A DNA stretch of 64,000 nt from contig JAPPKS010000014.1 of NCBI GenBank assembly GCA_028819845.1, forward strand, positions 1 through 64,000. The letters are read 5' to 3'. Position 1 is the first letter of the stretch. Every line of letters starts with the position of its first letter. Shown here piece after piece: positions 1 to 64,000 of this stretch. The notes under the pieces were generated by a model. That model was given only the letters and a program-made list of their open reading frames with translations. It was not told the origin of the DNA and did no database searches. This DNA is from Candidatus Poribacteria bacterium. GTDB taxonomy: Bacteria; Poribacteria; WGA-4E; PCPOR2b. The translations under genes and the position numbers were made by a program.

Positions 1-70
1 GCCCACTGATGATATCTAGCACACATTCGAGCTTAAATTCGGGTGTAAATTGACGCCTTGTCTTCGACAT
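1..70 (-). CDS. IS3-family transposase OrfA, N-terminal fragment (runs off left edge)
   Basis: Reading leftwards from the ATG at 70-68 gives a peptide starting MSKTRRQFTPEFKLE, the usual helix-turn-helix beginning of an IS3-family OrfA, which binds the element's ends. An AAAGGGG ribosome site lies just upstream. Only about 23 residues are inside the window, so completeness cannot be judged. It differs in sequence from the OrfA at 60890-61177, so it belongs to another IS subgroup. Confidence 0.75.
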   Translation of the reverse strand, partial: MSKTRRQFTPEFKLECVLDIISG

Positions 71-140
71 GATAGCCCCTTTCTGGACGGTTAGTCATTA
101 TAAAATCCTTCTTAGCTCACTGTCCAGTTTTTTGGGGTCA
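1..140 (-). mobile_element. End of an IS3-family insertion sequence
   Basis: The OrfA start at 70 is preceded by a terminal sequence at 121-140 which, read in the element's direction, is TGACCCCAAAAAACTGGACA. This TG-initiated, C- and A-rich end is typical of IS3-family inverted repeats. The element lies left of position 140 and its other end is outside the window, so the repeat pair and target duplication cannot be checked. Confidence 0.65.
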
Positions 141-277
141 TTCCAATTCTACTAGATTTTTATGTCTGATTGGAGTATAATAAAATTTTGGAGTGGAGTA
201 CACTACTAGGTGAATTTTAACCATGATTTGAATCGGCCATAACGAAATCGTAGCTGTCGATACATTGGCACCCATCT

Positions 278-2599
278 ATGATTTTCAAATCCATTACTTA
301 TTGGATCTGGTTTGCGTTATTCGTTATGTTAGGGTTAGTTTTAACGCGAATACCGCTGCTGAACGTGTTGGCTTTCGAGTTTTGCGCCATCCTCACAATC
401 GCCATCTCGCTCTCGGGGGCGCACGTCGCCGCAACATGCGTGAAGCAACTCCGAAATGAATCCACAAATCTCACGGCAACTTCCTTCCGAGTCGTAGTTA
501 GGCTATTCGGGAAATCGTTCTGCGCCAATGTATTGATGCTAATCCCTCCGTTAGCTATTGTCTTGGTGAATGCACTCCATATCAAAAACTGCGATTTTTT
601 AGACGGTGGTATTTTCTTTTTTCTCCTGCCTGTTATTAGTTGCGCGTATTCGACCGGCGCAGGCGTGTTTTTCGGATTGTGGTTTAAGAAGCGTTGGACC
701 GCCTATCTCATATATCACGTATATGTCTTCGCTACCCTCCTGCCACTGCTTCACAATCTTGTTTTTCATCCCCCTGTCTTTGGTTATCATTCGACTTTCG
801 GTTATTTCCCGGGACCAATCTACGATGAATACATTCCAATTTCCGGAACGCTCATTTTAGCCCGCGGCACAGCGCTTCTGTTGACTGGAATCTATTTGCT
901 ATTGGCAGTGGGCATGTTATCAGTCAAAGAAGGCCTTGAATCTCCGGTGAGGCTGCGCCTCCGAAATCTCTATCGTTTCGAGATTAGGTTTAGCAGCCTG
1001 ATGAGCCGCTTTTGTCTAGCCGCGATGATTGCGGCATTTGTGTCAATCTATCTACACCACAGTGAACTCGGTCTTCGTCCAACACGGAGTTACATCGAAA
1101 AAAGGCTGGGCGGTATGAAGGAGACTGAACACTTCAAGCTGTATTACGAAAAAGGTACTAGAGTTGAAAAGGACATTGAGTGGATTGCTCACGATCATGA
1201 GTTTCGCCATGCGCAACTGTCGGCATACTTCCAGATTCAACCCTCAAAAAAAATCCGATCTTATATCTACACGTCGCCTGACCAGAAAAAACAACTCATT
1301 GGCGCACGGGAGACATCAATTGAAGACCCATATGGAGGCGGTTTCCATATAAACTATGAGGAATTCCCTCATCCAGTAATGAAACATGAATTGGCACATG
1401 CTTTTACCGCAGATTGGCATCCGCTGCTAAAAGTTAGCCTCAAGCCGGGCTTGCATGAGGGAATCGCTGTCGCTGCAGCTTGGAATACTGAGCGGCTTTC
1501 GCCGCACCAACGCAGCAAAGCCATGCACCAGTTAAAAAATGCTCCAGAGATAAAACACATAATGGGACTGGGGTTCTGGAAAGAAGCATCATCACAAAGC
1601 TATACCTTGGCTGGTTCTTTCGTTCGTTTTCTCACCGATACTTACGGGATTGGAAAATTCAAGGACGTCTTTCCAACAGGCAATTTTGAGCAAACCTACG
1701 GAAAAACTTTGGACAATCTAGTTCAAGAATGGAAAGGCTTTCTAGAGAGTGTCCCTTTAACTGAAAACGATTTTGCGGTTGCGAAGGGACAATTCAATTT
1801 TCCGAGCATTTTCCAAAAAGTGTGTGCGCACAAGATTGCCGAATTATCTATACGTGCACAGACAGCGTACCGCGAATCCAATTTTGCCGCTGCATTACCG
1901 TTGTTCAAGGAAATTTTTAAATTAGATTCCGATGACCTGTCAAATCTGCTGGCGTTGATGAATACACACTATCATACGGGCGGTTACCGTGCGACGTTGG
2001 AATTAACAACGAAGATCAGTACACATCCCGACGCGAGTGTCAAGCAGATTGCAGAAGCGAAAAATGTAGAGGGGAATGTTCGCTGGCAGCAAGGAAGGCG
2101 TAATCAAGCTATTTCACATTACCAACAAGTGTTTGCGCTTCACGCTTCGGATGCCCGCATTCGGGATGTTCAAACCAAGCTGGCTATACTAGCGTTGGAT
2201 TTTGTTGGGGTCAAGGACAAACTGAGGCAGGTTCTAATCTCGCAGTCATCGCCCCAACTCAAGGAGGCACTACTTCACGAAGTTATTAACGAACTACCGG
2301 CGTGGGGGCTGCCACACTATCTGATGGGAAGACAACTCGAACTAGCCCAAAAGTACGTTGCCTCAAACCGCTACTGTTTCAAAGCAATCACTTTAGGACT
2401 GCCACACCAGAGTTTAGAAATCGAAAATGTGCGGTTGATTGGTGTAAACTCGTACCGCCTCGGACACTACGATTTAGCAATCGAACAATTTCAGCGGATT
2501 GCGGCGAAGGACAACGTGCCGCTTGGCATTATTTACAACGCAAGGGAATGGATTGAACGCTGTGACTGGGCGAAGGGTAAAATGGATGTTGGAATTTGA
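278..2599 (+). CDS. Membrane-anchored gluzincin peptidase with TPR repeats
   Basis: A 773-residue protein. Residues 1 to about 270 contain several hydrophobic segments and look like a polytopic membrane region. A zinc peptidase motif follows: HELAH with His370, Glu371 and His374, then LHEGIAV with Glu394, the spacing of gluzincins (Peptidase_MA-like). Residues from about 540 onwards carry TPR-like helical repeats, for example SNFAAALPLFKEIFKLD. The likely role is a membrane-bound protease whose TPR tail binds partners; the substrate is unknown. The start at 278 puts the first membrane helix at the N terminus; the ribosome site is weak. It stands alone, just downstream of an IS end. Confidence 0.6.
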   Translation: MIFKSITYWIWFALFVMLGLVLTRIPLLNVLAFEFCAILTIAISLSGAHVAATCVKQLRNESTNLTATSFRVVVRLFGKSFCANVLMLIPPLAIVLVNALHIKNCDFLDGGIFFFLLPVISCAYSTGAGVFFGLWFKKRWTAYLIYHVYVFATLLPLLHNLVFHPPVFGYHSTFGYFPGPIYDEYIPISGTLILARGTALLLTGIYLLLAVGMLSVKEGLESPVRLRLRNLYRFEIRFSSLMSRFCLAAMIAAFVSIYLHHSELGLRPTRSYIEKRLGGMKETEHFKLYYEKGTRVEKDIEWIAHDHEFRHAQLSAYFQIQPSKKIRSYIYTSPDQKKQLIGARETSIEDPYGGGFHINYEEFPHPVMKHELAHAFTADWHPLLKVSLKPGLHEGIAVAAAWNTERLSPHQRSKAMHQLKNAPEIKHIMGLGFWKEASSQSYTLAGSFVRFLTDTYGIGKFKDVFPTGNFEQTYGKTLDNLVQEWKGFLESVPLTENDFAVAKGQFNFPSIFQKVCAHKIAELSIRAQTAYRESNFAAALPLFKEIFKLDSDDLSNLLALMNTHYHTGGYRATLELTTKISTHPDASVKQIAEAKNVEGNVRWQQGRRNQAISHYQQVFALHASDARIRDVQTKLAILALDFVGVKDKLRQVLISQSSPQLKEALLHEVINELPAWGLPHYLMGRQLELAQKYVASNRYCFKAITLGLPHQSLEIENVRLIGVNSYRLGHYDLAIEQFQRIAAKDNVPLGIIYNAREWIERCDWAKGKMDVGI

Positions 2600-2773
2600 T
2601 ATTCCGCTTATGCGAATTTTGTAATTTTCAATGGTTGTATCAGTTTCTCAATCGCGGCAATTCGATTGGGGTTTACTTGACTAAAACGCAAAACTATGTA
2701 CTCAAATATCTATTATTTTCGCGCAATTTTTGATGTAGAAAGATGAGAAGCGCTTTTTCTATCCATGCGTGCT

Positions 2774-3541
2774 TCAATCTTCATTATTTAATAGGTACGG
2801 TTTCATAAGCGCTTTGAGGTTGTTGGATCTTTTAAGCCAACCGGTGAGGGCGCTCGCATAAAATGACTCCTGTTTTGCAAGAGTTTTTAGGAATTTGCGC
2901 TTACGGTCATCAAACTTTAGAAAAACCCTCCACGCATAATCTGGATCCTCTTTCAATGCCACGTCAATGTTATCGTTGAATTTCTTGACTGCCAAGGTGG
3001 TATGTGTTTTCCAGATTCCGTCCGGTTCCACATTTGCCAGTTTCTGAATAACCCGTGTCGCATTTTTACCTGCAAGCGTAGCAAAGTCCGCATATCCAGC
3101 TTGCAAGCACGGATGAACATCCCAGCAACGATATCGTTCAAAATAATCGTGGTAGAACCTTTTTATCACCACAATATTTGCATCGGGCGAAGTCAACGCA
3201 TCTTGACTCGTGTTTGCGCCCCCTAAGCGGATTACATTTGCGGGGAGGTTCGCTTTATCGCCTTGTTTATTCCGCCATTCTGACCATGCGACAGCCGTAA
3301 TGCCCGCGTAAGACACCCCTCCAACATGTGCGGGTTCATGGATATTCAGCCCGGCTTCATGCTTCAGGATAAATCTCAAAATATCATCGCGATCAGGCCC
3401 GTTTATTGGCGTAGTCTTGGCAACATCGGCGGTTCTTGGGCTCAATCCAACAAATTTCAGCAATATGAGTAATATCACGCAACTCAGACTGATTCGAAAG
3501 ACTGAAACGAGACCGTCAAATTTAGGTATCTTCATGAACAT
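2774..3541 (-). CDS. Secreted GH108-type N-acetylmuramidase
   Basis: A 255-residue protein with an N-terminal hydrophobic export segment (FRISLSCVILLILLKFVG). The domain begins with DDILRFILKHEAGLN and GGVSYAGIT, matching the glycoside hydrolase 108 pattern in which the Glu of the E-x-G motif is the catalytic acid. The C-terminal half resembles the companion peptidoglycan-binding-like domain (VIQKLANVEPDGIWKTHT). It probably cleaves peptidoglycan in the periplasm. A GGAGGG site fits the ATG at 3541; 3535 is also possible. It is a clear paralog of the signal-less protein at 55742-56374. Confidence 0.65.
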   Translation of the reverse strand: MFMKIPKFDGLVSVFRISLSCVILLILLKFVGLSPRTADVAKTTPINGPDRDDILRFILKHEAGLNIHEPAHVGGVSYAGITAVAWSEWRNKQGDKANLPANVIRLGGANTSQDALTSPDANIVVIKRFYHDYFERYRCWDVHPCLQAGYADFATLAGKNATRVIQKLANVEPDGIWKTHTTLAVKKFNDNIDVALKEDPDYAWRVFLKFDDRKRKFLKTLAKQESFYASALTGWLKRSNNLKALMKPYLLNNED

Positions 3542-3547
3542 GGACAC

Positions 3548-3930
3548 CCTCCGTCGACATCGATCTTGAACAGTGACTATGATTTTTGAGTTGGATTACT
3601 GAGTCAAGGGTTGGCTTAAATCATGGCTGCACAGGTACGACACAAAGCGTTATTGTAAACATTTGGTATTCCATGAACGCAATATCCGATGTACAAGTTG
3701 CGAAAAATTGAACATTCCAAATCCCAAGTTAAATCGCGGCGTTGAATTCCAGTGGGTGACTAAACAGTAAATCACAGCAATACCACCTTTCTGGTAGAAA
3801 TTCCGTCTTACCCGATAACGAAAACCTCAAACTAGCTTCTAGCGAGTCCACCTCAACGGTTAGTCAAGTAAATCATAAATCGGACATTCATGTTCGAGAA
3901 TAAATTATCGCCTTCAGGGGAAAATTAGGT
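3548..3930. other. Intergenic stretch without recognised content
   Basis: About 380 bases lie between the start of the muramidase gene and the end of the EamA transporter gene, both on the minus strand. I see no convincing ORF, RNA gene, repeat or strong terminator. It must contain the muramidase promoter, but no clear -35/-10 pair was picked out. Confidence 0.5.
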
Positions 3931-4848
3931 TTATTGCCGCAAGGCAACGACCATAGAGCCAACAACGACTAAGATTGTGCCTAAAATACTCAAGAAATTG
4001 AGTTGTTCATGTTGTATGACGTCTGGAAACAGGCTGCCGCCGAACGCCATGGCGGTAACAGTAATTAGCGGAATCAAGGCCAAAATCATGCTAACTCTCG
4101 ACGCTTCAAGATGGTTTAGTGCTTCGGCAAAGCTGCACCATGAAATTAATGTACTGAACGCACAAAATGCAAGCAGCAATCCCTCGGTGCGATTCAGGTT
4201 GAACAGTTGAGCAGGGCGTGCAATCGGCAGAAAAATCAGGATGGCAGTGAGATAAATAAGAAGTGCAATTGTTGCTGAAGGGAGCGTTTTAAGCAGTTGT
4301 TTTTGCGCAAGTGCGTACATCGTCCACGTTAACACGGCAGCGAGGATTAAAATGACGCCGCCCGTAAGATCAGTGAATCCAAACATTAGCTCATTAAGCC
4401 GACGATTGAAGAACAGCAGTAAACCTACGACCAATACTGCAAATCCGATCCATTGCAAGCGGACAAGACGCTCATTAAAGAAAACTAGACTACCTAACAG
4501 CATGAATATAGGTGCCAATTGGAAAACAACCTGTACCGTACTAGGAGAGACGTAATCCAGACCGAGGAGATACAGAATGTGGTTTGAGCATAAACTCAGA
4601 ATCGTAACGAACAGCAGTAATCTACGTGTTCCTTGAAGTTTCAACACAGAAAGGAGTTCATATCTGCGAACAACCGGAATCAATAATACTCCGCCAGCGA
4701 AAAGGAAACGATACCAGGTAATCGTGTATACATCCATGCTGTCCAGCAGCCGCTTTAGTGCGATGGGCGCCAAACCCCAGAAACACGCCGTGACAAATGA
4801 TAGCGCAAGCCCAAGACGCCAACGGCCGGTGGATTCATGAACATTCAT
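3931..4848 (-). CDS. EamA/DMT-family transporter (RhaT-like)
   Basis: A 305-residue protein that is hydrophobic throughout, with about ten predicted membrane helices in two similar halves of about 150 residues (first ACFWGLAPIALKRLL, second GGVILILAAVLTWTMYALAQ). This is the standard length and architecture of drug/metabolite transporters of the EamA type. It would act in the inner membrane as an exporter or permease of a small metabolite; the substrate cannot be told from sequence. The ATG at 4848 gives a short cytoplasmic N terminus. It is divergent from the dehydrogenase gene at 5327. Confidence 0.8.
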   Translation of the reverse strand: MNVHESTGRWRLGLALSFVTACFWGLAPIALKRLLDSMDVYTITWYRFLFAGGVLLIPVVRRYELLSVLKLQGTRRLLLFVTILSLCSNHILYLLGLDYVSPSTVQVVFQLAPIFMLLGSLVFFNERLVRLQWIGFAVLVVGLLLFFNRRLNELMFGFTDLTGGVILILAAVLTWTMYALAQKQLLKTLPSATIALLIYLTAILIFLPIARPAQLFNLNRTEGLLLAFCAFSTLISWCSFAEALNHLEASRVSMILALIPLITVTAMAFGGSLFPDVIQHEQLNFLSILGTILVVVGSMVVALRQ

Positions 4849-5326
4849 GGGTGGTTACCAAAAAACTGCAATCTTCGATACGCTGTCTTTCGATCACATG
4901 TTGTTAAAGGGAAAATGTACATAAATGTTTCTCCGGGTTTGGCTAAAAACATTGCCTAGCGTGTTTGCCTTGAGTTTTTTGTGTTGCGGGCGGACTCAAT
5001 GCCTGGCGGCGTAATAGCTCGATTTAGTAACGGACGGAAGCCCTTTTATGCTTGAGAATATTTCTTATCTACATTATAATATGCCGCATAATTATAATTG
5101 TTTTCTGCGTATTGTCAACCATATTGATATCATTCTAGTATTGACGCTGTACGTTAAATCCCACGTCTGCCCAACATTCCAACTATAGAACTATTGCCGA
5201 TCCGCATTTCAACTAAGCGCGACTAAAGGGACGACTACGATTGTCTACTGGCGTGTTTTAATTTCGAGCATCGCGTGGTTGATGCCGGTACGAGTGTATT
5301 AATACAGGGAGTTTTCGTTTGGAACG
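4849..5326. other. Divergent intergenic region
   Basis: This region of 478 bases separates the EamA gene from the plus-strand catabolic run. It has an AT-rich core around 5065-5110 with a good sigma-70-like promoter on the plus strand (listed separately). No ORF, repeat or RNA was recognised. Confidence 0.5.
5052..5080 (+). promoter_or_regulatory. Putative sigma-70-type promoter
   Basis: TTGAGA at 5052-5057 and TATAAT at 5075-5080 are separated by 17 bases, close to the ideal housekeeping promoter. It points towards the dehydrogenase gene, leaving a leader of roughly 240 bases. No start site data are available. Confidence 0.4.
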
Positions 5327-6535
5327 ATGGACTCGGAAACTAACTTGCAGCTACTTAAACTCATGAAGATGAAAGACAAGGTAAGGTTTGGTGTCATCGG
5401 CTGCGGTGTAGCCGCTTGGATGGGACACCTAACTTGGATTTGGGAACACCCAAATGCCGAGCTAGTCGTCGTTTGCGATACAGACATTGAGCGTGCTATT
5501 CAGGCGAGACAGCGATATAACGCCCGCGCTGTTTCGACGAGCTACCAAGACGTACTGAAGCGAGATGACGTTGACGCCGTGTCGATATGTACTCCACCTG
5601 CCTACCACCACGAAATGGCGGTGGCTGCCGCCGAACATAAAAAACACGTCTTGCTAGAGAAGCCGATGGCGCGCAATGTGCAGGAGTGCGATGATATCAT
5701 CGCGGCGGCTGAGCACAATGAAATTCGCCTGATGCTCGGGCATGAAAAACGCTTCAACTTTGGGTTGGAACGCATTAAGCAAATCATTGATAACGGCACG
5801 CTGGGCGAAGTGTTTTACCTCGTTGTGCACTGGGGTGCAGCGGTCAAGCTTGCGCCGGACGAGCTCATCCCGGAAGGCTATCGTGAAAACTATGACTGGC
5901 GGTGGAAGGATGAAAGGGTTGGCGGCGGCATCATTCTTGACCATTTGCCGCATTATGTGGATTTGTGGCGTTGGTGGACCGGATCTGAAGTCGAGACTGT
6001 ATCCGCCGAAATCCAAAATGTTACACGCGATTACTTGGGCAATCCGGAGATTGGCGTCTGGGAGGATTTCGGCGTTGTTCTAATGCGGTTCAAAAACGGC
6101 ACCGTGGGCGTCTTTGACACCGGCACGGTAGGGCGCAGCTTATCTCCAATCTTGCACATTGGCTCTGGTTTAGGTGAATGGTCGGAATTTGGCTACATCC
6201 ATGGCACACGGGGACATCTCACATTCGATTTGCCGCCGTGGGATTCACCTGAACATGGCCGTATAATGATATGGTCGCTGGAGAACAAGCATCAAAGCGA
6301 CCGCGGTTGGTATCAGGTGGAAATGCCCGAGCCAACTCGCGCCCCAGGCGGGCCATTGTCTCCTAGTACCAACGAACAGTATATGTTCCGACGCCAAATA
6401 GACAACTTTGTTCAATCTATTATGAACGATACCCAGCCGTTAGTCGGAGGGCGCGACGGCCGCGCTACCTTGGCTGTAGTCGAAGCGGCGTACGAATCCC
6501 ATCGAACCGGACAGAAATTGCAGATTAAACCGTAA
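5327..6535 (+). CDS. Gfo/Idh/MocA-family NAD(P)-dependent dehydrogenase
   Basis: A 402-residue protein. The N terminus has the Rossmann dinucleotide motif GVIGCGVAAW, followed by the family's EKP signature (LLEKPMARN), in which Lys takes part in catalysis. The C-terminal alpha/beta domain carries GGGIILDHLPHYVDLWRW, matching the usual G-x-x-x-D-x-x-x-H substrate-site region. The family oxidises or reduces sugars, inositols and related polyols. The ATG at 5327 gives 12 residues before the core fold; the in-frame ATG at 5363 is an equally good start. First gene of a plus-strand run of enzymes ending at 10235. Confidence 0.85.
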   Translation: MDSETNLQLLKLMKMKDKVRFGVIGCGVAAWMGHLTWIWEHPNAELVVVCDTDIERAIQARQRYNARAVSTSYQDVLKRDDVDAVSICTPPAYHHEMAVAAAEHKKHVLLEKPMARNVQECDDIIAAAEHNEIRLMLGHEKRFNFGLERIKQIIDNGTLGEVFYLVVHWGAAVKLAPDELIPEGYRENYDWRWKDERVGGGIILDHLPHYVDLWRWWTGSEVETVSAEIQNVTRDYLGNPEIGVWEDFGVVLMRFKNGTVGVFDTGTVGRSLSPILHIGSGLGEWSEFGYIHGTRGHLTFDLPPWDSPEHGRIMIWSLENKHQSDRGWYQVEMPEPTRAPGGPLSPSTNEQYMFRRQIDNFVQSIMNDTQPLVGGRDGRATLAVVEAAYESHRTGQKLQIKP

Positions 6536-6685
6536 TTTGGAGATTATAAAATTACAGACGTACATTGATATCTGTGCAGGTGGAATGCGCAGTGCATTAT
6601 CAAAAAGCGGGCAGGTAATAATCAGAATCATCTAGCGTTGGAAAATCTTGCCATAACGCTTGCCGCAAACAGAAGGAGAATTACC

Positions 6686-7639
6686 ATGGATACGCCATAT
6701 TTAACACCATTGCTCAAAAAAGACCGTCCAATCTGGATTATGGGGGTACACGATGTGGTATCCGCCAAGATTGCTGAACGGGCGGGCTTTGACGCTGTGG
6801 GGGTACAGTCGCTGCAAATCGCTTTTGTAAATGGCCAACCGGACATCGGCGTAATTACGCCTGATGAGACTGTCGAGGTGTGCCGCAAAATTCGCCGTTC
6901 AGTTAATTTGCCAATTGTCGTGGACTTCGAGCAGGGATTCGGTGAACCTTATGCTTCAGTGTATTGGATGCACGAGTTTGAGCGCGCCGGCGTTGCGGGC
7001 GTACACATTGACGATTACGGTTTGCCGTATAAATGCCCGTTTATTCCACCACACGTCATGGCGATTGAGCCGATGGATCAGACCGCAGACAAGATTCGGG
7101 CAATGGCGGGTGAAAAACTCAACCCTGAATTCATGGTAATCGGGCGACCGGGTACTTATGTCGCAAGAGTTCACCCTGACGAGGAATCGCGGCGCGAGGA
7201 TTGGTTACGGCGCGCCAACGCCTACCAAGAGGCCGGATCGGATGCCCTTATGGCAATCTGTTGGTCGGTTGAACATGCCCGCTTTTTCCGCAGCCAGGTG
7301 GATGGACCAATGATGACCATCCGTACCCTAGGCACCGAAATCGACGCGGATCGCGTCCAATATACGTCTGACATGATGCAATTGAGCGTGGATGAACTTT
7401 ACGAATTGGGCTATCAACTCCAAATTGAACCGACGACCATGCTAGGTGTTGCCGTTAACGCGATGGTCAAAGCCATGGAACTTGAAAAGCAGACCGGGCG
7501 GATTAGTAGTGTGGCCGAACAACACGGCAACCTCTATAATTTACTAGAATCGTGGATGAACGTGTCCGAAGTGCGCAGGATTCGAGAGTCGTACGGACAG
7601 GCAGAACTGCCGTCGGGCATGAAGCCGGAAGGGAAATGA
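6686..7639 (+). CDS. Isocitrate lyase/PEP mutase superfamily enzyme
   Basis: A 317-residue TIM-barrel enzyme. VHDVVSAKIAERAGFDAVGV and GVITPDETVEVCRKI are the standard opening of the PEP mutase/isocitrate lyase superfamily. The metal-binding stretch normally reading D-x-D is here D80-F-E82 (VVDFEQGFG). The loop that holds KKCGH in isocitrate lyases is YKCPF (Cys117). It probably cleaves or forms a C-C bond next to a 2-oxo or 2-hydroxy acid; the exact substrate is open. A strong AGAAGGAG site fixes the start at 6686 rather than further upstream. Confidence 0.75.
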   Translation: MDTPYLTPLLKKDRPIWIMGVHDVVSAKIAERAGFDAVGVQSLQIAFVNGQPDIGVITPDETVEVCRKIRRSVNLPIVVDFEQGFGEPYASVYWMHEFERAGVAGVHIDDYGLPYKCPFIPPHVMAIEPMDQTADKIRAMAGEKLNPEFMVIGRPGTYVARVHPDEESRREDWLRRANAYQEAGSDALMAICWSVEHARFFRSQVDGPMMTIRTLGTEIDADRVQYTSDMMQLSVDELYELGYQLQIEPTTMLGVAVNAMVKAMELEKQTGRISSVAEQHGNLYNLLESWMNVSEVRRIRESYGQAELPSGMKPEGK

Positions 7640-7813
7640 AAAAACTGGCACAGGGACATTTGTTTTGACAAGGGAAATAATAGTACGCTCATTGGCGGCT
7701 TAGATCATCTGAGTTAAGGTTCGTACTGTTCCTGAAGGAAGCGAATCAAAACACGCTGCGGCATCGTTTAGGCAATAAGCGATGATTCACACAATCTTGA
7801 AAGGGGGTTGATA

Positions 7814-8230
7814 ATGTTAACCGGTTTGTGGACTATCGGTATCAAGGTTCCGGATCTTGAGCGTGAGTTGGAATTTCACCGCCAAATCGGAAACGAAATT
7901 GTGCTAGACGAGACACTCGAAATAGATGGCGAATTTTTCCGCGTGCCGTTAGTCAAGATGGGCGACAAATATCTGCACTTGGCGGAGAAGATGGTCTACG
8001 AGGATTGGCTTGGGAAAACGTTGCCGTACGGTATGACACATTTGGTCTATATGTCGAGCAGTTTGGATCAAGATGTTGACAAAGCGCTCGCCGGCGGCGC
8101 CGAAATGATGCGGGATATAGCCGAAGTTTCAGCGGGTTTCGGCGAGCGAAGGGTAGCGTTTATGATTTCGCCCAGCGGCTGGATCGTTGAGTTTATCGAA
8201 ATCAAGAAGAATCTTGTACCTGAAGTTTGA
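7814..8230 (+). CDS. VOC-superfamily (glyoxalase/dioxygenase fold) protein
   Basis: A 138-residue protein with the beta-alpha-beta-beta-beta repeats of the vicinal oxygen chelate fold: an opening strand LWTIGIKVPDLERELEFH and a closing strand FMISPSGWIVEFIEI. In this family the ends of these strands supply metal ligands; here an early His (EFHRQIG) and the late Glu (VEFIE) are candidates. It could be a small isomerase, lyase or dioxygenase acting on a product of the neighbouring enzymes. AAAGGGGG at 7800-7807 selects the ATG at 7814 over a TTG at 7808. Confidence 0.7.
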   Translation: MLTGLWTIGIKVPDLERELEFHRQIGNEIVLDETLEIDGEFFRVPLVKMGDKYLHLAEKMVYEDWLGKTLPYGMTHLVYMSSSLDQDVDKALAGGAEMMRDIAEVSAGFGERRVAFMISPSGWIVEFIEIKKNLVPEV

Positions 8231-8486
8231 TGCTAATACAGTAACAGTGTTATTGTGAAATGCGTGTGCTACTCAAAGCCGCAAAACGAGAGATGCAAAC
8301 AGACGGTGTCCGACGTTGTAGGAACACGTACCGGGAATAGGAAAATGTCGGCATATCGATTCCGCTGTGTATCAATAACTCGTCTACAAAACAATACTGA
8401 AGTATTCAAATAGATTAGAACAAACTTTGAAAAGACGTTAAGGCTAGGTAAGAATATATATCAAAGGAGCAACGGAGGTAAGTATC

Positions 8487-9281
8487 ATGCGTATTAGTGA
8501 CCATGTTTACATGGTAGGAAGTGACCAATTTGCGCTAAGTTATCCCCTTGACTGCAACTGTTTTCTAATTGACGGCGGAACGGCGTTAGGATTGGTGGAT
8601 ACGGGGTTGGGCATGGGCGTGGATGATATTATGGCAAACATTATCTCCGATGGCTTCGACCCAGAGCTATTAAAGCACATACTAATCACCCACTCGCATT
8701 TAGGGCATTGGGGCGGCGCCGATGCACTTCGCCAACTCACAGGCGCCGAGGTATGGGTGCATACACTAGGTGCGAGTTTAATGGAAAGTGTTGACGGCGA
8801 CCCTGCGATTGAACTCAACTTTAAGTATGGCCGCTATCCGTCCGAGTTTAAGCCGCGCGCCTGCCCAAATGTTTCCACATTTGCCGATGGAGAACGGATA
8901 CAGATCGGGGACATTGAGGTTGAAGCTATACTGGTGCAGGGCCATACGAAGGACGCCACCTGTTTTTCATTCAGCGATAATGGGAAGCGCGCACTATGCA
9001 CGGGCGATACAGTTTTTTACGCCGGCAAGCTGGGTTTATTGAATCTGGATGGATTTAGCATGGCTGACTATCGGCGCGATATCCACAAACTAGCCAATCT
9101 AGAAGTTGATGTGTTATTGCCGGGGCACGGCGTATTTGTAGTCAGGGGCGGGCAGAAACACATCAAACGGGCGATACATAAGCTCAGTGATTTCGTGATG
9201 CCGGAGACATTTTTTGAAGTCAACGAGTTTACATGGGAAAGTGATTACCTCGAAATCATGACTGATCAAGAGAGTGAATAA
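8487..9281 (+). CDS. Metallo-beta-lactamase-fold hydrolase with altered HxHxDH motif
   Basis: A 264-residue MBL-fold protein. The first zinc motif reads THSHLGHWGG: His69, His71 and His74 are kept but the Asp that normally precedes the last His is Gly73. The other ligands look intact: VQGHT, CTGDT and LLPGHG. The family hydrolyses thioesters, lactones and similar bonds; loss of the Asp would be expected to remove the second zinc site or weaken activity, so function may differ. A GGAGG site lies a few bases before the ATG. It sits in the catabolic run between the VOC and SDR genes. Confidence 0.75.
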   Translation: MRISDHVYMVGSDQFALSYPLDCNCFLIDGGTALGLVDTGLGMGVDDIMANIISDGFDPELLKHILITHSHLGHWGGADALRQLTGAEVWVHTLGASLMESVDGDPAIELNFKYGRYPSEFKPRACPNVSTFADGERIQIGDIEVEAILVQGHTKDATCFSFSDNGKRALCTGDTVFYAGKLGLLNLDGFSMADYRRDIHKLANLEVDVLLPGHGVFVVRGGQKHIKRAIHKLSDFVMPETFFEVNEFTWESDYLEIMTDQESE

Positions 9282-9440
9282 CGGCCGCGATTTTCTTCGA
9301 TTCAGGTTGACCGTGACGTTTAACCGTTGGCTCAACGCAACCTACAAGGACCAGAGTAAGGAGCGCGGGAGCCCTGGATTTCACCGGAGAGGCGGTAACA
9401 GACAATTTTTTTTACCCCCAAAAAATAGTAGGAGGATAGT

Positions 9441-10235
9441 GTGGACAGCGGACTTAAAGGGAAGACCGCCCTTGTTACGGGCGGCGGTACGGGAATCGGA
9501 CGCGCAATCGCGCTGGCACTGGCTCAGGAAGGTGTCGATGTAGCGATTGCCAGCCGAAACCCGCCATTGGAAACGCAGAAAGAAATTGAAGCGTGCGGTG
9601 TTAGGGGGATTTCCATCCGGGCAGACGTGAGCCAAGAAGATCAGGTAGTTGATACCGTGGCGCAGGTCATCGACAACTTCGGACATTTAGATCTCTACGT
9701 CAACAACGCCGCTTGGGCATGGCACCAACCGATTACCCGAATTACGACGGAATCGTGGATGCAGACGATTAATACTAACCTTTCAGCCTGCATTTGGGCA
9801 ACGCGTGAAGTCGGGAAGCATATGATTGCCCGCAGACAGGGGTGCATTTTAATCGTTGGATCGACGGCTCAATTTAATCGATCGTTCACAGAAACTTCCT
9901 ACCATATCTCAAAGACCGGAATTCGGGTATTGATGGAGAGCCTCGCCACCGAAATGGCTCCCTTCGGCATCCGCGTCAATCTTCTGGTGCCCGGCCACTA
10001 TCCCACACGCCTTACGGCAGGAATTACCGAGACACAGGAGCAGATTCTGAAACGCGAAATTCCGCTGCGCCGGTTCGGAAAACCGGAGGAGTTGGGACCT
10101 GCAGCGGTGTTATTGCTCTCCGACAGATTGAGCGCCTACACCACCGGGAGTCAGTTGGTTGTTGACGGCGGGCTGCATCTGCGACCACTTCAGTTCAATA
10201 GCGATGAGGAGCTTCGCGCACTGAACGAGGTGTAA
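9441..10235 (+). CDS. Short-chain dehydrogenase/reductase (SDR)
   Basis: A 264-residue classical SDR. The cofactor motif TGGGTGIG is at residues 13-20, NNAA at 88-91, and the catalytic set is Ser141, Tyr154 and Lys158 (YHISK). Length and end (DGGLHLRP) are typical. It probably oxidises an alcohol or reduces a carbonyl with NAD(P), likely on an intermediate of the neighbouring genes. The start is a GTG with AGGAGG five bases upstream. It is the last gene of the plus-strand run; a strong hairpin follows at 10313-10333. Confidence 0.85.
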   Translation: MDSGLKGKTALVTGGGTGIGRAIALALAQEGVDVAIASRNPPLETQKEIEACGVRGISIRADVSQEDQVVDTVAQVIDNFGHLDLYVNNAAWAWHQPITRITTESWMQTINTNLSACIWATREVGKHMIARRQGCILIVGSTAQFNRSFTETSYHISKTGIRVLMESLATEMAPFGIRVNLLVPGHYPTRLTAGITETQEQILKREIPLRRFGKPEELGPAAVLLLSDRLSAYTTGSQLVVDGGLHLRPLQFNSDEELRALNEV

Positions 10236-10312
10236 TTGGAGCCTCCAAGATTCAATACTCGAACCTACGCGTAAAAGAGGAATCGTCGGAACGAATGAGG
10301 GATGGTTTCATT

Positions 10313-10333
10313 CCCCTCCTTACCAAGGAGGGG
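10313..10333. terminator. Hairpin between convergent genes, possible terminator or repeat
   Basis: CCCCTCCTT and AAGGAGGGG form a perfect nine-base-pair stem with a three-base loop. There is no clear T run, so an intrinsic terminator is uncertain; short G/C hairpins of this kind are also common as dispersed repeats. It lies between the SDR gene and the convergent glycosidase gene. Confidence 0.4.
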
Positions 10334-10387
10334 TTACGGGAGGTTAGCACTATCGACCTTTTCATTTCCTTGGTCATTCGATAGCCC

Positions 10388-12229
10388 TTACCAAGGCACC
10401 TCTTTGTCGGGTACGTGGTAGACAACGCGCTTCAAAGGCGCACTTCTGCCGTGCTGCATGTCCCCGCGCTGGTAGGTGGGAGAGATGACGCCGTTGGGGG
10501 AGATGTTCACCACTGTATCACCCCGCCAAGAAAGCGTGTAGGTGCGCCCCGCAAAGAACTTTTCTTCGGCAATCTCTCGTTGTGGAAAGGTAATCGTGAC
10601 CTTCTGGCCGGGTTTTAGACCTGTAAGCCGCACATAACCGCCGTGCCAGTCTTCGGCTAACACGTCAACCTCCCGGTCATCGACAAAAACGTGCACATCG
10701 TGTATGCTCACCCAGTCAGGTACACGGACCGAGAGAGCCGGCGCATTGTGGACAAAAAGTTCCACTTTCCCTTCGTACGGCATGTGGCTATTGACTCGAA
10801 CCCAGTTTGAATCCCGATTCAAAAGAAGGTTCACGCTCACACCGCTCTCGTCTTGCGTCACGATATTGTGCCAAACGATGTAAAGGGCTTCAGTCCCGGA
10901 GATACAGCAGTGCATGATCTGTACGCTGCCTTTGCGGCTCATCCGCTTCCCGACCCAGTCGTTTGGGTCGCTCCATCCGGCAAATCCGCCCAGTACGCGT
11001 TCGGGAACCTCGCGATATGTCATTCTCGGCGTCTCATCGGGGCTGGGCCCGCGGCGATTTACCCAACTTGTGTCCTGCAACTGGCTTTCAACAAGGTGAT
11101 TTCTTGCAGCGCGTTCCACGTTATTCCAATATGCTGGGTAGCCGGCCTTTGCCAGAAGTATTCCCATCAACAGCATACTTCTGATGCAACAGGTCTCACA
11201 ACCCGAGACTCCCGAATAACCCCTAAAGAAGAGGCTTTCAGGGTACCAACCGATGCCGCCGCTGAAGCTTTCGACATAGTCAAATAACTTCTTGCTCCAT
11301 TCAATCAGTTCCACATTCCCCGTCGCTATGGCAAACCTAAGGACGCCTGCCCCAGGCCTTATCTTCGACTCCACATGACCATTTGGATCCCATCCGGTTT
11401 CAAAACCCGGAGGGATTTCTCCTTGAGGGGTGGGGATGAAACTTCCATCGCTCCGAACCCGTGACGATTCGTTTACAAACCGGCTTGTCAGACGGTCGGC
11501 AAGGACTCGCGCCGAATCGCTTTCTGTTATCTCGTACCATCTGGCGAGCGGGTCTATTAGATAGTGGTCGTTCGAACCCTGAAGGGCTTCAATATCCCTT
11601 TCAATCATATCCTTGACAGCTTCATCTTCTGAAACTGCATACCAGGTGATGAAGCTATCCAAGGCATAAGCCGGATGTGTTCCATGAGCCACTATGGCTC
11701 CGTTCGGTTGGATAAACCCCATCATCAATTCCTTTAAGATGTTCTCCTCTTCAAGATACTCCTCAATACCGAGCATACTGCGAGCTTGTATGATGGCGCC
11801 CATGCCGATTGAAGCCACATCGTCCCCGACCACGTGTTCCATGAGAGGGTGGTCGGCATTAAGAATCACGTTGTGGTAAGGCTGTCCCTTGACAACGGGG
11901 AAAATCGCCCCGGGAGCACCTTTGTACCGCCCAAGTCCCCTGAGGTCCATGTTGCCTTTTAGATAGTTCAAAGCGAGTTTCGCATGATCAGCTAAGTCGA
12001 GCGTATCGGCTGCTATGACCCCCTTTTCATTCCCTTGGTTAGTGTGTCTAATCTCCTCTTGCACAATCAGTACCTCGTTCTGAGTGGAGTCGGAATTCAA
12101 CACAACTTGCTCACCCATTACATTAAATGCAAGTATGGCGGTGAGCACACCAACCCCCATCCACGACAAAACACTATGCCGAAAAACTGGGAAATCGGGT
12201 AGTCGGCCTTTTTTTGCTAAGATTGTCAT
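10388..12229 (-). CDS. GH127-like (DUF1680) secreted glycosidase
   Basis: A 613-residue protein with an N-terminal hydrophobic export or anchor segment (about residues 20-38). The middle resembles the alpha/alpha toroid of GH127 beta-L-arabinofuranosidases, and the end has the expected beta-sandwich (LSVRVPDWV, VRLTGLKPGQKVTITFP). The zinc-Cys catalytic arrangement seems present: Glu345 and Cys347 in CETCC, with Cys441-Cys442 in MHCCISG. It probably removes terminal arabinose-like sugars from polysaccharide outside the cytoplasm. Similarity is partial, so a related GH family is possible. It is convergent with the SDR gene. Confidence 0.6.
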   Translation of the reverse strand: MTILAKKGRLPDFPVFRHSVLSWMGVGVLTAILAFNVMGEQVVLNSDSTQNEVLIVQEEIRHTNQGNEKGVIAADTLDLADHAKLALNYLKGNMDLRGLGRYKGAPGAIFPVVKGQPYHNVILNADHPLMEHVVGDDVASIGMGAIIQARSMLGIEEYLEEENILKELMMGFIQPNGAIVAHGTHPAYALDSFITWYAVSEDEAVKDMIERDIEALQGSNDHYLIDPLARWYEITESDSARVLADRLTSRFVNESSRVRSDGSFIPTPQGEIPPGFETGWDPNGHVESKIRPGAGVLRFAIATGNVELIEWSKKLFDYVESFSGGIGWYPESLFFRGYSGVSGCETCCIRSMLLMGILLAKAGYPAYWNNVERAARNHLVESQLQDTSWVNRRGPSPDETPRMTYREVPERVLGGFAGWSDPNDWVGKRMSRKGSVQIMHCCISGTEALYIVWHNIVTQDESGVSVNLLLNRDSNWVRVNSHMPYEGKVELFVHNAPALSVRVPDWVSIHDVHVFVDDREVDVLAEDWHGGYVRLTGLKPGQKVTITFPQREIAEEKFFAGRTYTLSWRGDTVVNISPNGVISPTYQRGDMQHGRSAPLKRVVYHVPDKEVPW

Positions 12230-12296
12230 CTTTTATTCCTCTCGCGTTTGAATGGGCATAATTCAATACGGTTAGGAGTTACGCACTTCAGCATCA

Positions 12297-12332
12297 AGGG
12301 CAATCACAAGGACTGCCCCTACGGGGATTAAA
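12297..12332. repeat. Degenerate GTAGGGGCA-type hairpin repeat
   Basis: The stretch pairs GGGCA near 12298 with TGCCC near 12314 around CACAAGGA, and looks like a decayed form of the better hairpin at 26533-26554 (GGGCAGG and CCTGCCC around CACAAGA). It is not coding. Confidence 0.35.
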
Positions 12333-12390
12333 CCGAGCGAGGTCTTGCGTCTACCCAATCCCCGGCCGGTGGAACGGAAATATAGCTTCC

Positions 12391-12652
12391 GTAGGTTGGC
12401 TTAAGCGGGTTTTCGCAAGGCTGTGCACGCGGCAACTACCGTTCCGAATACCGAACCATGCAGTTCGCAATACACACGCAGCGCAACCCGACGTTTTTCG
12501 TGAATCCGATCCGGTTTCAATAAATTGAACACCGCGCGATAAACCAAAAGCGTTGGGTTACGCTGCATCATTACGCTTATGAAACAATTTAAACACACGA
12601 ATCGCTTACAAAATTTGCGCGCTTTTCATAATCTCTGCTCAACCCAACCTAC
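12391..12652. repeat. Nested inverted-repeat element (MITE-like)
   Basis: GTAGGTTGG at 12391-12399 is matched by CCAACCTAC at 12644-12652. Inside, GCAGCGCAACCCGACG near 12479 is nearly complementary to the segment around 12550-12567 (GCGTTGGGTTACGCTGC). The whole unit of about 262 bases could fold back on itself and has no credible gene. A partial match (CAACGCAACCTACAAGG) occurs near 9333-9350. It may be a non-autonomous mobile repeat. Confidence 0.45.
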
Positions 12653-12739
12653 AAAGACTTTACTATAGTTTATCGCTTCTGCCCAAAAATGCAAGATAAT
12701 AATGTGGTGCAGTTGGCAAGCGCATCTTCAAGTTTTTGC

Positions 12740-12767
12740 TTGACACTGATGCGCATATACATAAAAT
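12740..12767 (+). promoter_or_regulatory. Putative sigma-70-type promoter
   Basis: TTGACA at 12740-12745 and TAAAAT at 12762-12767 are separated by 16 bases, a good housekeeping promoter pair. It is placed to drive the TPP enzyme gene starting at 12826 with a leader of about 50 bases. Confidence 0.5.
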
Positions 12768-12825
12768 AAGAGTGATTTCATTGACTCTCCCTCAGTAAAC
12801 TAACTTTCGATTTAGGAGTGTGTCG

Positions 12826-14583
12826 GTGCAAACAAATCCCATCTCAGCAAATCCATCTCAGATTATGATTGAACAGCTCGCGGCGTCAGGGGTGAAGTAT
12901 GTTTTCAATAACTCCGGCTCGCGCGAGGCGCGCTTTTTCGATGCATTACATGCGCACCCTGATATACACGGCATCTTAGCACTCCACGAGGGAGGCGTTG
13001 CGGCTATGGCTGGAGGTTACACCCAAGTCAAACTCGATGCGGCGGTCATGTTGGTTCATCTTGGCGCCGGGTTGGCGCAATGCTTGGGTCAGCTTATCAA
13101 CATCTGGAGCGGTAAATTTCCGGTTGTCGTCATCACGTTTGCGGGCGACACCGGCAGCTATTTGGATAAAATCGAACTGGATTTTGATCATAGCTTTGGG
13201 CCAACCTCCATCTCCGCGCCCTTCACCAAAGCGAATTGGACGGTGATTGAGCCAGACGGCCTTCCGCAAGCCATCCACCGCGCCCTACGGGTGGCAAAAA
13301 CGCCGCCGGTCGGACCCGTACATCTCGCCGTTTACGATCGGCTGCTGCATGACCAGCAGGTAACCACGAACATTATAGAGGGAGACATCCCCAACCTCCG
13401 TGCCGGCTATCCGGATGACAATGACGTAGAAGCGGTTGCACGATCGCTGTGCGACGCGGAGCGGCCGTTGCTTTATATCGGGGACGGCGTATGGAAAAGC
13501 GGTGCAGGACTTCATGCCGCCGCAATTGCAGAGCATTTCGGCATTCCCATAGCCGGCGATATGCGAGGCGTTTCGATTAAGCATAAGCTGCATTGCGGAC
13601 GGTTCGATCAAGCTGGAAAGCTGCTCAATCCGGATGTCATTGTTTGCATCGGAGTACGGCATACCGGGACCGGGCATCCCCGGGATTTCGTCACATTTTC
13701 CGCAGCGCAAGAGATTATCGCTATCGGCTCGGACAATGAACATCTGAAAAACACCCAAACCCTTGATTTGGCAATTTTGGCAGACGAGTGCCGAACGCTG
13801 GAACGTCTCAAAGAACTGGCGACGAAGGAATTTGCACCGAACCGCTTTGATGAACGCCGTAATATGGCGCATGAGCAAGCCACTGCACTCCGTGCACAAC
13901 GGATGCAGGCTGCACAACGCGTAGCACCGCAGGCCGGTAAAGTACGCCCATGGATACTAGCCGACGCATTGGACGCAGCGTTGGAACGCCTGGGCGGCGG
14001 ACACGTCATGATTGAGCAGTTTGCGGTGCCCTTAGATAATTTAGGCGCGGCGCACAAAGCCAACAACACCGTATATATTCGGCCCGCAGGTGGTTCGGAG
14101 GGTTACGGCGTCGGCGGGACAATCGGCGTGAAGCTCGCAGCGCCGGATAAGCCTGTAGTCGGGTTAGTCGGCGATGGATCGATGTTCTATGCGGATTCAG
14201 GGATGTGGACAGCAGCGCATCACGGCATTCCTGTGCTTTACATTGTGCCGAACAACCGATGCTATGGCGTTGTCGCTAACCTCTTTTCGAAAACGGATGG
14301 AACCACTATGCAGCGGTCCGGCGAATATGCCGGTGTAGTTTTAGATGGGGCGGATCCGGTAAAGCTTGCGGACGGATTTGGAATAGACGGCATGCACGTA
14401 CAGGATGAATCCTACCTTCCCGATGCGATCGCCCATGGACTTGACGTCGTCGAAGGAGAGGGGCGTCCATTCCTCCTAAATGTGCATCTGCCGCTTGGGC
14501 TTCCAAAAGGCGGGCGAACTGCAGCACCATTTCGTCTTAAAGACACCACGAAAGCGTCAGAATTGAATCCAGACATTAGTTGA
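12826..14583 (+). CDS. Thiamine-diphosphate-dependent enzyme (acetolactate synthase/decarboxylase type)
   Basis: A 585-residue protein with the three-domain layout of acetolactate synthase-like enzymes: an N-terminal pyrimidine-binding domain with the conserved Glu (LALHEGGVAAMAGGY), a central domain, and a C-terminal diphosphate-binding domain with GDGS...NN (GDGSMFYADSGM to VPNNR). It would decarboxylate or ligate a 2-oxo acid. The exact reaction is not clear; benzoylformate decarboxylase-like and sulfoacetaldehyde-type enzymes are also possible. An AGGAG site seven bases upstream favours the GTG at 12826 over the one at 12820. A second, diverged TPP enzyme lies at 26771-28405. Confidence 0.75.
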   Translation: MQTNPISANPSQIMIEQLAASGVKYVFNNSGSREARFFDALHAHPDIHGILALHEGGVAAMAGGYTQVKLDAAVMLVHLGAGLAQCLGQLINIWSGKFPVVVITFAGDTGSYLDKIELDFDHSFGPTSISAPFTKANWTVIEPDGLPQAIHRALRVAKTPPVGPVHLAVYDRLLHDQQVTTNIIEGDIPNLRAGYPDDNDVEAVARSLCDAERPLLYIGDGVWKSGAGLHAAAIAEHFGIPIAGDMRGVSIKHKLHCGRFDQAGKLLNPDVIVCIGVRHTGTGHPRDFVTFSAAQEIIAIGSDNEHLKNTQTLDLAILADECRTLERLKELATKEFAPNRFDERRNMAHEQATALRAQRMQAAQRVAPQAGKVRPWILADALDAALERLGGGHVMIEQFAVPLDNLGAAHKANNTVYIRPAGGSEGYGVGGTIGVKLAAPDKPVVGLVGDGSMFYADSGMWTAAHHGIPVLYIVPNNRCYGVVANLFSKTDGTTMQRSGEYAGVVLDGADPVKLADGFGIDGMHVQDESYLPDAIAHGLDVVEGEGRPFLLNVHLPLGLPKGGRTAAPFRLKDTTKASELNPDIS

Positions 14584-14703
14584 CACATAGAGCACATCAA
14601 CTGCATTACTTCGGCGCTTTTCCAATGATATTGAGATTGTCACGACTGACACTCTGACGACTATACTCTTGTCCAGTTTAAAGCGCACAGATTGCCTTCA
14701 AAG

Positions 14704-15780
14704 TCACACAGAGGATTTTGCGCATAGATTTTGCATACTGACAATCGCATCAACCAATTTGTGCGGTCCGAAGCGGATGACATCTGTGGCGGGCAGACCT
14801 GTTTCCCGCTCCGCCAATTCGACGGCTTCACGGGCTTGTTTTTCGGTGAGGTCAAAGCAGTTGAGAGCGATTCCGATGACATTGGCGGGTTTGACGGGAT
14901 TGGCAAGAATTTCGTACTGTGCGATCATCTCTCCTAATGACGGCAACGGGACAGTGTAACGTGCGATCCCTTTTCGGGAGGGTTGATGGCAAAATATCAT
15001 CGCGTCAGGCATCGAACCGTGCAGCAGGCTCAACGTGACACCGGAGTAGCCCGGATGAACTAGCGATCCCTGCCCCTCGACAATGAGGAGGTCGTGATTT
15101 TGGGCGCCTTCAATGACTATCTGCTCCGCCGCTCCAGCGGAAAAGTCAGACACCACGGCGTCAACAGCGATTCCCCATCCAGAGACCATCATTCCATTTT
15201 GTCCGGTTGGACAGAATGCAGCATTCAAACCGCGTCTTCTTGCCTCATTCGCAAGCTCGATTCCGACAACCATTTTTCCAACGCGGCAATCTGATCCGAC
15301 GGTTAAAACAACGGTTGCATCGACATCGGCTGCTTTGCAGGTTGCAATCGGGAGATTTGCCGGAGGTTTGCGCACATCCCATAGAATAACGTCTCGGCGG
15401 GCTGCCAGTTCTGCCAGTTCCGGGTCGTTGCTCAGAAACCAATGAAGCCCGCTCATAATGTGCAGTCCAGATTCGATTGCTTCACGCAGCATGGATTTCC
15501 ATTTCGGAAGCAACTCGCCGCCGGGCGGGGCGATTCCGACTGCCAACATTGTCGGATTCAGTTTCATTGCCTCGGCAAGGCTTCCAACGATTGGGATGCC
15601 AGTGCCAACGCCAATGATTTCACCGGCATCTTTTCCCGCTTTCGTGCTATCAATTACGGCGACGACGTTGTCCGTCAGGTATCGCACCAAAACGGCGGCT
15701 GCTTTTGATTCCAGAATGCCGAACGAACCTTCAGCGAGTATGGCGATTTCATGGGCTTTAGGATTTAATCGCCGTTCCAT
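14704..15780 (-). CDS. DUF1611 family P-loop protein (DgcN-like)
   Basis: A 358-residue protein matching the DUF1611 layout: an N-terminal Rossmann-like part (about 1-140) and a C-terminal P-loop domain with GSDCRVGK at residues 162-169 and LLIVEGQGSLVHPGYSGVT. Members such as DgcN have been linked to D-glutamate N-acetylation together with the epimerase-like DgcA. No DgcA-type epimerase is seen next to it here, so the pathway is open. It is the last gene of the minus-strand run, 207 bases after the KdsC-KdsA fusion, and is convergent with the TPP enzyme gene. Confidence 0.7.
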   Translation of the reverse strand: MERRLNPKAHEIAILAEGSFGILESKAAAVLVRYLTDNVVAVIDSTKAGKDAGEIIGVGTGIPIVGSLAEAMKLNPTMLAVGIAPPGGELLPKWKSMLREAIESGLHIMSGLHWFLSNDPELAELAARRDVILWDVRKPPANLPIATCKAADVDATVVLTVGSDCRVGKMVVGIELANEARRRGLNAAFCPTGQNGMMVSGWGIAVDAVVSDFSAGAAEQIVIEGAQNHDLLIVEGQGSLVHPGYSGVTLSLLHGSMPDAMIFCHQPSRKGIARYTVPLPSLGEMIAQYEILANPVKPANVIGIALNCFDLTEKQAREAVELAERETGLPATDVIRFGPHKLVDAIVSMQNLCAKSSV

Positions 15781-15987
15781 AACATTTATACGGGTGCGGA
15801 TTCTCCTCTATCACAAGAATGAAACCATATATATGTATGCATGAGGTAGATACATCTCTGTTCCACCGCTGCATCGACGCACACTTTGCATTCCATTGTC
15901 AACTACGTCTGAATTGAAGAAGATGGCAGGACCTGTCCGACTAAGCTGCTCAGCCTCGACAGGCAACGCTGAACGGAACACCGGCGG

Positions 15988-17364
15988 TCATTGGATATGT
16001 TTCGCAACCTTGTCTATCTGCACAACGGCTGCCAGGATGGATTCCAACATTTCCAGATTTATCATGTTTTCCCCGTCGCAAAGCGCTTCATCCGGACGGT
16101 CGTGCACCTCCATAAACAGTGCGTCTATCCCGACTGCAGTAGCTGCGCGCGCTAAATGTGCCGCGAACTCTCTTCGTCCACCGGAGCTTCTCCCCAAGCC
16201 GCCCGGCAACTGAGTGCTGTGCGTCGCGTCGAACACAACCGGACATCCGGAGGACTGCATGATAGGAATCGAACTCATATCAACGACCAAATTGTTGTAA
16301 CCGAAACAACTGCCTCTTTCGGTGAGCAGGATATTTTGGTTTCCCGTGGATTTGATCTTGTCAACAACATTGCTCATGTCCTGCGGCGACATGAACTGCG
16401 CCTTCTTTACGTTGATTGGTTTCCCGGTGCTTCCAGCCGAAACGAGCAGATCTGTCTGTCTGCAAAGGAATGCGGGGACCTGTATCGCGTCAAGCACAGA
16501 GGAAGCAGGATTAACCTGATTGACGCGGTGTACATCTGAAAGCACCGGCACGCCAACCTCTTTTTGGACCTCCGCTAAGATGGAAAGCCCATTCACAAGC
16601 CCGGGACCTCGATAGGAGCTTATGGCGGACCGGTTCGCCTTGTCATACGAGGATTTGAAGACAAACGGGACTCCCAATTTTACCGAAATGCCTTTAATTG
16701 CTTCAGCCATCTTGAACGTGTGATCCCGACTTTCAATGACGCAGGGTCCCGCGATAAGCGCAATTGGGCGCCCTCCGCCAATCTGAACACCGTTTATCGC
16801 AACGACATTTGTCTTGGGATAACGGTCTTGGCGGTTGTCCATTGGCTTCACGACAGCATCTGGACTCTGTGGACGTTCTTCTTTCTGAGAAATTATCATG
16901 TCGCAGATCTCTCTTACGGCGCCGCCTCCACCAATGTTGCGCGTTATGTAATCGGCGCTGCGCTTCGCGGTATCGTGGGCGTCAGCGACCGCAACGGGCA
17001 ACCCAACGAAGTTCAAAACGCCAATATCGCCGAGATCGTCTCCGATGTAAAGCGCCTGGTCCGACGATATGTTATGCCGCCGCAAAATGTCCTGCAGAAC
17101 GGGAAGTTTGTCGCTCACACCCAGACGAATCTCGTCCACATGCAGTTCCTCCACACGCCTCCAAACAGCCTCGCCTGTACGTCCTGAGATGACAGCCAGC
17201 TTAATACCATGACTTTTGATGAGCTTCAGTCCCTGTCCGTCACGAACATTGTAAGCCTTTATCTCCTCACGCGAATCTGAATAGTAGAGTTTTCCGTCTG
17301 TCAACACCCCGTCAACGTCCATAACCAGGATTTGGACATCTCTTAGTTTCTCAATAAAGTTCAT
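15988..17364 (-). CDS. KdsC-KdsA fusion: Kdo-8-phosphate phosphatase plus Kdo-8-phosphate synthase
   Basis: A 458-residue bifunctional enzyme. Residues 1-165 are a HAD phosphatase of KdsC type: nucleophile motif D16-V-D18-GVLTDG, and IGDDLGD near 107-113. Residues 185-458 are a KdsA synthase joining arabinose-5-phosphate and phosphoenolpyruvate. Cys208 (AGPC), His381 (DATH), Glu418 (MEVH) and Asp429 match the metal-dependent class of KdsA; the metal-free class has Asn in place of that Cys. It would perform two successive steps of Kdo synthesis in the cytoplasm for lipopolysaccharide. It is followed upstream by the CARDB protein gene with a 39-base gap. Confidence 0.85.
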   Translation of the reverse strand: MNFIEKLRDVQILVMDVDGVLTDGKLYYSDSREEIKAYNVRDGQGLKLIKSHGIKLAVISGRTGEAVWRRVEELHVDEIRLGVSDKLPVLQDILRRHNISSDQALYIGDDLGDIGVLNFVGLPVAVADAHDTAKRSADYITRNIGGGGAVREICDMIISQKEERPQSPDAVVKPMDNRQDRYPKTNVVAINGVQIGGGRPIALIAGPCVIESRDHTFKMAEAIKGISVKLGVPFVFKSSYDKANRSAISSYRGPGLVNGLSILAEVQKEVGVPVLSDVHRVNQVNPASSVLDAIQVPAFLCRQTDLLVSAGSTGKPINVKKAQFMSPQDMSNVVDKIKSTGNQNILLTERGSCFGYNNLVVDMSSIPIMQSSGCPVVFDATHSTQLPGGLGRSSGGRREFAAHLARAATAVGIDALFMEVHDRPDEALCDGENMINLEMLESILAAVVQIDKVAKHIQ

Positions 17365-17403
17365 TTGTTGTTACGATTATCCTTCCCCGATGCCCGGTGA
17401 AAA

Positions 17404-19974
17404 TCATGACCATGCCTCAATTAAGCTACCTTTAAGCCGATTCATTGACTTTTTTTCACTATCCTCGCCAGAAATTGGGCGAATGATGACCTTCACAGGG
17501 GTACCTTTTGACGGCACGGCATCCGTATTGACGCGGTATGTACGATCGTCCTTGCCACCCGGCAAGGGGTGATTAAAGATTGAATCCGGGTCGCGGTACA
17601 CCGCAATAATATTGTGGTATTTCTGCGCGGTGAATTGATTATTTTCGATACGTGCACCGGTGAATACCCAATGGGTCTGTTGCATCGGATGTTCTTTCAT
17701 GGCATTCCACACCAATTTATCAGCGCGATGGCGCACAACTTCGGTTCCTCGCTCCCATTCGACCCAAACCTCGGCTGAATCGCCCTGAGGTTGGCGGGGA
17801 TCGCCTTCGATTGTGAGGTTCATGCCCGGAGTCATGTCTAGTTCTATGAGTGCAAGCCAAATGTGGGAGGGTTCGGCATGGACCATAATGAGACTTTCAT
17901 GTGTCTTGCCAAATTTGCCAACGGCGAAAAATTCGAGGATGGTATCTCCGCTAATTATATTTATTTCGCCCGGTACAGTGACTTCGCGTTTGTTGAAATC
18001 AACTGTCACATCTCCCATACGGTGGACGCCATCGCTAATCTCGTGAGGGACTGGCGTCATATCAATGGCAGCAGCGGACTGGGGGCGAATATCCAACCCC
18101 TGTGACACGGTATTATTCTCGAGATCTAAATCGTCAATCCGTTTATCCGGATCAACAAGAACATAGATTTCACGGCTTCCCTTCTCGGTGGGTACCCAGT
18201 TAACCGTGGTGGTGGTCTCGTAAAGATCCCGATGAAAGATGACCTCCTGATCGGCGATTTTTTTGCCATCCCGTTCCGGATTTCCATCGTAGAAATCTAC
18301 CTTCACGATAGACTCATCGGGTTGAATACCCGTATTTGTCAGGGTTACGCTAATTCGGACCGGCTCACCGACACGCGGAGCAGGCGGAGAAAAGCGAAGG
18401 CTCCTATGAACAGCGCCGAAGTTAGGCGAGGTGGGGCGCGGTAGGGCGCGAGCCAAAAACATCAATGCGAAACAGGTCGTTGGGAAATAGTCTTCGTGAT
18501 CAATCCAGCGTCCATCAGGTTGCTGCACGGCGACGAGCATGTTCGATATTTCCTGGTACCAATCATGCCCGGCAAGCGTCTCCAACTTGGGAGGGATGTC
18601 GCAGAATCGCTGCAGCGAAACAAGATAGTAATAGTGCCATGAAATCGATCCAGGATTGCGAGTGAGCGACCAATTCTCCTTAACCCACGCCTGCCCTTTC
18701 CGGATTTGCGGGTCTTCCGCTGGGACGCCGCAAGCCCGAAGCGCCCAAAGACCGGTTCCAGTCATACTGCCGTAGACTCCCTCCGCCCAAGGCGATCCGC
18801 CATCAACAAGATTGTAGACCCAGCCGCCGCTTTCCATCTGATTACGTCGAATCCACTTTTCGGCGCGCTCCCATGTATCCCGCGGAATGTCAAGCCCCCA
18901 CTGTTTCGCAGCGTAGAGTGCATAAATTACCATGTGCATATGTGCTCCATCCGCGGTTGTCCCATACCCCCAACCGCCATCGTCTCTTGGGTCCCGGAAT
19001 TCATCACCTTTAACCGGCAATTGGTTTCTGACAAGCTGATTTACCGCAACCTGGGCGCGCTGACGGTATGTCGAATCATTCGCAGCGACAAGCGCGGGCA
19101 GTATGATTGCGAGTTGATAAACTTGCAAACTGTTCATATCCTGATGCGTTAAAAATTCCAACCCTTCTTGTACAACAGGATCTGAGACGGTGACACCCGC
19201 CGAAAGCAGCGTCAGTAAAGCAATCGCGGTTTCTTGCCGACTGTCTTCTCCAAAATCCCATGCAGGACCATGCAGAAGATTTTCTGGCAGCCCTTTCAGG
19301 TTTGCACCGCAGATGATACAGATAGAGATAAGCTGATTTTCAGTTCCACATTGCACACAAGTTCGGCTGTGCTTTCCTTGTTGGGCTTTGACCCATTTCA
19401 CACCTTTCTGAATTGCGGTTTGAATCTGTGCCGGTGTTGCTCTAGGGTATGTACGCGGCGTTGCTGTAATAGATGTGTGGGCTGTGTTGTTTTCCCGGTT
19501 TACCTCTTTAATCTCTTTGTCATCGCCGGGTGGGTTAACGACAGCATAAACCTCAACCGTACCAGGCGGAGGCCGCCATTGTGTCTTTACGCTGTCAGAT
19601 TTGCCGGGAGCTAGCCCAAAGATTGCATCTCTGCAAAGAATACGAAGGGGCTTTTTCGCCGGATTATCCACGTTAGGATTGCCTTCGTAAAGATTTACAA
19701 CAAGGTCTTCATTGCGCGTTGACGCTGCCTCTCCGATGTTCTTCACCGTGACACGGATTGTTATTTCCTCGCCTTCGAGCGGCGACGGATTGGAAAATGT
19801 GATACTCGCCGCATCTACCGAAAAATCCGGCATCGCTGCTGCTAGTGCTAGGGTACCAACAGCGAAGAGAAAGAGCGCAAATAGGAGAAAAAAGGAAAAT
19901 ACTTTACACACAATAGTCCTCAAATCTAACCGAAAAATGGTGTAAAAGCTGCACGAGAGAATTGAGGTAGACAA
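17404..19974 (-). CDS. Large secreted CARDB and alpha-toroid protein with zinc ribbon
   Basis: An 856-residue protein. Residues about 24-47 are an export signal. A CARDB-type beta-sandwich follows (about 50-172, ITIRVTVKNIGEA), then a short zinc-ribbon-like Cys set (Cys206, Cys209, Cys219, Cys222), then a long helical region (about 180-545) with prenyltransferase/squalene-cyclase-like toroid repeats such as GGWGYGTTADGAHMHMVIYAL. A second CARDB domain (about 550-655) and an unassigned C-terminal part complete it. It may be a cell-surface binding or processing protein. The catalytic DxDD motif of cyclases was not seen, so cyclase activity is doubtful. Confidence 0.55.
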   Translation of the reverse strand: MSTSILSCSFYTIFRLDLRTIVCKVFSFFLLFALFLFAVGTLALAAAMPDFSVDAASITFSNPSPLEGEEITIRVTVKNIGEAASTRNEDLVVNLYEGNPNVDNPAKKPLRILCRDAIFGLAPGKSDSVKTQWRPPPGTVEVYAVVNPPGDDKEIKEVNRENNTAHTSITATPRTYPRATPAQIQTAIQKGVKWVKAQQGKHSRTCVQCGTENQLISICIICGANLKGLPENLLHGPAWDFGEDSRQETAIALLTLLSAGVTVSDPVVQEGLEFLTHQDMNSLQVYQLAIILPALVAANDSTYRQRAQVAVNQLVRNQLPVKGDEFRDPRDDGGWGYGTTADGAHMHMVIYALYAAKQWGLDIPRDTWERAEKWIRRNQMESGGWVYNLVDGGSPWAEGVYGSMTGTGLWALRACGVPAEDPQIRKGQAWVKENWSLTRNPGSISWHYYYLVSLQRFCDIPPKLETLAGHDWYQEISNMLVAVQQPDGRWIDHEDYFPTTCFALMFLARALPRPTSPNFGAVHRSLRFSPPAPRVGEPVRISVTLTNTGIQPDESIVKVDFYDGNPERDGKKIADQEVIFHRDLYETTTTVNWVPTEKGSREIYVLVDPDKRIDDLDLENNTVSQGLDIRPQSAAAIDMTPVPHEISDGVHRMGDVTVDFNKREVTVPGEINIISGDTILEFFAVGKFGKTHESLIMVHAEPSHIWLALIELDMTPGMNLTIEGDPRQPQGDSAEVWVEWERGTEVVRHRADKLVWNAMKEHPMQQTHWVFTGARIENNQFTAQKYHNIIAVYRDPDSIFNHPLPGGKDDRTYRVNTDAVPSKGTPVKVIIRPISGEDSEKKSMNRLKGSLIEAWS

Positions 19975-20130
19975 TCCATGCAGGCTTTCTGTACAGGTTT
20001 GGACTTGTTATCTACATACTTGGTGTGCAACTCAAATAGTATTCCGGGAGGATTAATCTTAAAGCAGCGCAAACATGGCGGGTCACGAACCCAATTCACT
20101 GGTTCAATTGCTGAAATATGGACACGTGTC

Positions 20131-21099
20131 TTATTCGCCTGGCCAATAACCCACGGAAACGTAGGATGGCATTTGAATTTCGCTGGTTCCAAACAACTTA
20201 CGCCCGTCCGCCGAGAATTTGCTGACCTCGCCTTGAAAGGTCGATCCAAGCTGATCCGCAATCCAAAGACTGCCGTCTTTCGGATCAAGACTAATTGCCA
20301 GGATTGCCAGCCCAACGTTTTGGATTTCCTTAATCCTCTGACCGTTGGCGGAGAGCTTAATCAACGAGGAGGAATCGGCGACAACCCAAAGGCTGCCATC
20401 TTGAGAATTAACCTGCGGTGAAGTCGGCAATGGGATATCGGTGAGACGCACAAGTTCGTGACCATTAGCGTCTAGTTTAACAAGAATATTCGCCTGCATA
20501 TCCGCCACCCATGCATCGCCCGTTTTCGAATTAACAGTAACGTATTTTGGTTCGGTTAGCTTCGCCGGAGAGGTTACCACAAGCGCCCCGCTGGAATCAT
20601 AACGAGCGATTTTCCCTCTGGAGTCGGTTACCCAGCAACTCCCATCGGTTAGATTGACCGCAACTTCTGGTTCGTACACGCCGTCGATTGTGGCGAGGAC
20701 CTGACCCGCCGCCGACACCTTGACGACAACGTCAAGCCCACCTATCCATGCGGTGCCATCCACCGGATTGACTGATACGGAGTGGGGGCGTTTGATGTTC
20801 GGAATTGCAATAAACTCGCCGCTGGAAGGGTTAAACTTGTAGACCGAATTCGCAGCCGATACTGCAATCCACACAGTACCATCCCTGGGATTGACCTCCG
20901 CAGTTTGTGCCTGAGTAAGATTGGGAATTGCTCTTTGGTCTGCTTTACCATCCGGATAGAGTTTGCGAACGGTATCACCATTACTGACCACCCAACATTC
21001 CCCGTTGTATTCGGCATGAAGGTTGTTAATCAACAAAACAGCGATTAACAATACGATTATTGTGGCAATCAACGAAGTCCTTAAGAAGTTCTTCTGCAT
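20131..21099 (-). CDS. Secreted NHL/SMP-30-type beta-propeller protein
   Basis: A 322-residue protein with a signal peptide (SLIATIIVLLIAVLLINNLHA) and about six repeats of the form VNPxDGTxWI, for example VNPRDGTVWIAVS and VNPVDGTAWIGGL, each a blade of a propeller. Such proteins are exported and bind ligands or act as lactonase- or lyase-like enzymes; no catalytic residues can be assigned. GGAGAAC upstream supports the ATG at 21099. It is the first gene of a possible minus-strand run with the CARDB protein, 156 bases apart. Confidence 0.6.
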   Translation of the reverse strand: MQKNFLRTSLIATIIVLLIAVLLINNLHAEYNGECWVVSNGDTVRKLYPDGKADQRAIPNLTQAQTAEVNPRDGTVWIAVSAANSVYKFNPSSGEFIAIPNIKRPHSVSVNPVDGTAWIGGLDVVVKVSAAGQVLATIDGVYEPEVAVNLTDGSCWVTDSRGKIARYDSSGALVVTSPAKLTEPKYVTVNSKTGDAWVADMQANILVKLDANGHELVRLTDIPLPTSPQVNSQDGSLWVVADSSSLIKLSANGQRIKEIQNVGLAILAISLDPKDGSLWIADQLGSTFQGEVSKFSADGRKLFGTSEIQMPSYVSVGYWPGE

Positions 21100-21413
21100 T
21101 TTTGTTCTCCTATCAATAAAAATCCACATTAGTTGTTGTAGGACGAATCTGTAATAAATGATAACAGCGATAGATTATCATATTTCCGCTACCGTGTACA
21201 AGCATTTTTGATGCTAATCCTAAAGGGCAAATCTAAGTTTAGCAATGCAAAACGGCGATGAATCTTGCTTGGGTATAACCGCAATCCACGCTTCAAGTTT
21301 TCTCGAAAACTGTTCTTCTTGACGACCGGCACTCAGAAAAAGTTTATGCGGTGTTTGAAGGGGGATATGGTATAATGCTCAAGATATCAAGTGTTACCGA
21401 GAGAACGCATACA
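21100..21413. other. Divergent intergenic region with a TATAAT box
   Basis: The region of 314 bases separates the propeller gene from the ABC-2 permease gene. A perfect TATAAT is at 21371-21376 on the plus strand, 38 bases before the chosen permease start, but no good -35 is found at the right distance. No other element was recognised. Confidence 0.4.
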
Positions 21414-22184
21414 ATGATTGCACTCATTCTTAAGGAGTTGCGTTTTTATTTTCATCAGCCTAAATTTCGCCGCATTCAGTTCGTCATCTTATGCGTGCTT
21501 GCGCTTTCGTTATTTGCAGCGGCATTTGAGCTATTCGCGGCAAGCCAAACACAGCCCCAGACTCGCATGGGTGAAGGTGTATATGCAACATCTGTACTTG
21601 TCTTCTTCCTCACCATCATTGCTCTTGCTGTTCCGCATCTAGCCATAGAGACGTTTCAATCCGAACGGTTATCCACCAACTGGGATCTGCTCAAAACCAC
21701 GCCGCTGCGCACATGGCGGATTCTGCTGGGGAAGTTAATTGGGGCAATCCTCGGAACGCTGTGGATCGTCTGGCTCACCATCCCGCTATTTTGGCTTTCG
21801 GTTTACACAGGCGGATTGGGGCTTCGGCAACTCCTGCAATGCGCCCTAGTGTTTACCGCTGCGATTACGTTGTTCTACTTTATCGGCTTTATCTTGACCC
21901 TGTTCGGCACCCACATTACCGCAATTTCGCGAAGTTACGCCGTGGTGTTATCGATTATTTTTGTGCCGTTGATTGTATCGCAGATGCCAATTACCGCTCC
22001 GCGCTTTGAGGAGGTGCTGAGGTTGTTAAGTCCCCTGTGCGTCCTAATTGCTGTCGTCAAATCTGAAACGCACACTTCAATGGGAATCGCACCGATTTGG
22101 GTCTGGATGACAGGATTTTACGCCATACTGTCCGCCATGTTGTTCTGGATATTGAACCGACTCATCGCAAAAAGGGATTCGTGA
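21414..22184 (+). CDS. ABC-2 type transporter permease
   Basis: A 256-residue protein with about six membrane helices and the usual ABC-2 features: the opening IALILKELRFYFHQPKFR on the cytoplasmic side, then AIETFQSERLSTNWDLLKTTPLRTWRILLGKL, the coupling region near helix two. It would be the membrane half of an ABC exporter. No ATP-binding partner is next to it, so the ATPase must be elsewhere. A longer reading from a GTG at 21351 is possible, but a TATAAT at 21371 suggests the ATG at 21414. Confidence 0.7.
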   Translation: MIALILKELRFYFHQPKFRRIQFVILCVLALSLFAAAFELFAASQTQPQTRMGEGVYATSVLVFFLTIIALAVPHLAIETFQSERLSTNWDLLKTTPLRTWRILLGKLIGAILGTLWIVWLTIPLFWLSVYTGGLGLRQLLQCALVFTAAITLFYFIGFILTLFGTHITAISRSYAVVLSIIFVPLIVSQMPITAPRFEEVLRLLSPLCVLIAVVKSETHTSMGIAPIWVWMTGFYAILSAMLFWILNRLIAKRDS

Positions 22185-22236
22185 GGCTTCCTGTGAATCT
22201 CGCCGGTGTGACGATTCTAACGATTGGGCAGGAATT

Positions 22237-23835
22237 TTACACCGCACGCGCCACACTTTCAATCAATGCGGGCGGCTGCTTAAAATCAGGTGCGCTCATA
22301 ATACCCATTGCGTCCTGAACATACTCTTTTCGTTTCATGCCGTTTAACACAACAGAGACGCCCGGGGATGAAGTCACAAAATTCAGCGCCTTTTGAGAAA
22401 GTGTGAACATTTTCTCCTCATCTGAGAGACGTCTATCCACCGCGTGCTGAATGGGTTCAACTTTTTCAGCCTCCCTGCGATTAAAGATGTCCGTCAGAAT
22501 GGCGAACAGCGCGTTGAGCGCCTCTACGTACTGTTGCAGCAATACCTTCCATTGGGCGTGCACTTCGTGTGAACAAACCTCGGCGGTCTTTTTTAAGTAT
22601 CCATTAATCTCGGGGATGAGACTTCTGTATAAGATTTGTTCCCAATGGTCTCGACTTTGGACATGCGGGAGAAGTTGGGGAAGCTGCTGCGAAACGTCAT
22701 AAAAGAGGTTGAATTTTACCTGATTACGCACCGAATCGAAAATTCCCCAACTTTTTAACACACCTTCAAGCTTTGTTTCAATTTGACTGAACTGGCGTTC
22801 TGCGTTGGAAATCTCTGCGGGATAATCCAGGTTTGGATCGTAAGGAGGTTGCGCCAAACGGGTCATGTGGTTATTCACAATGGCGTTGAGCGGGCGATTC
22901 ACGAGGACGCCAATTTCAAGAGACTGTGCACGTTCAAGCACGGAGACGTCTTTTCCGTCAATCTCACTGTTTACCGTCGTCAACGCTCCATGTTCAAAAA
23001 GGTTATACGGGAGTTGAATCACCTTGAAGTGATTTGCGCGGCTATTCCCATGCACGGCCGCGCCCGCGTTGCAAGCAGCCTCATAGACACGGTCTATCGA
23101 GGTATGCTCAAAATCAGTTCTCGGCGCTGGAAACGTGTTCGACGAAATGCCGTAGCAGCGAATTTTACCGTCGAGCGCGAGCTGCTCCATTTGTACGAAA
23201 GCACGATAAACGCGATTGTAATACGCCTCTTGGCTATCGTTGAAGTCAGCAGAACTCCTGGTGTGTTTTTGGGCGTCAGATAGAAAATACTCCGGGTTAT
23301 GCAGGAGATAAACATCAATTGACTCAAGCCCTAACCGGTTGGCACTATGGTTCCACTGATCAATCAAGAAATCAGGGTGGATACAGTGCCAGCAGCCATC
23401 CATATACTTGACGACCTCTGGGTAAGGCTGTCCCGCGCGTTCCCGCCGCATCGCATCATCCAAATTCTTCCCCTGCATATAACCGACCTTGGAGACAACA
23501 ATGATTTCCTCACGCCGAATTTTTTCAGCCGCGATAAGGTTGCGGAGGACATTTCCAATCAATGTTTCGCTGCCGCCGTCAGTGTAGTTACTCGACGTAT
23601 CAATCAGGTTACAACCTGCTTCAATCGCATTCGTTAGCGTCGTGAAATGTTCTTCAGATTGATTGTGAACGCGGTAGCAACCGTAGCCGACCTTAGACGT
23701 CATTAGATTGGTACCAGCGAGGGAACGGTACGCACTTTGCTCGAAAGATGGATATCGTGTTCGCATCCGGTTGGCGAACGTCAAGGTAGCTTCGCGGGTC
23801 GCATAGCCGGTGATTTTGGATTTCTTTGGCGGCAT
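22237..23835 (-). CDS. Aldo/keto reductase with a long C-terminal extension
   Basis: A 532-residue protein. Residues about 35-340 are an aldo/keto reductase TIM barrel with the catalytic set Asp79, Tyr84, Lys116 and His179 (LIDTSSNYTDGG, VVSKVG, YLLHNPEY). The family uses NADPH to reduce carbonyls. The protein is about 200 residues longer than usual; part of this lies after an internal helical segment (about 345-470) of unknown function, followed by the normal barrel ending (VVLNGMKRKEYVQDA). So the extra part is an insertion rather than a simple tail. Convergent with the permease gene. Confidence 0.7.
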   Translation of the reverse strand: MPPKKSKITGYATREATLTFANRMRTRYPSFEQSAYRSLAGTNLMTSKVGYGCYRVHNQSEEHFTTLTNAIEAGCNLIDTSSNYTDGGSETLIGNVLRNLIAAEKIRREEIIVVSKVGYMQGKNLDDAMRRERAGQPYPEVVKYMDGCWHCIHPDFLIDQWNHSANRLGLESIDVYLLHNPEYFLSDAQKHTRSSADFNDSQEAYYNRVYRAFVQMEQLALDGKIRCYGISSNTFPAPRTDFEHTSIDRVYEAACNAGAAVHGNSRANHFKVIQLPYNLFEHGALTTVNSEIDGKDVSVLERAQSLEIGVLVNRPLNAIVNNHMTRLAQPPYDPNLDYPAEISNAERQFSQIETKLEGVLKSWGIFDSVRNQVKFNLFYDVSQQLPQLLPHVQSRDHWEQILYRSLIPEINGYLKKTAEVCSHEVHAQWKVLLQQYVEALNALFAILTDIFNRREAEKVEPIQHAVDRRLSDEEKMFTLSQKALNFVTSSPGVSVVLNGMKRKEYVQDAMGIMSAPDFKQPPALIESVARAV

Positions 23836-23946
23836 TGATTCTCCTTGGCACTGAAACTTTCAAATTCAGGTGCAATGTTGGGAAGATATTTCATTTGCGC
23901 GATGCCGGACTAGGGCAGGCTGGAAATCCTTCTCTCCCATTTTCCA

Positions 23947-24882
23947 TCAGTGATGGGACAAATTACATAGGAGGTTCCCTTGCTGGGCGCAAGCGATGCG
24001 CTCAATCTGAATCGTCGTATGGAAGATACCAAATTGTGTTTGGAGTTCACGAGTAATTTGCTGTCGGAGCTCATTTGCGGATTCTTCGGTGTGGTCCTCC
24101 AAAACGACATGTGCACTGAGTGCATAATAGTTGGAACACAAAGACCAGATGTGCATATCGTGTATATCTTTTATGGGATAGATACTGCAGATATGCTTGG
24201 CTACGGTTTGGGCGTCCGCGTGTTTCGGCGAAGCCTCCAAGAGAATGTGAGTGGATTCTTTTGCGACCCGCCAAGCTCCAATAAGAATAACCAGAGCTAT
24301 GATACAACTCAGAATCGGATCGACCACGTACCAGTTCGTCCAGTACATGAGCGCCCCGCCAGCGATTACTGCGAAAGAGGAGAGTGTGTCTCCGATGACA
24401 TGAAGCATAGCACTCCGTACATTAAGGTTTCTACGCCCTTCCCCGTGAAAGAGCCACACGATGAGCACATTGGCGGTAAAGCCAATACATGCAACCACAA
24501 GCATAGCCAGACTCTCGACAGGCTCCGGTTGTTTAAATCGCTGTACGGCTTCATAAATGATCCATCCTGAAATTACAAACAGTGAAATCCCATTGATGAA
24601 TGCAGCGAAGACTTCCGTTCGGTGGAACCCATAAGTCCGAGAGTGCGTTGCGGGACGTGTTGACAGATAGATTGCCAGCCAGCTTATTGACAATGCGAGC
24701 ACATCTGAAAACACATGCGCCGCATCGCTCAATAACGCTAGGCTGTTCGACAGAATCCCGCCCACCACCTCCACGAGAAACACAACACCCGTGAACAGAA
24801 GCGCGAATCGGAATTTACGCTGAAGATGGTGTTGATGGCGGTGGTCGTTTGTGTTCTCTTCAACAACTTGAGGTTGATTCAT
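23947..24882 (-). CDS. CDF-family cation (zinc) efflux transporter
   Basis: A 311-residue inner-membrane protein with six membrane helices and a His-rich N terminus (HRHQHH). The transport-site residues of the CDF family are seen: Asp53, His56 and Asp60 in helix two (SDAAHVFSD), and His161 and Asp165 in helix five (HVIGD). The C-terminal cytoplasmic domain has the usual fold (KDIHDMHIWSL). It exports zinc or related metals in exchange for protons (ZitB/CzcD type). The ATG at 24882 is preceded by AAGAGG at a good distance; the upstream TTG is less likely. Confidence 0.85.
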   Translation of the reverse strand: MNQPQVVEENTNDHRHQHHLQRKFRFALLFTGVVFLVEVVGGILSNSLALLSDAAHVFSDVLALSISWLAIYLSTRPATHSRTYGFHRTEVFAAFINGISLFVISGWIIYEAVQRFKQPEPVESLAMLVVACIGFTANVLIVWLFHGEGRRNLNVRSAMLHVIGDTLSSFAVIAGGALMYWTNWYVVDPILSCIIALVILIGAWRVAKESTHILLEASPKHADAQTVAKHICSIYPIKDIHDMHIWSLCSNYYALSAHVVLEDHTEESANELRQQITRELQTQFGIFHTTIQIERIACAQQGNLLCNLSHH

Positions 24883-25005
24883 ACCATGCCTCTTGTGCCT
24901 CAAAAGAACGGTGAATCAATCGATAGCCCAGTTTTGAACCGGCAGAATATCCCTAGACTCTAGTATGCTGTCAGACTTTTTCGGACGGGTACTATTTTTA
25001 CAGTT

Positions 25006-25380
25006 TCAAGCCTCGTCTGAAGCTGTTTTAGCAGTGTCAGGGCTCTTTGTATCACTGCTTTTTGTATCGGCGTTCTTGGTGTCACTGCTTTTCGTTTCGC
25101 TGCTCTTACTATCACTTTTCTTACCATCGCTGCTCTTGCTGGCGTCGGTGCCGCTAGATGAAGCATCCCGATCTTTCTTTTCAGCCTCCTTGTAGCTTCC
25201 ATCCCGGTAATCCGTCGAGTAGAACCCCGATCCCTTAAAAATCAATCCTGCTCCTGCGCCAATCAACCGTTTGACCTTGCCTTCGCACTCCGGGCAATCT
25301 TGAATTGCTTCTTCGGTCATGCTTTGAAAACGCTCAAATCGTGTGCTGCAATCAAAACATTTGTATTCGTATGTCGGCAT
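25006..25380 (-). CDS. FmdB-type zinc-ribbon protein with a repetitive tail
   Basis: A 124-residue protein. Residues 1-60 form the FmdB-type regulatory zinc ribbon (MPTYEYKCFDC, DCPECEGKV) with Cys8, Cys11, Cys29 and Cys32. From about residue 72 the sequence becomes a low-complexity tail built of repeats like SSDTK, coded by short repeats of about 15 bases. Family members are small and of uncertain role, often in translation or gene regulation. The tail is disordered and rich in Ser, Asp and Lys. Confidence 0.75.
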   Translation of the reverse strand: MPTYEYKCFDCSTRFERFQSMTEEAIQDCPECEGKVKRLIGAGAGLIFKGSGFYSTDYRDGSYKEAEKKDRDASSSGTDASKSSDGKKSDSKSSETKSSDTKNADTKSSDTKSPDTAKTASDEA

Positions 25381-25570
25381 ACGCTAATTTCCTTCGTGCA
25401 CTGCCTCTACCGTGAATCTTGCAAAACTCCGGCAAGCCGATATATTTTAACTGTCGGTATTTTGCGTGTCAAGCAGATTTGCAAACGGGCATAGCGACGT
25501 GTGGGAAGAGACATTACCACCGGTTTGGAAAGCACGGCTTGTTGATATCCCGGAAAGCGGAATTTTGAAG

Positions 25571-25599
25571 TTGTTCATCATTTAGTTTCGTGTTACACT
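25571..25599 (+). promoter_or_regulatory. Putative sigma-70-type promoter
   Basis: TTGTTC at 25571-25576 and TACACT at 25594-25599 are 17 bases apart. They lie 37 bases before the XRE-MBL gene, a plausible distance for its promoter. Confidence 0.4.
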
Positions 25600-25635
25600 A
25601 CTTTTCCAAATTATCAAGAAGGAGAAGAACTCGTT

Positions 25636-26472
25636 ATGGCTTATGCACTTGAAGATGAATTTGGAGATATCATCGGGAAAGCGAGGCGCGGCCTAGGTTT
25701 AAGCACGGCTCAAATCGCAGACGCAACTGGCCTCACCGAGGCACAATTGTCACAGATGGAAGACTACACCCTAAAGCCAACAGAAAATAAAACTCATATA
25801 ATCGCTCGAGCGTTAAATCTTGACGGCGCAAAATTGGTTGACATTGCGATGGAACGCTGGGCACCAGAACCTGTTCAACCGGGATACGACGATGCTTTGG
25901 AAGTAGTCACCGTCAGCGCAAATGTTGGCGGTTATCCGGTTAACGCTTATATTTTGGTTTGCAACGATACTAATAACGCAGCAATAATCGATACGGCTGC
26001 GCATCCAGATGTCATCCTCCAAAAAATCCAGGACATTGGGGTTACCCCGACTGTAATCTTGTTGACGCACGCGCACAGCGATCACGCGGACGGGTTGCCG
26101 TCAATTGAAAACGCAACGGGTTGCCCAACTTATATCCACGCGGATGAGCCGAAACCTCAAAGCAGCCAGCAACTCAGGTTGCTGAAGCATGGCGATGTAG
26201 TGAGCGTCGGCAATCTCACGGTGGAAACACTCGACACACCAGGACACACGCCTGGCGGTTGCAGTTTTTACACGCGCACCACGGCGATTGTCGGCGACGC
26301 AATTTTTGCGGGTTCGGTAGGCGGTCCAAATATTTCGTATAGGCAAGAAATTTCAAGCGTTCAAAATCATCTTCTCTCGCTTCCCGATGATGTGAAACTC
26401 TTCCCCGGACACGGCCCTCCCACAACTGTAGGAGAAGAAAAAAAACATAACCCTTTTTTCGTCAGCCTATAA
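25636..26472 (+). CDS. XRE helix-turn-helix fused to an MBL-fold hydrolase
   Basis: A 278-residue two-domain protein. Residues about 10-70 form an XRE/Cro-type helix-turn-helix (LGLSTAQIADATGLTEAQLSQME). From about 85 onward lies a complete MBL domain with HAHSDH (His145, His147, Asp149, His150), His204 in TPGHT, Asp221 in VGDAIF, and His259 in FPGHG, so the zinc sites look intact. It may be an enzyme that also binds DNA, or a regulator sensing a metabolite. AAGGAG lies before the ATG. The XRE part could alternatively be a protein-binding helix bundle. Confidence 0.7.
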   Translation: MAYALEDEFGDIIGKARRGLGLSTAQIADATGLTEAQLSQMEDYTLKPTENKTHIIARALNLDGAKLVDIAMERWAPEPVQPGYDDALEVVTVSANVGGYPVNAYILVCNDTNNAAIIDTAAHPDVILQKIQDIGVTPTVILLTHAHSDHADGLPSIENATGCPTYIHADEPKPQSSQQLRLLKHGDVVSVGNLTVETLDTPGHTPGGCSFYTRTTAIVGDAIFAGSVGGPNISYRQEISSVQNHLLSLPDDVKLFPGHGPPTTVGEEKKHNPFFVSL

Positions 26473-26770
26473 TCATTGATTAGGATTTGTTGACATTTGG
26501 CAATTTGAATCCATTTCCATGCCGCGAGTAATTGGGCAGGCACAAGACCTGCCCCTACATAATCCTTGTAGGGGCAACCCTTTCGGTTGCCCTTTTACGT
26601 CAGACATCGCCCCGACTTGGGTTTTTGGCGAATTACACGGTCGTATGTTGCATTAGCCAAACCAAAAAATCAACACGACCTAGTATATTTGAATGAGGCG
26701 GTTATGAAACTCTAGAAAATGCCAAAAATTGTATGAAGGGTGGTTCATATCCCAAAATGGGAGAAACGGA
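26473..26770. other. Intergenic region rich in hairpin repeats
   Basis: The stretch of 298 bases holds two adjacent hairpins: GGGCAGG...CCTGCCC at 26534-26554 and GGGCAACC...GGTTGCCC at 26572-26592, followed by a segment ending TTTTTGGCGAATTACACGG that recurs in similar form near 53300. No gene is seen. Confidence 0.55.
26534..26640. repeat. Dispersed hairpin repeat, copy 1
   Basis: This copy contains TTGTAGGGGCAACC followed by a perfect eight-base-pair stem and a tail with GGGTTTTTGGCGAAT. A second copy lies at 53246-53322. Both are intergenic and about 80-100 bases long, so this is a dispersed non-coding repeat family. Confidence 0.55.
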
Positions 26771-28405
26771 ATGAACGTCGCTGATGCTATTGCTGAAATT
26801 TTAAAGCGGGAAGGTGTGAAGTATCTATTTGCCTACCCGGTCAACCCAACTATTGAAGCCGCGGCGAAGATAGGTATTCGCCCAATCATCGTTCGCCAAG
26901 AACGGGTTGGCCTGCATATGGCTGATGGCTTCAGCCGGGTAACCTCGGGTGAACAGATTGGCGTATTCTGCATGCAAAGCGGGCCAGGATCGGAGAATGC
27001 TTTTGGCGGTATTGCCCAGGCGTATGGGGATTCCGTCCCAATCGTCGTCATACCGATGGGCTACTCGCGTGCCCTGACTAACACACCGCCCAACTTCAAC
27101 TCCTTCATCAACTACCGGCACATCACCAAATCCTGCGAACAAGTTACTCTGCCTCAGGCCGTACCGGGAGCATTGCGGCGAGCCTTTACCCAGGTGCGAA
27201 ATGGGCGTCCTCGTCCAGCGGTGGTGGAAATCCCCAGCGATGTGTTTCAGGAAGGGCTCTCTGGCCCCTTACAATATTTTCCTACACCAATTTTGCGTTC
27301 TGGCCCAGACCCGCATGTGATACGTGACGTAGCCAGCACATTGCTGGATGCGAATCATCCGGTAATCTACGCAGGACAAGGCGTCCATTATGCTAAAGGT
27401 TGGAAAGCTTTACGAGCATTATCGGAAATCTTGGCAGCGCCGGTGACCACCAGCCTTGCCGGCAAGAGCGCCTTCCCAGAATCTCATCCCTTATCACTAG
27501 GTTCTGGCGGGCGTTCTATCCCAAAAACCGTGCATGACTTTTTGCATAACGCCGATGTAATTTTCGGTATCGGATGCAGCTTCGCCGCCACCAGTTATGG
27601 TGTGCGCATACCGACGGACAAGACCATTATTCATGCGACGCTGGACCCTGCGGACATCAACAAAGATCTGGCTGTGAAACACGCTTTAGTGGGGGACGCC
27701 CGTCTGGTCCTGGAAGCATTGGTTGCCGAAATCCGTGAGCGCTTGGGCGGTAAGCCCCGCGGCCATTTCAATCGAGTAGCGCAACAGATAAATTCCATCA
27801 AAGCAGAATGGCTAGCGCAATGGAAACACAAGCTTACCGCTAACGAAATTCCGATTTCGCCTTATCGAGTAATCTGGGACTTGATGCACACCGTAGATGC
27901 GGCAAATACAATTATCACACACGACGCAGGAAGCCCCCGTGATCAGCTCTCCCCCTTCTGGAAACCGGTTACCCCGCTTTCCTATATCGGCTGGGGCAAA
28001 ACCACCCAACTGGGTTACGGCCTCGGACTAGCAATGGGTGCCAAGCTAGCCAGCCCAGACAAACTGTGCATCAACGTCTGGGGCGATGCTGCCATCGGTT
28101 TTACAGGGATGGACTTCGAAACCGCAGTCAGGGAGCAGATTCCCATCCTTTCGCTGCTGTTCAATAAATTCTCAATGGCGATTGAATTGCCGGTGATGCC
28201 GGTTTCTACGGAGAAATTCCGCAGCACGGATATTTCCGGTCATTATGCAGATATGGCGAGGTGCTTCGGCGGATATGGGGAACGGGTAACTACACCTGAT
28301 GAAATTGTCCCCGCAATCAAACGAGGAATTCAGAAAACTAAGGAAGGTGTTCCAGCCTTGCTGGAATTCATAACCGCCAAAGAGATAGATTTTTCTATGT
28401 TTTAA
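26771..28405 (+). CDS. Thiamine-diphosphate-dependent enzyme, second copy type
   Basis: A 544-residue acetolactate synthase-like enzyme. The N-terminal domain has the conserved Glu region (VRQERVGLHMADGFSRV); the C-terminal domain has GDAAIGFTGM...NKF, a diverged form of the GDG...NN diphosphate motif. It would act on a 2-oxo acid. It shares only the fold-level pattern with the protein at 12826-14583, so it is not a recent duplicate. A GGAG site six bases upstream supports the ATG at 26771. Confidence 0.7.
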   Translation: MNVADAIAEILKREGVKYLFAYPVNPTIEAAAKIGIRPIIVRQERVGLHMADGFSRVTSGEQIGVFCMQSGPGSENAFGGIAQAYGDSVPIVVIPMGYSRALTNTPPNFNSFINYRHITKSCEQVTLPQAVPGALRRAFTQVRNGRPRPAVVEIPSDVFQEGLSGPLQYFPTPILRSGPDPHVIRDVASTLLDANHPVIYAGQGVHYAKGWKALRALSEILAAPVTTSLAGKSAFPESHPLSLGSGGRSIPKTVHDFLHNADVIFGIGCSFAATSYGVRIPTDKTIIHATLDPADINKDLAVKHALVGDARLVLEALVAEIRERLGGKPRGHFNRVAQQINSIKAEWLAQWKHKLTANEIPISPYRVIWDLMHTVDAANTIITHDAGSPRDQLSPFWKPVTPLSYIGWGKTTQLGYGLGLAMGAKLASPDKLCINVWGDAAIGFTGMDFETAVREQIPILSLLFNKFSMAIELPVMPVSTEKFRSTDISGHYADMARCFGGYGERVTTPDEIVPAIKRGIQKTKEGVPALLEFITAKEIDFSMF

Positions 28406-28524
28406 GCGGTTTCGGGATATTCAGTAGCCGGAAAATCTCACTCCGATGCCGCTCGAGTGAAGGAGCGGACTATGCAGGGATGAGTCGGCATTGCAGGCAT
28501 CGGTTCTATGCTACGTGTCCAATA

Positions 28525-29154
28525 CTAGTTTTTTAACACTCGATCGATAACTCGCTGAATTGTATCAACGTCAAATCCACGCCTTAGTAAAAAATCGTGC
28601 ATGCGTCGTTTGGCTACATGCGGTAAAAGGGACTTGTAATGCACCGCCTGTTTTCGTGCGGCTTTTAACGCCATCCCAGATTCGTCCTTATCATCTATCG
28701 TGTCAAGGACACAGTCAGCGGTCGATTGGTCAATTCCTTTGCTTACCAATTCGCGCTTCAGTACCCTTTTTCCGCGCGGCTTAAGGCGCAGACGACGATT
28801 AACCCAGCTCCGTGCATAGTTCTCGCCCTTAACGACGCCCAGCTCCTCCAGTTCCGCCAGCGCGGTATCAATAGTTCTTTCGCCGCATCCCCTTCGTCCG
28901 AGCAAATCAATTAACTGCTGTTTGCTATAGGTTTGATTTCGCAATAGATTAAGAATGAAGTTCTTGGTCTTTGTGACTCCGTCCGCTTCAATTAATTTTT
29001 GAAGCACCTCCGCCTCAATTTCCAGGCCTATTCGCAAACCGAGTACAGCAATTAAACTTGAATCGACGACTCCAAACTGATGACAATCGAGAAAAAGCGC
29101 GCATCGGTCAGGGTTTTTTTCATCAATCTGGATATCGGTAATCTGCTTTTTCAT
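28525..29154 (-). CDS. RecX-type regulatory protein
   Basis: A 209-residue protein made of three-helix repeats. The features fit RecX: LLRNQTYSKQQLIDLLGRRG, LEELGVVKGENYARSWVNRRL, and a closing VAKRRMHDFLLRRGFDVDTIQRVI. RecX modulates RecA filaments. No recA is in the window. It starts exactly after the stop codon of the ThuA-like gene (TAAATG junction), so the two are probably co-transcribed. Confidence 0.8.
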   Translation of the reverse strand: MKKQITDIQIDEKNPDRCALFLDCHQFGVVDSSLIAVLGLRIGLEIEAEVLQKLIEADGVTKTKNFILNLLRNQTYSKQQLIDLLGRRGCGERTIDTALAELEELGVVKGENYARSWVNRRLRLKPRGKRVLKRELVSKGIDQSTADCVLDTIDDKDESGMALKAARKQAVHYKSLLPHVAKRRMHDFLLRRGFDVDTIQRVIDRVLKN

Positions 29155-29778
29155 TTATTCGCTCGGTTCGGCTGCCCAGAGCGCGCCGCGCAGTAGAAGC
29201 GTTCCGAATATCTCTTGACTACAAGCTTTGGCGTCATGCCCCAGAGCAAGATAGAAGACACGCCCTGCGCCCCAATTTTTGGTCCAAACCACAGGCATCG
29301 TGCCGCCCTTACTCAACCCCGTGGCGAGTACATTAACGCGGGAATCGTAGTCTAAAATATACTGCTCATCCGTGACCATGAACTCTTCAATGCCCGCTGT
29401 AATCGGGTGTGTAGTATCTGAGACGTTCACCTGGTACTCCCGGTAACGGGGATGCGTGACGAAATGCCCTCCAATCATCGCCCGATACTCCGGGCACTCT
29501 CTGAACGAATCGGCGGCACAATGCACACCCGCGAAGCCTTTTCCCGAAGCAATGTGGTTTAACAACCCGTTTTTCTGGGCGTCCGACATTTCGCCAAGGG
29601 TATAATAGAAAACGATGAGGTCGTAAGGAGCCAACCGAGGAGCGGTGAGGGCATCAAGATCCTCTTCGATTTTGGTGATTTTAAATTCATCACGCCGGGA
29701 TAAGATTTCAATGATTGCTTCACTACAACCTTGCCAGTCATGCAAAGACCCGCCGGCAAATACGAGTGTATTAATCAT
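29155..29778 (-). CDS. ThuA-like protein
   Basis: A 207-residue protein of the ThuA fold (class I glutamine amidotransferase-like, trehalose utilisation type): LVFAGGSLHDWQGC at the start, GKGFAGVHCAADSFRECPEYRAMIGGHFVTHP in the middle, and PVVWTKNWGAGRVFYLALGHD near the end. The role of this family is not settled; sugar processing is often proposed. It starts with a GGAG site and is directly followed by recX. Confidence 0.8.
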   Translation of the reverse strand: MINTLVFAGGSLHDWQGCSEAIIEILSRRDEFKITKIEEDLDALTAPRLAPYDLIVFYYTLGEMSDAQKNGLLNHIASGKGFAGVHCAADSFRECPEYRAMIGGHFVTHPRYREYQVNVSDTTHPITAGIEEFMVTDEQYILDYDSRVNVLATGLSKGGTMPVVWTKNWGAGRVFYLALGHDAKACSQEIFGTLLLRGALWAAEPSE

Positions 29779-29984
29779 CGTTGATTTCTCCTCACTACAT
29801 AAATCTGACTTGAATACGGTAGCTTGGTTTTACCGGGTGGGATTATATCACAAGTTCTAGGGTAACAACAAGCAGCCTTGACTGATTTGAAAATTCAAAC
29901 AATAAAGACTAGAAAGGTAAATTATGGGACGTGAGTAAGCACATGGAATAGAGGGTAAGAAGGAATTGCTGAGGTTCTTTGCCC

Positions 29985-32900
29985 TTAAAAATAAGAACGT
30001 CCAAGCGTCGTTCCAGCGCTAAAGGCATTATAGGGCACGCCTGCGGGCAGACTTCGGAAGCCCCACGTGTCCGTTGTCGCATCGTACCCAAGCCCAACCG
30101 AAGCTGCAGACTCTTCGATTAGGTTAATTTGAAAAATGAAATCTTGGCGGACATTGTCAGAATCTGTACCGCGCCTGATGCCGCGGCGATTCCACCGTAT
30201 GGTAAGATTCCAGTCATGGAGATTCCGTCGTACCGCGATACTTTGCGAATAGAACTGTTGTTCAATCCAATCATAAATTAGGTTGAAGTCAAACTCCACG
30301 AGCCTATTCGGACGGAAACTCCAACTCGCCGTGTAATCCCGTCTGGCACGTGTTGTCCTTTTATTGAACGAACTCCCCAATGAAAAATGCCACGTTGTTC
30401 GCCGGTATCTGAGATTCGTACGAAAACCGACCATTTTGAATCGTTCCCCGCCAATCTCTGATTCATTAGGATTGTGGGTTGTGCGCATTGTAATAGTCAT
30501 CTTACGGCTCGCCAGCGGAGTAATCCTTAAATCGCTTTCAATCAGGTCGAATTCTCGATTTCTCTCCTTGGCGCGTTCGGAAAAGTCTGCCCTTAATCGA
30601 GTTGTGAAGTCTAGAAGCCGGAGCGCAGATTTGCTGCGGCGCGTCTTCACTTCAATGCTCGTACGGAAAACATAAGCGAGACTTTTTCTTTCAAAGAAGT
30701 GAGTGCTGGGGCCAAACGGGTAAAGGTCATCTTCCTCCCTTTCAACAGGTGGTTGATAATTCAATTTGAGACTCGAATCAATTTGATGCCGCATACGGCG
30801 TACGCCAGGAATAAAGCCGATGTCATATATTCGAAAGAGCGTATTGCTCGCGGTCGCTCGTGTACTGTACACACCACGCAAGATATTTTGGTTGCCAGCT
30901 CGGTCTTTGGAATGCCAAATTAGGTTGCTTTGCAGCGTAACATCAAGCAACAACTCGCGGTTAGGCATAATTTGTGAGGTCGATTGTTTCCGGAGATCGA
31001 AGCCAAGATCCATCGTCTGCAAGAACACATCTTCCTCATCCCTATATCGTTCGCGGTAGAAGTTGCCCAAGGCAGTGTCGAAATCAAAGCTGGTGTTTTC
31101 AAGCGTAGGGAAAGAAACCATTGAAAGAATGGGGCGGTCAGTGCGTAATTTATCAGCAACCCAGGTTAGACCGGAATTTAGCGTTTTGAACAACGGCAGC
31201 CGATTGAAGCGCATTCGAGACAGTGAGACCGTGAATGCAGGCAGTTTTTGCAGAGTTGTTGTCCCTTCCCCTGTGAGATCTAAGGTGTGATTCACCTGTA
31301 AACGCCCCAAGAACTCTCCGATGGTCTCCCGAGAAAAAGTCAAATTGCCATCCTCGTCATAATCGTCCGTATCCCGTGCCGACAATGCGGAACCCCAAGT
31401 CACCACGGAAAAGGAGTCAATGGTCGACTCATTCTCTCCTAATCCTTCTTTGTAAGTTCGTGCGCCCCACAGCACGCGACTCACCCAACTCACAGGCCGC
31501 CGCCCTTTGGCTCGGCTATCCCAAGGCGTATAAATGACATGGTTATGCCCCCACCGCATGGTCCACTTTTGTCCGGTTCGGAAGGGTTTTTTGCGATTAG
31601 ACGAATATTGGTCTTCGGCGAGAAATAGCAAATCGCCCCTGAAAGTGCGTTTCCTATCAACTTTGACGATGCGGTACCCTTTCTTAGTTTTGATAACGCG
31701 GCTCGATTCACCCCGATAAAGCCGTTGGGTTTGTGAAGCGACATTCCGCGGCATTTCCCACTTGCCACGAAAGCCGTACTTCTCGTAGACTTTCGCTTCC
31801 TCTTCTCCGTTTTCCTCGTCCAAGTTTTCTTCTTCCGGCGAATCTATTGTGTTATCAGTTTCCGTATACTGTATTGCGTCATGTGTACTATCCGATTGAG
31901 GTTCGCCGTTCTCCTCTGGTTCTGCCCCATCTTGTTCCTCTGGGTCTTCCCGGGCTTCTATTACCTCTTTTTCCGCTTGCAGAGCAGCCCATTCTGCTTC
32001 AAATTGGCTAGCAATGTCTTCAAAACTAGGCGTCGGCTGCTTTTCAATTAATTGGAAGATATAAACCCCGAGGTTGGTCTTTACTGGCGGTGTGATTTCA
32101 CCAGGGTGTTCAAACTGACGCACCGAATACCGCCAACGATTGTCCATTTCAATTAATGGCATCCACGCGCCTTGATTAACTCTGGCTGCTTCTGCTTCTT
32201 CGTATTCGGCAGCTAACTGATCGAACGTCTCACCGGCGCTTGCACGTTCCTGAATTTCATCCGCGGTAGCTTGAATAGATTCTCGAGTTGCGTCACTTGG
32301 TTCCACCACAATGTCAATTCGACGCACCTGAATCTCCCGTTCACCGTACACCTCAATGACATGTTCTACTTTTAAAATGTGAAACCCTGTTTCGGTCTGC
32401 AAAATCGGGCTAATGTCCCCGGGTTGCAGCTGGAAAGCAGCGTTTTCCAAAATTGGATTGAGCCTAAGTTCGCCGTCCTCGTCCCGCTCTCCGTGCACCA
32501 GAAAACCCATATTTCCGCCTTGATAACGGGTATCTTGATGGTCAGAACTGCTTTGAGCTATCTCGGCAAAATCGCCGTCTTCCGCCTGGAGTTGTGTGTA
32601 GATTTCGTTTGCTTCCTCATGCGCCCGTGCGACATCGTCTTCGCTAATCTTGTATTCCAAGAATATCTGGCGCATCTTAAAATTGTCATATTTGCCTTCC
32701 AATCGATCTGATAACTCTTCGGCTTTTTCTTCAAGATTCGCGCGTTCAGTTGGTGTTGCATCATCGGGAATGGGTACAAGAATCTCTTGAAATTTGACGT
32801 CATTGACACGATATTTTCCCTCGAATCCCCTACCGCCGCCTCGGCGTGCACTCTGATCGAACAGCAGCGCGCCATCATACCGCTGCCGGCGTGCGAGTGG

Positions 32901-33860
32901 CAAAATGATGCTGACAAACGGCCCCTGATAGCTATCAGTTCCAAGTTTTACAATCACCTTAGCGACTTTATCCTTGCGCAAATCACGGCGGTAGACCGGG
33001 AAATAAAAGAGCGGGATGCCACCCACCTTCAGCACAATGTTTTTCGCTATTAATTCTTTGTTAATTTTGACGATGATTTTAGAGGCGCTAAAGTAGAAAT
33101 GAGGGTGTTTGAGGGAACAGGTCGTGAGTGAACCGCCACGAATGTAGGATTCATCCGCTTCGATCTTGAAGATTTCTGTACCTCGGTAATACCAGGGATC
33201 GCTGTATGTAAACCCTTCCCGCACAACTCCTTTTTTGTTGTCGAGGTTGTAAACTAATTCGTTCGCATGCGTTTCCTCATTTTCAACAATGAGACGCACG
33301 TTGCCGGCCGCACGCATGATATTTTCGTCAAAATCCGCCCAAATATGGTCTGCGTGAAGCACGACGTCCTCAAATTTGATTAGCCCATTTCCGTGAATCT
33401 GGACTATATTCTCCTGGACGAATATCTCATCGCCATCACCGATGACTTTACCTTCTTCGGGGGTAGTATTATCAGGATCCAGTTGGGACTTGCGCTTTTT
33501 CTCGTTTTCTAGGGAAGTATCTTGGATATCGGGAGAAGGTTCGGATTGATTCTTTACATCCGTTGCGGTATCAACGCCGCCAGCGGCAGGTGGGAGATTA
33601 TCTTGGGCGGCCAAGGAACAAACAGATGCAAGCGAGAAACAGGCGAGAAAAGTTATTGATAATGCGCGAGATGTAAAACGTAATGCACAGCCAGTAACAC
33701 ACAAAACGTAATGAGAATACAGTAAAGCGGGAGATTTAGGAAATGAAATCCAATTTGAGTCTTGGCTATTTGGTCTTCCAGTTTTGGGTGCCTTTCTTTC
33801 CCTCCCTTCCATTCTGTGTCTTCTCTCTTCATTTAATCGGATTGATTTTGACGTATGCAC
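29985..33860 (-). CDS. lptD: LptD-like outer-membrane LPS transport barrel with inserted parvulin-like modules
   Basis: A very long protein (1291 residues from 33860; a second start at 33812 gives 1275). A signal peptide lies near residues 66-86. Residues about 140-275 form the OstA/LptA-like jellyroll and GIPLFYFPVYRRD at 281-293 is the usual LptD opening. The barrel is then interrupted by about 390 residues (about 355-740) carrying at least two, perhaps three, PpiC/parvulin-like modules (e.g. LQPGDISPILQTETGFHILKV) and an acidic low-complexity linker. The barrel resumes and ends in GRSYF, a C-terminal Phe typical of outer-membrane proteins. It follows the SurA-like gene and overlaps it slightly. 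Known LptD proteins do not normally contain such inserts. Confidence 0.75.
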   Translation of the reverse strand: MHTSKSIRLNEERRHRMEGRERKAPKTGRPNSQDSNWISFPKSPALLYSHYVLCVTGCALRFTSRALSITFLACFSLASVCSLAAQDNLPPAAGGVDTATDVKNQSEPSPDIQDTSLENEKKRKSQLDPDNTTPEEGKVIGDGDEIFVQENIVQIHGNGLIKFEDVVLHADHIWADFDENIMRAAGNVRLIVENEETHANELVYNLDNKKGVVREGFTYSDPWYYRGTEIFKIEADESYIRGGSLTTCSLKHPHFYFSASKIIVKINKELIAKNIVLKVGGIPLFYFPVYRRDLRKDKVAKVIVKLGTDSYQGPFVSIILPLARRQRYDGALLFDQSARRGGGRGFEGKYRVNDVKFQEILVPIPDDATPTERANLEEKAEELSDRLEGKYDNFKMRQIFLEYKISEDDVARAHEEANEIYTQLQAEDGDFAEIAQSSSDHQDTRYQGGNMGFLVHGERDEDGELRLNPILENAAFQLQPGDISPILQTETGFHILKVEHVIEVYGEREIQVRRIDIVVEPSDATRESIQATADEIQERASAGETFDQLAAEYEEAEAARVNQGAWMPLIEMDNRWRYSVRQFEHPGEITPPVKTNLGVYIFQLIEKQPTPSFEDIASQFEAEWAALQAEKEVIEAREDPEEQDGAEPEENGEPQSDSTHDAIQYTETDNTIDSPEEENLDEENGEEEAKVYEKYGFRGKWEMPRNVASQTQRLYRGESSRVIKTKKGYRIVKVDRKRTFRGDLLFLAEDQYSSNRKKPFRTGQKWTMRWGHNHVIYTPWDSRAKGRRPVSWVSRVLWGARTYKEGLGENESTIDSFSVVTWGSALSARDTDDYDEDGNLTFSRETIGEFLGRLQVNHTLDLTGEGTTTLQKLPAFTVSLSRMRFNRLPLFKTLNSGLTWVADKLRTDRPILSMVSFPTLENTSFDFDTALGNFYRERYRDEEDVFLQTMDLGFDLRKQSTSQIMPNRELLLDVTLQSNLIWHSKDRAGNQNILRGVYSTRATASNTLFRIYDIGFIPGVRRMRHQIDSSLKLNYQPPVEREEDDLYPFGPSTHFFERKSLAYVFRTSIEVKTRRSKSALRLLDFTTRLRADFSERAKERNREFDLIESDLRITPLASRKMTITMRTTHNPNESEIGGERFKMVGFRTNLRYRRTTWHFSLGSSFNKRTTRARRDYTASWSFRPNRLVEFDFNLIYDWIEQQFYSQSIAVRRNLHDWNLTIRWNRRGIRRGTDSDNVRQDFIFQINLIEESAASVGLGYDATTDTWGFRSLPAGVPYNAFSAGTTLGRSYF

Positions 33861-35145
33861 CCTTCAAAATTGTATCCGTGTAAGCCTGCCATCCCTCTTG
33901 AAATTTTTGCTCACGCAACACGAGGCGGATTTGTTCTTTTTCCGCTTCAGTAAGTTCGACGGCAGTTCGAGAATCAACCGTGAAGATGTGTAGTCCATGC
34001 GGGGTTTTGAGCGGTGCACTATATTCTCCAACTGCAAGTGCCTCAATGACCTTCCGCGTATTGGGATTCAAATCGTTGAGTGAACGCACACCAAGATTGC
34101 CGCCATCTGATTTCGTTTCCAAATCGTCCGAATATTGATTAACGAGCGTATTAAAATCTGTGCCCTGACGTAATTCCTGTAGTACAAGATTGGCGCGTTC
34201 ATTTGCTTTTTCAATGGCTTCTTCACCTGGTTTTAGATGAATAACAAGATAACGGAACGAAATCGTTTGGTTAGTCTTACTTTCAACATTGAAGAGATAA
34301 ATTCCATCATTCCCTTCAATAGGATCGCTAAGATCGCCGGCGTTTAGTGTAGAAAGTGCAATACGGAATGGCTGGGAGAGATTCGAAATCTCTGCTATCG
34401 GCCACTGAATCAATTCGCCAACTTTCGATGAAGCTCGCTCCTGACCCTGTTCATCATCCGAATAGCGGCGGGCAAGTTCGGCAAATGACTTGCCAATTTT
34501 AATTTCGTTAAGGATGGCGTCCATCTCTTTAATCGCGGCTTGCCGCTTGGCTTCGCTAGCCTTGAAAGCGATGAAGATGTGCTTCAAATGCACCTCGTCA
34601 GTTTTCGTTGTAAATTGCTCCCGGTTTTCTTCAAAAAACTTCATGACATCTGCATCTCTAACTTGGAGTTTTGGCAGTACACGCTGCATTAATAGCCGCT
34701 CCGCCATCAGGTTCCGCTTCGCTTGCTCTCGAAAGGCACTCAGGGTATATCCCTCTCTTTTCAACTGTTCTATGAACTCCTCTTCTGTTTCAATTTTTGC
34801 ATTCTTCTTAAAGTTTTGGATGTATTGTTCCACTTCCTCATCCGTCACCTCAATTTTCAAGCTTAATGCAGTTTCTACGAGGAGCATCTGGCGAATCAGA
34901 CGGTCAAGCAGCTCTTGGCGTTCCTGTTCCGCTCTTTCCATAGCTTCGCGCGGACTGAATTGATGCGCGGTCTGTAGTTCCATTGCGCGTTGTTTCACGA
35001 CGTTTTCGAGTTCCCATTTAGTTATTACGGAGTCATTGACATAAGCGATAATTTCATCAAATGTCCGCGCAAACAGAGCGTTGTGCCCGATTGCCACAAA
35101 AAACAATATAAGGAGAGCTTGGCGAATTAAGTTCGCGGAGCGCAT
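33829..35145 (-). CDS. SurA-like periplasmic chaperone/prolyl isomerase
   Basis: A 438-residue protein with a signal peptide (LLILFFVAIGHNALFA), a SurA-type N-terminal domain (about 28-185), and two parvulin domains: about 186-290 (VHLKHIFIAF...DLSDPIEGNDGIYLF) and about 295-392 (FRYLVIHLKP...EYSAPLKTPHGLHIF). It would escort outer-membrane proteins through the periplasm and isomerise prolyl bonds. A GGAGG site favours the ATG at 35145. Its end overlaps the lptD-like gene, fitting a joint role in outer-membrane assembly. Confidence 0.8.
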   Translation of the reverse strand: MRSANLIRQALLILFFVAIGHNALFARTFDEIIAYVNDSVITKWELENVVKQRAMELQTAHQFSPREAMERAEQERQELLDRLIRQMLLVETALSLKIEVTDEEVEQYIQNFKKNAKIETEEEFIEQLKREGYTLSAFREQAKRNLMAERLLMQRVLPKLQVRDADVMKFFEENREQFTTKTDEVHLKHIFIAFKASEAKRQAAIKEMDAILNEIKIGKSFAELARRYSDDEQGQERASSKVGELIQWPIAEISNLSQPFRIALSTLNAGDLSDPIEGNDGIYLFNVESKTNQTISFRYLVIHLKPGEEAIEKANERANLVLQELRQGTDFNTLVNQYSDDLETKSDGGNLGVRSLNDLNPNTRKVIEALAVGEYSAPLKTPHGLHIFTVDSRTAVELTEAEKEQIRLVLREQKFQEGWQAYTDTILKGAYVKINPIK

Positions 35146-35240
35146 ATAGGATGTACCTCCGTAAAATCCAATTGGAGATTTGAGTTGGGCATAGGCATTA
35201 AAGGTTACGATCTCACCTAAAGCCAAATACCCGACTCACA

Positions 35241-36248
35241 TTACCGTTCCTCAGACTTACTTTCAATGGGATCGTCGGCGGAAGAAGAATCATCCTCAGC
35301 AGCTTCAGTTTCTGTGCCGGCATCGTCTTCCTTTGGTGCCTCCGGAATTCGATCGATGTACGTCTTCACCTTCGCGCGTTCGCGGAGCTGCTCAATCCAT
35401 GCTTGCATCAATTGTTTACGTTTGTCGCGTTCGACAGCTCTTTCCACGTTGCGGCGCACATATTCTTCCTCAAGTTCTTGTTGGCGTTCTTGTTTATGTT
35501 CATCTTTGCGGAAAATCATGTAATACGGCCGCCCAAATTCGATAACAATAATCTCATCGCTTGTTTGGCCGACCTCCAGATCGAACGCCACCTTAACAAA
35601 AGGCTGCGCCTCTTCGGGATAAGAGTGGCGCGAAAAGAATCCCGTTGCGCCGGGGTCCGCCGGGTTTGAACCTGGGCCTTCCATTTCGCCCCTGTCTATT
35701 AGTTCTTTAGAAACTTCAACGATATCTTTGCCGTCTTTTATCTGCTGAAGCACTTCCTCGGCACGGGCTTTGTTTGCAACAGCTATGGCAATCCCCCGTA
35801 CCTGTTCAGGTTCGACAAATCTGTCTTTATTCTCTTCAAAGTAAAGCCTAAAGTCCTCTTCAGTTGTTGTTAGCTGCTGGTCAACTTCGAGTTCGGTAAG
35901 CTTATCAACCATCAATTCATGCAGATAATCGTGCACTTTTTCCAGAATCTCTGCATCTTCATCGAGTTTTTGATCTTTTGCAAGGCAGAGTATCAACCGA
36001 CTCTCTGCCATGAGGGTCATATATTCTTCGAGCTCCTGCTTCTCTTTGTATTGCCGTTTTTTGTAGTCCGGGAGTTCGTCAATCTCCGCCATCATCTCTT
36101 CAAGGGTAATGTGATGTTTGCCATCCCATTCAAACTCTGCAATCACTGTTCCGTCAGCACCGGTTGCTTTTCCGCCGCAGCCGATGAAAACGATGTTGAG
36201 TACAAACCCGCTAAGCAAAATGCAACAAATACTTCCCAGTTTCTTCAC
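35241..36248 (-). CDS. PpiC-type lipoprotein
   Basis: A 335-residue protein starting at a GTG with a strong GGAGG site. The N terminus has a lipoprotein signal ending in a Cys (VLNIVFIGCGG), so it is probably anchored to a membrane. Residues about 140-270 resemble a SurA-N/parvulin unit (PEQVRGIAIAVANKARAEEVLQQIKDGKD). The C terminus is acidic. It is a probable periplasmic chaperone related to the downstream gene product. Confidence 0.65.
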   Translation of the reverse strand: MKKLGSICCILLSGFVLNIVFIGCGGKATGADGTVIAEFEWDGKHHITLEEMMAEIDELPDYKKRQYKEKQELEEYMTLMAESRLILCLAKDQKLDEDAEILEKVHDYLHELMVDKLTELEVDQQLTTTEEDFRLYFEENKDRFVEPEQVRGIAIAVANKARAEEVLQQIKDGKDIVEVSKELIDRGEMEGPGSNPADPGATGFFSRHSYPEEAQPFVKVAFDLEVGQTSDEIIVIEFGRPYYMIFRKDEHKQERQQELEEEYVRRNVERAVERDKRKQLMQAWIEQLRERAKVKTYIDRIPEAPKEDDAGTETEAAEDDSSSADDPIESKSEER

Positions 36249-36337
36249 AATAATTCCTCCATAATCATACTTTTTGTTGGCTTTCGCCACCCATAATGAA
36301 CAAACTCGCTTATGGCGGCGAATTTTGTTCTTAGGAT

Positions 36338-37339
36338 TTACATATCCTCAGATTTTTCTTCCGCAGCTTCTTCCGTCGCCGGCGAGGTTTCCTCTTCACT
36401 TTCTTCATCCGGTTGAGGCTCGGGAATACGTTCCGGAAAAGTCTTGAGTTTGCCTTCGGTTGTAAATGCTTTAACCCACTCTGTGATTCGTTGGCGTTTC
36501 TTTTCACGCTCTACTTGCCGTTCAACGCGATTTCTGACTTCATCTAACTCTTTTTGGCGTTCAGGCCTGTGATCCCTTTTACTGAAAATCATGAAATGAG
36601 TTTTATCTCGGATGTCAGTTTCAAAGACCTCTTGAGTCATTTCACCAATTTCCATTTCAAAGAGGGTATCGATTAACTCTTTCCATTCATTGGCCTCATC
36701 TCGCGAGAAAAAGCGAGTACGTCCGGGTTCTTCTTCGTTGACGCCGGGCCCTTCTAATTCACCAACTTCCCAGAGTTCCTTCGCCGCTGCGACGATGTCT
36801 TTACCAGCCTTAATCTCCTCCAATACTTCCTGCGCTCGGTCCTCATCCAGCAAGGCAATACAAGTTGCTTGAACCTCAGGTTCTTCAATATATTCGCTTT
36901 TATTCGTCTCGTAGTATTGCTTGATGTCTTCCTCAGTATAGGAGATTTTATTATCGACTTCATTTTCGGTTAGCCGCTCAACCATAAGCTGGTGTTTATA
37001 GTCCTCTGCCTTTTTTAGGAATTCCTCGTCTTTGTCAAATTCCCTTTCAATGGCGGCGAGGAGTTTCAGTTTTTCTGCAATCAATTCGTCCAAATACTCC
37101 GCCTTACTAGTTCTATCGCCGTATTTCTCTTGGCGGTGGGGCGGCAACTTTTCAATCGCCGCCTTCAGATCGGCGAGTGAAATCTGCTTCGCGTTACCCT
37201 CCCAGTTGTATTCCGCTACTGTTATTTGACTTTCATTAACAGATTCTGTAGATGAATCCAAATCTTGCGATTGAACAACCCGCCAAGCGGTAAAACATAT
37301 TGCTACAATCACAGCTAACACACTCAAGGTATACTTCAT
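36338..37339 (-). CDS. PpiC/SurA-related secreted protein
   Basis: A 333-residue protein with an N-terminal export signal (LSVLAVIVAICFTAWRV). It resembles the neighbouring lipoprotein across its length: KYGDRTSKAEYLDELIAEKL, EPEVQATCIALLDEDRAQEVLEEIKAGKD, and an acidic tail. A parvulin-like unit seems present in the middle, but its active-site residues are poorly kept. The two genes may be an old duplication. GAAAGGAG precedes the ATG. Confidence 0.6.
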   Translation of the reverse strand: MKYTLSVLAVIVAICFTAWRVVQSQDLDSSTESVNESQITVAEYNWEGNAKQISLADLKAAIEKLPPHRQEKYGDRTSKAEYLDELIAEKLKLLAAIEREFDKDEEFLKKAEDYKHQLMVERLTENEVDNKISYTEEDIKQYYETNKSEYIEEPEVQATCIALLDEDRAQEVLEEIKAGKDIVAAAKELWEVGELEGPGVNEEEPGRTRFFSRDEANEWKELIDTLFEMEIGEMTQEVFETDIRDKTHFMIFSKRDHRPERQKELDEVRNRVERQVEREKKRQRITEWVKAFTTEGKLKTFPERIPEPQPDEESEEETSPATEEAAEEKSEDM

Positions 37340-37663
37340 TGTGTGCCACTCCTTTCTATGTTGTATATGCTAAGTGTTGTGTATTTGGTGTAGGCAACCT
37401 CGTAAATGCTAAAGACCTGCACCTGCTTCATCGTCCCATTCATTGACGGAACTAGGAACTAGGCAAAAATGTACATTTGCCTAAAAACATAAAAAATAGC
37501 ATGCCGACTCAGCACAAACGTGCTCAATGCTGAGTATCTATCGCGCTGCGGAATCATTAGCCTTGTGGCTCTTGGTTCTATTGATGGTGATGGGGCAGGC
37601 TGTTTTATTCAGCAATTCTTGCGACAGGACTGTGTTGACGGCTTTTACCGGCTGTTTCCAATA
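37340..37663. other. Intergenic region with two hairpins
   Basis: The region of 324 bases separates Mfd from the PpiC genes. AGGCAAA...TTTGCCT near 37457-37478 and CTCAGCA...TGCTGAG near 37507-37533 form short stems. Neither has a T run. Small plus-strand ORFs here overlap the 3' end of the mfd gene and were rejected as spurious. Confidence 0.45.
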
Positions 37664-40600
37664 TCAACTAAACGCTCTGACGAGGATTCGCTTGAGAGCG
37701 AGTAAGAGGGATTTGCCAACCATCCCTTCTGTATTGACCATCAGGCGCCCAGGCGGTGAAAGTGAGAGTCGTTTATCGCCTTGAATTAACTGAACAAACT
37801 TATTAGTGTCAACATTCGACTTCGCGTCATCCAACGTAATCTTTACATTATCGCCCCCCGAAACAATCCCTTCAACGCCGTATGATTGACAAAGTTGTTT
37901 AAGCTCGGCAATTTCAAGCAACATCTCGACAGGTTCAGGGATTTTGCCATATCGATCGACGATTTCTTCTGACAGACTTTTCCGATCCGCTTCCGTCTTC
38001 AATGCGGCAATTTTCTTGTAGAGCGAAACCTTCTGGCGACTGTCGGGCACGTACTCATCAGGCAAATATGCTTCCACTGGCAAGCTAATTCGCGTTTCGA
38101 CTGATTCTTCAATCTTTTCGCCCTTAAGTTTGCGTACGGTTTCTTCAAGCAACCGACAATACATATCATAACCCACCACAGCGATATGGCCGTGTTGTTG
38201 GGGACCAAGGATGTTGCCGGTTCCACGGATTTCGAGGTCTCTAAGCGCAATTTTGAACCCTGACCCAAGATCAGTAAACTCCTCAATAACTCGAAGCCGT
38301 TTCTGTGCATTTTCAGTAATCGCACGCCCCTGCGGATAGAAGAGGTAACCGTATGCCTGATACTGCGCGCGCCCAACGCGCCCGCGCAATTGATAAAGCT
38401 GCGCCAATCCGAGCGCGTCAGCACGGTTAATCAGAATTGTGTTGACGTTAGGTATGTCAAGCCCCGATTCGATAATCATGGTGCACACCAAAACGTCGGA
38501 TTTGTGGTTAATAAAGTCTATCATGACTTTTTCTAGTTGACGTTCGGCCATCTGTCCATGTGCGATGCTCACCCGGGCTTGCGGTACGAGTCTTTGAACT
38601 GACGCAGCAATACTTGCGATACTCTGCACACGATTGTGGACAAAATAGACCTGCCCGCCCCGCTCCATCTCACGCAAAATTGCGTCTTTTGCCACATCGG
38701 GGTTATACTCCATCACGTAGGTCTCAATTGGCAGTCGATTTTCAGGGGGTGTGTTAATCACACTAAAGTCGCGGATTCCAATTAGGGACATGTGTAGTGT
38801 ACGCGGAATCGGCGTTGCTGTCAAGGTGATGACATCAACCACTTGCTTAATCTGCTTGATTTTCTCTTTATGTTTAACCCCGAAGCGATGCTCTTCATCA
38901 ATTACTAGTAGACCTAAATCGTGGAACTTGAGGCTATCCGACAGCAGACTATGGGTGCCGATGACGATGTCAACGGCACCTTTTTCTAAACCCGCTTTTA
39001 CTAATTTCGCTTCATTAGTTGCTCGGAAGCGTGTCAGCATCTCTACACTGACAGGAAAATGTTCGAATCGATTTTTAAACGTGTTAAAGTGTTGTAGAGC
39101 GAGAACTGTCGTCGGCACAAGAACAGCGGCCTGTTTGCCATCCATCACCGCCTTAAACACCGATCGGAGCGCAACTTCTGTTTTTCCGTATCCCACATCT
39201 CCGCAGATTAACCGATCCATGGGGCGTACCCGCTCCATATCCTCTTTGACTTCTTCAACTGCTTGTAGTTGATCGGGCGTCTCTTCATAAGGAAACATTG
39301 CCTCAAATTCACGCTGCCACGATGTGTCCGGCGAAAAAACAAATCCCTTTCGCGCTTCGCGAATTGCGTAGAGCTCAAGCAGTTCCTCCGCCATTTCTTC
39401 TATGGACGCTTTCACCTTGGATTTAACCCGCTGCCACGAGGTACCGCCAAGTTTGTCCAATCGGGGGCCTTTTCCCTCGTTATCTCCTCCGACATACTTC
39501 TGTACGAAATCAATCTGGTGAGTGGGAACGTAAAGTATGTCTCCTCCCGCGTAGTTCAGAACCAAAAAATCTTGAGGCTTGCCGTCAATATCCAGACGGC
39601 GAATCCCTGTATAGACAGCGATACCATGTGATACATGTACAACATAGTCCCCTTCTTTGAGATCGACCAAATTCAGAATGGGCGCGCCTTCTTTGAAGCC
39701 AGTGCGGCGGCGCCGGCGATACTCGCGGCCAAACACCTCATCTTCAGAAATAACAACAAACTTATGTTCTTTATTGAGATATCCCTGGCTGACGCTGCCG
39801 ATTCTTACAGCAGTTTGCGCGGTGAGCATGCTTCGGCCTGCAAGAATCTCATTCAATCGTTTGGTGCCCGCCGAATTATCACTGAAGATGTTTACATGAT
39901 AGCCTTCATCCGCCCACCCTTTTATCTGGTCCATGACCATCTGAAGATTCCCGCGATGCACGCCCGGCGGACGCATACCAAAGTCAATTTCGGCAATCCG
40001 CTCTCCCGGTGCAGGTTCAGGTTGTGTCAAGGATATGTGAAGCGCGGGGTACCGTTGTAAAACGGGGATTACCGATTCAACGAGTGCGAATGTCTCGTTT
40101 GATGGAACCATGAATTGATTTTGTTCCATTTTTCTCGCGTAAAGTGCGTTCGATTCCTCAATAGTTCGCTTTCCCTCTCTAATCGCCCATGCTGGTTCAA
40201 CGAGTAAAACCGTTGTCGACGCGGAGAGATAATCGGTAAGAAGGCCAGGATTCGCGTATAACATTGGAAGAAGAGATTCAATACCGTCCAAATCCGTTCC
40301 GCCCTCAAGGCGTTGTGTAATCTCATGAATCACGTTTTTATATTCCGGGGAGGGATTTGATTCAATAAACCCCTCTACCCGTGCTTTCCACTGGGTAAGC
40401 GCATCGGGCGTCAAGAAGACCTCCCGCATAGGACTTAAGGACACCTGCCGCAGATTCGCTATAGAACGCTGTGAGGAGAGGTCAAACGTGCGAATAGCAT
40501 CAATATTATCGCCCCAAAAATCAACTCTGACGGGGTTATCGGCAATTAACGGATAAACGTCCAAAATATCACCGCGGCGCGCAAATTCTCCTTTGGCCTC

Positions 40601-41197
40601 TACGAGGTCAACTCTTTGGTAACCGCTGCGTAGTAGGAACGCGACAATATCGTCAGGTGCGATTTCGTCACCAACTCGCAATGTTTCGAAAAATGCGGAT
40701 AAAACCGATCTGGGAGCAATTCGGTGCATTAACGCTTTGATTGATGTGACAATTGTTGTGCAATGCCCATCCAGCAGTTGTCGCAAACAGGTCATTCGCT
40801 CCGCGACAATTTTCCTGGTCGGGGAAACGCCTTCATAGAAGATGTCTTGCCACTCTGGGAAAAACAACGCATCTTCAAAACCGTAGGTGGGGAGGTCCTG
40901 CACAACTTTTTCAGCCTCGTGATGTGAGGGGAGGATAACTAGGAAAGACGAATCGGAGAAATCTGATGAAAGTGTACTCAACAAGTGGGCGACTGATGCG
41001 CCATGCAATCCCCACAACCATGGAGCGTCCAATGCTAAACTGTTCGGATCGCTGCTGCTAGGTATCCCATCATCAAGCGCAGAGTGTTGTTCTGGCTGGG
41101 TAGGCGGGTCAATTTGATGCGTGGAAGTTGTATGCAGGTTAGATAGAATTTCAACAAGGGATTGATAGCTATCCGTCCGACGAAGAAAATCTTTCAT
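37664..41197 (-). CDS. mfd: Transcription-repair coupling factor Mfd
   Basis: A 1177-residue protein, the usual Mfd size. The N-terminal UvrB-like region is followed by the RNA polymerase-interacting domain (GDYVVHVSHGIAVYTGI), then a superfamily 2 translocase with Walker A GDVGYGKTEV, DEEHRFG and a helicase motif VI-like QLRGRVGRA, then the C-terminal TRCF domain. It displaces stalled RNA polymerase at DNA lesions and recruits UvrA. It is upstream of the PpiC genes, 324 bases away, so co-transcription is uncertain. Confidence 0.95.
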   Translation of the reverse strand: MKDFLRRTDSYQSLVEILSNLHTTSTHQIDPPTQPEQHSALDDGIPSSSDPNSLALDAPWLWGLHGASVAHLLSTLSSDFSDSSFLVILPSHHEAEKVVQDLPTYGFEDALFFPEWQDIFYEGVSPTRKIVAERMTCLRQLLDGHCTTIVTSIKALMHRIAPRSVLSAFFETLRVGDEIAPDDIVAFLLRSGYQRVDLVEAKGEFARRGDILDVYPLIADNPVRVDFWGDNIDAIRTFDLSSQRSIANLRQVSLSPMREVFLTPDALTQWKARVEGFIESNPSPEYKNVIHEITQRLEGGTDLDGIESLLPMLYANPGLLTDYLSASTTVLLVEPAWAIREGKRTIEESNALYARKMEQNQFMVPSNETFALVESVIPVLQRYPALHISLTQPEPAPGERIAEIDFGMRPPGVHRGNLQMVMDQIKGWADEGYHVNIFSDNSAGTKRLNEILAGRSMLTAQTAVRIGSVSQGYLNKEHKFVVISEDEVFGREYRRRRRTGFKEGAPILNLVDLKEGDYVVHVSHGIAVYTGIRRLDIDGKPQDFLVLNYAGGDILYVPTHQIDFVQKYVGGDNEGKGPRLDKLGGTSWQRVKSKVKASIEEMAEELLELYAIREARKGFVFSPDTSWQREFEAMFPYEETPDQLQAVEEVKEDMERVRPMDRLICGDVGYGKTEVALRSVFKAVMDGKQAAVLVPTTVLALQHFNTFKNRFEHFPVSVEMLTRFRATNEAKLVKAGLEKGAVDIVIGTHSLLSDSLKFHDLGLLVIDEEHRFGVKHKEKIKQIKQVVDVITLTATPIPRTLHMSLIGIRDFSVINTPPENRLPIETYVMEYNPDVAKDAILREMERGGQVYFVHNRVQSIASIAASVQRLVPQARVSIAHGQMAERQLEKVMIDFINHKSDVLVCTMIIESGLDIPNVNTILINRADALGLAQLYQLRGRVGRAQYQAYGYLFYPQGRAITENAQKRLRVIEEFTDLGSGFKIALRDLEIRGTGNILGPQQHGHIAVVGYDMYCRLLEETVRKLKGEKIEESVETRISLPVEAYLPDEYVPDSRQKVSLYKKIAALKTEADRKSLSEEIVDRYGKIPEPVEMLLEIAELKQLCQSYGVEGIVSGGDNVKITLDDAKSNVDTNKFVQLIQGDKRLSLSPPGRLMVNTEGMVGKSLLLALKRILVRAFS

Positions 41198-41248
41198 AAT
41201 GTATTACGAATCTCAGGAATCCACCAGATCGAGAGCGGCGAATGCGGC

Positions 41249-42010
41249 TTACCTCATCTTTTTCCTTGAATCAACCTTTTCAATCGTACCAATTAACTTA
41301 CCAATTCGAGTTGCTGCTTCGATCCGAACGGGAATACGGCGAGCGTCATTCGTGAGCCAAATCAAATAGCCGTGCGAGGTACGTATCGCCAACGTCTCTA
41401 CACGCCCCAACGCCTCCGTCTTCATCATTTCGCGCCGATAGACATTGACTGTGACATCCTGAGTTTTATCCTTAATCAATACGGGGAAATTGTAGGTCTG
41501 ACCAACGTTTAACTCCTTTGAACGCAGGAAGTAAACCATGGATAATTCATCCTGTATACCAGTCGGGATTTCAAAGACTTTACCGTTCTCATTTTTGGTA
41601 TACTGGGCAACCCCCCGCTCAATGTCAAAATCAATTTCGACGCGTGCTCGGTATTTTCGGTCCTCAAGGTCTTTCACATGCCGCAGCGGGTGTAGTTGAT
41701 CGGTTGTAACGTAGCTCTCCTGCCGATCCCGAAAGTGATACAGTTTTCTAAAGACACTATCCGTCTGAGATTCTGAAACGAAGCGGTATACTTGGTGCCC
41801 ATTTAACACTGTTTTATCTGTAACTTGGGTCACCTGTGTTCCGGCGGACAATCCAGCAATTTTGACATTGTAGGTGAGAATCTCGCCAACTGTGAATGGA
41901 CAGTGGTCAAGTTTTGCGGCATTAATCAACGAATGGGTAGGCAATGCCGTCAGGGACAGATTCAGACACATAAAAAACCACACGGAAATTAGGTTTTTCA
42001 CTCGGTGCAT
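41249..42010 (-). CDS. DUF3108-type secreted protein
   Basis: A 253-residue protein with an N-terminal signal (VWFFMCLNLSLTALPTHS). The body opens with CPFTVGEILTYNVKIAGLSAGTQVTQV and continues with repeated beta-strands, like DUF3108 proteins. The family's role is not known; it is usually a periplasmic or outer-membrane-associated beta-rich protein. GGAGATT before the ATG at 42010 supports this start. It is the gene just before mfd. Confidence 0.65.
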   Translation of the reverse strand: MHRVKNLISVWFFMCLNLSLTALPTHSLINAAKLDHCPFTVGEILTYNVKIAGLSAGTQVTQVTDKTVLNGHQVYRFVSESQTDSVFRKLYHFRDRQESYVTTDQLHPLRHVKDLEDRKYRARVEIDFDIERGVAQYTKNENGKVFEIPTGIQDELSMVYFLRSKELNVGQTYNFPVLIKDKTQDVTVNVYRREMMKTEALGRVETLAIRTSHGYLIWLTNDARRIPVRIEAATRIGKLIGTIEKVDSRKKMR

Positions 42011-42230
42011 CAACTGAATCTCCTAAAAGGCAGGATGTTCCAAAGGTGGGGAATCGATCCCTCAATATAGTTTTGTTGCCCCTGCGCTGGAATTCTTCGC
42101 CTGTTGTACTGCGTAGTTATTCCAGAGATGTCAACACGTACGACGTTATCCACACGTTTTCTTTGCGTTCATCCGCTCTTTTTTTGTGCCGTAGATCTGT
42201 CCGAATTCTCACAAGTTTAGCCATTATCAG

Positions 42231-43049
42231 TTAATGATATAAAGGCGGGGCAAGTTCCGGGTTATCCGGGTCAATCTGGTATGCCCAATCAAAAGTTACC
42301 GAATTATCTGAAATTGCGACAACATGAATCTTAGCGTAGTTTCCGTCGGGAGTATAAAAGACATAAACGTGACCTTCAATCAACTCGACAAATTCGGTTG
42401 TGAAGCCTAAGAACGGTGAGACATTAACTTCGTCGAATCTTTCGTGGTAACCCATGTCTTGCATCTCAGTAAAATTATCAGAATAGAGATAGGGCACAGT
42501 GAACGATACGTCATATTCGGAAAAGACTTCAGTCGGTCCGAAATAGACATCGGTCATGGGCAAATCCCACGGAATCGCGCCATTTTCAGGTTGAGAAAAA
42601 TCAAAACCGCTTCGATTTGGAAGTAGTGTAAAGTCATTTAATGTGACATTTTTACCCGATGGACGCGGTGTATCAGAGATATTTTCTGGGCTTAACTCGC
42701 TTTCATTGCCTTCGAAGTCCAAGGCAGAAACAGCGTAGAAATAGGTGACACCGTTTTGGACATCCCAATCGACGTATCGAAATTCGTCTGCTGAAACCCT
42801 ATCCAACAAGTTAAAGGTTTCATTATCCCGGCTCCGCCAAACCTTATACTCAGCGAGATCGATTTCACCGTTGGGGAACCATTCAATTTCCACCTTGCCA
42901 TTCCCAGTGGTACTTTCCACACCTCGTGGAATAGCGGGGGGTTCTGTATCTAGCTCAATAGCATCGTCTGAAGATCCACATCCGATATTCATCAGAAACG
43001 TAGACATCAGAAAAACTGGTATCAAAATTCGGTGTGCTTGCGTCAACAT
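42231..43049 (-). CDS. Fibronectin type III domain lipoprotein
   Basis: A 272-residue protein with a lipoprotein signal (LIPVFLMSTFLMNIGC, Cys at the lipobox). Residues about 38-130 form a fibronectin type III domain (KVEIEWFPNGEIDLAEYKVWRS, YFYAVSALDFEGNESELS). The second half is an unassigned beta-rich part. It is probably attached to the outer membrane and binds other molecules. AAAGGAG precedes the start. Confidence 0.7.
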   Translation of the reverse strand: MLTQAHRILIPVFLMSTFLMNIGCGSSDDAIELDTEPPAIPRGVESTTGNGKVEIEWFPNGEIDLAEYKVWRSRDNETFNLLDRVSADEFRYVDWDVQNGVTYFYAVSALDFEGNESELSPENISDTPRPSGKNVTLNDFTLLPNRSGFDFSQPENGAIPWDLPMTDVYFGPTEVFSEYDVSFTVPYLYSDNFTEMQDMGYHERFDEVNVSPFLGFTTEFVELIEGHVYVFYTPDGNYAKIHVVAISDNSVTFDWAYQIDPDNPELAPPLYH

Positions 43050-43731
43050 AGGTTATTCTCCTTTAAGCGAATTGAGTTTTACGACATTAACTGTGATAAA
43101 TCCGTGCTGACGCAAGCTTCATGCCATCGGCTAAAGGACATTCCAGTTTCAAAAATATTCCGAAGGAAACGAAGGTGAACAACTGAGAAGAGACTTAATG
43201 TGTACACCGTTTCTGCGTTTCTACCTTCGCCAAGTTATAGCTGCGATTGGGCTTTGGAAAGTATTCGCCGCGGAGATTCTATCGACACCATATGTGTTGT
43301 AATTCTGCAACACTTGCCACAGCTGCTCCAAAACAAACAATGTGTTTCGTCAAAAGCCCCTTCATCTTAAAAAAGATCCGCAAAATAATATCACATACTG
43401 CTTTGTTGTGCAAGGATCAATTATGAGATAAACCCAATCCAGAGCAGTGGTTAATCGCCGTAATTGCGCATTGGGGCGGCTAGATTAATTGGACAGTAGA
43501 CGGGGCGGCCGATGTCTCGGACCATCCGCGACTTTTAAAACCCCTGCGCTTACTTGAATTGCAACGTGATTCCATTTAACGCACCCACAATTCCGATGAA
43601 ATACAGGAGTATCTATGTTAAGATATTCGATGATGTACATCTTGCCTTTCAACCGGCGGCAATCAGCTCAAGAGGCACACTTATCGACGTGCAGCAAATT
43701 CCCCACATCTCAATAGAAAGAAAAACTCCTG
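43050..43731. other. Long divergent intergenic region, nothing recognised
   Basis: The region of 682 bases separates the FnIII lipoprotein gene from the membrane protein gene. I saw no gene, RNA, clear repeat or strong promoter. Small ORFs near its right end overlap the start of the next gene in another frame and look spurious. Confidence 0.4.
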
Positions 43732-45612
43732 GTGTCCATTCTATATTTTTCTCGCTTATACCTAATTCCATTTCTCCTCATTGCGTCCGTTTCTGCAGCC
43801 TGCGCCGCAATTGAAATTAAATCCGTCGAACTCGGGTTAAACGGTACCCACAAACGGGATCGATGGTCGCCGCTGCAAGTAACTGTCACGAGTCAAAACG
43901 AATCCTTCAGCGGCCAAATCTCTACCGATATTCACAACGCCTCATCGGGAAAATTGATTCAATCGTATTCCACGCCGCTCAGCCTAACTCGAACCGATCG
44001 TCAGCGAAAAACGCTCTACATCTTCCTGCCCGGTATATCCACCAAACTAATACTGAAATTGATTGACCAGAACGGACGAATTAGAACATCTCAAGGAATC
44101 TCCACTGCACCTCCAAAGCAAACGACAGACCTCATTGCACTTGCACTGACGCCGAGCCGAGATTTGTTGAGCCGCTGGGATGGAAATCAGATTGCTGATA
44201 TGGTGGAAGGGAATATTTTCGTTGCCTATGTTGGCGATCCAAAGAATCTGCCGACACATTGGAAAGGGTACGATTCCGTTGATCTTTTCATTCTTCGCGG
44301 CGTTACGTTATCCGAACGCAATATTTCTGCGCCTCAACAAACCGCCATACTCGATTGGATTCAGCGGGGCGGCACGTTACTTACAGCGGGGGGGAGTAAT
44401 TTCCATGCACTCCGAGGAGGATTTTTTGAACCATTCATGCCTGTAAAGCTTGCTACACTCCAAACGAGGAAAAAGCTATCTGAATCGATGCAGAAATTCG
44501 GTTTCACGTCAAAGAATTCCGCTTTCGATCTCATAGATTTCAAACCTCGATCCGGCGGAAATATCCTTATCGGGAACGAACAGCAAATTTATGTTGCAAA
44601 AAAACATTTGGGCAGCGGGAGCGTCATAAGCCTCGCTTTTGATTACACGGCGCCCCCTTTTTCTGATTCGCCCGGCGCGGAAAATTATTGGGAATGGCTA
44701 TTCAGGGAAGCGGGCAGATCCCCGCGCCACATTGAGGAAGCGCGCTATGGCGCCTATCGCAGGCACAACGAAAAATCCCAGGCTTTACTCATAAACCGTC
44801 CTTCGACGCGCTCACCTTTAATCCTCTTGTTAGCCGGATTCTTAACTGTTTATCTGATGAGTCTCGGCGGATTATTATGGTTTACGGGACGCCGTCAAAA
44901 TAAACCAAAGTTGTATTGGATTGGCGGTTTGGTGCTGCCGGTGTTTTTCTCGTGCGTCGTAATTATCCCGCGCAACGCCGCGCCCGGTTGGGTATCCATA
45001 AATAGCTTTTCGATATTATCCGTTTATGCCGAAAGAGAACGTGCACACTTGCAAAGCTACATCGGCATGATCGCCTCTACAAATTTAAAAACGCCAATAA
45101 TGTTTGGAGTGGAGACATTGATAAGGCCCCTAACGCCCACCGCTGCGCCTCCACTACAACTAATTGAGGCTAGAGAAGGTTTTCAACTACACGACACAAC
45201 TGTAGATGCGTGGATGACACAGACTTATCTTGCAGAGTCGTTCGTAAATGTCCCTTCTCCCCGCGTCCAGCTAAACTCTAGTTACGTTCAGCAAAATTTG
45301 CCTGATGTGCTCCAAAACGCGTGGCTTATTGATAGTGGCAGATACGCTTACCTTGGATCAGTTCCGCCAAATACGCCTATCGAAATAAAGGAAAATTCGG
45401 TGAAGTGGTCATTCCCTCAAGAGTTGGTTGGAACGCGGCGGGAAGAATTTGCGAAAATACTTGCGGGCGAGGGCTTACTGCGCTATCTTGTGCAAGAGGA
45501 GGGGTCTATACTGCTCGGTTGGTTGGAAAGGTCGTTTTTGCCAATGTCGCTTAACAATAACAACCCGGTTAATGCTGCGGATAACACTCTCGTTATACTA
45601 CATATACAATAA
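43732..45612 (+). CDS. Secreted/membrane protein with amidotransferase-like region, unassigned
   Basis: A 626-residue protein starting at a GTG, with an N-terminal signal (YLIPFLLIASVSAACA). The first third is beta-rich (KRDRWSPLQVTVTSQNES). The middle has a pattern like the glutamine amidotransferase-like domains found in bacterial membrane proteins (WIQRGGTLLTAGGSNF). Two membrane helices follow near residues 363-384 and 395-415, and the rest is exposed. I do not recognise a specific function. The ribosome site is weak. Confidence 0.5.
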   Translation: MSILYFSRLYLIPFLLIASVSAACAAIEIKSVELGLNGTHKRDRWSPLQVTVTSQNESFSGQISTDIHNASSGKLIQSYSTPLSLTRTDRQRKTLYIFLPGISTKLILKLIDQNGRIRTSQGISTAPPKQTTDLIALALTPSRDLLSRWDGNQIADMVEGNIFVAYVGDPKNLPTHWKGYDSVDLFILRGVTLSERNISAPQQTAILDWIQRGGTLLTAGGSNFHALRGGFFEPFMPVKLATLQTRKKLSESMQKFGFTSKNSAFDLIDFKPRSGGNILIGNEQQIYVAKKHLGSGSVISLAFDYTAPPFSDSPGAENYWEWLFREAGRSPRHIEEARYGAYRRHNEKSQALLINRPSTRSPLILLLAGFLTVYLMSLGGLLWFTGRRQNKPKLYWIGGLVLPVFFSCVVIIPRNAAPGWVSINSFSILSVYAERERAHLQSYIGMIASTNLKTPIMFGVETLIRPLTPTAAPPLQLIEAREGFQLHDTTVDAWMTQTYLAESFVNVPSPRVQLNSSYVQQNLPDVLQNAWLIDSGRYAYLGSVPPNTPIEIKENSVKWSFPQELVGTRREEFAKILAGEGLLRYLVQEEGSILLGWLERSFLPMSLNNNNPVNAADNTLVILHIQ

Positions 45613-45739
45613 AATCATACATCACCCTTGAACATTAGGACATTGAACTAGGGCAATTCAATCCCAAACCGGTATAGATTGAGAACTTGCATTTTTCGGC
45701 GGATTGAAGCCCTTTTGCATCAATAATGCAATGAACGGT

Positions 45740-46582
45740 TCAATGTTTAGGGCGCTTCGGCGGTGTAGCTGACACACCTTCCAATCCCCCGCCAACCCTC
45801 AAAACCTCACCTGTAATCCACGAAGCTGCCGGACTACAAAGGAACACGACGCCTTGTGCGATGTCAACCGGTTCGCCCCACCTCCCTAACGGAATGGCGT
45901 TGCGTACGCGTTCAATCATCTCATCTTCGGTGATGTTCAAGGTTTGGCAGCGCTGCGCCATACCCTTTCGGTTAAACTCGGTGTATACGGGACCCGGACT
46001 CACCGAGTTCACCCGTACGCCGTAAGCCGCCAGCTCCAGAGCCAGTGTACGCGTCAAACTAATCACGCCTGCCTTTGCCGCGTTATACGCCCCAACTAGC
46101 GCGGCCGGATTTTGACCGTTGACGGACGCGATATTGACAATACTCCCCGACTCCTGACGCTCCATGATTGCGCCTGCCGCGCGGCAACAGTAAAAGGTAC
46201 CGGTTAAGGTGACGTTTAATACCCGTCCCCATTCCTCATCGTTCAGTTCGACAATGGGAGTCACATTCTGCCCGATACCGGCATTATTGACCAAAATGTC
46301 CAATCGTCCGTATTTGCCAGCCGTTTGCTCAAAGAAAGTGGTCACACCGCTGCTGTCAGTAATGTCCAAATATGCTGCTTGTACAGTTAAGCCAATCTCT
46401 CGCAACTCGCCTGCAGTTGCTCGCGCCTTTTTTAATTGCAGGTCCGCCATAATCACCGCCGCGCCGTGGCGCGCGAGCTGGTTGGCGATTTCCAACCCCA
46501 ACCCTTGCGCAGCGCCGGTAACTACCGCGACCAATCCATCAAGGCTATGTTGAGAAATTGCATTATCATTCACGTCCAACAA
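45740..46582 (-). CDS. Short-chain dehydrogenase/reductase (SDR)
   Basis: A 280-residue classical SDR with TGAAQGLG, NNAGIG, the catalytic Ser-Tyr-Lys set (NIASVNGQ, AYNAAKAG) and a normal GEVLRVGGG ending. It uses NAD(P) on an alcohol or keto group. The start is uncertain: the longest reading begins at a TTG and a GTG nine bases later (46573) is an alternative. It lies just downstream of a Gfo/Idh dehydrogenase gene in the same direction, with a 64-base gap, so the two may form an operon acting on a sugar-like substrate. Confidence 0.85.
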   Translation of the reverse strand: MLDVNDNAISQHSLDGLVAVVTGAAQGLGLEIANQLARHGAAVIMADLQLKKARATAGELREIGLTVQAAYLDITDSSGVTTFFEQTAGKYGRLDILVNNAGIGQNVTPIVELNDEEWGRVLNVTLTGTFYCCRAAGAIMERQESGSIVNIASVNGQNPAALVGAYNAAKAGVISLTRTLALELAAYGVRVNSVSPGPVYTEFNRKGMAQRCQTLNITEDEMIERVRNAIPLGRWGEPVDIAQGVVFLCSPAASWITGEVLRVGGGLEGVSATPPKRPKH

Positions 46583-46646
46583 TTCCAGTTTCGTGTTGTT
46601 ACCCCGTTGTACCTTGCACCGCGCTTTTGTAAAGAATTACCGGCGT

Positions 46647-47807
46647 TTACAGGTTCACCCAAGTCGAGCCGTTGTTGCAAGACTCCACGGTCTTATAGAT
46701 AAACTCCATGCCGCGTAAACCGTCATAAACGGTCGGAAAATTGTATTCTTCAGTCTTCATGGGATTGCCATCAATGTGCCGTTGGATTGCCTCAACAACG
46801 CCAACGTAAATTGTAGCGAATCCTTCCAGATATCCTTCCGGGTGTCCGGGCGGAATGCGCGTACACGCGGCTGCTGATTCAGAAAGATAGCCTTGGCCGC
46901 GCCCCAGCGTCTGTCTCGGTTCGCCGTAACGATAGAGTTCAAGATAATTCGGATTCTCATGAGCCCACTTGACAGCGCCCTCGGATGCATAGACGCGAAG
47001 AATCAGCCCATTCTCTTCCCCTGTAGCGACTTGGCTGACAGTCAATACGCCCTTTCCCCCGCCTTTGAAACGGAGCAACGCGTTTACATCTTCATCAAGC
47101 GTCCGATCCGGAAGAAACGTGCTTTTGTCGGCACACAGTGCAGTTATCGAATCGCCGGTAACATATTCAACCAAATTCACAGAGTGCGTGCCAATATCAC
47201 CCATAGTGCCACCGATACCCGACTGTGCAGGGTCAACCCGCCAAGCAGCCTGTTTCTGGCCGAGTTTCTCGTGCGGTACCATGAGAAAATCTTGGAAGTA
47301 TTCGACAACAACCTTGCGGACTATGCCCATTTCGCCGGAACGGAATAGATGGCGGGCGTGCCTTATCAGCGGGTGCCCCGTATAGTTGTAAGTTACTGCA
47401 AAGACAAGCCCCGTCTTCTCCACAAGATTGGCGAGCGATTTCGCTTCTTCGAGCGTGTAGGTCATCGGCTTATCGCAGATGATGTGAAACCCCGCATCTA
47501 GGAATGTCTTTGCGATAGGGAAGTGAGAGACATTCGGTGTCACGATGCTGACGAAGTCAATTCGCTCATCTTCGGGAAGATTGGCTTCAGCCGCGGCCAT
47601 GTCTTCATAGGTCGCATAGCAACGCGCGGCGGAGAGGTGAAGTTGTTCGCCGGTAATCCGAGTGTTTTCAGTATCCCGTGAGAAACAGCCGGCGACAAGT
47701 TCGATCTGTTGATCGAGCGCGGCTGCGATACGGTGCACCCCACCGATAAAGGCGCCCTGGCCCCCGCCAATCATACCCATTCGTAATTTGCGTCTCCAAG
47801 AACTCAT
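46647..47807 (-). CDS. Gfo/Idh/MocA-family dehydrogenase
   Basis: A 386-residue protein with the Rossmann motif GMIGGGQGAFIGG, a DKPMTY loop in place of the common EKP (Lys kept), and TMGDIGTHSVNLVEYVTG in the C-terminal domain. It probably oxidises a polyol or sugar with NAD(P). AGAGGAG precedes the ATG. It appears with a downstream SDR gene, similar in spirit to the plus-strand run at 5327-10235. Confidence 0.85.
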   Translation of the reverse strand: MSSWRRKLRMGMIGGGQGAFIGGVHRIAAALDQQIELVAGCFSRDTENTRITGEQLHLSAARCYATYEDMAAAEANLPEDERIDFVSIVTPNVSHFPIAKTFLDAGFHIICDKPMTYTLEEAKSLANLVEKTGLVFAVTYNYTGHPLIRHARHLFRSGEMGIVRKVVVEYFQDFLMVPHEKLGQKQAAWRVDPAQSGIGGTMGDIGTHSVNLVEYVTGDSITALCADKSTFLPDRTLDEDVNALLRFKGGGKGVLTVSQVATGEENGLILRVYASEGAVKWAHENPNYLELYRYGEPRQTLGRGQGYLSESAAACTRIPPGHPEGYLEGFATIYVGVVEAIQRHIDGNPMKTEEYNFPTVYDGLRGMEFIYKTVESCNNGSTWVNL

Positions 47808-47888
47808 AACAATCTATTCTCCTCTTGAACGTCGGTACTCCCAGTTGAACTAACCCACAAAGTATGTCCATGGTGGCGGAGGCACAGT

Positions 47889-48542
47889 TTACATGACGAA
47901 TCTCCCAACGAAAATGTTGTTCGACGGTTCGCTGCGATTCCACGTTACAGCGAGAACTGTGTCCTTATACCGGTAGATATTGGATTTCCCGACAACGGCG
48001 GTGTCAATTGTTTCCAGGGGCTTGTACCAGACCTCATGCGGCTGGGTGCAATATTCGCAAGGATTGCGCAACGCGGATAGGGACAACATTTCGCCAACAC
48101 GAAGTTCATATTTCAAATCCTGTTTGGTGAATTCGATGGGCTCTATTTTCGTGCTAGCGATTTCTCCTACAACCGCACTGCGTTTGGTGGTTATCAGATT
48201 AACCAACGCGGCGCGTTGTTCTATCGTGGTCTCCGTGTCGAGATATAGTACACTTCGTCGGCTCTCGGAATCCATTTCGAGGTTTTTCTTTGCAGTTACA
48301 ACCGCAACAACGGTTAAATTATCGAGTGAGACACCGTTCCACTCCCCTTGGTGAATGTTCCAAACGAGCGTTGCCTCTCTCCCGCCTTCGACCACCTCGG
48401 ACTGTGCGTGACACGCGCCCACATAGACACTAACGGAACGCGCTTCCAGGTAATCGCCCCGCACGGTTGTTGTTTGCGCCGCAAACGCACCCGCAACCGT
48501 AATCAGAAGTGTTACTACGGTTAAAGTCCAAACTTTCTTCAT
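47889..48542 (-). CDS. DUF1326-like secreted protein
   Basis: A 217-residue protein with a clear signal peptide (VVTLLITVAGAFAAQ). The pattern RGDYLEARSVSVYVGACHAQSE and NIHQGEWNGVSLDNLTVVAVV resembles DUF1326 proteins, whose function is unknown. Three Cys are kept: one near residue 44 and two near 165 (PCEYC). GGAGGG precedes the ATG. Confidence 0.5.
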   Translation of the reverse strand: MKKVWTLTVVTLLITVAGAFAAQTTTVRGDYLEARSVSVYVGACHAQSEVVEGGREATLVWNIHQGEWNGVSLDNLTVVAVVTAKKNLEMDSESRRSVLYLDTETTIEQRAALVNLITTKRSAVVGEIASTKIEPIEFTKQDLKYELRVGEMLSLSALRNPCEYCTQPHEVWYKPLETIDTAVVGKSNIYRYKDTVLAVTWNRSEPSNNIFVGRFVM

Positions 48543-48802
48543 TGTATTTCCCTCCCAGTTTTATAACGTGTTAATCCTGAATCTCCCTCATTCGAAGACG
48601 CCCGGTTACATAACGAAACATGCCGCGGCGACGATAATTATACCCGATTTATCGTCAAAAAGTCAATCCTGTGGAATTCGGCGCACGTCCATAACTCACC
48701 ACTTGTCAGGGATCGGCTTGACAGGGCTAAGAAGGTGTAATATACTAAATCGGAATTCTCAGAATACCGCACGCATCGCTCCGCTGGCAATCCTAGTCTT
48801 TT

Positions 48803-49576
48803 ATGTCGTCCCAAAAACCCCCTCCATCAGACCGCATCGCCCAAATCAAACGCCGGTTACGTCAATCCCGCCTTCTATCGCTTTTCATGGGATGTCCGTA
48901 TCCCGCACCGCGTTGGGAAAAAGCCGTAAAACGGATTATCCGGCTAGTCGGACCCGACGCGAAAATCCTCGATCTCGGATCGGGAATGGATCGGCGCGCG
49001 CCCAACGTAATCAATCTTGAAATCGAAGCAACCCCTCATGTTGATATTCTGGCAGACGGACATTGCTTGCCGTTCAAGAATCAGGTCTTCGATGCGGTAA
49101 TCACCGAAGCGGTACTAGAGCATGTTCGGGAGCCCATTCAGGTAGCCGCCGAAATCCATCGGACGCTCAAAGACGGCGGATATGTGTGCGCCGGCGTACC
49201 GTTTTTGCAAGCATTTCACGCTTCGCCGCACGATTACCAGCGATATACTGTTCCCGGCTTTGACTATCTGTTCCGGGCATTCACGAAGATTGAGGGTGGC
49301 GACTGTGCGGGACCCACCGCATCGCTGCACTGGATTTTTAGGGAATATGTGGGCCTCGCCTTTTCCTTTGGCAATCTGTTGGCGGCGAAACTGATTTCCC
49401 TGATTGTGGGCTGGTTGACGTTTCCGTTGGTGTGGCTGGACTACCTATTGATGCGCAATAAACATTCGCATATTCTGGCGTCAGCGGTGTATTTTGTCGG
49501 ACAAAAGCCGACGCTTCCCAAAATAGATTGTGGAAAAAACCGGAGCGCTGCTCAAGTCCAATCGAATAACAAATAA
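48803..49576 (+). CDS. Class I SAM-dependent methyltransferase
   Basis: A 257-residue protein with KILDLGSGMDRRAP, the S-adenosylmethionine-binding loop, ADGHCLPFKNQVFDAVITEAVLEHV as motif II/III region, and a C-terminal hydrophobic part that may bind a membrane. It would methylate a small molecule or lipid-linked sugar; substrate unknown. Divergent from the DUF1326-like gene, which could share a promoter region. Confidence 0.75.
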   Translation: MSSQKPPPSDRIAQIKRRLRQSRLLSLFMGCPYPAPRWEKAVKRIIRLVGPDAKILDLGSGMDRRAPNVINLEIEATPHVDILADGHCLPFKNQVFDAVITEAVLEHVREPIQVAAEIHRTLKDGGYVCAGVPFLQAFHASPHDYQRYTVPGFDYLFRAFTKIEGGDCAGPTASLHWIFREYVGLAFSFGNLLAAKLISLIVGWLTFPLVWLDYLLMRNKHSHILASAVYFVGQKPTLPKIDCGKNRSAAQVQSNNK

Positions 49577-49829
49577 GATGCTTTGGCTTTACGCATCGCC
49601 ATCTGACCGAACGCTATAGTTATTTGGGTTCATATTTAGGCAAGGAGGGATTGACTGATTTATAATCGAGGTTAGGGTGCTTCTCCCACAAACCAATGAG
49701 TAAATGTATAATTTTTAGTTGCAACGACTAGAGTATCCGTTAGCGTCACCGGGCAGAGAATAACGATACAAGGCGTTCCGTGGATTGCATCGAACGCCCG
49801 ATCTTAGCGGCGTGCTTGATAAACGGCAA

Positions 49830-51197
49830 TCATCGGCGCTCTTTAGCCGTCACCTTGGATATGGTATACGCTATTTTCCCGGATGGCGGTTTAGGGATTT
49901 TCTCGACAAAATCGGTTTCGACGTGCACATCAGCTCCAAGCGCGTCTTTGATTTTGTGGACGATCCATCCGAGCGTGTCATCCGTAAATGCGTCGTCTAC
50001 GGCAAGTTTCAGCTTGCACAAATCGTAACTCTCTTGAATCAATTGGAACTGGCTTACCGTCTTTATCCCATAAAACTGTTGGGTAAAGTACCCGCCGTGT
50101 ATCCACCGCCCGTCTTTGCTGCGGAAGGTTGCTGTCGTCCGCCCCAATAAATCCCCCAAAATTGGGGTGCGATTTCCACACGGACAAATCTCGTTGGAAA
50201 GCACACCGACATCGCCAATTCGGTAGCGTACAAACGGCATGCCGTAATTGTTCAGGTGGGTGATGATGATTTCGCCGGGTTTCGTATACGGTTCATCGCT
50301 ATCGATTTCTAGGTAAATGTCATTACAGTTGATATGCATCCGCCCAGCGCTGCACTCCATAGCGATGAGTCCAGTTTCCCGGCTCCCGTAGCGGTTATGA
50401 ACCGGCGTTTGGAAAACCTGTTCGGCGAGTTCACGGTAGTGCGGGTACAACATCTCTGCGGAGGAGATTATGCCTTTAAGCCCCCAGTCGGGTGTGAGTC
50501 CGTTACAATGAAGGCATTGCGCAAATTGATAGAGCGACGACGCGTAGGCGAGAATTGTTTGAGGACGCCACCGCTCCATCTTCTTGGAGAGATTCACCAT
50601 CTTCGCTTCGGACGTGTTAAACCCATTGAACCACCAGTGATTTCTCCAGTAGCTGTTCAGTTGTTCTTTCGCCCTGCCCGCTTTTGAGTGATTCGCCGGA
50701 AACCCCCAAATAATCAGTTGCCGCTCTCCGAAATCCCAACCTGCCCACCGGTCAAAGTAGTATACGCTCAGATTACGCCTGTTCCAATATCCGTTGTCCT
50801 GATAGAAGACTAGCGGAGTGCCCGACGATCCGCCCGTGGCGTTCCGCTTGAGCTGACTTTTTGGGTATGTGTTGGAGACAAGCTCGCCTAACCGCACCCG
50901 AACTGTTGATTTCTCCAGCGTCGGAATCTGTAACAAATCTGATGGACGTTGAATGGCTTCAGGCCTGATTCTCAGCGAATCAAATAGCTCGCGGTAATAC
51001 GTCGTCGTTTCGTACGCGTGCTTGAGCATTCTGCACACGCGGTTCCACTGAAATTGAAGGATTTCCTCACGGCTGCCGTTCAACCGCCTTTCTGTTTCGG
51101 CGAGTCTTCGCCGGAAATGCGCGCCTTGGCGGTAGGCGTTATATGCACACCACGCTGATTTTGAGAAGGTGTTTTTGGCGTACCGGATGATTGACAT
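49830..51197 (-). CDS. PaaK-like adenylate-forming ligase
   Basis: A 455-residue protein of the phenylacetate-CoA ligase type. The AMP-binding P-loop is NATGGSSGTP and the motif YGSRETGLIAMEC fits the adenylation core; the C-terminal lid domain follows. Relatives occur in exopolysaccharide clusters (CapK) and coenzyme F390 synthetases. It could activate an acid for attachment to a sugar or other molecule. It is next to trxB in the same direction; its start lies 43 bases after the trxB stop-side region. Confidence 0.75.
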   Translation of the reverse strand: MSIIRYAKNTFSKSAWCAYNAYRQGAHFRRRLAETERRLNGSREEILQFQWNRVCRMLKHAYETTTYYRELFDSLRIRPEAIQRPSDLLQIPTLEKSTVRVRLGELVSNTYPKSQLKRNATGGSSGTPLVFYQDNGYWNRRNLSVYYFDRWAGWDFGERQLIIWGFPANHSKAGRAKEQLNSYWRNHWWFNGFNTSEAKMVNLSKKMERWRPQTILAYASSLYQFAQCLHCNGLTPDWGLKGIISSAEMLYPHYRELAEQVFQTPVHNRYGSRETGLIAMECSAGRMHINCNDIYLEIDSDEPYTKPGEIIITHLNNYGMPFVRYRIGDVGVLSNEICPCGNRTPILGDLLGRTTATFRSKDGRWIHGGYFTQQFYGIKTVSQFQLIQESYDLCKLKLAVDDAFTDDTLGWIVHKIKDALGADVHVETDFVEKIPKPPSGKIAYTISKVTAKERR

Positions 51198-51239
51198 ACC
51201 GAGAGAATATCCGACGTAACCTAATGACGCACGCCGATC

Positions 51240-52211
51240 CTACTGCCCGGGGTAGGTGCGGTTTTCCAACGCAGCGATAAATTTCTCTGCCGAGATGGCT
51301 GCGGCTGCCCCCGTACCAGCGGCAGTAATCGCCTGGCGGAAGACGTGATCGTGCACGTCACCTGCTGCAAAAACGCCTTCGATATTGGTCTGCTGGAGGT
51401 TATCGACGACGACGTATTCTTGGTCGTCCATGTCAATAATACCCTTGAACAGGTCTGTATTCGGGATATGCCCGATGAAGATAAACACACCATCAATTGG
51501 AAACACCTGTTTTTCATCGGTCTTTACATTTCTGAGCAGCGCCCCCGTAACCTTGTCGCTATCGCCCTGGATCTCTTCAACGACCGTGTCCCAAATGAAT
51601 TTCATCTTATCGTTCTTGAAGGCGCGTGCCTGCATAATTTGGCTTGCACGGAGTTGATCTCGGCGGTGAACCACATAAACCTCCGAGGCATACTTTGTCA
51701 AAAACAGTCCCTCCTCAAGCGCTGCATCGCCCCCGCCGACAACAATCAGACGCTGGTCCTGGAAGAAAAATCCGTCACAAGTTGCGCAGTACGAAACTCC
51801 GCGGCCGCCGTATTCTGCTTCACCGGAGATATTCAGTGTTCGCGGCGAGGCGCCGGTGCAGATGATGACCGCCTTGGCATGATACTCCTTTTCATACGTC
51901 TTCACATAGAACGGATGGCGATTGAAATCGACCGTTGTCACGGTGTCGAACCGCACTTCCGTCCCAAAGCGCTCGGCTTGTTTCTGCATGCCTTGGATGA
52001 ATTCCACGGCTTCCGTGCCGAAGAAGCCTGGATAATTTTCCAAGTCTAACGTCAACGAGAGCTGTCCGCCGAGCGCATCGCCAGTAATGAGCAGCGGTTC
52101 AAGCATTGCCCGCGAGGTGTAAACGCCAGCGGCAAAGCCAGCCGTACCGCCGCCGATAATGATGACGTTGCGTTCTTCCGAATTATTGAATGTATCTTGA
52201 AGGCCTTCCAT
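51240..52211 (-). CDS. trxB: Thioredoxin reductase
   Basis: A 323-residue flavoprotein. The FAD motif GGGTAG is at residues 20-25, the redox disulphide CATC at Cys142 and Cys145, and a second NAD(P)-binding motif VVGGGDAA follows. It passes electrons from NADPH to thioredoxin in the cytoplasm. AAGGAG supports a start near 52211; a GTG twelve bases upstream overlaps that site and is unlikely. Confidence 0.9.
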   Translation of the reverse strand: MEGLQDTFNNSEERNVIIIGGGTAGFAAGVYTSRAMLEPLLITGDALGGQLSLTLDLENYPGFFGTEAVEFIQGMQKQAERFGTEVRFDTVTTVDFNRHPFYVKTYEKEYHAKAVIICTGASPRTLNISGEAEYGGRGVSYCATCDGFFFQDQRLIVVGGGDAALEEGLFLTKYASEVYVVHRRDQLRASQIMQARAFKNDKMKFIWDTVVEEIQGDSDKVTGALLRNVKTDEKQVFPIDGVFIFIGHIPNTDLFKGIIDMDDQEYVVVDNLQQTNIEGVFAAGDVHDHVFRQAITAAGTGAAAAISAEKFIAALENRTYPGQ

Positions 52212-52376
52212 TGGTGTGAGCACTCCTTATTCCAGCTTTTGGTCAGTTTTCTCCGTTTTTTTATGGTCATGTAGAATGTAGATACTCGCTAACGTTATGT
52301 TCTTGCCGCCCAGCGGCGTAAACCGTGGTGCTTTAAACCGAGTTTTTTTCTTCAAAACTCGGTTTCTTTGATTTCG

Positions 52377-53201
52377 CTACGCCGGAGGCCGCATCCGAGC
52401 AATTCTTCGGACAATGGGATAGTTGATATCACAGTGTCCGCAGCAGATTTGATGAGTTTCCCACGCTACCGATCCTTTACAAACCGGACACACAACAATC
52501 TCTTGCAACGTTTTCTTCGGGAGTTTGCGCCGCTTGGCTAAAAAAGTCTTCGTTCTAAACACAACCCGTTTTGGAATGAAACCTTTCGCAACTCGAAACC
52601 ACCTTTGCCAAAGTGGTACACAATTGACCCGATTTAGCATGGTATCAATCGTCTCGGGTGAATCTAAATCTAGCGGCGATGCATCCGGCGGGAGAATTTT
52701 GTAGTCGATTTTGCCCGCCCATTCATACTTCACGAGAAAGATGTCATGGTGGGCGATGTGAAATTTGGCGAAATTTCTATCACGAGCCGCAAGCGTGTGG
52801 AAAAGCTGACCGAACGGATTTTTGGTCAGATTTTTTTGGATGATTAACTGACCGCCGATTAAATTGATAACCCAGTTATGATATTCCCAGCCGTAAAGCC
52901 GCTCGGCAATCTCGGACGGTGTCTCTATGTAGCCCCGCGAGGCGACACGCATCAGTTCAGAAATTAGTAAATCGGGATTTTCAACATGCTCTAACACGTG
53001 CGAACAAATAACATAATCAAACGATGCGTCCGCAAATGGTAGATACTGCCCATCGGCTTCAACCACCGGCCGATCTGCTACAATTTTTCCTCCCCGCTGG
53101 GTGTCATCATCAATGAATTTGTCGCATAAGACATCGGATCGAATTTTCGGATTGTGTCCGCTCCCAATTTCTAGGATAAAATCGGTGGGTTGGAGATTCA
53201 T
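52377..53201 (-). CDS. SAM methyltransferase with a C-terminal zinc ribbon
   Basis: A 274-residue protein with FILEIGSGHNPKI, EADGQYLPFADASFDYVICSHVLEHV (class I methyltransferase) and a C-terminal Trm112-like zinc ribbon with Cys pairs CPVCKG and CCGHC. The substrate is not known. The longer reading begins at a TTG inside the dispersed repeat at 53246 and is rejected in favour of the ATG at 53201; the ribosome site is weak. Confidence 0.7.
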   Translation of the reverse strand: MNLQPTDFILEIGSGHNPKIRSDVLCDKFIDDDTQRGGKIVADRPVVEADGQYLPFADASFDYVICSHVLEHVENPDLLISELMRVASRGYIETPSEIAERLYGWEYHNWVINLIGGQLIIQKNLTKNPFGQLFHTLAARDRNFAKFHIAHHDIFLVKYEWAGKIDYKILPPDASPLDLDSPETIDTMLNRVNCVPLWQRWFRVAKGFIPKRVVFRTKTFLAKRRKLPKKTLQEIVVCPVCKGSVAWETHQICCGHCDINYPIVRRIARMRPPA

Positions 53202-53245
53202 TTCCGAAACACCGTACAAACGTGAGAATCGAACGCAACATAATA

Positions 53246-53322
53246 GTTGTAGGGGCAACCCTCGTGGTTACCCTTTCGGATTCGCGGTCTCAAACAACCA
53301 GGGGTTTTGGCGAAATTATACT
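53246..53322. repeat. Dispersed hairpin repeat, copy 2
   Basis: TTGTAGGGGCAACC is followed by GGTTACCC, giving a stem with one mismatch, and by a tail GGGGTTTTGGCGAAATTA. The order and the tail match copy 1 at 26566-26640. It lies 45 bases before the start of the methyltransferase gene. Confidence 0.5.
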
Positions 53323-53378
53323 GCTTCACAGATGTATTGGTCAACTCAAAAGCAGTAAGTCTGCAAGTCTTTTTCCGT

Positions 53379-53430
53379 AGGAGAGGCATCCCTGGCTCGA
53401 CAGTTCGATGAGGAATCTCCATCCTACAGC
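53379..53430. repeat. Imperfect palindromic repeat
   Basis: GTAGGA at the left end pairs with TCCTAC at the right, and GAGGCAT and CGATGAGG style segments between form a further partial stem. It is non-coding and may be a REP-like element. No second copy was found by eye. Confidence 0.3.
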
Positions 53431-53475
53431 AGCAGAGAACGTATCCGACCAACGCATTCAGTCAACAGACATAAT

Positions 53476-53507
53476 AAAAGGCACGGGTTGCACAACCCGT
53501 GCCTTTT
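53476..53507 (-). terminator. Strong intrinsic terminator, likely bidirectional
   Basis: AAAAGGCACGGGTT and AACCCGTGCCTTTT form a near-perfect stem flanked by A and T runs on both sides. It lies 76 bases after the anti-sigma gene stop on the minus strand and would end the sigma/anti-sigma transcript. Confidence 0.8.
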
Positions 53508-53582
53508 TCACAAATATGCTATAGCTGGTGTTCGACGCCAATTTGTACATGTGTTGATTCAATAACGCGAAAACCCAGTTAT

Positions 53583-54110
53583 CTATTCAAGTTTGGTTGA
53601 ACCCTCCTTGGACTCCTCTTCTGTCCCAATGCGCTGCACGGTTGCCTTAATCGAACCCAACGGCACACCCACAATCTGTGCATCCGGGTGCAACGACCTA
53701 TTGGGTGTGCTCACCGGCGTCGGCTCTGTTGTGTCAAAAAAGGTCAATTTCGCCAGAAAAACTGTGAGCATCAGGTAGAAGAGCACGGCTGTGCAGTTGA
53801 CAAAATTCGGAGGAGGATCCAACTTCAGTAACCTGAGGATACCGGCGAATGGGTTGGCGAAGAAAGCCAAACCATGCCGCCGGTGTTCCCGGGTAATCCG
53901 TTCTTGAGTCCGCCCAAGGAGATCCGGCGGCGGATCGAGCGCAGGAAGGCTTTCAAGAACTGCCGCCGTATGCAACATCTCCTCATATTCCTTCTGACAG
54001 GATTGGCATTGAACGAGATGTATTTTGAACTCAGCTCTCTCTTCGTGAGAAAGGTCCGGATTCGAATGTAGACTCAGGTTTTCAATAACACGCTTGCAAT
54101 CGAGATCCAT
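53583..54110 (-). CDS. Anti-sigma factor with zf-HC2 (ZAS) domain and one membrane helix
   Basis: A 175-residue protein. The N terminus carries a ZAS zinc motif with His31, Cys35 and Cys38 (HLVQCQSC). A membrane helix near residues 103-121 splits a cytoplasmic part from a periplasmic tail. It would hold the neighbouring ECF sigma factor inactive until a signal arrives. A GAGAGGAC site precedes the ATG. It follows the sigma gene by 24 bases, a usual co-transcribed pair. Confidence 0.8.
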   Translation of the reverse strand: MDLDCKRVIENLSLHSNPDLSHEERAEFKIHLVQCQSCQKEYEEMLHTAAVLESLPALDPPPDLLGRTQERITREHRRHGLAFFANPFAGILRLLKLDPPPNFVNCTAVLFYLMLTVFLAKLTFFDTTEPTPVSTPNRSLHPDAQIVGVPLGSIKATVQRIGTEEESKEGSTKLE

Positions 54111-54134
54111 AGCCGTCCTCTCGTTTCGTAAAGA

Positions 54135-54695
54135 TTATAGATGGTGCGGGTTTTGCAGTTTTGACTTGAGGGTCTTTATCGCCGTATTTAATCGCGATGC
54201 TACTGTCCCTTCCGGACAATCTAGCACTTCGGCAATCTCATGATATTTCAGATGCTGCATGTAAAATAGACTAACAACTATCCGCTGTTTAGGCGGCAAC
54301 TGGCTGATTGCCTCCTGTACCATCCGATCGCTCTCCGATTTCACCAAAATCCGATCCGGACAATCACTGTCATATTGCGCGTCGTTTTCTTCAACGCTTC
54401 TTGTGTATGCCGAAAGCGTACGCGCACGAGAGTCGGATTTGCGGATGTATTGTTGGCACGTATTGATTGCGACTCGGTACAACCACGTCGAAAACTTTGA
54501 TTGGAACTGGAACGATTTTATCGATTTATACGCTTCCAAGAACGCCTCTTGTGTTGCGTCCGCCGCATCTTCAGGATTGGATAGCATGCGGTAAGCTAAC
54601 CCGTAGATTCTGGTATGATGGCGCTGCACAAGCTCATTAAATGATTCCACATCCCCTTCGATAGTTTTTTGCACGTAGACTTCATCAGGGATCAT
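54135..54695 (-). CDS. ECF RNA polymerase sigma factor (RpoE type)
   Basis: A 186-residue sigma factor. Region 2: FNELVQRHHTRIYGLAYRMLSNPEDAADATQEAFLEAYKS; region 4: LPPKQRIVVSLFYMQHLKYHEIAEVLDCPEGTVASRLN. It guides RNA polymerase to a set of promoters, probably including its own. The start may be this ATG or a GTG at 54701. Its anti-sigma partner lies 24 bases downstream. It is divergent from a second sigma factor gene. Confidence 0.85.
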   Translation of the reverse strand: MIPDEVYVQKTIEGDVESFNELVQRHHTRIYGLAYRMLSNPEDAADATQEAFLEAYKSIKSFQFQSKFSTWLYRVAINTCQQYIRKSDSRARTLSAYTRSVEENDAQYDSDCPDRILVKSESDRMVQEAISQLPPKQRIVVSLFYMQHLKYHEIAEVLDCPEGTVASRLNTAIKTLKSKLQNPHHL

Positions 54696-54701
54696 CGGCA
54701 C

Positions 54702-55147
54702 GCCCGCTTAAAAAAATAGGCTTGTTGAAAGAAAACTATCAGAACGGTCCCTCCCCTATTTGCAATTTATCAATACTTGGAGAGGACCGTAACAAGCAAC
54801 ATCAGAACTTCAACAAACTACCACTCAAAATTTAGTGGATACATCCGAGCAATTTCTTCACAAAAAACTACAGCTTGGCAATACACAACCCCCACTTCCC
54901 AACCTCGCAGGTTCACTGCCTCAAGACTCGGCTTTCCTAACCGCTTCAAGGGAATCCGCGTAAATCTGGATTTTGCACTCCCAACGCTCTTTCCGTGAGC
55001 AAAATCATACCATAAATCGCCCTACAAGTCGATGCCCGTGAAAAGAAAATTTCATTTTTAGTGATAGATTTTAGCCACATAGTCATACATGTTTACAATG
55101 GTAAGGTGTAAACACCCCAATCACTTTTTGCAGATCTGGGGAGTGGG
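54702..55147. other. Divergent region between two sigma factor genes
   Basis: This region of 446 bases contains an inverted repeat: ACGGTCCCTCC at 54744-54754 and GGAGAGGACCGT at 54779-54790, which could be an operator or leader hairpin of the minus-strand sigma gene. An AT-rich tract follows near 55050-55090. No clear ECF-type promoter pair was assigned. Confidence 0.4.
54744..54790. promoter_or_regulatory. Inverted repeat upstream of the ECF sigma gene
   Basis: ACGGTCCCTCC and GGAGAGGACCGT are nearly complementary arms with a loop of about 24 bases, located 43 bases before the sigma gene start at 54701. A transcriptional operator or autoregulatory leader is possible, but untested. Confidence 0.35.
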
Positions 55148-55729
55148 ATGCAAGCTGGCGAAAAATCTAGCGACGCCGAATTGGTGCGTCAGGTTTTGGA
55201 GGGCGACAAGGACGCTTTTTCCTTGCTCTATAGTCGGTACGAATCGCCCCTACTCTCGTTCGCTTTCAATAAAATGCGCAACCAAGAAGATGCTCAAGAC
55301 ATTGTCCAAGAGACCTTTATTGACATCTCGCGGAATCTGTGGCGAATTAAGAAACCGGAAAAATTTGCAAACTGGATGTTCCGCATAGCATCTCAGATTA
55401 TAGCAAGGACGTATCGAGAACGCCAAAAACTGATTGAGTGCCTTTCACTCTCTCGCGACGCCAATGAAGCGGAGGTATCGAATGACGCCGCAATGCTTGC
55501 ACATCGGCGCGATGAACAACGGCAAGAACTCGTCGACATGCGAGACAGGCTTGCAAGGGCAATCGAACAACTTCCCGACTCAGAGCGGCAGCTATTACTA
55601 CTGCGATTGAGCGGTATGAGCCATAAGGAGATTGCTCAAGAATTGGGCCTCAGCGAGGCAGTCGTGAACAATCGACTAGCCCGTGGTCGAAAAAGGTTGA
55701 AGTCGCTCGTGCTAAAACTAACGGAATGA
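55148..55729 (+). CDS. ECF RNA polymerase sigma factor
   Basis: A 193-residue sigma factor. Region 2: FSLLYSRYESPLLSFAFNKMRNQEDAQDIVQETFIDISRNL; region 4: LPDSERQLLLLRLSGMSHKEIAQELGLSEAVVNNRLARGRKRL. A GGGGAG site lies before the ATG. No anti-sigma gene follows; the next gene, 12 bases away, is a GH108-type muramidase, so its targets may include that gene. Confidence 0.85.
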   Translation: MQAGEKSSDAELVRQVLEGDKDAFSLLYSRYESPLLSFAFNKMRNQEDAQDIVQETFIDISRNLWRIKKPEKFANWMFRIASQIIARTYRERQKLIECLSLSRDANEAEVSNDAAMLAHRRDEQRQELVDMRDRLARAIEQLPDSERQLLLLRLSGMSHKEIAQELGLSEAVVNNRLARGRKRLKSLVLKLTE

Positions 55730-55741
55730 GGTTAAAGTAAA

Positions 55742-56374
55742 ATGGACAGAACAAAAATCATCCAGCTAATCATCGGTAGCGAGAAGGGAATTAACCGCAG
55801 AGAACCTGCGAACGTCGGCGGCATATCATGCGACGGTATCACGAAACAGAGCTGGGATATCTGGCGTCCCAAAAACCGCCACCGATTCCCGGGCGCGCCC
55901 GAGTCCGTCGAAGGTCTCATAAAACGCCAAGACATCGTTGAAGCGTTTTATGTCGATTATCTTGAACGCTATCATACATGGGAACTGCCCGAATTTCTTC
56001 AATATATCTATAGCGACTTCGTTGTAAATGCCGGCAAGGCTGCCGTCAAGATTGTCCAGCGCATGGCGGGCGCCGTTGACGATGGTGCATGGGGGCGCAA
56101 CACCAGCGGGGCGGTCGCCGCATGGAGACAAACCGTTGAAATTGAATTGCAATCCGATCCGGATGTCGACAATGAGTTGATTACTCGATTCCATGAGGAG
56201 AAACTAGCGCATTATCAACGTCTTGTAGACCTCAATCCGGATAAATTCAAACAATGGCATGCTGGTTGGAAACGCCGGGCGAACCATGTGCTTGCTCAAC
56301 TCGAGGAATACTTTGAAGTTGAGAAGGCGACCCCGTCAGCGATGCACGACGATGATGTCGACCAGAATTATTAA
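55742..56374 (+). CDS. GH108-type muramidase without a signal peptide
   Basis: A 210-residue protein with IIQLIIGSEKGIN and GGISCDGIT (GH108 catalytic Glu region) and a C-terminal region resembling its usual partner domain (KIVQRMAGAVDDGAWGRNT). It would cleave peptidoglycan glycan strands. No export signal is visible, unlike its paralog at 2774-3541, so release may need lysis, a holin or a different route. It follows an ECF sigma gene by 12 bases and may be a sigma-controlled lysis or remodelling gene. Confidence 0.65.
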   Translation: MDRTKIIQLIIGSEKGINRREPANVGGISCDGITKQSWDIWRPKNRHRFPGAPESVEGLIKRQDIVEAFYVDYLERYHTWELPEFLQYIYSDFVVNAGKAAVKIVQRMAGAVDDGAWGRNTSGAVAAWRQTVEIELQSDPDVDNELITRFHEEKLAHYQRLVDLNPDKFKQWHAGWKRRANHVLAQLEEYFEVEKATPSAMHDDDVDQNY

Positions 56375-56929
56375 GCCGATGATCACACGGCATCAAACGA
56401 TATATAACCAGCAGTAATACAGACTATTGAAAAACCATTTATGCCATTGCCACAAGCTGTACAAGACTTAACGCACGCATTAAAAGAAAGAGGGGTGATG
56501 AGATGAATTGACTGATGGAAATTAATCCGTCGCAATTATAACGTAGTCGTTGTTAACTTGAAAGTTCTGATTTCTTCCAACGAATTAATGGTTTAGAGGA
56601 AATCAAAACAATTCACTGGAAAATGGTTATAGGCGCAAGCCTGAAAATGGTAATTTCGATTGATTTTACGTTAGTTGGGAATTCGCAACCCCGCAATCAA
56701 CTACACTGTGCGAAAGTGTTGGGTAAGCGCGGTCGCCGGGCTTGGCAAGCGTCACACCCCTTACCGATTGCGAATAATGCCATAATTGCAAAATATCTGG
56801 AGGCCGTAAAAACACAAACGGTAATTAAAATCTTAGGTCGTGCCGGCGCGGTTTGGCGGCGCTGGTACTGCAATTATGGTATAATTGTTGGGAAATAATT
56901 CTTTTGACGCTAACAAAGGGAGGTTTCAA
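56375..56929. other. Intergenic region before the A-B gene array
   Basis: The region of 555 bases has no credible gene. It has several copies of CAATTAT or its complement (56530s, 56780s, 56871-56887) and ends with the possible promoter of the array. A small reading frame at 56623-56898 has no recognisable protein features and is rejected. Confidence 0.45.
56871..56887 (+). promoter_or_regulatory. Palindromic -10 region upstream of the A-B array
   Basis: CAATTATGGTATAATTG is a perfect palindrome with a seven-base arm and a three-base centre. It contains a TATAAT (56880-56885) 45 bases before the type A gene start. It could be a promoter with a built-in operator. No good -35 was found at 16-18 bases. 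Confidence 0.4.
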
Positions 56930-57667
56930 ATGAAGTGTGTATTTGTGGTATTGTTGGCGCTCTTGTGCGCGAGAGTGTGCTGGGGCGAAAGACAGCCGTA
57001 TTCGTTTACTGGCTTGACACCAGAAGAAATTGCGTGGCACGGTGCACTTGATATGGCAGATAAAAGCGATTTTATCGCTGTCGGCACAGTGGTGTTGATG
57101 TCTGCCAAGTATTATGAAAACATCCTGCCACACAACACCGATTTTGTGATGACCGATGTGCTTGTCAAGATAAGCGATCTTATCAAGGGCAAGCCTAATG
57201 TTGGCAAAGATCACATTAAATTTGCGATACACGGCGGCAGTGCTTATGTGCCAAGCCTTGGTCGTGTTTTGACACAAGCCTTGTTACAAGAAGTTAAGTT
57301 TGCCGTAGGCGAAAAGGTCTTACTGTTTTTAGCCAACAATACTAACGAAGGCGAATCGTATTACGCCAATTATCCGCACGGCAGGCATCGTGTGCACATG
57401 ATGACGTTTGGCAAACGTTTGGTAAAAGACGGCAAAGTGTCGTTTAACTATAATAAAGATGCGGTTGCCAAGCCTGTCCAAATGCCGCTAGAGTTGGCGA
57501 CATCCTTGCTTAAGTCATATCTCAAGGACGCGAATGCAACATTGCCTTTGGAGAACGAAATTAAGACGCTCGTTCGAGAGTCCGACGGCAAAGCCATTGT
57601 GTCAAAGAAGTTAGCCGATGAGTTGAAAAAGAAATCTGACAAGATTATTAGAAAGGAGAAGAAATGA
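56930..57667 (+). CDS. Type A secreted protein of the A-B array (A1)
   Basis: A 245-residue protein with a signal peptide (MKCVFVVLLALLCARVCWG). The core reads SDFIAVGTVV, then TDVLVKISDLIKGKPNVG, then GGSAYVP and VGEKVLLFLANN, a beta-strand pattern seen in proteins found next to matrixin-type proteases in other bacteria. The pattern of an early SD.VxxG strand and a late KG turn resembles NTR/OB-type folds, but no Cys of TIMP-type inhibitors is present. AAGGGAGG precedes the ATG. It overlaps the next gene by ATGA, which suggests translational coupling. Its function is unknown; an inhibitor or chaperone of its partner protease is a hypothesis. Confidence 0.6.
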   Translation: MKCVFVVLLALLCARVCWGERQPYSFTGLTPEEIAWHGALDMADKSDFIAVGTVVLMSAKYYENILPHNTDFVMTDVLVKISDLIKGKPNVGKDHIKFAIHGGSAYVPSLGRVLTQALLQEVKFAVGEKVLLFLANNTNEGESYYANYPHGRHRVHMMTFGKRLVKDGKVSFNYNKDAVAKPVQMPLELATSLLKSYLKDANATLPLENEIKTLVRESDGKAIVSKKLADELKKKSDKIIRKEKK

Positions 57668-58377
57668 TGATTAGATTTGGCTTGGTGCTAGCCGCTCTTT
57701 TAATTGTTTGTCCGAATCTAGGACATTCCCACTGTCATAATAATGGATCTGGCCCTGAAGATCCGATGATAGTACGCGGAAACAAGGTATGGCCACCTGA
57801 GAAAAAAAACAGTGATGGCGTGTATGAAATTGTCGTTTGGGTAAACAATATATATCGCCCTAGACCTGCGGGCAATCCCTCTTTATCGCCCGATTGTGGA
57901 GATGCGGGTGAAATATGGTCGGAAATTGAATTTCAGGGTAGTGAGATTAAGTTCAAGTACAACATGAATGAGTCGCACCAATTTTACGCCAATGTGAAAG
58001 ACAACCGCAATGTTATGGCTTATAGTTGTATGGGGCGACATAATCCGACCATTGCTTTCACCTACCATGTTAATGTTGACGGCAATCGAATAAATGAATT
58101 AGATGTCGGGTTCAACTATTACAAAGACTTTAAGAAGCACGGGCAGTCAGGTCTCTATTATTGTATCAAAGAGATAGCCGCCCATGAATTGGGGCATGTG
58201 GCGGGTTTAGAAGATGTTTATTACGATCCCGATCTGCCGGTAAGCAGAACAAATAGTCCCGACTATGCGCATTATTCTATGAATGGGCATTTCCCAAGCA
58301 AGAATACGCATTGGCGTGAAAGTTTGAATTGTGAAGATAAGTACGCTTTAGACCAAAAGTATTCGTACGGTCCATAA
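57664..58377 (+). CDS. Matrixin-like secreted metalloprotease of the A-B array (B1)
   Basis: A 237-residue protein with a signal peptide (FGLVLAALLIVCPNLGHS). The zinc site is HELGHVAGLED with His174, Glu175, His178 and a third ligand of Asp184 in place of His. A Met turn (SMNG, Met206) follows, as in metzincins. Conserved DVGFN-like and NVMAY segments support a matrixin-like fold. Just after the signal lies HCHN (Cys24), also present in B2; a Cys-switch-like latch is possible. It is much shorter than animal matrixins. It overlaps A1 by 4 bases (ATGA). Confidence 0.7.
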   Translation: MMIRFGLVLAALLIVCPNLGHSHCHNNGSGPEDPMIVRGNKVWPPEKKNSDGVYEIVVWVNNIYRPRPAGNPSLSPDCGDAGEIWSEIEFQGSEIKFKYNMNESHQFYANVKDNRNVMAYSCMGRHNPTIAFTYHVNVDGNRINELDVGFNYYKDFKKHGQSGLYYCIKEIAAHELGHVAGLEDVYYDPDLPVSRTNSPDYAHYSMNGHFPSKNTHWRESLNCEDKYALDQKYSYGP

Positions 58378-58398
58378 CAAACCTAAAGGAGGGTTCAG

Positions 58399-59112
58399 AT
58401 GAAGTATGTATTTGTAGTTTTGCTGGTGATGGGACTGGTGGTTCCAACGTCGTTTGCTGCCGGTGGCTATTTCGATGATTTGTCGCTCTATTCTTTGCTT
58501 AAAAGCATAGATAACAGCGATATAGTTGCCATTGGTACTGTTTCACTTCTAACTGGTGTTTATCGGGAGAACCTGTTAGGTCCCAAGAAACATTGTATTT
58601 GTACCGATGTTCTAGTTCGATTAGATACCATGATTAAGGGTGAGCCAAATTTCGGGCCTAATTATATCAAGTTCATGGTGCTCGGTGGCACAGCCTATGT
58701 TCCGCATAAAGAAGAGGTCATGGGCATGTGGGTTAGCACACAAGCCACGTTTGAAGTTGGCGAAAAAGTGTTTATTATGCTGACGAATGACCAGAATACG
58801 ACTTACTATGCCAACTATCCTTACGGCAAAAACCGTTTAATCTACGATGATTATGGCAAACGGTTGATTAAGGAAGATAAGGTAGAGTTTTGGTACAAAA
58901 AGGAAGACAAGGTGAAGCCGATGCAGTTGTCTCTTGATGTTGCCAAGAATTTGGGCAAGGCTTTTATCGAAGACAAGGCTGCTGCACTTCTACTTGAAAA
59001 CCAGATCAAAAATGTTGCAAGTAACACCGATGAGAATTCCTTAACACTAGCCCAGAAAAGTACTTTGATTGATAGTTCTAAACGTCTATTTGAAAAGGAG
59101 AAAACAAAGTGA
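58399..59112 (+). CDS. Type A secreted protein of the A-B array (A2)
   Basis: A 237-residue protein, paralogous to A1: signal (MKYVFVVLLVMGLVVPTSFA), SDIVAIGTVSLL, TDVLVRLDTMIKGEPNFG, GGTAYVP, VGEKVFIMLTND, and YGKRLIKEDKVEF matching FGKRLVKDGKVSF in A1. GGAGGG precedes the ATG, 22 bases after B1. The last codons overlap the start of B2 by 4 bases. Unknown function, most likely the same as A1. Confidence 0.65.
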   Translation: MKYVFVVLLVMGLVVPTSFAAGGYFDDLSLYSLLKSIDNSDIVAIGTVSLLTGVYRENLLGPKKHCICTDVLVRLDTMIKGEPNFGPNYIKFMVLGGTAYVPHKEEVMGMWVSTQATFEVGEKVFIMLTNDQNTTYYANYPYGKNRLIYDDYGKRLIKEDKVEFWYKKEDKVKPMQLSLDVAKNLGKAFIEDKAAALLLENQIKNVASNTDENSLTLAQKSTLIDSSKRLFEKEKTK

Positions 59113-59789
59113 GGAAAATAAGCATCGCAATTTTTGTGATTGCAGCCATAGCAAATCCAGCGTTAGTGGTTTACTCGCATTGCCATAACACGTACCCATG
59201 CGAGCAAGTCCAAAGTCGTGTTGTTGGGCCGTGGGAGTGGGCAACGTTTCATGTGCCAGTGGATTGGTATATCAATCCGACACAATCAGGAATGCCGTCA
59301 TTAACAACCGATGTTACGGCTGCTGCCAATTCATGGAGCAACATTCAGCGATCGGATGGCACGACAATAGATTTTAGTTATCGAAGTCAGGGACTGATTG
59401 ACGCCGAGGCTGGTGACTACGATAACAAAAATGTAGTGAGTTGGGTCGGCATGGAAAACAGTCCGAATGCCGCCGTGACATATATATGGCTGATAGGCGG
59501 CATTGGGCCTTTAATAGATGAGGTTGATATAGGTTTCAACTACTATAAGGATTGGAAAACACATGCTAACAAAACCGATGGCTATCTTTGTATTCGAGAC
59601 ACGGCTGCCCATGAGTGGGGCCACGCTGCGGGCTTAAAGCATGTGAAATACGATCCGACAAAAACTTCTGGGATAGGCAACTGTCCTGCATGGCAAGACT
59701 ACACTATGCACGCTGGTGCTAGTCCAAATTCGCATGACAGGGAATCGCTGGCGTGTGAAGACAAATGGGCATTGGATTATAAGTATTAG
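59109..59789 (+). CDS. Matrixin-like secreted metalloprotease of the A-B array (B2)
   Basis: A 226-residue paralog of B1 starting at a GTG. It has a signal (IAIFVIAAIANPALVVYS), an HCHN segment near residue 25, and the zinc site HEWGHAAGLKH with His168, Glu169, His172 and the classical third ligand His178. A Met turn at Met200 (YTMHAG) is kept. Compared with B1, the third ligand differs (His here, Asp there). Its stop is followed by a non-coding stretch. Translational coupling to A2 is likely. Confidence 0.7.
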   Translation: MRKISIAIFVIAAIANPALVVYSHCHNTYPCEQVQSRVVGPWEWATFHVPVDWYINPTQSGMPSLTTDVTAAANSWSNIQRSDGTTIDFSYRSQGLIDAEAGDYDNKNVVSWVGMENSPNAAVTYIWLIGGIGPLIDEVDIGFNYYKDWKTHANKTDGYLCIRDTAAHEWGHAAGLKHVKYDPTKTSGIGNCPAWQDYTMHAGASPNSHDRESLACEDKWALDYKY

Positions 59790-60349
59790 ACGATGCAAAT
59801 TTTTGATGCAGTTTGCGTGGTAGGACGGTTACACTTTTAATCTTTCGGTTTTGCGCAAACGATAAGAATTACCCGATGTGCGCAAGGCAACTAGTGATTG
59901 TTCACGCAACTCTCAAATGAAGACATTACGATGCCCGCAAACGCAACAGGGGTATTTGATTCACGTCATCGTCCCAATGTGATCTACTACCCAAGTCCAC
60001 TATTGGGTAAGATTGATAGATGGTTGGGAGCAAATGCTCATCTTGTGGATTACTTTCAATTTTCGTAGTTCGGTTAAACACAGTGAACCCAACGCTTTTC
60101 TCTCGTCTGGTGGTTTCAAATGGTTTGGGTTTCGCCGTTGGCTAAACCCACTCTAAAAGAGCTGAATCCGAATTAAATTGGGTTTGCGATTAGGAAACCA
60201 AAGACGTGGGGAAAGTTGTTTGTTGTGCCGTTTATTAAGGCGCGGTGTGTGACGTGTGCGGTGGCGAGAATCTGCAAGGTGCTCTACCGCGCACGTCTCC
60301 GACATTACCCCCGAATCGTGAAATGATGCCGAGTGCGGAGGGACCGAAC
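59790..60349. other. Intergenic region after the A-B array
   Basis: The region of 560 bases holds a hairpin at 60126-60150 (TGGGTTT and AAACCCA around CGCCGTTGGCT) and segments similar to the GTAGGTTGG-type repeats (CCCAACGC near 60090). A small reading frame at 59931-60068 (45 codons) has no family resemblance and is not supported as a gene. Confidence 0.4.
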
Positions 60350-60694
60350 GTGGCTGACACAGTAGAGGCAAAGCTGGATAGAATTCTCGATGTTGTTTCA
60401 AGGATGGAAGTTCGCATGGATCACCATCACGAACGACTTGAGAAACAGTGTGCAACGATTGGAGAACATGACGCTCGACTCAAAGCATCGGAAGCGCAGG
60501 GCACAAAAGTTGAAACGCTCTTAAATGCGATGCACGAAGCGACTGTTGACCAAGAAACACGCGTGAAGGTTTTGGAGGCTGACCGCAATAGGCATGACGG
60601 GCAACTTTCGCTGTTGACTTGGTTGTTCACAGGCGTAGGTGGACTTGGCGGCATCGCAGCCGTTGTCGCGGTTATTGTCATGCTACTCAAATGA
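60350..60694 (+). CDS. Small coiled-coil protein with a C-terminal membrane helix (XhlA/holin-like)
   Basis: A 114-residue protein starting at a GTG with a very good GGAGGG site; longer readings from 60245 look non-coding. Residues 1-85 form a coiled coil (EAKLDRILDVVSRMEVRMDHH), and residues about 90-113 form a membrane helix rich in Gly and Ala (FTGVGGLGGIAAVVAVIVMLL). This layout resembles XhlA-type holin-associated proteins of phage origin. A holin role would fit with the nearby signal-less muramidase, but this is speculative. Confidence 0.45.
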   Translation: MADTVEAKLDRILDVVSRMEVRMDHHHERLEKQCATIGEHDARLKASEAQGTKVETLLNAMHEATVDQETRVKVLEADRNRHDGQLSLLTWLFTGVGGLGGIAAVVAVIVMLLK

Positions 60695-60889
60695 AACGCT
60701 AGAAATGGTTTTCAAATGACATGATGTTTGGCTGGATTTGGTTTGGTGTTTTCCTTTGGCTTATAACTTATAATTACCCCCAAAAACTAGACAGTGTCTT
60801 AAGGTGGATTTTTTGCTGGCAAAACGGCCATGTTATGAGCCATAATAAGGCTCAGCAATGCCAATAACTGCGAAAGGAGTTTGTTTAAC

Positions 60890-61177
60890 ATGGGTGGTAG
60901 AAAGCAGTACGATAACCGATTCAAAGCGCAGGTGGCGATTGAGGCAATTAAAAATGAACGCACCATGGCGCAGATTGCCAGTGACTACGAAGTTCACCCG
61001 AATCAGGTCAGGCAGCGGAAAAGACAGATTCTGGAGGAATCACCCCAGCTTTTTGCGAACGGACACACGCAATCAACTTCCGACAACGACCGCCTTATAG
61101 CTGAACTCTACCGGCAAATCGGTCAGTTGAAGGTAGAACTAGACTGGCTTCAAAAAAAAACTCGACTGCTCCATTAG
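60890..61177 (+). CDS. IS3-family transposase OrfA
   Basis: A 95-residue helix-turn-helix protein (YDNRFKAQVAIEAIKNERTM, MAQIASDYEVHPNQVRQRKR) ending in a leucine-rich segment. It binds the element's ends. AAAGGAG lies before the ATG at 60890. Its last codons contain a run of nine A at 61152-61160, where a -1 slip joins it to OrfB and gives the full transposase. Confidence 0.8.
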   Translation: MGGRKQYDNRFKAQVAIEAIKNERTMAQIASDYEVHPNQVRQRKRQILEESPQLFANGHTQSTSDNDRLIAELYRQIGQLKVELDWLQKKTRLLH

Positions 61178-62004
61178 AACAGAAGCGGCAGCATATCAAG
61201 CAAGAGCGCGGTGCTCCATCGGTTTCGAGACAATGCGAACTGTTAGGGTTGCCGCGCGCTTCGTATTATTATCAACCCGCGGCGGAAGAGTCGCCGGAAA
61301 ACCTGCTTTATATGCGTCTGATTGACGAACAGTACATCAAGACGCCGTGCTACGGTGTACCTCGAATGACGGACTGGCTATGTGATAATGGCTACGCTGT
61401 CAACCGCAAACGGATTGCTCGGTTAATGCGAAAGATGGACTTAGTTGCCATCTATCCCAAGCCCCGTCTCTCCAAGCATGGCAGGCCGTCGAAAAAGTAT
61501 GCTTATTTACTGAAGGATTCAATTATCACTCGACCGGACCAGGTGTGGGCAACTAATATCACCTATATCCGCTTGACCACCGGCTTTGTGTATCTAGTGG
61601 CGATTATGGATTGGTACTCTCGATATGTGTTATCATGGGAATTGTCAAATACACTAGACGTTTACTTTTGCCTATCGGCACTGGAACGGGCATTGAGTTG
61701 TTCTCGGCCTTTGATATTCAATAGCGACCAGGGCGCGCAGTTCACGTCAGATGCCTTTACGGCTCGGCTTGAATCGGCTAACATTCGCATCAGTTGGACG
61801 GGTGCAGGCAGCGTGTTTGACAACATTTTAATTGAGCGTCTCTGGCGGACCGTCAAGTATGAACATGTCTATCTTCACGCTTATGATTCAGTTCACGCTG
61901 CTTGGTGCGGCTTGAACAACTATTTCAAGTTTTATAATGAGGAGCGGCTTCATACGTCGCTCAATACTAGAACACCTCACGAGGTGTATTTTCAAAAAAC
62001 CTAG
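61159..62004 (+). CDS. IS3-family transposase OrfB (rve domain), catalytic Asp replaced
   Basis: The frame continues without stops from the A run at 61152-61160, so it is made as a fusion by -1 frameshifting and needs no own start. It has the retroviral-integrase-like core: SDQGAQFTS supplies the second Asp and ILIERLW the Glu. The first Asp, expected in T-D-ITYI, is Asn here (codon AAT at 61555-61557), which should abolish catalysis. Confidence 0.8.
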   Translation, partial: NSTAPLEQKRQHIKQERGAPSVSRQCELLGLPRASYYYQPAAEESPENLLYMRLIDEQYIKTPCYGVPRMTDWLCDNGYAVNRKRIARLMRKMDLVAIYPKPRLSKHGRPSKKYAYLLKDSIITRPDQVWATNITYIRLTTGFVYLVAIMDWYSRYVLSWELSNTLDVYFCLSALERALSCSRPLIFNSDQGAQFTSDAFTARLESANIRISWTGAGSVFDNILIERLWRTVKYEHVYLHAYDSVHAAWCGLNNYFKFYNEERLHTSLNTRTPHEVYFQKT

Positions 62005-62092
62005 GTGTTGAAGCACAGCCGGATTGCCTAGCAATTACACCTTAATAGACGAGCATAACTGTCTAGACATTGGGGGTAAGTAAACTGTAGGA

Positions 62093-62311
62093 TTGCCTAA
62101 GGTGCTAATTCAGTCCTATATCAAAGAAAAAACGCCGAAGCTTGCGCTTGAGGACGAGACAAAAACTTTTGTACGCAATTCGGCTGCCAACACAAAGTGT
62201 CTCGATTATCAATTTTATACCATGAATGGCCATTATGCCGCTTGCGACCATTTCAGAGAATCGCTGCGATGTGAAGATATGTAAGCATTAGACCAGAAGT
62301 ATCGTTATTGA
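62093..62311 (+). pseudogene. Decayed A-B array remnant: tail of type A joined to tail of type B
   Basis: The start of the frame matches the C terminus of A1 (SYIKEKTPKLALEDETKTFV against SYLKDANATLPLENEIKTLV), then it switches to the C terminus of B1 (YTMNGHYAACDHFRESLRCED against YSMNGH...WRESLNCED). A TAA at 62282 then interrupts the B1-like ALDQKYRY tail. So an internal deletion fused the two ends of a former A-B pair and it has decayed since. It lies immediately beside the IS3 element's right end. Confidence 0.7.
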
Positions 62312-62319
62312 TCGATCAT

Positions 62320-62376
62320 ATGGAGAGAAAATCAATCGCCTGTGAGGACATTTGGGCATTGGATTATAAGGATTAA
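62320..62376 (+). pseudogene. Decayed tail of another type B protease
   Basis: Eighteen codons read MERKSIACEDIWALDYKD then stop, matching DRESLACEDKWALDYKY at the end of B2. Upstream sequence is not recognisable. It is the remnant of another B gene placed directly after the previous remnant. Confidence 0.6.
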
Positions 62377-62503
62377 AGAGGTACACTCGGTCGAATGAAG
62401 ATTTTCGACAACAGTTGTATTATTGCGAGGCAACGCCGTGGACTCGGCGTTATCCATCAATTACAACGCCTTGGGGTAAACTCAAACTTAACGGAGGATT
62501 CAA

Positions 62504-62809
62504 ATGAAGTGCGTTTTTGCGGTTTTACTGGCGGTTTTGTGTGCTGGCGTGTGTGATTTAGCGGCATTACAAGCCGATTATCCACCGTCTGACGGGAATC
62601 AGGCGCGCAATCCTGTCGTGGTTATTCAATTACCGTCTATCGTAGACGATAATCCGTGCGATCCGCTGCCGGACACGGTTATGCCGCCGATAATTATAGG
62701 CTGCGATGCGCCTCCGGAGCTAGAATTGCCAGCCCACAGCGTCACGATTGCGCGTGTTTTTTGGTTTACCGTCAGGGCGTTGCTCGCTCTGGTGTACATT
62801 CACCCTTAA
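62504..62809 (+). CDS. Short ORF carrying the type A signal peptide
   Basis: A 101-residue ORF. Its first residues, MKCVFAVLLAVLCAGVCDL, are nearly identical to the A1 signal, and the upstream AACGGAGG site is similar too. The rest is unrelated to type A proteins: a Pro-rich middle with two Cys and a hydrophobic C terminus. It is likely a chimera formed by recombination or a fragment that lost its body. Whether it is expressed is unknown. Confidence 0.5.
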   Translation: MKCVFAVLLAVLCAGVCDLAALQADYPPSDGNQARNPVVVIQLPSIVDDNPCDPLPDTVMPPIIIGCDAPPELELPAHSVTIARVFWFTVRALLALVYIHP

Positions 62810-62843
62810 TTAAAAGCAGTTGTAATGAAACAGGTATTTGAAA

Positions 62844-62913
62844 TTACCCCCAATGTTTAGACAGTTATGTTTGTTGATTAAGGTGCAATTGCTACACAAG
62901 TTTAGGCAATCGG
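62844..62913 (-). repeat. Solo IS3-element end, inverted remnant
   Basis: The 70 bases begin TTACCCCCAATGTTTAGACA and continue with AAGGTGCAATTGCT, matching the reverse complement of the right end of the IS at 60774-62079 with a few mismatches. It is a leftover of a second copy or of a deletion event, in the opposite orientation to the complete element. Confidence 0.65.
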
Positions 62914-63035
62914 ATGCGATTAAACCTCACAAATCAAGCAGTTCACAGTTACCCAATTCCTTTTCTGCTTGAATAGCCCGCGTGGATCTGTTACTATTTG
63001 AACAGCGAAGAAAAAAATAAAACTGAATATTCATT

Positions 63036-63213
63036 CGATTCAGGCGCCAGCAATCCAATAGCGATTGTGGAGAATAGGGAAGCGCGGTGAAAAACCGCCA
63101 CGGCCCCGCCACTGTGAACGACGAATAATCGTGTCCACGATGCCACTGTCCCGGCAGGTTGAGATGGGAAGGCGGACACGAGGTGTCGCCAGTCAGGAGA
63201 CCTACCTGAATCG
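63036..63213 (+). promoter_or_regulatory. Cobalamin (adenosylcobalamin) riboswitch
   Basis: CGATTCAGG at 63036-63044 and CCTGAATCG at 63205-63213 form a perfect nine-base-pair closing stem. Inside are the family's conserved boxes: GGGAAGCGCGGTGAAAA, CCCCGCCACTGTGA, GCCACTG, GGGAAGGC and CCAGTCAGGAGACC. Together these are a clear B12-sensing RNA. It is followed by a possible anti-terminator arm and an intrinsic terminator just before the next gene, so it likely turns that gene off when cobalamin is plentiful. Confidence 0.9.
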
Positions 63214-63301
63214 CGTTTCACACAGAGTTTTCGCGGGAAGGCTGTGAACCAGAAAATGCGTTCCTTTTACCGAAACGGCGGGTTTAGGAATAGCGAACTG
63301 T

Positions 63302-63337
63302 ACCCCGGTTTTCTAAATGAAGACTGGGGTTTTTTGT
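63302..63337 (+). terminator. Intrinsic terminator of the cobalamin riboswitch
   Basis: ACCCCGGTTTTC and GAAGACTGGGGT form a stem with G-U pairs, followed by a run of T. It lies about 90 bases after the riboswitch and ends 22 bases before the chosen start of the next gene, the usual place of a riboswitch-controlled attenuator. Confidence 0.8.
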
Positions 63338-63358
63338 TTTTAGATGGCAATGCTTAAG

Positions 63359-64000
63359 ATGAAACACGCAAACAGGTTTACGTTACATATTCTAGCTCTC
63401 TTAATTCCTTTGTATGCTGCCTTTTACGGCTGTTCAGAGCGGCCCGAACAACCTACACCTTCATGGAATGCCGCCTTTATTCCGATGGGCGCAAGCATCC
63501 ATTTTGATTCCAATCGTAAAGAGTCGGTCAAATACATCCGAGCATTTGGTTCGGAGGGAGAACTCGTTGCCCAACTCAATCTCGGCGGGTATCCGCGCCG
63601 CACAGAGCCGCTCTATTTTCGTTGGGACGCAGGGGAAAGATATCGATTTGAGATTACCTACGACAAGGGCGAATCGGCAGCCATAAGCGCCGAGGCGCCC
63701 GCAAACAATCCACGCGGTTCGATTGAGATTGCGATTCCATACGGGACGGTCAATCCAAGTTCGCCATCCCCCCGGAATACCGTAGCAGATCCGAAACAAC
63801 GGAGCGCCAAATCGTTGGTCCTAGGCGGCAGCGAAATGGCAGCTATGGTTTTGGTGCGGAACGGATTGGAAGCGTCCGTTAGGTTTCAGGTTGTGCTTTA
63901 CATCCCTTCAGTCATCCAGGTATTGCAAACCCAATCAATTTGGCACAGCGAACCCCGTCTCGGAAACCCATCCAACCTCCCGGTTCATGAGTTGGAACGA
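63359..64000 (+). CDS. Riboswitch-controlled probable lipoprotein (runs off the right edge)
   Basis: An open frame of at least 214 codons continuing past the window. A signal sequence (LHILALLIPLYAAFYGC) ends in a Cys that fits a lipobox, so it is probably lipidated. The exposed part looks beta-rich (VKYIRAFGSEGELVAQLNL, GERYRFEITYDKGE) and does not match a family I know. In-frame ATGs at 63344 and 63350 are alternatives. Given the B12 riboswitch, a role in cobalamin uptake at the cell surface is possible. Confidence 0.6.
   Translation, partial: MKHANRFTLHILALLIPLYAAFYGCSERPEQPTPSWNAAFIPMGASIHFDSNRKESVKYIRAFGSEGELVAQLNLGGYPRRTEPLYFRWDAGERYRFEITYDKGESAAISAEAPANNPRGSIEIAIPYGTVNPSSPSPRNTVADPKQRSAKSLVLGGSEMAAMVLVRNGLEASVRFQVVLYIPSVIQVLQTQSIWHSEPRLGNPSNLPVHELER

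Follow-up and report, generated by a model that had tools for sequence, protein, structure and literature searches.

PotA, an OB-fold protein, is an inhibitor of the matrixin karilysin. It is one of the potempins, lipoproteins present in one species and its kin, each of them directed against a different protease class. The genes for these small secreted proteins lie immediately ahead of those for the KLIKK proteases of Tannerella forsythia, and potempins are specific for these proteases (PMC7296668). A second bacterial case is the Mtz-Tim pair of Listeria, in which the metzincin Mtz cleaves its partner Tim, a TIMP-like lipoprotein; the authors found no further record of a TIMP-like protein in bacteria (PMC8235301). 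The inhibitor Inh of Pseudomonas aeruginosa is periplasmic and blocks the zinc of AprA through its N-terminal amine, with a fold that differs from that of the TIMPs (PMC8235301). Inhibition by TIMPs also involves the N-terminal amine, which comes to lie on the zinc (PMC3679795), and TIMP expression has been reviewed as occurring in all Metazoa (PMC9409782).

The locus described here contains two copies of a gene pair, A-B, in which A codes for a secreted protein and B for a small matrixin-like protease. The pair is real, widespread and so far without a name. The A family is unnamed, and no paper on it was found among the open-access papers searched. An earlier note on this DNA had regarded the pair as the best candidate for an undescribed system; this is only partly right, since similar metzincin/TIMP-like and matrixin/potempin pairs have been published (PMC8235301, PMC7296668). 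As PotA lies upstream of karilysin, A lies directly upstream of its protease, both here and in most relatives. Unlike the potempins, A lacks a lipobox (as judged by eye), is larger, and is paired with matrixins in many bacterial families. Going by its description, the Mtz-Tim pair of Listeria and other Gram-positives, whose members are always found together, also sets a secreted HEXXHXXGXXH/D metzincin beside a predicted TIMP-like fold; it differs from A-B in that the metzincin gene comes first, the pair is phage-associated and Tim is a lipoprotein. The Mtz-Tim pair was absent from the record of phage A500. Inh/AprA likewise has an inhibitor encoded near a bacterial metzincin, but AprA is a serralysin and B a small matrixin.

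Two A-B pairs in tandem

The window (the whole 64,000 nt stretch of DNA that was analysed) comes from a 4.6 Mb genome of Candidatus Poribacteria. Direct reading of the frames and junctions placed four genes in a row on the forward strand, in the order A1, B1, A2, B2 (Table 1). The earlier note had described a four-base stop/start overlap within each pair, the repetition of the pair as a unit, motifs common to the A proteins and a metzincin site in the B proteins, and all of these were found again. A Shine-Dalgarno-like stretch precedes each of the four starts, a Sec-type signal peptide is present at the start of all four proteins, and the leaders of the A genes correspond to a repeated block of 40–64 nt. 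Since the start codon of B overlaps the stop codon of A, and A comes first, the synthesis of the two proteins is coupled. A1 and A2 are ∼40% identical, and B1 and B2 ∼39–42%; these values are alike, which indicates a similar divergence of both partners since the pair was duplicated. Profiles built exclusively from non-poribacterial relatives recognized A1 (5e-12), A2 (2.4e-11), B1 (4e-12) and B2 (2.5e-21); no other ORF of the window matched these A and B profiles.

Table 1. Positions in the window of the A and B genes, their decayed copies and the associated mobile element
Feature	Position	Strand	Remarks
A1 leader/ribosome-binding stretch	56916..56929	+	AAGGGAGGTTTCAA; also precedes A2 and the decayed copy at 62490
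A1	56930..57667	+	Secreted, 245 aa; predicted NTR/TIMP-like domain plus helical C-terminal region; predicted mature chain without Cys
A-domain profile match within A1	57050..57397	+	
B1	57664..58377	+	Predicted secreted matrixin-like metzincin, 237 aa; ATGA overlap with A1
B1 zinc-binding motif	58183..58215	+	HELGHVAGLED; Asp as third ligand
A2 leader/ribosome-binding stretch	58385..58398	+	
A2	58399..59112	+	A1 paralogue, 237 aa; predicted structure NTR/TIMP-like
A-domain profile match within A2	58492..58839	+	
B2	59109..59789	+	B1 paralogue, 226 aa; GTG start; GTGA overlap with A2
B2 zinc-binding motif	59610..59642	+	HEWGHAAGLKH; His as third ligand
IS3-type element	60771..62082	+	Carries two ORFs for transposase and has 25-nt terminal inverted repeats; situated within the decayed portion of the array; family assigned by reading
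Decayed third copy	62093..62308	+	C-terminal piece of A fused to C-terminal piece of B; internal TAA
Decayed copy	62323..62375	+	Final ∼17 codons of a B gene
Decayed copy	62490..62554	+	A leader and start of signal peptide, continuing into an unrelated reading frame

B1 and B2 both contain the HEXXHXXGXXH/D motif and the downstream Met-turn expected of metzincins, the latter being HYSMNG in B1 and DYTMHA in B2. Against Pfam Peptidase_M10 they scored 13.4 and 18.6 bits, respectively, both under the curated cut-off of 24. Ten of ten A-linked proteases scanned from other bacteria matched Pfam Matrixin, nine of them passing its cut-off. The zinc motif, the Met-turn and the match to a profile of A-linked matrixins agree with the assignment made in the earlier note, and by these sequence features both B proteins are small, secreted metzincins that resemble matrixins. 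The HExxH motif lies at residue 174 in B1 and 168 in B2 (median 178 among the B proteins encoded separately from A). With the active site starting at residue 168–174, and little beyond the catalytic domain remaining after the signal peptide, B would have no room for an MMP-type prodomain.

Further copies of A and B, overlooked in the earlier note and all of them decayed, were found downstream of the two pairs. The A-B pair has undergone tandem duplication at least twice, both of its members diverging to ∼40% identity, and later copies have decayed around the IS element. A lone, inverted copy of one IS end (56 nt, 86%) was also present at 62844–62899, within the same decayed stretch. On the other side, directly 5′ of the A/B array, lies an ORF for a GH108-like lysin or lysozyme-like protein (55742–56374; E 1.3e-6); a second GH108/lysozyme-like ORF of the window (2774–3547) was recognized by reading only.

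Association of A with matrixins

The sample outside Poribacteria consisted of about 300 genomes from non-poribacterial bacterial families. A deep profile made from 43 natural A cores detected A at 76 places, spread over 48 of these genomes. For 75 A loci, every reading frame was then compared with this profile and with one for matrixins; four loci were cut by contig ends and 71 could be resolved. A matrixin was encoded on the same strand as A, either adjacent to it or in the same chain, at 62 of these 71 loci, which are not fully independent since close relatives (e.g. G211 and G347) are among them. The nine resolvable loci without a matrixin were L088, L133, L139, L145, L146, L159, L162, L163 and L165. 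The A loci covered 747 kb in total, and all 64 matrixin matches within this length lay at most 2.3 kb from A, with none elsewhere. The matrixin profile behind both counts had been trained on partners of A, and Pfam's own matrixin model was therefore used too. With this independent model, an A gene was found within 3 kb and on the same strand for 32 of the 75 non-poribacterial matrixins among the strongest matches listed. These results bear out what the earlier note had suggested, namely that A-like proteins adjoin matrixin-type proteases in other bacteria. The A match of an LptE-like protein (L126) was dismissed as false.

The usual gene order was A followed by B, and many of the junctions were stop/start overlaps (TGATG, ATGA or GTGA). 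A was fused to the protease at several loci, being N-terminal to it at L090, L095, L097 and L105 and C-terminal at L106, L120 and L122; at L092, L111 and L115 it was encoded after the protease. Two of the fused chains (L106, 1839–4163; L120, 4613–6511) are single ORFs coding for a matrixin, a membrane anchor with an Arg-rich end, a second signal-like stretch and an A domain, and may be processed into two proteins. At L111 and L115, two A domains occur in tandem directly 3′ of a small metzincin. The chain at L086 (5745–8315) ends in an A domain and has a front that resembles the protease of L106 but lacks HExxH, possibly representing an inactive protease.

Distances between A proteins and those between their B partners were correlated over the 62 pairs (Mantel r 0.63, not reached in any of 2000 permutations; 0.31 when close pairs were left out), a correlation that partly reflects shared species history. 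Direct searches of viral contigs, plasmids and phages with A and B yielded little, a Hymenobacter plasmid protein being the sole clear relative of A.

Inside Poribacteria, the A-B pair is known from this locus only, and B homologs were found in the window's own genome only. That genome also contains a stand-alone A paralogue (C35, L003), and relatives of A are present in the same poribacterial family. Within the reach of the contigs, no metzincin ORF lay closer than ∼10 kb to any poribacterial A homolog beyond the window. Strict coupling of A and B, as the earlier note had it, applies to this locus and to most of the non-poribacterial genomes and does not extend to the other poribacterial A homologs. 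The occurrence of A mostly without B, which the note had named as an outcome that would speak against its proposal, is what was observed within Poribacteria and the opposite of what was observed outside. In two poribacterial ORFs (L005, 1336–3525; L006, 1–2196), an A-type domain is joined to some 20 leucine-rich repeats, and no protease lies nearby. A distant A-like domain also forms the front of a secreted protein of ∼400 aa with another C-terminal domain, found in many genomes of the order (L060–L084, and L018 at 1435–2616).

Predicted fold and N-terminus of A

Sequence comparisons gave no significant match for A in Pfam, NCBIfam or the PDB, and none at all to the TIMP/NTR families of Pfam (E up to 1) or to the solved TIMPs in the PDB (E up to 10). 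The only Pfam family matched by more than one of the 43 A cores was agrin NtA, and this weakly (two of 43; E 0.019). Other Pfam matches, such as PG_binding_4 (E 0.028), were taken as chance.

The AlphaFold model of A2, a low-confidence model obtained from a three-sequence alignment (mean pLDDT 58; 66–88 in the core), shows a helix followed by a beta-rich domain. When this model was compared with the PDB using Foldseek, TIMP-2/MMP-13, TIMP-2, agrin NtA and the PCOLCE NTR domain were among the first seven matches (probability 0.89–1.00, E 0.003–0.03, TM 0.24–0.42). For a distant relative of A (L033), whose model was also of low confidence (mean pLDDT 65), the first matches were agrin NtA, C3 C345C and the PCOLCE NTR domain, with TIMP-1/MT1-MMP and N-TIMP-3/TACE lower in the list (TM up to 0.52). 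E-values never fell below 0.001 for either model, and the two models are not fully independent since one small alignment was common to both. The hallmark of the NTR/OB superfamily is a five-stranded OB barrel with a flanking helix; what the two low-confidence models offer in this respect is that NTR/TIMP structures rank first. The earlier guess of an NTR-type fold is in this way backed by both comparisons, and the view of A as a secreted protein with a predicted NTR/OB fold is supported at low confidence. No potempin appeared among the best 50 matches of either list.

In human TIMP-1, the residue equivalent to the core Gly of A is Ala21. With the mature N-terminus of A set by a simple cleavage-site rule rather than a trained predictor, the core Gly was residue 20 or 21 of the mature chain in 48 of 61 non-poribacterial A proteins, and exactly residue 21 in 34; the predicted mature start was Thr or Ser in many A proteins. 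The 20–21-residue spacing of these relatives hints at a possible TIMP-like N-terminus, as a lead and not as proof, and a compact domain could also fix this spacing for other reasons. A1 and A2 themselves fall outside it, with longer N-termini that place the core Gly at about residue 25 or 33 (by reading). Neither protein shows the Cys-X-Cys with which mature TIMPs begin: mature A1 is predicted to contain no Cys, and A2 two internal ones. Given the longer N-termini and the lack of Cys1, a zinc-chelating N-terminus of the TIMP type is not to be assumed for A1 and A2. The lipobox [LVI][ASTVI][GAS]C was absent, by reading, from the leaders of both. The likeness to animal TIMPs therefore lies in the predicted NTR/OB fold, the matrixin partner and the spacing seen in most relatives of A; unlike them, A is bacterial, has no Cys-X-Cys N-terminus or TIMP disulfides, and shares a single operon with its enzyme.

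Possible roles of A

The earlier note suggested that A might inhibit B or serve as a trans-acting prodomain of it, which is plausible. The reading we favour, with a probability of about 0.6, is that A is a TIMP- or potempin-like inhibitor or latency partner that is made and exported together with B and binds it. A would be translated first and B second; A would then bind B in trans and suppress its activity, either during export or on the cell surface. B might be freed once the target is reached or once A is removed, be it by dilution, by proteolysis or by a target.

A could also be a trans-acting, prodomain-like helper of folding or export that B needs for its maturation, binding transiently and being degraded thereafter. 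The absence of a prodomain from B (HExxH near residue 168–178), the synthesis of A ahead of and in step with B, and the four chains in which A occupies the prodomain position, N-terminal to the protease (L090, L095, L097 and L105), are all consistent with such a role. Against such a role, A is found on the C-terminal side of the protease in other chains (L106, L120 and L122) or is encoded later than it (L092, L111 and L115), and 43 of the 75 matrixins among the matches listed do without A; on balance, we judge a helper function unlikely. The Listeria pair offers another model, in which A would be an effector or substrate: B would cleave A, and the freed fragment would act on the cell wall or on neighbouring cells. 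There, the TIMP-like partner is cut and released by the metzincin and both proteins are needed for the phenotype (PMC8235301), and the gene for a GH108-like lysin adjoining the array (55742–56374) would fit an action on the cell wall. The gene order is nevertheless the opposite one, with the metzincin leading in Listeria and A leading at this locus, and A1 and A2 lack a lipobox by eye, making this role quite unlikely for A.

A remaining alternative sees in A a general secreted module for binding or anchoring, which would bring B to a surface and leave its activity uncontrolled. NTR domains also bind matrix proteins, the Foldseek matches include the binding domains agrin NtA and complement C345C, and in Poribacteria, A domains without any protease are joined to leucine-rich repeats (L005 and L006) or to a different C-terminal domain (L018). 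A general anchor, however, would not be expected to pair so selectively with one protease family (62 of 71 loci) while being encoded by a gene of its own whose translation is coupled to that of the protease, and we regard this role as very improbable.

If A is indeed an inhibitor, it would explain how bacteria handle matrixins that lack a prodomain, would provide a ready-made collection of natural inhibitors for matrix metalloproteases and would open the origin of the TIMP/MMP pair of animals to testing. As it stands, a partner absent from Pfam and NCBIfam accompanies ∼40% of the non-poribacterial matrixins among the matches listed. The occurrence of the pair in dozens of unrelated bacteria suggests that the protease-inhibitor couple of animals has a widespread counterpart in bacteria; Mtz-Tim and the potempins, so far isolated reports, are thereby tied to an arrangement that may be common among bacteria. 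A bolder proposal, which we consider unlikely, is that A belongs to a bacterial branch of great age within the NTR superfamily and, in most lineages, inhibits matrixins in the TIMP manner, through the free N-terminus of the mature protein. In that case, bacteria would harbour a widespread counterpart of the TIMP-MMP couple of animals, possibly with an ancestor in common.

Two other features of the window were recorded. A cobalamin riboswitch (Rfam RF00174, 103 bits) lies at 63025–63223 on the forward strand, just 5′ of a gene starting near 63350. On the reverse strand, a single ORF (15988–17364) appears by eye to code for two steps of KDO biosynthesis in one chain, with a KdsC-like phosphatase ahead of a KdsA-like synthase.
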